From the IMG/VR virus record IMGVR_UViG_3300001242_000084, positions 1 to 25,204 of that record: a DNA stretch of 25,204 nucleotides; one strand, given 5' to 3'. Made by a program: the position numbers and the translations under genes. Positions 1 to 25,204 of this stretch are shown here, piece after piece. The notes below the pieces were generated by a model. It was not told where the DNA came from, made no database searches, and was given only the letters and a program-made list of their open reading frames with translations. Within the stretch, counting starts at the first letter, position 1. Each line of letters begins with the position of its first letter. The DNA is from a virus.

Positions 1-149
1 CGTTTACAGCTACAGACAGTGCTGATACATCTAATCCAGACAGTAATTTGGGTGGAAGGCCACCGAAAGACACTTCAGAGTTAAAAGAATCAGGATTAAC
101 CACGAAAAATTTAAAGAGTAATGAACAGAGAGTTAAGAATAAAAAATAA
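1..149 (+). CDS. C-terminal end of an unidentified gene, possibly portal protein (partial)
   Basis: Only the last 48 codons are visible, in the frame that starts at base 3, ending with TAA at 147-149. The peptide is hydrophilic and disordered-looking, with a GGRPP motif followed by a lysine-rich tail (VKNKK). Tails of this kind are common at the end of phage portal proteins, and a portal gene would fit directly upstream of the protease, scaffold and capsid genes. That is an inference from position and composition only; no diagnostic domain is inside the window. The two-hairpin element starts 14 bases after the stop. Confidence 0.4.
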   Translation, partial: FTATDSADTSNPDSNLGGRPPKDTSELKESGLTTKNLKSNEQRVKNKK

Positions 150-163
150 TATTGTAATTTTTA

Positions 164-231
164 ATAAGAGATAGGTTGGGCTTGCAATCCAACTGATAAG
201 GCTAGTTCCTTTCACTAGCCTTCTTTTATTT
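164..231 (+). ncRNA. Two-hairpin RNA element A (leader hairpin plus intrinsic terminator) before the GIY-YIG gene
   Basis: The sequence ATAAGAGATAG is followed by hairpin I (GTTGG 175-179 with CCAAC 189-193, extendable by G-U pairs), the spacer TGATAAG, and hairpin II (AAGGCTAG 198-205 with CTAGCCTT 215-222, 8 perfect pairs). A T-rich tail CTTTTATTT follows, so hairpin II is a credible Rho-independent terminator for the upstream gene. The same skeleton recurs at 5848-5930. The hairpin II loop (TTCCTTTC, 206-213) is an exact complement of GAAAGGAA at 260-267, the ribosome binding site of the following gene. The terminator role is well supported; the regulatory role is inference. Confidence 0.7.
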
Positions 232-274
232 GTTTAATTTTAAGAAAGGATTCTCATTAGAAAGGAATGATAAA

Positions 275-1192
275 ATGGATAAAAATTTTATAGAAATTAC
301 TAATTTTTGTAGTAGTAGAATAATTGATATAAGCATACGAGAATGTGGAATATATGCACTGTATAATATTGAAAATGGAAAGATTTATGTTGGTAGTAGT
401 ATAGACATGTACACTAGAACGAGAAGACATCTTTCTGATTTAAAAAATGGAAAACATTATAATAGATATTTAATTAGAGCATATAAAAAATATGGAAATT
501 CAATAATACCTGTTGTTTTAGAAATTGTAAAAAATAGAGAAAGTCTAATTGAACGTGAACAATACTGGATTGATCATTTTGAAAGTTACAATAATAAGGT
601 TGGGTATAATATTTGTATTATTGCAGATAGATTAACTGGTATTTTTAGAACTGATGAAGAAAAGAAACATTTAAGTATTATAAATACTGGCAGAAAACTT
701 ACAGAAGAGACTAAACAAAAAATAAGTGAATCTAGAAAAGGAATTCAATATTCAGCAGAAACATTAAAAAGGATGAGTGATTCACATATTGGCAAAAATT
801 TATCTGAAAGTGCAAAAGAAAAGTTAAGAAACAATATAAATATAATTCCAATATATCAATACAGTTTAGAGGGAGAATTTATACAAAAATGGAAAAGTTC
901 TGCTGAAGCATCAAGAACTAGTGGATTTGAATCATCTTCTATAACAAAATGTTGTAGAGGGAAATTATATAAGCATAAGGGATTTATTTGGAAATATGAA
1001 TATTTTGAAAAATTAGAACTAAAATTTAAAAAGATTATTCAAAAAGACTTAAATAATAAAATAATAAAAATATGGGATTCTATGAGTGATGTTTGTAAAA
1101 CTTTAGCATTTAGTTCTAGTGCTATATGCCAATGTTGTTTGGGTCATTGGGAAAAATATAAAAATTTTAAATGGGAATATATGTTTTGTTAA
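275..1192 (+). CDS. GIY-YIG homing endonuclease with NUMOD DNA-binding repeats
   Basis: Free-standing homing endonuclease, 305 residues from the ATG at 275. That start has AAAGGA at 261-266 in front of it; an in-frame TTG at 230 has no such site. Domains in order: GIY-YIG nuclease at about 24-105, with GIY at 25-27, YVG at 38-40, an arginine-rich stretch (TRTRRH) and a REQYWIDHF segment carrying the expected catalytic Glu; NUMOD3-like helices at about 145-190 (NTGRKLTEETKQKIS, then a second similar unit); and two NUMOD1/IENR1-like repeats at about 195-250 and 255-305, both ending in a KGFIWKYE-type motif. Such proteins cut DNA lacking the insertion and spread their own gene. It lies between structural genes and has no intron around it. 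Family assignment is strong; target site unknown. Confidence 0.93.
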   Translation: MDKNFIEITNFCSSRIIDISIRECGIYALYNIENGKIYVGSSIDMYTRTRRHLSDLKNGKHYNRYLIRAYKKYGNSIIPVVLEIVKNRESLIEREQYWIDHFESYNNKVGYNICIIADRLTGIFRTDEEKKHLSIINTGRKLTEETKQKISESRKGIQYSAETLKRMSDSHIGKNLSESAKEKLRNNINIIPIYQYSLEGEFIQKWKSSAEASRTSGFESSSITKCCRGKLYKHKGFIWKYEYFEKLELKFKKIIQKDLNNKIIKIWDSMSDVCKTLAFSSSAICQCCLGHWEKYKNFKWEYMFC

Positions 1193-1242
1193 ACTATTTT
1201 AAATTAAATAATAACAACAAATATTAAAAAGGAGGGCATATA

Positions 1243-1965
1243 ATGCCAAATACAAACACAAGCAACAAAAATAAGAAAGTGCATAGCGTTTTCTTAGGAA
1301 GAAAAATCAGAGAGTTCTACAAATTAAATGACAATGGTTATTCCAATGCATATTTAAGCACAGAAAAAGAAACATTGGAAAGAGTAGAGTTACTAGAGGT
1401 AGAATTAGACTATGAATTAAAAATAGGTGATGAAATTTTCTTACATGAATATGAAGTTTATGCAAAAGTTCAAAAAGTAACAAATGGAACAGATAGTAAG
1501 GTCTATTATAATCTATCTTATGTTGTTGAAGAAATTGATGATAAAGAAGATACTTATAAGGAACTTATTGACCAATATAATAGTCTTAAAGAAAAATATG
1601 ATACTGAAAAAGAAAAACAAAATAAAGAATTGGCAGAAAAGAATAATAAAATAAAAGAACAATCAGAAAAAGAGGAAGTTGAATTTAAAAGAGTTCAAAA
1701 TGAAAGAATTGAATGGCAAAAAGATAATTTTGATAAACTAAAGGGAATTGTATGTAACAAACTTCCTATGAGAAAAGATTCTGATTCTCTTCTTTTTAAT
1801 AAAGTTCAGCAAATAAATATCACAAAGTATTTATTAGACACTATTCCAAAGGAGTATATATTGATTAATCTTCCTACTGACATTATCTATATGCCATTTA
1901 ATAATGACTTTAAACCATTAGAAATTAAAGAAGTCCAAGAATATTTATCTGATTTAGAGCAATAA
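1243..1965 (+). CDS. Hypothetical coiled-coil protein of the head module
   Basis: A 240-residue protein starting at ATG 1243 behind a good AAAGGAGGG site. I do not recognise the family. Residues about 1-95 look globular and beta-rich (LGRKIREFYKL, EIFLHEYEVYAKVQKV); residues about 100-160 are a highly charged coiled coil rich in K, E and Q; the C-terminal 75 residues are a second mixed region. There is no signal peptide or membrane segment. It lies 28 bases upstream of the protease/scaffold gene, so a head-assembly or portal-associated role is plausible by position only. The real neighbour before the GIY-YIG insertion was probably the gene ending at 149. Confidence 0.75.
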   Translation: MPNTNTSNKNKKVHSVFLGRKIREFYKLNDNGYSNAYLSTEKETLERVELLEVELDYELKIGDEIFLHEYEVYAKVQKVTNGTDSKVYYNLSYVVEEIDDKEDTYKELIDQYNSLKEKYDTEKEKQNKELAEKNNKIKEQSEKEEVEFKRVQNERIEWQKDNFDKLKGIVCNKLPMRKDSDSLLFNKVQQINITKYLLDTIPKEYILINLPTDIIYMPFNNDFKPLEIKEVQEYLSDLEQ

Positions 1966-1993
1966 ATAGTTTAATTATAATATTTGAAAGGAG

Positions 1994-3583
1994 GTGAGGA
2001 AAACGAAAAATAGTGTAATAGAAATATCTAAAAAGACATCGAAAGCAGGACGCACTCCCATCAAACTCATTCTTCACAAAATTCACAAGGATTCTGCTGA
2101 ATATAATGGAAATGGCATCCATTGGGAAAAAGAATATATTGAAAATAATATTGAATCAGTAAAAAATATGCCTCTTGTTGCCCAATTTATGGACAGTGAA
2201 AATACAATTCCTTTTGGAAGTCATGGTGATATGATAGTCGAAGAAAATAGAGTCATTTTTGAAGATAGTCTTGTTGTTGGAACGTTTGAAAGTGCATACA
2301 TAGCTGAAAATATAGAAGTCAATAATGAAATAATCGATGCTTTAGTCGGTGTTGGATACGTATATGATCAAAGATTTCCAGAATTAATTGATTATTTACA
2401 AGAAGAGTATGACAGTGGCAATTCAGTAGAAGGTTCAATTGAAATTTGTGCAGATAAATCTTTAGGAAATAAGAAAATAATTTATGAAGGGGGATGGAAA
2501 GAGAAAAATAGAATCCCAAAATTATTTCAATATTCTGGTCATGCTCTTGTAATAGGAGAGGTTCCTGCTGATAAATCTGCTCTCATGCTAGAGTTGAATA
2601 CACTTAAAAAAAAAGAGGTGAATATATTGCCAGACGACAATTCTATTATTGACAATAAAGATAAAACAATAATTGAAATAAATGCAATGAATTATAATGA
2701 TATTTCTATGATTGTTGAAAGTAAATTCAATAAAAAACAAAATATAGATGAATCAAATTATTCTTATTATTATGTTCATAAATTTTATCCAACTATATCA
2801 ACATTCATAATGAAATGTTGGGATAAAACAGGAGAATATTGTCAAATTACTTACACAATTGAAAATGGTGAGGTAAAACTTGGTGAAACTATTAAAGTCG
2901 AGGAAGATTGGAAACCTCTAAATGGTGAAGAATCTGTCGAAGTTAATACACCAGTTAAAAATATATTAAATAATCAAATAAAGGAGGAAAGAAATAGAAT
3001 GGATGAGAAAATCGTATTAGAACTCAATCAAAAAATCGAAGATAAAATCAATGAAATTAATACGTTGAATAAATCTTTAGAGGAAAAATCAACAGAAATT
3101 AATACTTTAACTAAATCTTTGGAAGAAAAACAAATAGAAGTTAATAGCTTAACAGAAAAAAATCAAGAATTAGATGGCAAAGTAAATGAGGCGAATACTA
3201 CAATTGTAGAGGTTAATAAATTACTTGAATCTGAAAAAGCAGAAAAAGAATCTCTTACTGTCGAAGTAAATTCTTTCAGAGAAGAAAAAATTAAAGCAGA
3301 TTCAGAAGCAAAAATTGCAGAAGTAAATGCATATTTTGAAACAGAAATTACGAAAAATGGTTTTGAAGAAAGCGAAGTTAATTCACTTAAAACCTTTGTA
3401 GAAGCAATTGATTTAGAAGGACTAAAGAAAGCAGAAGCAGAATTATGTGCAAAGAAATTTAAAGAAATGATTGCATCTCAAGATACCTCTGTTGAAACTA
3501 ATACTAAGAATGATATGTTTATTTCTATTAAAGAAAAAGAAATGAAAAAGGTTCCTGGTAGTATCCCATCTTTCTTTAACTAA
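1994..3583 (+). CDS. Prohead protease / scaffold polyprotein
   Basis: 529 residues in three parts. About 1-205 resembles phage prohead serine proteases: a GSHGDM motif with a candidate catalytic His, a GSIEI motif with a candidate Ser after SVE, and a C-terminal GHALVIGEVPADKSALM stretch. About 212-330 is a compact domain (YYYVHKFYPTISTFIMKCWD, then QITYTIENGEVKLGE) often attached to phage proteases but of unknown role. About 336-500 is a long charged coiled coil with INTL/EVN repeats, typical of capsid scaffold. Position directly before the small head protein and major capsid gene fits. The start is doubtful: GTG 1994 lies inside the AGGAGGTG binding site, and ACG 2003 has the proper spacing. 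Internal start signals at 2627 and 2999 are listed separately. The catalytic residues are inferred from motifs, not aligned. Confidence 0.82.
   Translation: MRKTKNSVIEISKKTSKAGRTPIKLILHKIHKDSAEYNGNGIHWEKEYIENNIESVKNMPLVAQFMDSENTIPFGSHGDMIVEENRVIFEDSLVVGTFESAYIAENIEVNNEIIDALVGVGYVYDQRFPELIDYLQEEYDSGNSVEGSIEICADKSLGNKKIIYEGGWKEKNRIPKLFQYSGHALVIGEVPADKSALMLELNTLKKKEVNILPDDNSIIDNKDKTIIEINAMNYNDISMIVESKFNKKQNIDESNYSYYYVHKFYPTISTFIMKCWDKTGEYCQITYTIENGEVKLGETIKVEEDWKPLNGEESVEVNTPVKNILNNQIKEERNRMDEKIVLELNQKIEDKINEINTLNKSLEEKSTEINTLTKSLEEKQIEVNSLTEKNQELDGKVNEANTTIVEVNKLLESEKAEKESLTVEVNSFREEKIKADSEAKIAEVNAYFETEITKNGFEESEVNSLKTFVEAIDLEGLKKAEAELCAKKFKEMIASQDTSVETNTKNDMFISIKEKEMKKVPGSIPSFFN
2999..3583 (+). 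CDS. Nested in-frame scaffold start within the protease gene
   Basis: AAGGAGGAAAG at 2981-2991 precedes an in-frame ATG at 2999, which would give a separate 194-residue scaffold protein consisting almost wholly of the charged coiled coil (starts MDEKIVLELNQKIEDK). Nested scaffold genes in the same frame as a capsid protease are known from lambda (C/Nu3) and relatives. The binding site is as strong as those of the independent genes here, although the spacing of about 11 bases is slightly long. The sequence shows the signal; actual internal initiation is inferred. Confidence 0.6.
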   Translation: MDEKIVLELNQKIEDKINEINTLNKSLEEKSTEINTLTKSLEEKQIEVNSLTEKNQELDGKVNEANTTIVEVNKLLESEKAEKESLTVEVNSFREEKIKADSEAKIAEVNAYFETEITKNGFEESEVNSLKTFVEAIDLEGLKKAEAELCAKKFKEMIASQDTSVETNTKNDMFISIKEKEMKKVPGSIPSFFN

Positions 3584-3689
3584 GTTTTAGAAAGTAAAGA
3601 TAAATATATAATTAATTTTAACAATGAGTAATAGTTAAATAGTAGTGGTTAATTAATAACAAAAATAAAAAGAAATGAGGTAATTAATA

Positions 3690-4211
3690 ATGAGTTTATT
3701 TAAATTCCATGATTCAAATTTTCTTAACGTATCCAACAAACCTAATGTAAAGGCAATTGCAGATACATACAATGGTTATCAGTTCAATGTTACATCTGAT
3801 GTTCAGGTATTAGTTCCAGATTTAGCTACAGCAAAATTAGGTGATATTTATGTTATGCGTAATATCATTGACAAACCAGAAATTATTAACACTGATTCCT
3901 ATAAAATTGTTGCAAATGAGTATATTCGTGCTTTTAGACTTAAAGACATGGTAGGACTTCAACTTGATATGTCTGCTGATTTGCTTACAGATGCTTTTGC
4001 TGACGTTGCTGTTGGTGCTTTGGTCATTGGTCGCTCTGTAGCAGATACTACCAATCCAATGAAGTGGACTAAAACTGCTGATGTTTCTGCATATGAAATT
4101 TATCTTAAAGTAATCAAGAAAACTACTTTTGGTGCATTTACAATTGATGCAGGTGGTGGAACTGTTGCTGGTGGTTATGTTGTAGAAGTAATGGCAAACG
4201 ATAATCTGTAA
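3690..4211 (+). CDS. Small head protein, possibly decoration or capsid-associated
   Basis: A 173-residue protein from ATG 3690 with a GAGGT binding site. I do not recognise a named family. It has no signal peptide or membrane helix, is moderately acidic, and contains a predicted beta-rich C-terminal half (FGAFTIDAGGGTVAGGYVVEV). Its gene sits between the protease/scaffold gene and the major capsid gene, where phages commonly keep a decoration, stabilisation or head-fibre protein. Codon choice is less AT-biased than the endonuclease genes, as is usual for abundant virion proteins. The structural role is inferred from position. Confidence 0.7.
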   Translation: MSLFKFHDSNFLNVSNKPNVKAIADTYNGYQFNVTSDVQVLVPDLATAKLGDIYVMRNIIDKPEIINTDSYKIVANEYIRAFRLKDMVGLQLDMSADLLTDAFADVAVGALVIGRSVADTTNPMKWTKTADVSAYEIYLKVIKKTTFGAFTIDAGGGTVAGGYVVEVMANDNL

Positions 4212-4337
4212 GTTATGAGATTATAGATTATTGTATGTAATTTTTGTAAGTAATATATAATATTTTTTAATTAATGTCAAATAGTAAAATTATAAAATAA
4301 TATTAATAATTAATAAGAAAGAAAAGAGGTATTAACA
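4212..4337 (+). promoter_or_regulatory. Intergenic region upstream of the major capsid gene
   Basis: 126 AT-rich bases without a gene. A TATAAT at 4256-4261 has a TTGTAT 19 bases upstream (4231-4236), a weak candidate sigma-A promoter with over-long spacing. AGAGG at 4325-4329 is the capsid ribosome binding site. No convincing terminator hairpin is present, so the capsid gene may also be read from upstream. Confidence 0.25.
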
Positions 4338-5359
4338 ATGAGTTTTGGAATAGATTTTACAAAATTACAAGAGAATGCAGAACAAGTTGAGATTAATAAG
4401 ATTGTAAAGAATAAGTTGGCGAACGCATCACGTCTAAGTGAAGACGTAGAGATTTTTACAAATATTGTTTATGGTAAAGATGTATCTAAATATGGTAAAA
4501 AAGTTGATACAGTGATGGATAAAATTAAAACTTTAGCTGGAATGGCTAATGATGGTAATACTCAGGCTAAAGCTGAGTTGAATGCTATTCGTACTATTAC
4601 TATTCAGCAACCTTTGGAAAAGAGATTAGCTATTAATAGTGCTATGGGGAATGTAACAAAGGTATTGGCAAACGAGGAACTGAGGTATTCCGTTGCCCAA
4701 TTACAAGGAGAGAAATCAAGAGTTCAAGCCAATTCTGGTTCTTTTGTATTCCCAACTGTTAAGAAAAGAACTGGAACTATGACTGTTCAAAATGCAACAG
4801 GTGGTTTGATTATCGATCCAAGAGAATTAATGTCTGGTGATACAGATACGATGGCTTATGCTAATGAACAAGTATTGACTTCTATTATTAACCAAATGGT
4901 TCTTTCTCATATCAATGCTTTAAGAAGTGCTATTACTGCTGCCACCACATTGAAAAACTACAGCGAGGGGATTACTAAGACTAATGTCGAAAATACAAGA
5001 AAATTAGCGAGACGTTTTGGTTCTTCTGTTACAATTATGGGAGACTATAGTGCAGTTAATAAGTTAAGTGATCTTGCTAATTTTAGTGTTGTTGCTGCTG
5101 GAACAGAATTTAGATTCCCAGACTCAGTGATGGAAGAAGTAATGAAGACTGGTCTTCTTAAAGTATATAAAGGAAGTCTCGTCATAGAAATGCCTAATAG
5201 CTATAATATGATTGATCTTAATACCGCTGGAGATTTCTATGCTCCTCAATTACCTACAACTGATTTGTGGTTCTTACCACAAGGCCAAGTTAGTCCCCTT
5301 CAGATCGGAATTCAGGGTGGTTTGACTAGTATGACAGCCACAGACATTAATTTAAGGGT
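4338..5359 (+). CDS. Major capsid protein, 5' exon
   Basis: Encodes the first 340 residues plus two bases of codon 341 of a probable HK97-fold major capsid protein. ATG 4338 follows AAAGAGGT. The continuous reading frame runs on into the intron to TAG 5391-5393, but the residues after INLRV are intron-encoded and not expected in the protein. N-terminal residues about 1-125 are helical and charged, compatible with a removable delta/scaffold-like region. A protease gene upstream supports maturation cleavage. Features from about 145 on, such as GSFVFPTVKKRTGTMTV and DLWFLPQGQVSPLQIGIQGG, look like a capsid core. Identification rests on position after protease/scaffold, size and composition, not on an alignment. 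Confidence 0.85.
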
Positions 5360-5746
5360 AACTTTAGCCCCGTATGTACAGAAATGCGCATAGGACACTT
5401 CCTTAATTGCAGGTAATTCCTAAAGCTCTCATGCCACAACATAAGGATGAAATATGCCTAAGTGTGACGGAACGAAAGTAGAAAAAAGTTGAGAGATGGC
5501 ATAAGGTTAAATCCTAAGTGCTTTTACAATGGATGTTCATTGCAGGTAAGACTCGAATAGAGTAAACTTCAACGACTATGGCTGAAATGCCAGTACACTC
5601 AAGCGAGTGGAAAATGGAAGCCCTTAACAGATAATGCTGAAGGTGAAGAAATAGTCTATTCTCATATGAAAGTATGAGCAGTTATAAACGATATAGAAGT
5701 TGCGATTCTATATGAATATAAATTTATAAAAAGCCGAAGTTACAAG
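5360..5746 (+). ncRNA. ORF-less group I intron in the major capsid gene
   Basis: About 387 bases of structured sequence separate two pieces of one reading frame. P1: 5' exon GGGU (5356-5359) pairs with GCCC (5367-5370), with the conserved U-G pair at the splice. P7: GACTAT 5574-5579 with ATAGTC 5651-5656. P8: CACTC 5596-5600 with GAGTG 5605-5609. P9: CTCATA 5661-5666 with TATGAG 5673-5678. A P9.1-like hairpin is ATATAGAA 5691-5698 with TTCTATAT 5706-5713. The terminal G at 5746 would be omega-G. The motifs AATTGCAGGTAATTCCTAAAGC and AACGACTATGGCTGAAATGC are of group I core type, probably subgroup IA. Splicing 5359 to 5747 joins codon GT+A and continues as VYDISYGNKVLIEL. The intron has no endonuclease gene. 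Core assignment is strong; exact splice sites are predicted. Confidence 0.88.
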
Positions 5747-5831
5747 ATACGATATTTCCTACGGAAACAAGGTTCTAATTGAGCTAATTCCGGCGATGGG
5801 ATATATATATGATGCTGCTCTAGCTGAGTAA
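5747..5831 (+). CDS. Major capsid protein, 3' exon
   Basis: Supplies the last base of codon 341 and 27 further codons ending in TAA 5829-5831, giving a spliced product of about 368 residues. The encoded tail reads YDISYGNKVLIELIPAMGY followed by IYDAALAE, a beta-strand-like sequence reasonable for the end of a capsid core domain. There is no start codon or ribosome binding site of its own, and the reading frame is open into the intron, so it is read as an exon rather than a separate gene. Alternative 3' splice points after the G at 5738 or 5733 keep the frame only with other 5' sites and give less natural joins. Confidence 0.82.
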
Positions 5832-5847
5832 ATATCAAACTAATTTT

Positions 5848-5933
5848 ATAAGAGATAGGTATTAATTATAATCGCGAGTTTAATTAATTACTGACAAGAG
5901 TGGTTTTCCTAAGCCACTCTTCTTTTATTTATA
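5848..5933 (+). ncRNA. Two-hairpin RNA element B before the Vsr-like endonuclease
   Basis: Same skeleton as the element at 164-231: ATAAGAGATAG, hairpin I (GTATTAATTA 5859-5868 with TAATTAATTAC 5881-5891, one bulge), TGACAAG, hairpin II (AAGAGTGG 5896-5903 with CCACTCTT 5914-5921, 8 pairs), then CTTTTATTT. The stem sequences differ completely from element A while the flanks and tail are kept, so the structure appears conserved by compensatory change. Hairpin II should terminate transcription of the capsid gene. The loop TCCTA (5907-5911) can pair with TAGGA (5952-5956) in the next ribosome binding site, a shorter match than in element A. Confidence 0.7.
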
Positions 5934-5966
5934 AAAAAATTAGGTATTCGATAGGAGGGATTAAAT

Positions 5967-7299
5967 GTGGGCAAGAAACTAAATATTGATCAGTTTAAAC
6001 AATGGATGTTAGAAAATTCTGTTGATATAAAATGTATTAGTAACTATGGTGTTGATGATAAAATTGATAGTAAAACAGAACTATTATTCCAATGCAATAG
6101 AAATCATACATTCTCAAAAACAATAACTAATTTCAAAAAGAATCCTAGGTGTCCTCATTGCACTGGAAAGTGTAAATATACATTTGAAGATGCTAAAAGG
6201 ATAGTCGAAGCAGTAGAAGGTTATTTATTAATATCGACTGAATATGTCAGATGTAAAGATTATTTAATTATTCAATGTGATAAAGGTCATCCCTTCCCAA
6301 TGACATTTACAGCTTTTAATGTCGGAGGACACAGGTGTCCTATTTGTAACACAGGAGGGAAATATAAGTATGATTTAGAAATTGCAAAAGAAATTTTTAA
6401 ATTAGAAAAGTGCGAACTGTTAGTAGACGAATATATAGATTGCGATACATACATACATGCCTTATATGTGTTCATGTGGTAATCCAAGCAAAATTTCTTT
6501 AATAGAATTTATCAGAGGTCATAGATGCAAAATTTGTGGTAATAAGAAAACTGGTGACGGTTTAAGAACGCCATACATAGAAACATATAATTATTTTAAA
6601 GATAATGGTTGTGAATTATTATCCACAGAAGACGAAATACAGAATAATAAAACAAAAGTAAGATATATTTGTTCTTGTGGAAACCCAGATGAAGTATTGG
6701 TTGAAAAGTTTAAAGTTGGCGAAAGATGCAACAACTGTAAACAAGAAAGAACTGAGGCAACATTTTTAGACAGATATGGTTTCAAGTATGCATTATCAAG
6801 TCCAGAAATAAGAGAAAAAATTAGACAAACTCTTTATAAAAATGGATCAGCACCATGTAGTAAACAACAGGAATATATACACAATCTAATTGGTGGAGAA
6901 CTTAATTATCCTGTAAAAACATCTTCTTTGGACATTGCTTTCCTAGAAGAAATGATTTATTTAGAGTACGATGGCGGTGGACATAAGAATAGTATTTTGT
7001 ATGGCACTGTTACAGAAGCAGAGTTTATAAAAAGAGAAAGAAATAGAACTTATGGGCTACTACGTTCTGGTTGGAAAGAAATTAGAATCATTAGTGAAAA
7101 AGATGACCTAATCCCATCAGACCAAAAGCTTCTAGAAATCCTATCCTACGCACGTAAATATCTAAATCAAAATCATCATTACATAAAATTTGACATTGAC
7201 AATTCAAAAATAATTAATTCTCAAGGTGAATTTGACTATGATTTTGGCGAACTAAGAAAAATCAAACCAACAGATATTCAAATCCAAGAAGCAATATAA
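5967..7299 (+). pseudogene. Vsr/EDxHD-like homing endonuclease with zinc-binding repeats, frameshifted
   Basis: Two overlapping frames (5967-6482 and 6457-7299) form one gene. GTG 5967 follows AGGAGG at 5953-5958; an ATG at 5965 stops after five codons. The first part carries repeated treble-clef zinc-binding units of the type CNxxHxF...CPHC and CDKGHPF...CPIC. The second continues the repeats (CSCGNP...CKICG, CSCGNP...CNNC) and ends in a Vsr-like nuclease fold with LDIAF, LEYDGGGH and RERNRTYGLLRSGW, matching the EDxHD/Vsr-type homing endonucleases. The frame breaks inside three ATAC copies (6445-6456); removing four bases gives DTYMPYMCSCGN, restoring both frame and zinc motif. It lies 135 bases after the intron-bearing capsid gene. 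Either a recent inactivation or a sequencing artefact. Confidence 0.85.
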
Positions 7300-7348
7300 A
7301 AAAACATCTAAAAAATAATAAAGGGTAAAATGGAGGGAATAAATAATT

Positions 7349-7837
7349 ATGGCAATTGATATGAACAGTCGTTCAAAGGTACAAAACTTATGTGATTGGA
7401 ATGTCTCATGGGAGAGGTTTTCCATGGACGGAGACGAATTCATAAAAGCAAATCAGACAGTGTATATTCCAAATATGGAGATTGAAACACAAGTACAGAA
7501 TAATAATCTTTTCTTTTCTGGTACGGACAATATTGGGTCACATGCGAGAGTTTATATTCACAATCCAGAAATGAGAGAACATCTTGGCTTTGATAATAAA
7601 GAAGAAAAGCGAACTCAACTAATTCTAAGTGATGAAAAATGCAAAGAAATATTTGATTATAAAACATTTAGCACTTTTAAAAAGCATGTAACTGAAAATA
7701 TCATTACAAATCAAGAAAAATCAAAAATAGTTAATTACGCTAAGAAAATGAAGATAAATGATTATGACAAGATTCAGTATTTAACCGAGTACACAGGTTT
7801 ATCATTTAAAACTGATAAAATAGATGATAAAGAATAA
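7349..7837 (+). CDS. Hypothetical virion protein
   Basis: 162 residues, ATG 7349 with GGAGGG at 7332-7337. I do not recognise the family. The N-terminal 75 residues look beta-rich (CDWNVSWERFSM, YIPNMEIETQVQN, ARVYIHNPEMREHLGF); the C-terminal half is helical and lysine-rich. No signal peptide or transmembrane helix is seen. It is the first gene after the capsid gene once the endonuclease insertion is discounted, a position often held by a head or head-tail joining protein. Role inferred from context only. Confidence 0.65.
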   Translation: MAIDMNSRSKVQNLCDWNVSWERFSMDGDEFIKANQTVYIPNMEIETQVQNNNLFFSGTDNIGSHARVYIHNPEMREHLGFDNKEEKRTQLILSDEKCKEIFDYKTFSTFKKHVTENIITNQEKSKIVNYAKKMKINDYDKIQYLTEYTGLSFKTDKIDDKE

Positions 7838-7865
7838 CCGAATCAAAGAAAAGAGGTGATAGATT

Positions 7866-8549
7866 TTGGGAACTTTACTCCAAAAAATATATGATAAATT
7901 TTTCATAAAAGTATCAGATATAGATTTTACTTACAAACAAGATTTAGTTTTTGAGTTTTTTGAAACTGCCATAGGGTATAGTTACAAAACTACACCACAT
8001 GATTTGAGTTATACTTTGTATTCTAATAATGCAGTTTTAATAATTTATGATGCAATAGAAAATAGTGGAGATATAACTCTTCAAATTAACTCTGATACAT
8101 ATACAATTGCTTTATTAAATACTGATACAAAATTGCAAATAGCAACAAAAATAAAATCTGCTATTGAAGTAAATTATACAGTAGTATTAGATGATATCGA
8201 AAATCCAATGTTAACAATCACTAAACCACTTACAGATAATATTACATTAACATTTATTGATACAGATAATACTAATTTAAATCTAATCATAAGTAAAACA
8301 TATGATGGTATAACAATTTATGATTTAGATATAGATGAAATTGAATTAATTTCATTAAATATGAAAAAAGCATATTTAGATTATTTATTAAAACCATTAT
8401 CTCGTTTAAAAAAGCAAATTGGAACCAAAGATTTTAATCGTTTAGAAAGTAAAGTAGAAGAATTAAAAGTTTATTCATTAATGTTAAGTAATTTAAAGGA
8501 AGAGATTAAGGATTTCAGGCAAGAGTTTAATTCTTATACTAATAGTTAA
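7866..8549 (+). CDS. Head-tail connector-like protein with an inserted beta domain
   Basis: 227 residues from TTG 7866, preceded by AGAGGTGAT at 7852-7860; no ATG alternative lies near. Residues about 1-45 (VSDIDFTYKQDLVFEFFETAIG) and about 155-227 (a helical stretch with LDYLLKPLSRLKKQ) look like the two halves of a small helical connector. Between them, about 50-140 form a beta-rich domain of the type GDITLQINSDTYTIAL...IATKIKSAI...LTITKPL, which resembles a domain also found in other phage structural proteins. That layout suggests a domain insertion. Gene order supports a head-tail joining role, but I cannot name the family. Confidence 0.6.
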   Translation: MGTLLQKIYDKFFIKVSDIDFTYKQDLVFEFFETAIGYSYKTTPHDLSYTLYSNNAVLIIYDAIENSGDITLQINSDTYTIALLNTDTKLQIATKIKSAIEVNYTVVLDDIENPMLTITKPLTDNITLTFIDTDNTNLNLIISKTYDGITIYDLDIDEIELISLNMKKAYLDYLLKPLSRLKKQIGTKDFNRLESKVEELKVYSLMLSNLKEEIKDFRQEFNSYTNS

Positions 8550-8565
8550 TTAAGTTGGTGAAAAA

Positions 8566-8802
8566 TTGAATAATAAAGTTAATAATATCAACAACAGTAG
8601 GATTCTAATTAAAACTCCAAACTGCGAAATTACTTTTGACGATTTATGCAAAAAAGAGTATCTAAAAATAAATAATTTAATGCATATGATTGAGAAACAA
8701 TTTGATATTTCTTTGCATGATTACCCTGAACTAAGAGGAGAAATCTTAAATATTTCAAACTTCATTAAGAGAATCCCCTACTTACAGAGGGAGATCATGT
8801 AA
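8566..8802 (+). CDS. Small hypothetical protein
   Basis: 78 residues from TTG 8566, 16 bases after the preceding stop. The site GTTGGTG in front is weak, so initiation may depend on coupling to the upstream gene. The protein is hydrophilic and probably helical, with a central MIEKQFDISLHDYPELRGEI stretch and no cysteine motif or membrane segment. Family not recognised. Position within the virion gene cluster suggests a small structural or assembly protein. Confidence 0.6.
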   Translation: MNNKVNNINNSRILIKTPNCEITFDDLCKKEYLKINNLMHMIEKQFDISLHDYPELRGEILNISNFIKRIPYLQREIM

Positions 8803-8855
8803 TTAAATAATATAAGTCATAATGATAAAAATAAGAAAAAGGAGGAAAGTAAATA

Positions 8856-9782
8856 ATGGGATATAGTGATTTTCAATTTAAAACGCCAAACGCAGAAGTT
8901 TTCAATTCTATAACCCCTGGGACAGTATTAGCTTCAAAAGCAGTAATAACAGATGCAAACAGTAAAATTAATACATTAGATATTACTGCACCTAAGTTTG
9001 GTGGAACTGCAATTACTTCATCTGCCGCCGAGTTAAATTTAATCGATACTTCTGTGGCAGGAACAGCAGTTGCGTCTAAGGCTTTAGTTTTAGGTGCTGA
9101 TAAAAATGTAGATGTATTAGCAATTGCAGATTTAAAATTGGGTGCAGGCGCAGGTACTTCCGTAACTACACAAATTAATTCTTTGATTAATTTTCCTGGA
9201 ACAATGTCAACATCTGTGATCGACTTCAATACTACAGGTGAACCTGCAATGAAAGTTGTCATAGATGGTGTAGATTATCAAGAAGCAGATGTAGCTGTAG
9301 TAACAAATGGAGTATGGACAAATGGTGCAAGTGCAGCTAATTCTGCTACAAGTTTAGTCGCTGCAATTAATGGAGATACGAGAGCTACTGTACCATTTAC
9401 TGCAACTATATCTGCTGGAGGACATAGCGTAATTTTAACATGGGATGCTGTTGGCACTACTGGTAATAAAACTATTACTACAACTAGTGCATCAAATTGT
9501 ACAGTAGAAAATTCTGTTGGAGGTAGTGCATCTGCAATAAAACAAATGGTTGTTGTAGATCGTGTTGTTACTGCTCAAGATATTTTAGCAAATGAAATTA
9601 ATGTACCTTTGCCTTTTGCCCCAACAAAATTTATTATTCAACATTCTGACACGAATGGCGAAGATAATCCTACAACATGGAGGGCGACTATTGCAACCGT
9701 TCCTAATAGAATAAAGATTACAGGTCAAGGCGCGACAGCATTAATAGCAGGAGATGTCGTACAAATATTAGCCTTTGAGTAA
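8856..9782 (+). CDS. Head-fibre/spike-like virion protein
   Basis: 308 residues, ATG 8856 with AAAGGAGGAAAG. Two related N-terminal repeats (GTVLASKAVITDANSKINTL at about 22-41 and GTAVASKALVLGADKNVDVL at about 68-87) with TSSAAELNLID between them match the repeat style of phage head-fibre proteins and many fibre-like bacterial phage genes. Residues about 125-215 form an A/T/G-rich beta domain (MKVVIDGVDY...SLVAAINGD...GNKTITTTS), and the C-terminal 80 residues are another beta domain (FAPTKFIIQHSD). Codon use is less AT-biased, as expected for an abundant virion protein. Likely displayed on the capsid or virion surface. Family assignment is moderate. Confidence 0.65.
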   Translation: MGYSDFQFKTPNAEVFNSITPGTVLASKAVITDANSKINTLDITAPKFGGTAITSSAAELNLIDTSVAGTAVASKALVLGADKNVDVLAIADLKLGAGAGTSVTTQINSLINFPGTMSTSVIDFNTTGEPAMKVVIDGVDYQEADVAVVTNGVWTNGASAANSATSLVAAINGDTRATVPFTATISAGGHSVILTWDAVGTTGNKTITTTSASNCTVENSVGGSASAIKQMVVVDRVVTAQDILANEINVPLPFAPTKFIIQHSDTNGEDNPTTWRATIATVPNRIKITGQGATALIAGDVVQILAFE

Positions 9783-9831
9783 GAAATAATTAACTATAGC
9801 CAATAAAAATAATTAAGAGGAGGAATTTAAA

Positions 9832-10110
9832 ATGGCAACGAATTTTATAGGAAGATCATTAACGGCAAATGAGGTTGAACAAAATGTCACATTGGATATG
9901 TCTTTTATTAATCTTATTGTAAATGATTCAGTTAATGTAGTAACTTTGTCCTTTGACGTAGCAAGCGCATCGGCATCTAACAACTTAATGGTACTAAAAG
10001 CAGGAGAATCTAGACAGAATTTAGCAGTACCTTTTAGTAAATTATATTATAAAGCTGCTGCGGATACATCTTATATTAGGATTGAAGGGTTATCAAAAGC
10101 AGAATTTTAA
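9832..10110 (+). CDS. Small beta-rich virion protein
   Basis: 92 residues from ATG 9832, preceded by AGAGGAGGAA. Composed mainly of alternating hydrophobic and polar residues typical of a small beta-sandwich (VVTLSFDVASASASNNLMVL, LYYKAAADTSYIRIEGL). I do not recognise the family. It follows the fibre-like gene and precedes a strong hairpin, so the two may form a unit, for example fibre plus accessory or decoration protein. No signal peptide. Confidence 0.6.
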   Translation: MATNFIGRSLTANEVEQNVTLDMSFINLIVNDSVNVVTLSFDVASASASNNLMVLKAGESRQNLAVPFSKLYYKAAADTSYIRIEGLSKAEF

Positions 10111-10124
10111 TTTATTGTAATTTG

Positions 10125-10160
10125 AGTAGAGAATTATATATAATTAATTCTCTACTTTAC
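10125..10160 (+). terminator. Hairpin after the small beta protein gene, probable terminator
   Basis: AGTAGAGAATTA (10125-10136) pairs perfectly with TAATTCTCTACT (10145-10156) over 12 base pairs, with an 8-base loop, followed by TTACATT. The T-tract is short, so it may be a partial terminator or an RNA processing/stability structure that lowers expression of the genes downstream. Confidence 0.6.
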
Positions 10161-10174
10161 ATTATGGCAAGGTT

Positions 10175-11500
10175 GTGATTCCAATTAATGTAAGAAAAGG
10201 ATGGATAGATAGTTCAAATTATTCTTCTAAAGAAGAAATGGTATCAGACGTAAAAGAAAACTTTGATATTCGTAGATATTATAGTGCTGAAGGTAAAAGT
10301 GTAATAATTAGTGATGTTACAACACAAGTAATAATTCAATCTCATTTAAACCCATTAAATGAAGGAAAATATGATAAGAAAATTCATATCCCAATTGAAA
10401 CAGTTGTAAATACTGGATCAATTGTAGAATGGGAAGGTAATAAGTGGATTATTATAAGCAATATTGATAATTTACAAGCATATAAAACTGCAAGTATGAT
10501 TAAATCCAACAACACCCTCCAATTCTACGATCAAAATTCAATTTTATATAATATTCCTTGTATTGTTGGTGAAAAAGTATCACAAAAAACAGAAGAAAAC
10601 AAATATATCACAACAGTTTCGAATGAAATATATTTAACTATTTCTCATACAGAAATAACCGAACAAATAAAAGTAAATGATGTATATAAAATCGGTTTAC
10701 ATTCTTACCAAATAGAAAGTTTACCAGACGATGTTTATATCGGTGGGCTTTTAGTTTTTAAACTTAAGTATAGCGAAGTATCACAACAATTTCCAACTTA
10801 CTCTATTCAAATTCTAAATGGCAACAATATCCAAGCAGATAAAAACAACACATTACAATTACAAATTCAAGTAAATGCAACAGTGAATAACATAACAACA
10901 ATAGTTTCGCCTACTCCATTGCTCATATTTAACTCTTCTAATGATGGAATCTGTACAGTAGATTCAAATGGTTTATGTACTTTCCATTTAGAAAGTTCTC
11001 CTTCTTGGGATTTGGAAACCATTATTGATGAGGAAATGGTTCTAGATTTAGATAAAACATATGAATTGACAGATGATGGTAAATTTTTGTTGAATGATTT
11101 GTTTGGTAGTGATGCTATACCGGGAGTTGTGATTAGTGTGAAGTTGGCTTTAGATGAAAGTGTAGTTGGATATGTAAATATTGATGTTTATGATGTACCG
11201 ATGGATAATTATACAGTCAAGGTTAATGGTGAGCAGTCTATTATAAAAAATTACACAGAAAATTACAGTTGTGTATTTAAAAATAATAGTATTGCTTATT
11301 CTGATGTATCAGTATTTTATTTAACTGGTGACGATGGTGTTTCTGTAACATCGCTTGCTCAAATTACAAGTCAAGATAGTGTTGCTAATACTTGTACAAT
11401 TAAAGGATTGGGATTGGGATATGTGAAATTGTGGGTTAAGAATGTTGGGGAAACAGTTGTTAGTGATGGATTTAGGATTCAGATTGAAAGTTTATTTTAA
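10175..11500 (+). CDS. Virion protein with C-terminal Ig-like region (head closure/tail?)
   Basis: 441 residues from GTG 10175. Initiation looks weak: AAGG at 10169-10172 is only two bases from the GTG, and a four-codon ORF (ATG 10164) ends with TGA overlapping it, so coupling is possible. Residues about 1-205 form an adaptor-like beta domain (IPINVRKGWIDSSNYSSKEE, VEWEGNKWIIISNIDNLQAY) of the sort seen in phage head-closure or tail-completion proteins. About 210-300 and 340-441 look like bacterial Ig-like folds (YSIQILNGNNIQADKNNTLQ; VTSLAQITSQDS, then a strand ending GLGYVKLWVKN). The family is not recognised with certainty. Confidence 0.6.
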   Translation: MIPINVRKGWIDSSNYSSKEEMVSDVKENFDIRRYYSAEGKSVIISDVTTQVIIQSHLNPLNEGKYDKKIHIPIETVVNTGSIVEWEGNKWIIISNIDNLQAYKTASMIKSNNTLQFYDQNSILYNIPCIVGEKVSQKTEENKYITTVSNEIYLTISHTEITEQIKVNDVYKIGLHSYQIESLPDDVYIGGLLVFKLKYSEVSQQFPTYSIQILNGNNIQADKNNTLQLQIQVNATVNNITTIVSPTPLLIFNSSNDGICTVDSNGLCTFHLESSPSWDLETIIDEEMVLDLDKTYELTDDGKFLLNDLFGSDAIPGVVISVKLALDESVVGYVNIDVYDVPMDNYTVKVNGEQSIIKNYTENYSCVFKNNSIAYSDVSVFYLTGDDGVSVTSLAQITSQDSVANTCTIKGLGLGYVKLWVKNVGETVVSDGFRIQIESLF

Positions 11501-11514
11501 GGTGGTGATAAAGA

Positions 11515-12036
11515 ATGTCAATCAATAATGAATTAATTAAATTAGATGGTATTCAAAAATTATTATCTAATATTGGAAATAAAATAATTGAAAATAAAAC
11601 TCTTATGAGATGTTTGCAGTATGATTCGGCAGATGCTTTATCATTACCCGAAGTAACAATGTCTCAGATTAAAAATCTAGTTGGTAAAGGGACTGACCCA
11701 AATAATGAACAAAAAATTTTCAAAATGCCGTTCTATGATAATGTTGTATCTGATCCTCGTACAGAGATTAGATTTTTTATTCCTATATTTGAACCAAATA
11801 ATATATATCTAACAAGTGTAGATATATGTTTTCAGATTGTAATTCATAATGCTAAATGGGATTTAGATGAAAATTATATTAAACCATTAGTTATGGTTAA
11901 TGAAATACTAAAAGATTTTAATGGGCAAGACTTAGGTGGTATAGGTGTTTTACAATTGACGTCATCAATTAAGGTTGCTAATTGGAATTCGAGTTTTTCT
12001 GGATATTTCTTTTATTTGAGTACGAGGTCTGTGTAA
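11515..12036 (+). CDS. Hypothetical virion protein
   Basis: 173 residues from ATG 11515, with AAGGTGGTGAT 11500-11510 as binding site, partly overlapping the previous stop codon. No recognised family. The sequence contains an acidic helical N-terminus and a central beta region (TEIRFFIPIFEPNNIYLTSV). The residues IGVLQLTSSIKVANWNSSFS near the end resemble a strand-turn-strand. The neighbouring genes suggest a head-tail joining or tail-terminator role; this is only positional. Confidence 0.55.
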   Translation: MSINNELIKLDGIQKLLSNIGNKIIENKTLMRCLQYDSADALSLPEVTMSQIKNLVGKGTDPNNEQKIFKMPFYDNVVSDPRTEIRFFIPIFEPNNIYLTSVDICFQIVIHNAKWDLDENYIKPLVMVNEILKDFNGQDLGGIGVLQLTSSIKVANWNSSFSGYFFYLSTRSV

Positions 12037-12039
12037 AAT

Positions 12040-12978
12040 ATGGATATATCACAATATGATCAATATTTTATATATGATGAGCCTGTACAATATATATCTC
12101 AAAAATCTTCAAAGCGAAGATTAGAGATTGAAGCAGAAATTAATAATATTGAATTAGACGAAATAAGTGATGAAGCAAAGATAAAAATATCTAAACTTAA
12201 GGATGAATATGAAAATTTAACATTATTAATATATCCAATTAGAATGTCAAAATATCTTAATTTTCATATGTTAGCAAATTGCTTATTAATAGAAAAGAAT
12301 AAAATACCAGACCCAAAAGTAATTAGTATGAGTTACTTGGATTTTCTGTTTTATTTAATTGAAAATGATCAAAATGGTAATATTTATGCTCAGATGCTAA
12401 CTGGAATTTTTAGTCTATGTTTAGGTATCGAAAGTAATAATATTCGATATATAAAGGACGAACAAGGAAAAATAAATCTTAATCTAAATATTAAATATAT
12501 ATGTAGAAAAAATGAAGAAGAAGTAACCAGATATAGGGAAGAGATACTTGATAAAACAGATTTTGACAATATAAAAAATATAATTATTTATCAAAATATA
12601 CCTGACTATGATGACACTTATATTGATCCTAAAATGGAAAAAGCATTAAAAGAAGCTCAAGAATTTATAAATAAAAACAAAAAGAAAATGGCTTCTTTGG
12701 AAGATCAACTTATTTGTGTTTTAATAAGCACTTCTTTAAGTATGGAAGATATTTATAATTTAACAATTAGAAAATTTTCTAAGATACTTCAAAGAGTTGA
12801 TTATAAATTACATTATGAAATTTATAAAACTGCTTCTATGAGTGGTTTTGTAAAATTTGAACAAGAAGTTGATCATTGGATGAGTGATTTATCTGTTGAT
12901 GATAAATACGCTGATGTAAAGGTTGATTTTGAAGAGTTCAAAAATAAAGTTAATGGTAAAGGTAATGTCAAAAAGTAA
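12040..12978 (+). CDS. Hypothetical phage protein upstream of the tail tube gene
   Basis: 312 residues from ATG 12040, three bases after the preceding stop. Only GAGG at 12027-12030 lies upstream, so translation is probably coupled. Residues about 30-65 are a charged helical stretch; the middle is hydrophobic-helical; the C-terminal third (MEDIYNLTIRKFSKILQRVD, LHYEIYKTASMSGFV) is strongly helical and reminiscent of a family found just before tail tube genes in Firmicutes phages. A tail assembly or chaperone-type role is possible but unproven. There is no membrane segment or enzyme motif. Confidence 0.6.
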   Translation: MDISQYDQYFIYDEPVQYISQKSSKRRLEIEAEINNIELDEISDEAKIKISKLKDEYENLTLLIYPIRMSKYLNFHMLANCLLIEKNKIPDPKVISMSYLDFLFYLIENDQNGNIYAQMLTGIFSLCLGIESNNIRYIKDEQGKINLNLNIKYICRKNEEEVTRYREEILDKTDFDNIKNIIIYQNIPDYDDTYIDPKMEKALKEAQEFINKNKKKMASLEDQLICVLISTSLSMEDIYNLTIRKFSKILQRVDYKLHYEIYKTASMSGFVKFEQEVDHWMSDLSVDDKYADVKVDFEEFKNKVNGKGNVKK

Positions 12979-13005
12979 TTTGTATTATAAAGGAGGAGAT
13001 ATAAC

Positions 13006-14064
13006 ATGGCAAAGAAATTTCTCGTTGGAGTTGGTTCTGTAACGGCTTTCAATATTTCAACAGGAGACATTTTATTCCGCAGTCGTACAATTTTGGACGA
13101 CTCAATTGATATTACAATCGCAAGTGAAGAAATCTCGGCGGGGCAAGGTAATGCACTTCAGTACATTTATTATCATAGCGGAAGGTTTAGTGCAAAACTT
13201 ACAGAAACACAATTTTCTCTCAATATGATTGGGCAAAACGTTGGTTCTTCAATTCTTACTGGTAAAAATGTTTGGACAGAAGAAAACGTTACTTTAGGAG
13301 TAGGTGGGACAGGAACAGTAGTAGGAACACCTATTTTAACACCAGATGTTAGTGGGGCAGATGTTTTTGGTTATGTCACAAATGCAGCAGGAGTTACAAC
13401 TAAAATTACATTTAGTACCAAAGATTTTACTTTAGTTGGTGGAGCAGAAAATGATATCGTATGTGTTCAATATTTTACTTTAGATTCTGCTGCCAGATAT
13501 GTTACGGTTAATTCAAACTTCTTACCTTCAGTTGTTAGATTAGTAATTGATACACAATTAGCAAGTTCTGATGAATCTAGTGCTGCGGGATCTAGTATTA
13601 TTGGTAAAGTCCAGGTCGAGGTTCCAAGATTCCAGATCGCAGGAAGTCAATCAATTTCAATGACTGCATCCGGCGTGGCGCAAACACCATTAGAGGGAAT
13701 GGCTTTAAGTTTTGCAGGAACTGGTGGTTGTAATGGTTCTGGATATTATGCAACTATCGCGGAGGTAATTGATGCTAATAATTGGTATGATAATGTAGGA
13801 TTTTTGGCTATAGCAGATGATACTGTTGCTTTAACTCATCCATCAACTTCAACTTTGACAGTATGGGCAGTTCCTACAAATGGAGATGCGGCATTTAAAG
13901 CTCCAGCAGCAGATTTAAGTTTTACTAGTGGAACAGTTGGAACTTGTACCGTAGGTTTGCATACAGGTATTATAACCACAGTCGCTGGTGGAACATCTGT
14001 CATTACTTGTGTAATTACAAGTAAGAATACTGTTGGTACAACTGCCACTGTAACTGTAAGTTAA
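13006..14064 (+). CDS. Probable major tail tube-like protein with C-terminal Ig-like domain
   Basis: 352 residues from ATG 13006 behind AAAGGAGGAGAT, the best ribosome binding site in the cluster, as expected for an abundant protein. The N-terminal region (GDILFRSRTILDDSIDITIA, then SAGQGNALQYIYYHSGRFSA) has the pattern of tail-tube or related virion proteins: substrate strand, GxGN, YxxHxGR and a run of beta strands. A C-terminal segment from about 300 (SFTSGTVGTCTVGLHTGIIT...SVITCVIT) looks like a bacterial Ig-like (Big_2) domain. High A/T/G/S content and less AT-biased codons fit a virion protein. Tube identity is inferred; a sheath or other structural role is not excluded. Confidence 0.6.
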   Translation: MAKKFLVGVGSVTAFNISTGDILFRSRTILDDSIDITIASEEISAGQGNALQYIYYHSGRFSAKLTETQFSLNMIGQNVGSSILTGKNVWTEENVTLGVGGTGTVVGTPILTPDVSGADVFGYVTNAAGVTTKITFSTKDFTLVGGAENDIVCVQYFTLDSAARYVTVNSNFLPSVVRLVIDTQLASSDESSAAGSSIIGKVQVEVPRFQIAGSQSISMTASGVAQTPLEGMALSFAGTGGCNGSGYYATIAEVIDANNWYDNVGFLAIADDTVALTHPSTSTLTVWAVPTNGDAAFKAPAADLSFTSGTVGTCTVGLHTGIITTVAGGTSVITCVITSKNTVGTTATVTVS

Positions 14065-14086
14065 TTTTTAACTAAGGATTTATTTT

Positions 14087-14275
14087 ATGAGTATGAAATT
14101 ATGTCAAAAAGGAATTCTTTTTCAAAATAGTTTAGAAGCATCTTTTAAATGTTCTATGGATAATTTACCATGCTGTTTTGTAAGATTTTGCGTACAAGAT
14201 AGATGCTTTAAAATGCTCAGTAGTTATATAAGATGTAAAAACAATCAAGAGGTGATTTCATGCCAAAAAGAGTAA
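14087..14275 (+). CDS. Cysteine-rich small protein
   Basis: 62 residues from ATG 14087 with AAGGA at 14073-14077; ATG 14093 is an alternative. Eight cysteines, including CSMDNLPCCFVRFC and later single Cys residues, suggest a small zinc-binding or disulphide-type module. Its 3' end overlaps the start of the next gene by 16 bases, and the AGAGGTGAT site of that gene lies inside it, implying coupled translation. No family recognised. The overlap and intact frame argue for a real gene; function unknown. Confidence 0.5.
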   Translation: MSMKLCQKGILFQNSLEASFKCSMDNLPCCFVRFCVQDRCFKMLSSYIRCKNNQEVISCQKE

Positions 14276-14553
14276 AAAATGAAGATAAAATTGAAGATAC
14301 TGACAAAAATGATATAGAAATCATTAATATTGAGAAAGTAAAAGATGAAAAAGTTGTTCTTAAATTAAGAGAAGAAATTTGTAAAGTAGTATGGGTAAAA
14401 TATAATTTTTTTGGGGTTGACTTTAAGGGATATGGAATTACTTTCAGTCTCGATGATGGATATTTAGTAGATAATATTAAAGATAATATTAAAATCAAAT
14501 ATGAATCTGAAATTGGGAAAGAGGATTTTAAAGCATATCCTATGTTTAAATAA
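14260..14553 (+). CDS. Small charged hypothetical protein
   Basis: 97 residues from ATG 14260 preceded by AGAGGTGATTTC. Residues 1-30 are highly charged (KNEDKIEDTDKNDIEIINI) and the rest looks like a compact beta domain (VVWVKYNFFGVDFKGYGITF, then SLDDGYLVD). Unrecognised. It is the last gene before a 13-pair terminator that closes the structural operon. A position after the tail tube gene would suit a tail assembly protein, but no chaperone features such as a slippery fusion are visible. Confidence 0.6.
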   Translation: MPKRVKNEDKIEDTDKNDIEIINIEKVKDEKVVLKLREEICKVVWVKYNFFGVDFKGYGITFSLDDGYLVDNIKDNIKIKYESEIGKEDFKAYPMFK

Positions 14554-14611
14554 AAATAAGGAGAAGTAGCAGAAGAAATAAAACGCTTCTCTCTTCTCCT
14601 TATTTTTTTAC
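14554..14611 (+). terminator. Strong intrinsic terminator closing the structural cluster
   Basis: AAATAAGGAGAAG (14554-14566) pairs perfectly with CTTCTCCTTATTT (14593-14605) over 13 base pairs. The 26-base loop itself contains a short AGC/GCT and GAAG/CTTC pairing. A run of T residues ends the structure. It starts directly after the preceding stop codon. Confidence 0.9.
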
Positions 14612-14767
14612 TATTTCCACCAAATTATATATCTCCAATAAATCACTGATTTTATACTAAATATCAATATTTATGTCTTATAAAGTCATTGATATAAAAG
14701 GGTTTTATAAACCATAAAAACAATTATCAACTAAAACAAACAATAAAGAAAGGAAGTGCTCCATACA
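14612..14767 (+). promoter_or_regulatory. Intergenic region with presumed promoter for the tail-tip genes
   Basis: 156 AT-rich bases after the terminator and before the next gene. A new promoter is expected here because the terminator is strong, but I see no clean TTGACA/TATAAT pair; a phage-specific promoter is possible. AAAGGAAG at 14750-14757 is the ribosome binding site for ATG 14768. The short palindrome GGTTTTATAAACC (14701-14713) may be coincidental. Confidence 0.3.
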
Positions 14768-15652
14768 ATGGCAAATGAATCAGGCAACATGGAACAAATA
14801 CTTGGAACCTCAAACCTCAACAATGAAACACGCTTCATAAAAACAGATGATAATGGAATTCTCCAAACTTCTACAATGTCCAATGGAGACACTCCTATGA
14901 TTCTAGTAGACACAACTAGAGCTCCATCAATAGGAACAATTCTCCTTGCAAATGCAACATATACATCACCTGTTGTTGATAGACCAGAACAAGATATACC
15001 TGATGGGTATATGCGGATTTGGATACTAACAGATCAAAGTGGAAATCTTTATTTAGAAGAATCTCACAATGAAACAAGCTGGACAACTACATCATCTGCG
15101 GTTGTTTCGGCAGGAGTCTCAAATATATTAGCATGGACAAAATTAAGTAGAAGATATTATAGATGCAGATATGTAAATGGTGCTACACCACAAACAAGTT
15201 TTATTATGATTCATTATACAAAAGGTGTTAATATTGATCCAGTCATGATAGCAGATGGTGATATTGCTACATTAGGGGTAAAAGCTGATACTGCTAATAT
15301 TGATCCAACAGCAAGTTCTTCAGTTAATGCTAATCTAAAAGGAATAATGAAATACATTGTAGGAAATCTAATCAATAATCAAACAAATAAAGCAGTAACA
15401 GCAAGCACTAATATATTAGCATCAAATTATGTCGCATTAAATTATCAACAATCTACATTAATGGTTTCTACAAGTGCTACAGGAATTTTATCTCTAGCTG
15501 TAGACGGTGTTCTTAGTAGTTTAAATAGTGGAGTTGCGCTTGATATAAATAAATGGTATGCATTTGATGTTCTTTTATTGACTGGTTCAACTTATAATCT
15601 TCAATTATCTGTTGATGCAACTATGCAAGTAAAATGGGTTGGAGGTGCATAA
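14768..15652 (+). CDS. Probable tail-tip or baseplate structural protein
   Basis: 294 residues from ATG 14768, chosen over GTG 14756 because the GTG lies inside the AAAGGAAG binding site. The sequence is beta-rich: TRAPSIGTILLANATYTSPV, then a GYMRIWILTDQSGNLYLEES region, then WTKLSRRYYRCRYVNG, which resembles carbohydrate-binding or jelly-roll-like phage tail proteins. The C-terminal 100 residues repeat this style. No signal peptide. The gene overlaps the ribosome binding site of the tail-collar gene, so the two are probably co-translated. Start-proximal codons are unusually C-rich for this DNA. Function inferred from neighbour and fold style only. Confidence 0.6.
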   Translation: MANESGNMEQILGTSNLNNETRFIKTDDNGILQTSTMSNGDTPMILVDTTRAPSIGTILLANATYTSPVVDRPEQDIPDGYMRIWILTDQSGNLYLEESHNETSWTTTSSAVVSAGVSNILAWTKLSRRYYRCRYVNGATPQTSFIMIHYTKGVNIDPVMIADGDIATLGVKADTANIDPTASSSVNANLKGIMKYIVGNLINNQTNKAVTASTNILASNYVALNYQQSTLMVSTSATGILSLAVDGVLSSLNSGVALDINKWYAFDVLLLTGSTYNLQLSVDATMQVKWVGGA

Positions 15653-15654
15653 AA

Positions 15655-16143
15655 ATGAAAATTTGCCCACCACAAGGTTTATCTAATATTAGTGGAATTA
15701 CTGGAACAATTCAAATGTATGCAGGAACAACAGCACCTTCAGGATATCTGATTTGTGATGGTTCAGCAGTATCTAGAACGACTTATTCAGCATTATTTAG
15801 TGTGATAGGAATAAGTTATGGAGCAGGTAATGGAAGTAGTACATTTAATGTTCCAAATTTCAAAGGTAGGGTGCCTGTCGGATTAGACTCATCTCAAACT
15901 GAATTTGATGCGTTAAATAAAATTGGCGGAAGCAAAAATCATGTTTTAACTATCGAGGAAATGCCAGCGCACAAACACACATTTAATGATAATTATGGGG
16001 TTCAAAATGTTGAAGTTACATTTTATAATGGAACAGCAACTGATGAAATTGAAAGATGGGAGGATACATCTACTGTTGGAGGAGGTCTCGCGCATAATAA
16101 TTTACAACCCTACTGTACAATTTCTTTTGTGATTAAAATTTAA
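15655..16143 (+). CDS. Tail collar domain protein
   Basis: 162 residues from ATG 15655, with GGAGGTG at 15641-15647; a longer in-frame reading from 15634 has no start signal. The core is a phage tail-collar (microcystin-dependent-protein-like) domain: GTIQMYAGTTAPSGYLICDG, then YSALFSVIG, FNVPNFKGRVPVG and GSKNHVLTIEEMPAHKH. Such domains sit at the C-terminus of tail fibres or host-recognition proteins and often bear variable residues. The final NNLQPYCTISFVIKI is characteristic of the family. Acts at the tail tip, probably with the protein encoded just upstream. Confidence 0.9.
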   Translation: MKICPPQGLSNISGITGTIQMYAGTTAPSGYLICDGSAVSRTTYSALFSVIGISYGAGNGSSTFNVPNFKGRVPVGLDSSQTEFDALNKIGGSKNHVLTIEEMPAHKHTFNDNYGVQNVEVTFYNGTATDEIERWEDTSTVGGGLAHNNLQPYCTISFVIKI

Positions 16144-16165
16144 TATAAAAATAAATATTTGGTTG

Positions 16166-16236
16166 TTTAAATAATTTGCAAGTTATTTAAATGTAAAACG
16201 AAGAGGCGTACTGCTATACGACTCTTTATCCTATTT
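16166..16236 (+). ncRNA. Two tandem hairpins (second terminator-like) before the third endonuclease
   Basis: Hairpin I is TTTAAATAA (16166-16174) with TTATTTAAA (16183-16191), 9 pairs. Hairpin II is AAGAG-g-CGTA (16201-16210) with TACG-a-CTCTT (16217-16226), 5+4 pairs around one mismatch, then a T-rich stretch to 16236. The layout echoes elements A and B, but the conserved ATAAGAGATAG box is missing. The 3' arm CTCTTT can instead pair with AAAGAG in the endonuclease ribosome binding site (16255-16260). Confidence 0.55.
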
Positions 16237-16268
16237 TCAAAGCTTTTTGGCAGAAAAGAGGTAAAATG

Positions 16269-17699
16269 ATGAAAAAATGTTTTTTAGATGAGTTGCCCAG
16301 ATGGGGAAAAGCAGAAAAAGTAACAGATGGTAAACAAGGGACTATTAATTGGAAAGAATCAATAGGATATATTGTTAAATTCATTTATGATAATATTGAA
16401 GGGGAAATTGAAATTGTTGATTATAACAAAAGTTATCTAGATATAAAATACAAAGATGAGGATATATATAATATATATTCAGGCACTTTTACAAAATGTC
16501 AATTAGGTATTTTACTAAATAAAAAAACTAAAAAGTTTAGAGTAGAAATAGGTACTATATTTAAAGACAACAAAAGAGATATAATTATTACAAATAAAGA
16601 ATATAAAGATAATCCTTATAATAAAGGAAATAAATTGAAATGGTATAATTATAAGTGTAATAAGTGTGGATGGGATGAAGGATGGATAGAAGAAAGTGTC
16701 TTAATAAGAGGACAAGGTTGTTCATGTTGTACTGGTCAAATAGTAGTAGAAGGTATAAATGACATTCCAACAGTTGCTCCTTGGATGGTAAAATACTTTC
16801 AAGGAGGGTACGATGAAGCAAAATTGTATACAAAAGGTTCTAATCACAAAATATATCCAATTTGTCCAGATTGTAATAAAGTAAAAAATAAATCTATGGA
16901 AGTATGTTCAATATATGCCAATCGCTCTATTGGGTGTAATTGCGGAGATGGAATTAGTTATCCTAATAAAATTGTATTTCATCTATTGAGTCAATTAAAT
17001 TCTGAATTTGTTTCTGAAGCTTCTTTTAATTGGACTACAAAAAGATATGATTTTTATTTATCCTTATTTAAAAGTATTGTAGAGGTACATGGTTTACAAC
17101 ATTATAAAGAAAAACAAAGATCAAAAACAAGTAGAAATCTCAAAGAAGAACAAAAAAATGATAAATGCAAAGAAGAATTAGCAAAAGAAAATGGAATTAA
17201 TAATTACATAATAATTGATGCTAGATATTCTGAGTTAGAATTTATAAAAAGTAGTATATTAAATAGTAAACTAAATGAATTGTATGATTTGTCAAAAATT
17301 CAATGGATTAAATGTGAAGAATTCGCATTGTCGAATTTAACTAAAAAAGCATGTGAATTAAAATGTAATAATTTTAGCACAACTAAAATTGCTGAGATAA
17401 TGAAATTAGGGGTAAGTACAGTTATAGCATATTTAAAAAGAGGAACGAAAATAGGATGGTGTAATTATAATCCCAAAGAAGAAATGATTAAGGCAGTTAC
17501 TAATAATGGCAAAATGAATGGTAAACCAGTAGAAATATTTAAAAATAATATTTCTTTAGGAATATTTGAGAATTGTCATGAGTTAGACCGACAAAGCGAA
17601 AATGTTTTTGGAATTAAATTAAATTATAGTTCTATATCATCTGTCTGTCGTGGTGAAACAAATCATTATAAAGGATTCATTTTTAAGTATGTTATTTAA
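16269..17699 (+). CDS. Vsr/EDxHD-like homing endonuclease with zinc-binding and NUMOD-like regions
   Basis: 476 residues from ATG 16269; the ATG immediately before (16266) is also in frame but sits only four bases from AGAGG. An N-terminal region is followed by zinc-binding pairs (CNKCGW, CSCC, CPDC, CNC) at about 130-220, then a Vsr-like nuclease at about 225-320 (SYPNKIVFHLLSQL, RYDFYLSLFKSIVEVHGLQH). Next comes a helix-turn-helix-like section (TTKIAEIMKLGVSTVIAYLK), and a NUMOD1-like C-terminus ending in HYKGFIFKYVI. It shares the zinc-plus-nuclease architecture with the gene at 5967 but is not a close copy. Free-standing, between tail-collar gene and a small ORF. Family assignment from motifs. 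Confidence 0.85.
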   Translation: MKKCFLDELPRWGKAEKVTDGKQGTINWKESIGYIVKFIYDNIEGEIEIVDYNKSYLDIKYKDEDIYNIYSGTFTKCQLGILLNKKTKKFRVEIGTIFKDNKRDIIITNKEYKDNPYNKGNKLKWYNYKCNKCGWDEGWIEESVLIRGQGCSCCTGQIVVEGINDIPTVAPWMVKYFQGGYDEAKLYTKGSNHKIYPICPDCNKVKNKSMEVCSIYANRSIGCNCGDGISYPNKIVFHLLSQLNSEFVSEASFNWTTKRYDFYLSLFKSIVEVHGLQHYKEKQRSKTSRNLKEEQKNDKCKEELAKENGINNYIIIDARYSELEFIKSSILNSKLNELYDLSKIQWIKCEEFALSNLTKKACELKCNNFSTTKIAEIMKLGVSTVIAYLKRGTKIGWCNYNPKEEMIKAVTNNGKMNGKPVEIFKNNISLGIFENCHELDRQSENVFGIKLNYSSISSVCRGETNHYKGFIFKYVI

Positions 17700-17765
17700 C
17701 GATTTATTTCGTGTGTAACTATGTGATTAAATATTAATATAAAATAAATAAAAAGTAGGTGGTGT

Positions 17766-17960
17766 TTGGTGGCAAGTAAGAAAAACAAAAATAACCCAGA
17801 TAATAAAGCAAATGGGAATGTAAAACAAAATAAATTAATATCGAGCGAATATTGTGAGAAGAACTGTTTAAATGTTGGTGAGTGTCAGAAATATAAAGAT
17901 TATTTGGCTAGGATGGTAGTGCTACATAAAGTAGGAAAGGGATTGCTTTGCGATAAGTAA
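17766..17960 (+). CDS. Small Cys-rich hypothetical protein
   Basis: About 64 residues. GTG 17769 is the likelier start, with AGGTGG at 17757-17762; TTG 17766 is an alternative. The N-terminal 25 residues are lysine- and asparagine-rich and disordered. The C-terminal part has CEKNCLNVGECQKYKDY and a final LLC, a four-cysteine arrangement that could bind zinc or an iron-sulphur cluster. Family not recognised. It stands just upstream of a terminator-like hairpin, so it may be the last gene of a short unit. Confidence 0.55.
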   Translation: MVASKKNKNNPDNKANGNVKQNKLISSEYCEKNCLNVGECQKYKDYLARMVVLHKVGKGLLCDK

Positions 17961-17977
17961 ATATTTGCAGTAGATAA

Positions 17978-18008
17978 AGAGCATTTAGAAATAAGTGCTC
18001 TTATTTGT
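17978..18008 (+). terminator. Intrinsic terminator
   Basis: AGAGCATTTA (17978-17987) and TAAGTGCTCT (17992-18001) pair over 10 bases with one T-G wobble and a GAAA tetraloop, followed by TATTTGT. The stable loop and T-rich tail make this a good terminator. Confidence 0.75.
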
Positions 18009-18051
18009 GTTGCAAAGTTGTGATGCAAATATATTGAAAGGAGGAACTAAA

Positions 18052-18279
18052 ATGAATGAGTTTATAAATGAAGAAAAAGTAGAAACAAAAACAATTCCAA
18101 CAAAAGAAAAAGTAACATATTTGTACAATATCCTGCAAATCAACTATTATCTCAGTCATGGAATTTGCCCAAAACAAATTGGAATTAATTCAACTACAAA
18201 ACGAGTATGGGCAGAATTTTCTTGGGAAGGCACTACGGAAATATTCGGAAAATGGTGTCAAAGAAAAGTCATTAAATAA
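18052..18279 (+). CDS. Small hypothetical protein of the antirepressor operon
   Basis: 75 residues from ATG 18052, with AAAGGAGGAAC at 18037-18047; upstream in-frame codons from 17995 overlap the terminator and are rejected. The protein has a charged N-terminus and a central NILQINYYLSHGICPKQIGI segment, then a WAEFSWEGTTEIFGKW region that looks like a small beta fold. Not recognised. It precedes the antirepressor by 39 bases and is probably co-transcribed with it. Confidence 0.6.
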   Translation: MNEFINEEKVETKTIPTKEKVTYLYNILQINYYLSHGICPKQIGINSTTKRVWAEFSWEGTTEIFGKWCQRKVIK

Positions 18280-18318
18280 TACATTAAACAAATAAATTGA
18301 AGAAAGAAGGAATTTATA

Positions 18319-19092
18319 ATGGAGAATAAAAATAATAATGAATTAACTGTAATTAATGAGCAAGAGGTATTGGGTAAAACTTTTAGAATTTATGGAGATT
18401 TTGAAAATCCATTGTTTTTAGCAAAAGATATAGCAAATTGGATTGAACATAGCGATACTTCTATGATGGTAAAAAATATTGATGACGATGAAAAGGTCAC
18501 AAGTATTGTTTGTACCCTTGGTGGAAACCAATCTGCATTATTTCTTACAGAAGATGGCATGTATGAAGTTCTTATGCAAAGCAGAAAACCAATTGCAAAA
18601 CAATTTAAAAAGCAAGTTAAGATAATTTTGAAATCTATTCGTAAACATGGTACATATATGACAGAGGAAGTAATAGAGAAGACGCTTACTGATCCAGATT
18701 TTATTATACAATTGGCTACGCAATTAAAAGAAGAAAGATTAAAAAGAATTTTGGCAGAAAATAAAATAGAAGAACAGAAACCATTGGTAGGATTCGCTGA
18801 AACTTGCTTAAAATCTAAAGATAATATTCTTGTACGTCAAGTTTCTAAAATAGCACAAGATGAAGGAATTGATATTGGAGAGAAGAAATTATATAAAAAA
18901 CTAAGAGAATGGGGATTAATTCTAACATCTTCTACTGAACCATCCCAAAGAGGAATGAATTCATTATATTTTGTAGTAGAAGAGAAAAGTGTTGATACTC
19001 CTTATGGTGTAAAATTAAGCAGAATTACAAAAGTAAGTCCAAAGGGCCAAGTGTTTATAATTGAGAAATTGAAGAAAGAACTTTTACAGTAA
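18319..19092 (+). CDS. BRO-N / KilA-C phage antirepressor
   Basis: 257 residues from ATG 18319 with AAGGA in front. An N-terminal BRO-N domain (about 15-110) has the characteristic pattern GDFENPLFLAKDIANWI...DDDEKV...ALFLTEDGMYEVLMQSRKPI, then AKQFKKQVKIILKSIRKHG. A linker leads to a KilA-C/ANT domain (about 150-257) with LVRQVSKIAQDEGIDIGEKK and YKKLREWGLIL. In temperate phages this pair of domains forms antirepressors that release lytic genes or act as DNA-binding regulators. It heads the operon with RusA and helicase genes. The target repressor is not in the window. High confidence in family. Confidence 0.92.
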   Translation: MENKNNNELTVINEQEVLGKTFRIYGDFENPLFLAKDIANWIEHSDTSMMVKNIDDDEKVTSIVCTLGGNQSALFLTEDGMYEVLMQSRKPIAKQFKKQVKIILKSIRKHGTYMTEEVIEKTLTDPDFIIQLATQLKEERLKRILAENKIEEQKPLVGFAETCLKSKDNILVRQVSKIAQDEGIDIGEKKLYKKLREWGLILTSSTEPSQRGMNSLYFVVEEKSVDTPYGVKLSRITKVSPKGQVFIIEKLKKELLQ

Positions 19093-19130
19093 ATAAGATT
19101 AATAAATAAAATATATTAATTTAATAAATA

Positions 19131-19168
19131 ACAAAGGCATTGCTTTAGTGTGATGTCTTTGTTTGATA
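19131..19168 (+). terminator. Hairpin, probable terminator after the antirepressor gene
   Basis: ACAAAGGCAT (19131-19140) and ATGTCTTTGT (19153-19162) form 10 pairs with one G-T wobble and a 12-base loop, followed by TTGATATT. The T-tract is imperfect, so this may be a partial terminator. Confidence 0.6.
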
Positions 19169-19187
19169 TTGGAATATTAGGAGATGA

Positions 19188-19634
19188 ATTAAAATTAATA
19201 ATCAAGTTTTAATAACTTTAGATAAAAATACATTGGATGAATATAATAAATACTATTTCAATAAATATCCAAGGAGAAAAGTTGCACCTATCAAGAAACC
19301 AATTCCACCATCACTTAACGAATATATTTCCATGATTCGTATGGCACAGAATACACTTAAAGGTAAATATAAAGAATTTTCAATATGGTTAGCAGAACAT
19401 TACAAAATAAATAATCTTAATTTAGATAACGCAATTATTACATATACATTCTATTTTAAAACTCATATAAGACACGATTTTGATAATCTTATGCTTACCC
19501 CTAAATTATGTAACGATGGGTTAGTAGATGCAGGAGTTTTTAAAGATGATTGTGGAGAGTTTTTAAAGTTGTATTTTAATGAATTTAAATATGATAAAAC
19601 CAACCCTAGAGTTGAAATGTTGTTAGAATGGTAA
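19188..19634 (+). CDS. rusA: RusA-like Holliday junction resolvase
   Basis: The recognisable family core runs from about 19290: PPSLNEY, then ITYTFYF, HIRHDFDNL and DGLVDAGVFKDD, with clustered Asp residues that in RusA bind the metal used to cut four-way DNA junctions. The start is uncertain. An ATG at 19184 leads at once to a stop; AGGAG at 19179-19183 is followed in frame only by ATT 19188 and ATT 19194, giving about 148 or 146 residues; TTG 19233 (133 residues) lacks a binding site. I list the ATT 19188 start as most consistent with the site, but low in certainty. RusA proteins are common in phage recombination modules. Confidence 0.85.
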   Translation: MKINNQVLITLDKNTLDEYNKYYFNKYPRRKVAPIKKPIPPSLNEYISMIRMAQNTLKGKYKEFSIWLAEHYKINNLNLDNAIITYTFYFKTHIRHDFDNLMLTPKLCNDGLVDAGVFKDDCGEFLKLYFNEFKYDKTNPRVEMLLEW

Positions 19635-19767
19635 TTTTAATTGGTAATTGATATTCTAAACCCCTTATATAACAACACTTTTCAAATTCTCTAAATGGGA
19701 ATTTTTATAATTTACAGAGGTATTCAATAAAAATATCTAAAATAATTAAAAAAAGGAATGATTATTA

Positions 19768-19935
19768 ATGATTATCAAATCCAAAAGAATTAAAAGATTT
19801 CTATACAATTTAGGGTTTGAATTCTCAGTCTTAAATACAAATGGGAAAGAAGAATATTCATTTCCTGAATCATCTCAATTAAAAGAATCTATAGATTTTT
19901 ACTACAAAATAAGGAAGACTTTTGAAAGTCAATAA
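19768..19935 (+). CDS. DUF5659-like small protein
   Basis: 55 residues from ATG 19768, preceded by AAAAAGGA. The sequence has the pattern FLYNLGFEFSVLNTNGKEEY followed by SFPESSQLKESIDFYYKIR, which I recognise as the DUF5659-type small domain of Firmicutes and phages; function unknown. The earlier ATG at 19758 is in another frame and stops quickly. It lies 29 bases upstream of the helicase and is likely co-transcribed. Confidence 0.7.
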   Translation: MIIKSKRIKRFLYNLGFEFSVLNTNGKEEYSFPESSQLKESIDFYYKIRKTFESQ

Positions 19936-19964
19936 CCTTAAAAACAAGGAGGTCGAAAGACTAA

Positions 19965-21431
19965 ATGGAAAAACAATACATAAGTGATCTAATTACAAGT
20001 GAAAACATTGACAATTGGACTTCAGACAAAATTGTATTTATAGAAGGGCCAACTGGAAGAGGTAAGAGTCATTTCATAAAACATACTTTATCAGATCATA
20101 ATCCATTTAAGAAAATATTAATACTAGTCAATAGAACAATAATTAAGAAACAATCCAAGAAAGAATTATTAAGAGTAGATATTGATAATATTACAATAAT
20201 TACTTACCAACACCTAGCAACTCTAATATTAGAGAAAAAGACAGCAGAATTTGAAGGTTATAATTACATAATCTGTGATGAAGCACATCATTTTTGTGAA
20301 GAAAGTGAATTCATTTTTAATACTGATGTTTCATTTAATTGGGTTATGAGACAATCAGGTATTAAAATATTTATGACTGCTACTGCATATTTTATTAAAA
20401 ATTATTTAACCAAAGAATTAAAATTAGAAATAGATCATTATCATATCAAAAATGAATATGAGTTTATAGAAAAACTATACTTCTTTGAGAATGATGATGT
20501 AATTAAGAAATTGTTGTTTGACTTACCATCTGATGAAAAAGCAATATATTTTACTAATGCTAAGAAAGCACATGAAATGAGCGAATTGCTAGAATCATGT
20601 GCTTTCTACTGTTCTAAGAATAATTATGATTATTCGAGATATGTAAATTCTGAAGTAGTTGCTTATATTGAAGAAAATGAGAAATTTGAAGAACAAGTTC
20701 TTTGCACAACTAAAGTTATGGATACAGGGGTTAATATTAAGGATGATTTTATTAGGCATATAATAGTAGATATTGCGGATTTATCAAGCATAATTCAATG
20801 CATTGGAAGAAAAAGAATCAAAGGTAGTGAGAAAATAATAGTTTATATAAAAGATAAGAAAGGCAATTCTATTTCAAGAAAATTAGAAAACATTAAAGAT
20901 AAATTAAGTTATGCAAATATTTTACGGGAAAAAGGTGACATCGCATTAGTACAAGAAAATGCTCATAAAAATACTTATGGGAATTTAATTTATGATATTA
21001 TTAATAAGGATGAGTTGAGAATAGATAAGAAATTAAATGAGTTGATGTATTATACATATAATCAAAATAAAATAATGTATGAAGGAATATTATTAGATAA
21101 GGAAAATGGTTTTAAGAATAAATTGTTTGAGAGGATGGGTATAGAAGATATGGCTTATACTTATCTAGAGGCAGAATTAGACGCATTAAAATTAGAACAT
21201 ATTTTGGACAGATTAGTTGGCGTTAAAATGTTTAAAGATGAACAGAAAGAATTTAAACAAATGCTACTAAAGGAATTATTGAATACACCAAAAGCAAATC
21301 ACGGATCTATAGGATTAAAAACAATTAATTCTCTATTTGATGAAAATAAATTAAATTTTCTAATGAATAGTAAAACTGAAAGAGCAGGAGAATTAAGAGG
21401 TAAAGCATATTGGGTAATATCTAAACTATAA
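19965..21431 (+). CDS. SF2 DEAD/DEAH-type helicase
   Basis: 488 residues from ATG 19965 with AAGGAGGTCG. Walker A is GPTGRGKS (28-35); motif II is DEAH (105-108); motif III is MTATA at about 137-141. Motif VI is IQCIGRKRIKG at about 285. The nucleotide-binding and second RecA-like domains are complete; the C-terminal third (about 330-488) is helical and unassigned. Compact phage SF2 helicases of this kind serve replication or recombination. It closes the antirepressor-RusA-DUF5659 run and is followed by the twin dyads. Assignment to SF2 is strong; the specific role is unknown. Confidence 0.92.
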   Translation: MEKQYISDLITSENIDNWTSDKIVFIEGPTGRGKSHFIKHTLSDHNPFKKILILVNRTIIKKQSKKELLRVDIDNITIITYQHLATLILEKKTAEFEGYNYIICDEAHHFCEESEFIFNTDVSFNWVMRQSGIKIFMTATAYFIKNYLTKELKLEIDHYHIKNEYEFIEKLYFFENDDVIKKLLFDLPSDEKAIYFTNAKKAHEMSELLESCAFYCSKNNYDYSRYVNSEVVAYIEENEKFEEQVLCTTKVMDTGVNIKDDFIRHIIVDIADLSSIIQCIGRKRIKGSEKIIVYIKDKKGNSISRKLENIKDKLSYANILREKGDIALVQENAHKNTYGNLIYDIINKDELRIDKKLNELMYYTYNQNKIMYEGILLDKENGFKNKLFERMGIEDMAYTYLEAELDALKLEHILDRLVGVKMFKDEQKEFKQMLLKELLNTPKANHGSIGLKTINSLFDENKLNFLMNSKTERAGELRGKAYWVISKL

Positions 21432-21870
21432 TATAATTTATTGGTATGTTTTTTACCAAATCATATATAATATATCTTTTGGTAATTTTCATACCAATAA
21501 TAACAAATAAAATAATAATTAATAAATCATATCCATGAAGTAATTTTGGGACACCAAAATTGCGTAATGTTCCGTAGGACAAATATCAAATCAATAAAAA
21601 CAACAAATAACCCAACGAAGCAAGGTCTTGTATTGCTATGTCGAAATACGCTTCTAGTCATTTCGCTAACGCTCAATGACTAGGATTTATTATTTGCTTA
21701 AATGATTTGTTAAATTTAATCCACTCATCACAAATTCTTAATAATAAATAAATAAAATTATTGTCGAAACAAATCACAATAAAAATCTAGCAATTTCCTC
21801 CTTTTTACTATATACTTAACACAACAAACAAATCCAAATAATCAAATTATAGTAAATGGAGGAAAGAAAT
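21432..21870 (+). other. 439-base non-coding region before the CWB2 gene
   Basis: No credible gene. Contents in order: twin dyads at 21441-21497 (listed separately); hairpin AATTTTGG/CCAAAATT (21542-21561) with loop GACA; a region of nested pairings 21617-21683, including AGCAA 21619-21623/TTGCT 21633-21637, GAAGC/GCTTC (21617-21654) and CTAGTCATT/AATGACTAG (21654-21683). Further on are TTTCCTCCTTTT at 21795-21806, which is complementary to ribosome binding sites, and a weak -10-like TATACT at 21811. GGAGG at 21858-21862 is the binding site for ATG 21871. The 21600-21690 part is more GC-rich than its surroundings and could be a small RNA or a leader. Confidence 0.6.
21441..21497 (+). promoter_or_regulatory. 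Twin operator-like dyads TTGGTA-N7-TACCAA
   Basis: Dyad 1 is TTGGTA 21441-21446 with TACCAA 21454-21459; dyad 2 is TTGGTA 21479-21484 with TACCAA 21492-21497. Both have seven-base spacers, and the centres are 38 bases apart. The whole block is also a large inverted repeat (TTATTGGTATG...CATACCAATAA). Between them is an AT-rich stretch; TTGGTA-N17-TATATA on the plus strand and TTGGTA-N17-TATATT on the minus strand would make overlapping weak promoters. Two identical spaced sites suggest binding of a dimeric repressor; the promoter role is inferred. Confidence 0.6.
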
Positions 21871-23487
21871 ATGAAAAGAAAACTATTCCCTAAAAAACTA
21901 TTAACCACAATTTCCACAATCACATTATCCATTGCTCTATTATTCACATCCTCATCTGTATTACCAACATTAGGTGCAACAAACACAAATCCAACAATTA
22001 ATAGGCTCAGTGGTAATGACCGTTACGACACATCATCTCAAATTGCCAAGCAAGGGTGGTCTAATGGCTCAGATTCTTGTATTCTTGTCTATGGAGGTAA
22101 TTATCCTGATGCACTCTCAGCAACACCTTTAGCAAAAAAACTTAATGCTCCAATATTGCTTACGGAAAACACATCGCTTACTCCAATAACAAAGCAGACA
22201 ATAGTTGATCTGAATGTTAAAAACGTCACAATTATCGGTGGTACAGGTGTATTATCATCTGCAATTGATACAGAATTGCAATCAATGAATATTAATGTAA
22301 CTAGAATTTTTGGTCAAACTCAGTATGATACAGCTATAGAAATTGCTAAACAATTCCCTTCTCCAAATGAACTAATAGTCTGCACTGGAGAAGAATTCTC
22401 TGACTCACTTTCAATTTCTCCTGTAGCATCAATTAAGCAAATACCGATTATATTGGTTCCTTCTGATAACATGCCAAGTTCAGTAAAAAATTATATTAAT
22501 ACAAATTCAGCAAATATTACGAAATCCTATATAATTGGAAATACAGACATAATTAATGATAATGTTGCCAATCAATTTCCAAATGTTGAAAAAATATCAG
22601 GTGCAACAAAATATGATAGAAATATAGCCATAAATCAAAAATTCAATAATCAATTTAATTCAAATAATATTTGTCTTGCCACTGGTGAGCAATTTCCAGA
22701 CGCTCTAAGTGGAAGTTCTTATGCATCCAAAATATCTTCTCCAATTATTTTAGTAAATAATGCTACTCCTAATGGTACGAAAAATTATTATCAGCAAAGA
22801 TTAACAAATACTGATAATGTAATCGTTTTTGGTGGTACAGCAGTTGTTCCAGATAGTGTAATACAAGGATTAGGCAATATAAGTAGTACAGATACGAATG
22901 TAAATGTACCTATTACTCCTATTGCACCAATTGCACCAATTGATATTGACAATACTAATATTGTTAATAATTCAAATAATACTACTAATTCAAATAACAA
23001 TAATACTACTACCATAATTAATAATGGATCTTCAAGTATAGATACTTCAACTGGTTGCATTAAAGGTTCTGTCACTTGGCAGTATAATAAATTTATTGGA
23101 ACCAAAGCAGATGTCGGAGCAAAAATAGCTTTAATACCAAAAAATCTCAATAAAAATAGTGATAATCCAGTTTTTTCTTTAACATTATCACAAATACCTC
23201 AAGGTCAGAATGGAATTTATACTGCGAAAGCTAATGGATATGGAGAATATGAAATTGCTGATGTTCCAGTTGGTAGTTATTATTTGTTAATTTCTTCTGT
23301 AAACACGAATAATAATATGACAATATCTTCAATTGATCAACAAATATTAAGCAATTTATTGTCTTCAATGGATTGGAAATTTATTCAACCAACTTTAAAA
23401 ATTCATAAGTATAATCTAATTAAAGTGCAGATAGAGGGTGGAAAAACCTTGACAGAAAGTTATGACTTTGGAAACACTTATATTTAG
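21871..23487 (+). CDS. Secreted CWB2-repeat cell-surface protein
   Basis: 538 residues from ATG 21871 (GGAGG spacing 8; ATG 21856 lies before the binding site and is rejected). Residues 1-35 are a signal peptide: KRK at the start, hydrophobic core, then LGA before the mature end. About 43-330 contain three cell-wall-binding repeats 2 (CWB2) starting RLSGNDRYDTS, RIFGQTQYDTA and KISGATKYDRN. Each has an IIGGTGVL/VIVFGG-type strand or its variant. About 345-395 is a low-complexity Asn/Thr/Pro/Ile linker; about 400-538 is a carboxypeptidase-regulatory/Cna_B-like beta domain. CWB2 domains anchor clostridial proteins to wall polymers. Here the host-type gene is embedded among phage genes. No LPXTG or membrane anchor. 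Function could be adhesion or superinfection exclusion; unproven. Confidence 0.9.
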   Translation: MKRKLFPKKLLTTISTITLSIALLFTSSSVLPTLGATNTNPTINRLSGNDRYDTSSQIAKQGWSNGSDSCILVYGGNYPDALSATPLAKKLNAPILLTENTSLTPITKQTIVDLNVKNVTIIGGTGVLSSAIDTELQSMNINVTRIFGQTQYDTAIEIAKQFPSPNELIVCTGEEFSDSLSISPVASIKQIPIILVPSDNMPSSVKNYINTNSANITKSYIIGNTDIINDNVANQFPNVEKISGATKYDRNIAINQKFNNQFNSNNICLATGEQFPDALSGSSYASKISSPIILVNNATPNGTKNYYQQRLTNTDNVIVFGGTAVVPDSVIQGLGNISSTDTNVNVPITPIAPIAPIDIDNTNIVNNSNNTTNSNNNNTTTIINNGSSSIDTSTGCIKGSVTWQYNKFIGTKADVGAKIALIPKNLNKNSDNPVFSLTLSQIPQGQNGIYTAKANGYGEYEIADVPVGSYYLLISSVNTNNNMTISSIDQQILSNLLSSMDWKFIQPTLKIHKYNLIKVQIEGGKTLTESYDFGNTYI

Positions 23488-23524
23488 TTTAGAGTAAATT
23501 TTTTAAGTCAATTAATTCTTTATT

Positions 23525-23553
23525 GACCTCTGATTAGTCAGGGGTCTTTTTGA
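23525..23553 (+). terminator. Intrinsic terminator after the CWB2 gene
   Basis: GACCTCTGA (23525-23533) and TCAGGGGTC (23538-23546) pair with one G-T wobble around the loop TTAG, followed by TTTTT. A textbook terminator for the plus-strand gene. Confidence 0.9.
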
Positions 23554-23727
23554 TATTTGTTTTTGATTTTAATGTTTTTATTGTCGTTATAAAATCGAAT
23601 TACAAGCGTGAGGATTGACTGTGTTGAGTCAGAAATTTGTTGATTGTATTATCGTATGGGTCTAAATGATTTGTTGTGTGTGTTTTGAGAGGATTTGCGG
23701 TGATCATGTGATAAAATTATTAAAAGA
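23554..23727 (+). other. Intergenic region between convergent genes
   Basis: 174 bases between the terminators of the plus-strand CWB2 gene and the minus-strand T5orf172 gene. I see no ORF and no clear promoter. A short TGACT/AGTCA pairing near 23617-23632 is too weak to call. Confidence 0.5.
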
Positions 23728-23759
23728 ATAGAGACTCTAAGTTGGATTAGAGTCTCTAT
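23728..23759 (-). terminator. Terminator of the minus-strand T5orf172 gene
   Basis: ATAGAGACTCTAA (23728-23740) and TTAGAGTCTCTAT (23747-23759) pair perfectly over 13 bases around a 6-base loop. On the minus strand it is followed by a T-rich stretch (TCTTTTAAT); the plus-strand side lacks a T run. Hence it mainly serves the minus-strand gene. Confidence 0.85.
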
Positions 23760-23787
23760 AAGAACAATTATAATTATAGTGTTTATA

Positions 23788-24531
23788 TTATTTATTCATT
23801 GATAATTCTATAATTAGCTCATTTTTATACCTAATTTTTTCATTATTGAGTCTAATTATTTCCGTAGCATGATCAATTGCATTTGAAAGAACATTATTTA
23901 ACTTTAACATATTTTCTTTAATATTTAGTCCATTTTTACACTCTGATAAAATCTTCTTAAATTCTTGTTTAATTTCTAAACTCTCATTTGGTATATATAA
24001 TTCTGCACAATAATCTAAATCTAATACACTATTATTAGGTTTATTTAATTTACTAAGATCACAAGTTAAGAGATTTTTTAAAGTTTTAACATCTTGTGAA
24101 TCTTCTTCAGTGTCTTCTGTTTTTACTTTTATATAATTTAAATAAGGTAAATTTTCTAAAATATCATTCAAACTTAAATCAAATAATTCTCCACTTTTTC
24201 TTCTCTTATTATCAAAGAATTCATGTAATATTTTTTCTGTTTCGTAGTAATTTACATGTGGTTGTGATAATAACATTAATTTGCTGTTACTCTCACATTC
24301 ATCTACAAGACTATAATTTTTAAATGTACTATTTATGTTTTGTATTCTAATTATTGGATTTTTCGTACATCCAATTTTTAAGTAATCACCATATGGAACA
24401 ATATATACATATCCAAAATAGGGAATGTCAGAATATATAGATTTAACATAATTAAATATACTGTTAATATGATTTCCGATATACCAAGGTTCTCCATTTA
24501 TTTCGATGACTTTAACTTCTTCGTTTAACAT
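23788..24531 (-). CDS. T5orf172 / GIY-YIG-like domain protein
   Basis: 247 residues on the minus strand; the ATG (24531-24529) follows AGAGGTAG. N-terminal residues about 5-30 (VKVIEINGEPWYIGN) resemble the start of BRO-type proteins. About 38-130 is the T5orf172 domain, a GIY-YIG relative: YFGYVYIVPYGDYLKIGCTK, then RIQNINSTF, and YETEKILHEFFDNKRRKSGE with the conserved Glu and Phe. The rest is helical and acidic. Domains of this kind occur in phage regulators and antirepressor-like proteins. It is the only minus-strand gene in the window, with its own promoter and terminator, so it may be expressed at another time than its neighbours. Confidence 0.85.
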   Translation of the reverse strand: MLNEEVKVIEINGEPWYIGNHINSIFNYVKSIYSDIPYFGYVYIVPYGDYLKIGCTKNPIIRIQNINSTFKNYSLVDECESNSKLMLLSQPHVNYYETEKILHEFFDNKRRKSGELFDLSLNDILENLPYLNYIKVKTEDTEEDSQDVKTLKNLLTCDLSKLNKPNNSVLDLDYCAELYIPNESLEIKQEFKKILSECKNGLNIKENMLKLNNVLSNAIDHATEIIRLNNEKIRYKNELIIELSMNK

Positions 24532-24665
24532 TTGGTTACTACCTCTTTCTTTTTTAATTACTTTTATAATCTTTACACCCTTATGTATTGATTACCCAAG
24601 GCCCATCTCTAATGATAATATCACTTCCTTTCTATATTGTATTTTGTATTTGTATCTCCTTCATC

Positions 24666-24694
24666 ATTATACATGCTGTGTTTTGATTTGTAAA
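24666..24694 (-). promoter_or_regulatory. Sigma-A-type promoter for the T5orf172 gene
   Basis: On the minus strand: TTTACA (24694-24689), a 17-base spacer, then TATAAT (24671-24666). Perfect -10 and near-consensus -35 with ideal spacing. The untranslated leader to ATG 24531 would be about 130 bases. Confidence 0.75.
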
Positions 24695-24730
24695 GTAAAA
24701 AATAAAATTAATTATAGGAGGTAATTCCAA

Positions 24731-25204
24731 ATGAAAGTTGGACGCAAGGTCACAAATTATGATATCACTCTTAATGATAAAGATATTGCTATTCTAATAG
24801 AATGTATTCAGAAAGCAAAACTTGATAATTTCAGGCATCAAAATCATGCTGATGCTTTATTGGAAGAGTTTGTTAAAATATTTCTTGATGATAATTATGA
24901 AAAATATGTGGGTAGGTACTTGGAATTAGTTGGGATATATTTGAAGCATAATCATAAAATTGAGGACAATAAGATTGAAAAATTGATAATCAAAACAAAA
25001 GAAGATATTAAAGATGATAAAAACTATGTTTTTCATTTTGATCCAGTAGATTGGGCTAAGAGATTAGCAGATGGATTTGAACAACAAAGTAATGATGGAG
25101 ATGCACCAATAAGATTGAGTTTAGATAGAGAAACTGTGGCAGAAGGAGAATATGCAGATAAGATTAGAGAAGAGTTGTTGAGAAAACCAAGTGATAAGGT
25201 GATT
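24731..25204 (+). CDS. Unidentified gene, partial (runs off the window)
   Basis: 158 codons are visible from ATG 24731, behind ATAGGAGGT (24715-24722). The frame is open to the last base. The protein starts MKVGRKVTNYDITLNDKDIA and is acidic, helical and charged, with FHFDPVDWAKRLADGFEQQS in the middle and SLDRETVAEGEYADKIREEL near the visible end. No family recognised. It is divergent from the T5orf172 gene and shares its upstream region, so both may be controlled together. It may be longer than the visible part. Confidence 0.7.
   Translation, partial: MKVGRKVTNYDITLNDKDIAILIECIQKAKLDNFRHQNHADALLEEFVKIFLDDNYEKYVGRYLELVGIYLKHNHKIEDNKIEKLIIKTKEDIKDDKNYVFHFDPVDWAKRLADGFEQQSNDGDAPIRLSLDRETVAEGEYADKIREELLRKPSDKVI

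Follow-up and report, generated by a model that had tools for sequence, protein, structure and literature searches.

An undescribed, widespread family of three-way-junction RNAs precedes homing endonuclease genes in phages

Two RNA elements, e1 and e2, found in the window (here, the whole analysed stretch of 25,204 nucleotides from a virus record), belong to a phage RNA family, widespread and hitherto undescribed, whose members lie immediately upstream of selfish DNA-cutting genes and appear to set the amount of cutting enzyme made, by way of a loop able to pair with the translation start of the gene. With a covariance model, more than 100 distinct copies were recovered from phage contigs, and compensatory change is very strong in each of the three helices (P1, P2 and P3). 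The element is likely to be a translational switch that acts in cis, moves together with the endonuclease cassette and probably forms homodimers. The three-way junction, the loop-to-site complementarity and the palindrome are what the sequences display; repression, switching and dimerization are inferred.

Both elements are present where a sequence-only reading of the window had placed them. The window has exactly two occurrences of the pattern AAGAGATAG-N(8,38)-TGAYAAG (0.01 expected), a number reached in none of 100 shuffles, and the MFE z-scores are -2.8 for e1 and -3.9 for e2. The two hairpins of that reading stand, but its ATAAGAGATAG box and CTTTTATTT tail are not separate boxes: they are opposite strands of a further helix, P1, formed by pairing of the 5′ box AAUAAGAGA with the tail UCUUUUAUU. 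Each element is thus a three-way junction (P1, P2 and P3), with the following features:

161-233, plus strand: e1, the whole three-way-junction RNA (covariance model R2, 78 bits)
163-171, plus strand: 5′ strand of e1 P1, AAUAAGAGA, pairing with 222-230 and covarying in homologues
174-194, plus strand: e1 P2 hairpin with a 9-nt loop (GC-UUGCAA-U), palindrome UUGCAA at 182-187
198-222, plus strand: e1 P3 hairpin, AAGGCUAGU..ACUAGCCUU, with loop UUCCUUUC at 206-213
222-230, plus strand: 3′ strand of e1 P1, UCUUUUAUU (the former 'tail'), pairing with 163-171
244-250, plus strand: e1 site A, GAAAGGA, complementary to the e1 P3 loop
260-267, plus strand: e1 site B, GAAAGGAA, the Shine-Dalgarno sequence of the GIY-YIG gene, complementary to the e1 P3 loop
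275-1192, plus strand: GIY-YIG homing endonuclease gene with NUMOD motifs (Pfam PF01541, E 5e-12)
5845-5932, plus strand: e2, the whole three-way-junction RNA (covariance model R2, 73 bits)
5848-5855, plus strand: 5′ strand of e2 P1, AUAAGAGA, pairing with 5921-5928
5858-5892, plus strand: e2 P2 hairpin, loop palindrome UCGCGA at 5872-5877
5896-5921, plus strand: e2 P3 hairpin, AAGAGUGG..CCACUCUU, with loop UUUUCCUAAG at 5904-5913
5921-5928, plus strand: 3′ strand of e2 P1, UCUUUUAU, pairing with 5848-5855
5940-5944, plus strand: e2 site A, UUAGG, complementary to the e2 P3 loop
5952-5957, plus strand: e2 site B, UAGGAG, read from the sequence as the Shine-Dalgarno of the Vsr-like gene
5967-7299, plus strand: zinc-ribbon, Vsr-like homing endonuclease gene, divided by a frameshift into two ORFs (5967-6482 and 6457-7299)
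16167-16239, plus strand: probable degenerate third copy, directly 5′ of the homing endonuclease gene (HEG) at 16266

Near site B of e2, the scored loop-complementary run is AGGGA at 5956-5960, which overlaps UAGGAG. The third copy is probable from its position and its anatomy (P2 loop UUUGCAAG with palindrome UUGCAA; P3 AAGAG..CUCUU), with a weak score of 12.2 bits (E 2.6); a homologue of the 16266 HEG in L577 has a proper element.

The combination of shared letters and differing stems is far beyond chance. Among the first 8 copies 96.8% of base-pair cells form, and among 53 distinct copies 95.3% do, with 222 double-change cells against 60 in shuffles, while slid controls reach 43–61%. In a second, more diverse set (n=70), 92.3% of cells are paired and there are 350 double-change cells against 105. 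The earlier suggestion of a selected RNA structure, as opposed to copying, is borne out by the many further covarying copies that the covariance model recovered, and the alternative outcome, in which no such copies exist, failed outright. P1 in particular is retained with changed letters (AAGAGA/UCUUUU, AGGGA/UCCCU, UUUAGGGA/UCCCUAAA and others), and G.U pairs exchange with A-U and G-C (AU 36, GU 8 and GC 6 in P1 column 8; G.U 40, GC 8 and AU 5 for the junction pair). Because P1 is kept while its letters change, from UCUUUU to UCCC, the tail is to be seen as a helix strand and not as a conserved terminator U-tract. The junction letters, GAUAG before P2 and UGANAAG after it, are near-invariant.

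Rfam gave no match in the window or in 18 member loci (the best sub-threshold matches on e1 and e2 are at chance level, E 2.5 and 4.8), and a literature search found no described HEG-linked structured RNA. Scanning viral sequences with the two short boxes only returned nearly pure noise, and adding the tail made the scan specific. The contigs of 85k genomes gave 77 matches, none of them a convincing member by model R1 (best 28 bits); with strict patterns, the element was found in 0 of 391 genomes in the class of a Vallitalea MAG and in 0 of 396 in the phylum of a Bacteroidales MAG. Since these genome scans found no convincing members outside phage contigs, the family looks phage-specific, within the limits of strict search patterns. 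The named phages SPR, Geobacillus E3, Perkons and Staley and two crAss-like phages had no convincing match. A putative late RNA polymerase like that of SPbeta (YonO) was considered, since the capsid protein shares 39.5% identity with its counterpart in SPbeta-group phages and YonO transcribes the SPbeta late genes as one operon (PMC5467207).

The proposed association with endonucleases holds throughout the phage group of the window, where an endonuclease-type open reading frame (ORF) follows every copy with a readable downstream ORF. The genes behind the elements are indeed unrelated, as had been claimed: a GIY-YIG gene follows e1 and a zinc-ribbon, Vsr-like gene of HNH type follows e2 (intact homologues of the latter, of 442–543 aa, stand behind the same element in L208-L214), and the families confirmed behind elements comprise GIY-YIG, DUF4379/HNH and others. 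One site lies behind the portal gene. There, 36 contigs carry the element, followed by an endonuclease ORF in every case that can be read, and 19 contigs have neither; element and endonuclease are gained or lost together, and the same conserved genes of related phages flank the occupied and the empty site, as for a free-standing cassette. Behind the same element at this site stands a GIY-YIG gene in the window but a Vsr-like gene in L140 and L172, whose P3 differs from that of the window by two compensatory pairs. In L141 and L554, elements lie inside an interrupted tape-measure gene. A minority of copies in distant phages precede other genes (a glycosyltransferase gene in L607; also L594 and L586), and the link to endonucleases is therefore strong and not exclusive. 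Every copy is oriented like its downstream gene, and only about 35 nt, including the ribosome binding site (RBS), separate the element from the HEG start codon, as judged from the sequence alone.

Two tandem sites to which the P3 loop is complementary lie further downstream: site A directly follows P1, and site B covers the endonuclease Shine-Dalgarno or start region. Two such sites are found in 57 of 60 copies, compared with at most 37 in 300 loop swaps; in a wider set they are found in 96 of 123 copies (controls 21–23), and a stricter cut leaves 66 (controls 4–7). Even in L592, L600, L620 and L622, where site B is not Shine-Dalgarno-like, it repeats site A just before the AUG. The RNA would thus be able to sequester the RBS of the HEG, by pairing of the P3 loop with the Shine-Dalgarno or start region. 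The pairings, of 5–8 bp at the two sites, are modest, and since Shine-Dalgarno sequences are always G/A-rich, roughly one fifth to two fifths of random loops already reach two weak sites. Loop pairing with the Shine-Dalgarno region occurs in the preQ1-II riboswitch and the ribosomal protein L20 leader, from which e1 and e2 are set apart by Rfam scores far below gathering. We know of no family of leaders with a loop–Shine-Dalgarno pseudoknot that combines P1, P2 and P3, a palindromic P2 loop and two target sites.

A central 6-nt palindrome occupies the P2 loop of 82 of 96 distinct hairpins. It is found in 48 of 53 P2 segments (null mean 8.9, maximum 18) and, in a second set, in 47 of 57 (9.3 expected), with at least ten different palindromes. 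The loop layout is most often 2+6+1 with AG..A flanks, which we take to be like the HIV-1 DIS loop. As in sites of the DIS type, a self-complementary hexamer stands in an apical loop with unpaired flanks, and it is retained through symmetric letter change: between e1 and L126, UUGCAA has become UUAUAA in a P2 that is otherwise identical. About 14 of the 96 loops are without a 6-nt palindrome, some of them retaining one of 4 nt, and kissing through AU-only palindromes (UAAUUA, for example) would be weak.

In the mechanism that we propose, leader RNA and HEG would form a mobile cassette inserted directly behind a phage gene. The pseudoknot between the P3 loop and site B would hide the RBS, and with it hidden the endonuclease would be translated at a low level while the cassette rides on a strongly transcribed structural-gene mRNA. 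Pairing with site A would be a competing state that leaves the start site open, and on account of this competition the leader would act as a two-state translational switch. With less assurance, the P2 loops of two transcripts may kiss via the palindrome, as in retroviral dimerization sites, which might enable the switch to respond to transcript abundance. Its state may be set by dimerization, by ribosomes, or by a protein or ligand at the junction. Tentatively, and with some doubt, the element may be an RNA-only concentration-sensing switch, in which homodimerization through the P2 palindrome would decide whether the P3 loop pairs with decoy A or start site B, endonuclease output being set by the level of its own mRNA; many unrelated endonuclease families, and now and then other phage genes, would have recruited such a module.

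Alternatively, the element could act as an intrinsic terminator or attenuator downstream of the individual structural genes, whose P3 and U-rich tail would stop most transcription and limit readthrough to the endonuclease, with P2 as an accessory. Indeed, P3 followed by UCUUUUAUU resembles a terminator in the window copies, P3 and tail would score as one in copies with UCUUUUAUU, where partial termination is possible, and the weak terminators of T4 mobE and segF are thought to limit HEG transcripts (PMC2988022). However, a stable hairpin with a U-tract, as in Rho-independent terminators, is found in part of the family, the window copies included, and not in all members: P1 and P2 are conserved, whereas the U-tract is not, its place being taken in many copies by CUUCCCUA, to which the other P1 strand is matched. 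Elements also lie within the interrupted tape-measure gene and between co-directional essential genes, where, to judge from the sequence, the 35 nt or so would leave no room for a promoter before the HEG, and neither the loop-complementary sites nor the palindromes would be explained. Two observations contradict the view that the motif is mainly an ordinary terminator: copies with a compensated P1 have lost the U-tract, and the loop can pair with the start site. Given P1 compensation without a U-tract, a simple terminator is disfavoured and kept as an improbable rival. A processing site, self-cleaving or cut by a nuclease, at which the HEG message would be split from that of the structural gene is very unlikely: a small three-way junction whose junction letters are conserved is typical of ribozymes, and RNase E or RNase E-like sites serve in the processing of the T4 segB, segG and Aeh1 mobE messages (PMC2988022), but no Rfam ribozyme matches and cleavage would need neither the loop/start-site complementarity nor the palindromes.

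It is also rather unlikely that the element is a ligand- or protein-binding leader (an orphan riboswitch or autoregulatory site), with the junction GAUAG/UGANAAG as receptor and P3-loop pairing with the start site as output. The constancy of the junction letters amid changing helices would suit such a leader, as would start-site pairing, a common riboswitch output; yet the downstream genes have no common metabolic theme, no known aptamer in Rfam matches, and the palindromes are not explained by it alone. Since the element is common to different endonuclease families, any binding factor would have to be a shared phage or host one and not the HEG protein. Ligand or protein binding is compatible with the translational switch, as its possible trigger. 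The joint coming and going of element and HEG, together with palindromic hexamers typical of DNA–protein sites, might point to an element acting at the DNA level (a recombination end, a cruciform or an endonuclease target aiding cassette movement), but this is extremely unlikely, as the frequent interchange of G.U with A-U and G-C is expected for RNA, all copies are co-oriented with the gene that follows and the translation start is matched by the loop.

In T4-type HEG leaders (I-TevI, I-TevII, I-TevIII, segB and Aeh1 mobE), cis RNA hairpins hide the HEG RBS (PMC2988022). The likeness lies in a cis RNA structure that, here by prediction, can hide a phage HEG RBS; theirs are individual local hairpins whose block is lifted by a late promoter near the gene, whereas the present family has one conserved three-way-junction RNA, predicted distant loop-to-Shine-Dalgarno pairing, a duplicated target, many unrelated endonuclease families and, to judge from the sequence, no promoter room. 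The HIV-1 DIS likewise has an apical loop with a purine-flanked 6-nt palindrome (PMC7357161), but here the loop caps an arm (P2) of a phage mRNA leader that uses at least ten different palindromes, and dimerization is predicted from sequence. In OLE, GOLLD and ROOL, palindromic kissing loops switch among GGCC, GAUC and AGCU, which was taken as covariation evidence for homo-oligomers (PMC12286853); these bacterial or phage RNAs also have changing loop palindromes, but they are large, with solved structures, whereas the element is mostly a 60–90-nt cis leader tied to a downstream gene.

How promoter-less HEGs in essential phage operons avoid harming the phage has so far been studied gene by gene in T4. 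With a single conserved RNA, absent from Rfam and common to unrelated endonuclease families across many phage contigs, this question becomes testable with one reporter design. The element also predicts insertion cassettes from DNA alone, would supply a small natural two-state translational switch, and may offer, in phages, a natural case of an mRNA leader that dimerizes through palindromic kissing loops.

The sequence-only reading had paired two elements of the window, at 164-231 and 5848-5933, by common letters and differing stems. The likeness is real, with 2 pattern matches against 0.01 expected, and the genes behind them are of the GIY-YIG and Vsr-like types, as had been claimed. As delimited here, the two elements are:

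161-233, + strand: element before the GIY-YIG gene
5845-5932, + strand: element before the Vsr-like gene

Of the two-helix skeleton described earlier, hairpins P2 and P3 are retained in folding, but the 5′ box and the tail are not separate boxes; both are strands of a further helix, P1. In both elements AAUAAGAGA, the 5′ box, forms base pairs with the UCUUUUAUU tail, so each is a three-way junction, closed by P1 and carrying P2 and P3 as hairpins. P1 and P3 adjoin with zero unpaired letters, and the junction strands are AUAG (5′ of P2) and UGAN (5′ of P3).

A scan of viral contigs with the two boxes and the tail gave extra copies, from which a covariance model, R1, was built; its seed alignment had been edited, with the P3 loop of contig L128 manually shortened and a single flank letter removed. 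Searching with R1 returned dozens more copies. A wider set came from a second model, R2, and a scan with another P1 sequence (GGGATAG..CTTCCCT); its contigs are very different, with G+C of 25-53%. The further covarying copies that the earlier reading had asked for were thus found: double-change cells number 222 against 59.7 in shuffled data for 53 distinct copies, and 350 against 105 in the second set, both counts being biased towards the model because the alignments were fitted to its structure. A structure-free MAFFT alignment of the first eight copies shows the same covariation. Among the 53 copies, 95.3% of pair cells are formed, compared with 43-61% in slid controls, and double changes occur at 16 of the 21 pairs; in the second set 92.3% of cells are paired. 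P1 itself varies (AAGAGA/UCUUUU, AGGGA/UCCCU, UUUAGGGA/UCCCUAAA and more). Since G.U pairs interchange with A-U and G-C across copies, the evidence points to an element that acts as RNA rather than DNA. Close copies come mostly from a small group of related metagenomes, and the contigs are not independent. Strict-pattern scans of bacterial genomes yielded no convincing member, and the capsid protein (39.5% identity) points to SPbeta-like phages.

The P3 loop is fully variable in the family (CUCCCUGU, AAUCCUUG, UUUUAUCUACCGU, UUACUCACAA, UGUCAAC and others), and two downstream complements, site A and site B, co-vary with it. In the first window element the loop UUCCUUUC complements GAAAGGA (244-250) and again GAAAGGAA (260-267), the Shine-Dalgarno sequence of the GIY-YIG gene; in the second, UUUUCCUAAG complements UUAGG (5940-5944) and UAGGA inside UAGGAG (5952-5957), likewise a Shine-Dalgarno sequence. 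Two sites are present in 57 of 60 close copies (controls: mean 26, maximum 37) and in 96 of 123 wider-set copies (controls: 21-23, maximum 32), a stricter cut leaving 66 copies against 4-7. Because site B in contigs L592, L600, L620 and L622 is not Shine-Dalgarno-like and repeats site A just 5′ of the AUG, the loop's target would be the start region, not the Shine-Dalgarno sequence itself. In these four contigs as well as L586 and L633, the second site is non-Shine-Dalgarno-like yet lies just upstream of the start codon, suggesting that their hosts may use Shine-Dalgarno-independent initiation.

The apical loop of P2 carries a central 6-nt palindrome in 48 of 53 segments, one of the 53 being an empty entry (L559/L561), compared with a null mean of 8.9 and maximum of 18; in the second set the figure is 47 of 57 (null 9.3). 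There are at least ten kinds: UUGCAA, UUAUAA, UCGCGA, UUCGAA, AUCGAU, GUCGAC, UAAUUA, UCAUGA, UGAUCA and UAGCUA. The most frequent layout, two unpaired letters, palindrome and one letter (mostly AG..A), resembles the HIV-1 dimerization site, where purine flanks are required (PMC7357161). Palindrome switching in OLE and GOLLD RNAs has been read as covariation evidence of homo-oligomers (PMC12286853), and the same logic is equally applicable here.

In the window's phage group, an endonuclease-type ORF stands behind every copy whose downstream ORF is readable, the families named by Pfam and PHROGs being GIY-YIG, DUF4379/zinc-ribbon HNH and several 'homing endonuclease' families. Behind the portal gene, among contigs showing sequence past its stop codon, 36 have the element and, where the contig runs on far enough, an endonuclease ORF after it (L238, which ends right after the element, is additional), and 19 others have neither; the next structural or small gene then begins 6-35 nt past the portal stop in 18 of the 19. 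The two-by-two exact p for co-occurrence is 4e-15, for contigs that are not independent. L468 has a 117-aa gene, itself lacking an element, between portal and element, the endonuclease still being immediately 3′ of the element, and all contigs that show the capsid site have both parts. A GIY-YIG gene occupies the portal site in the window and a Vsr-like gene in L140/L172, behind a nearly identical element with two compensatory pair changes in P3. Given this exchange and the joint presence and absence, element and endonuclease form a single cassette in which the endonuclease is exchangeable. In distant phages endonucleases make up about 14-15 of 20 downstream genes tested, exceptions being L607, L594 and L586 (DnaD-like). 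Copies in other settings are:

L607, 4936-5007: before a glycosyltransferase gene; 54 bits, a good copy with both loop-complementary sites intact
L594 (61-kb contig), 8945-9018, 10178-10251 and 10912-10984: three copies with identical P2, before non-endonuclease ORFs (amidase/regulator-like, pentapeptide repeat)
L554, 1369-1443, and L141, 2914-2985: inside a tape-measure gene that is interrupted; the upstream coding stretch ends about 130-145 nt earlier and an endonuclease ORF follows; apparently intron-borne

Other features of the window were recorded. The major capsid gene is broken by an ORF-less stretch of about 375 nt (approximately 5358-5733), and its reading resumes at about 5734 with AEVTRYDISYGNKVLIELIPAMGYIYDAALAE, matching uninterrupted homologues; the insert looks like a group I intron without its own endonuclease, and Rfam made no call on it. 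The Vsr-like gene (5967-7299) is frameshifted into two ORFs, also in the near-identical L204-L207 and L217; same-site homologues are mostly intact (407-728 aa). Upstream of a third endonuclease gene, the leader (16140-16266) contains hairpins that resemble P2 (loop UUUGCAAG) and P3 (AAGAG..CUCUU) but scores only 12 bits against the model; it may be a decayed copy or belong to a sister class. A long hairpin at 14547-14610 (AAATAAGGAGAAG..CTTCTCCTTATTT) is simple and terminator-like, unlike the two elements. At 21856-23487 a secreted-looking protein has, by eye, cell-wall-binding-like repeated motifs.

The plain-terminator reading fails where the tail is UCCC and where the copy lies inside the interrupted tape-measure gene (L141 and L554), and it would leave both the P3-loop sites and the P2 palindrome unexplained; partial termination is possible in copies with U-rich tails. 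A ligand or protein bound at the junction would be compatible with the mechanism proposed below. Rfam gave zero family matches, and the element belongs to none of the families tested. Homing endonucleases of T4 offer a functional parallel in structures that hide the ribosome-binding site (PMC2988022); the element itself constitutes a distinct RNA family, marked by a junction of its own, a doubled target and a dimerization-type loop.

At the level of sequence, the copies establish three helices, conserved junction letters, two loop-complementary sites, a palindromic P2 loop, and fixed orientation and position. Pairing of the P3 loop with site B would lower endonuclease translation, pairing with site A would be the competing, open state, and kissing P2 loops would form homodimers, which could couple the state to transcript abundance. 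The L594 copies suggest that the module may serve as a general phage regulator.
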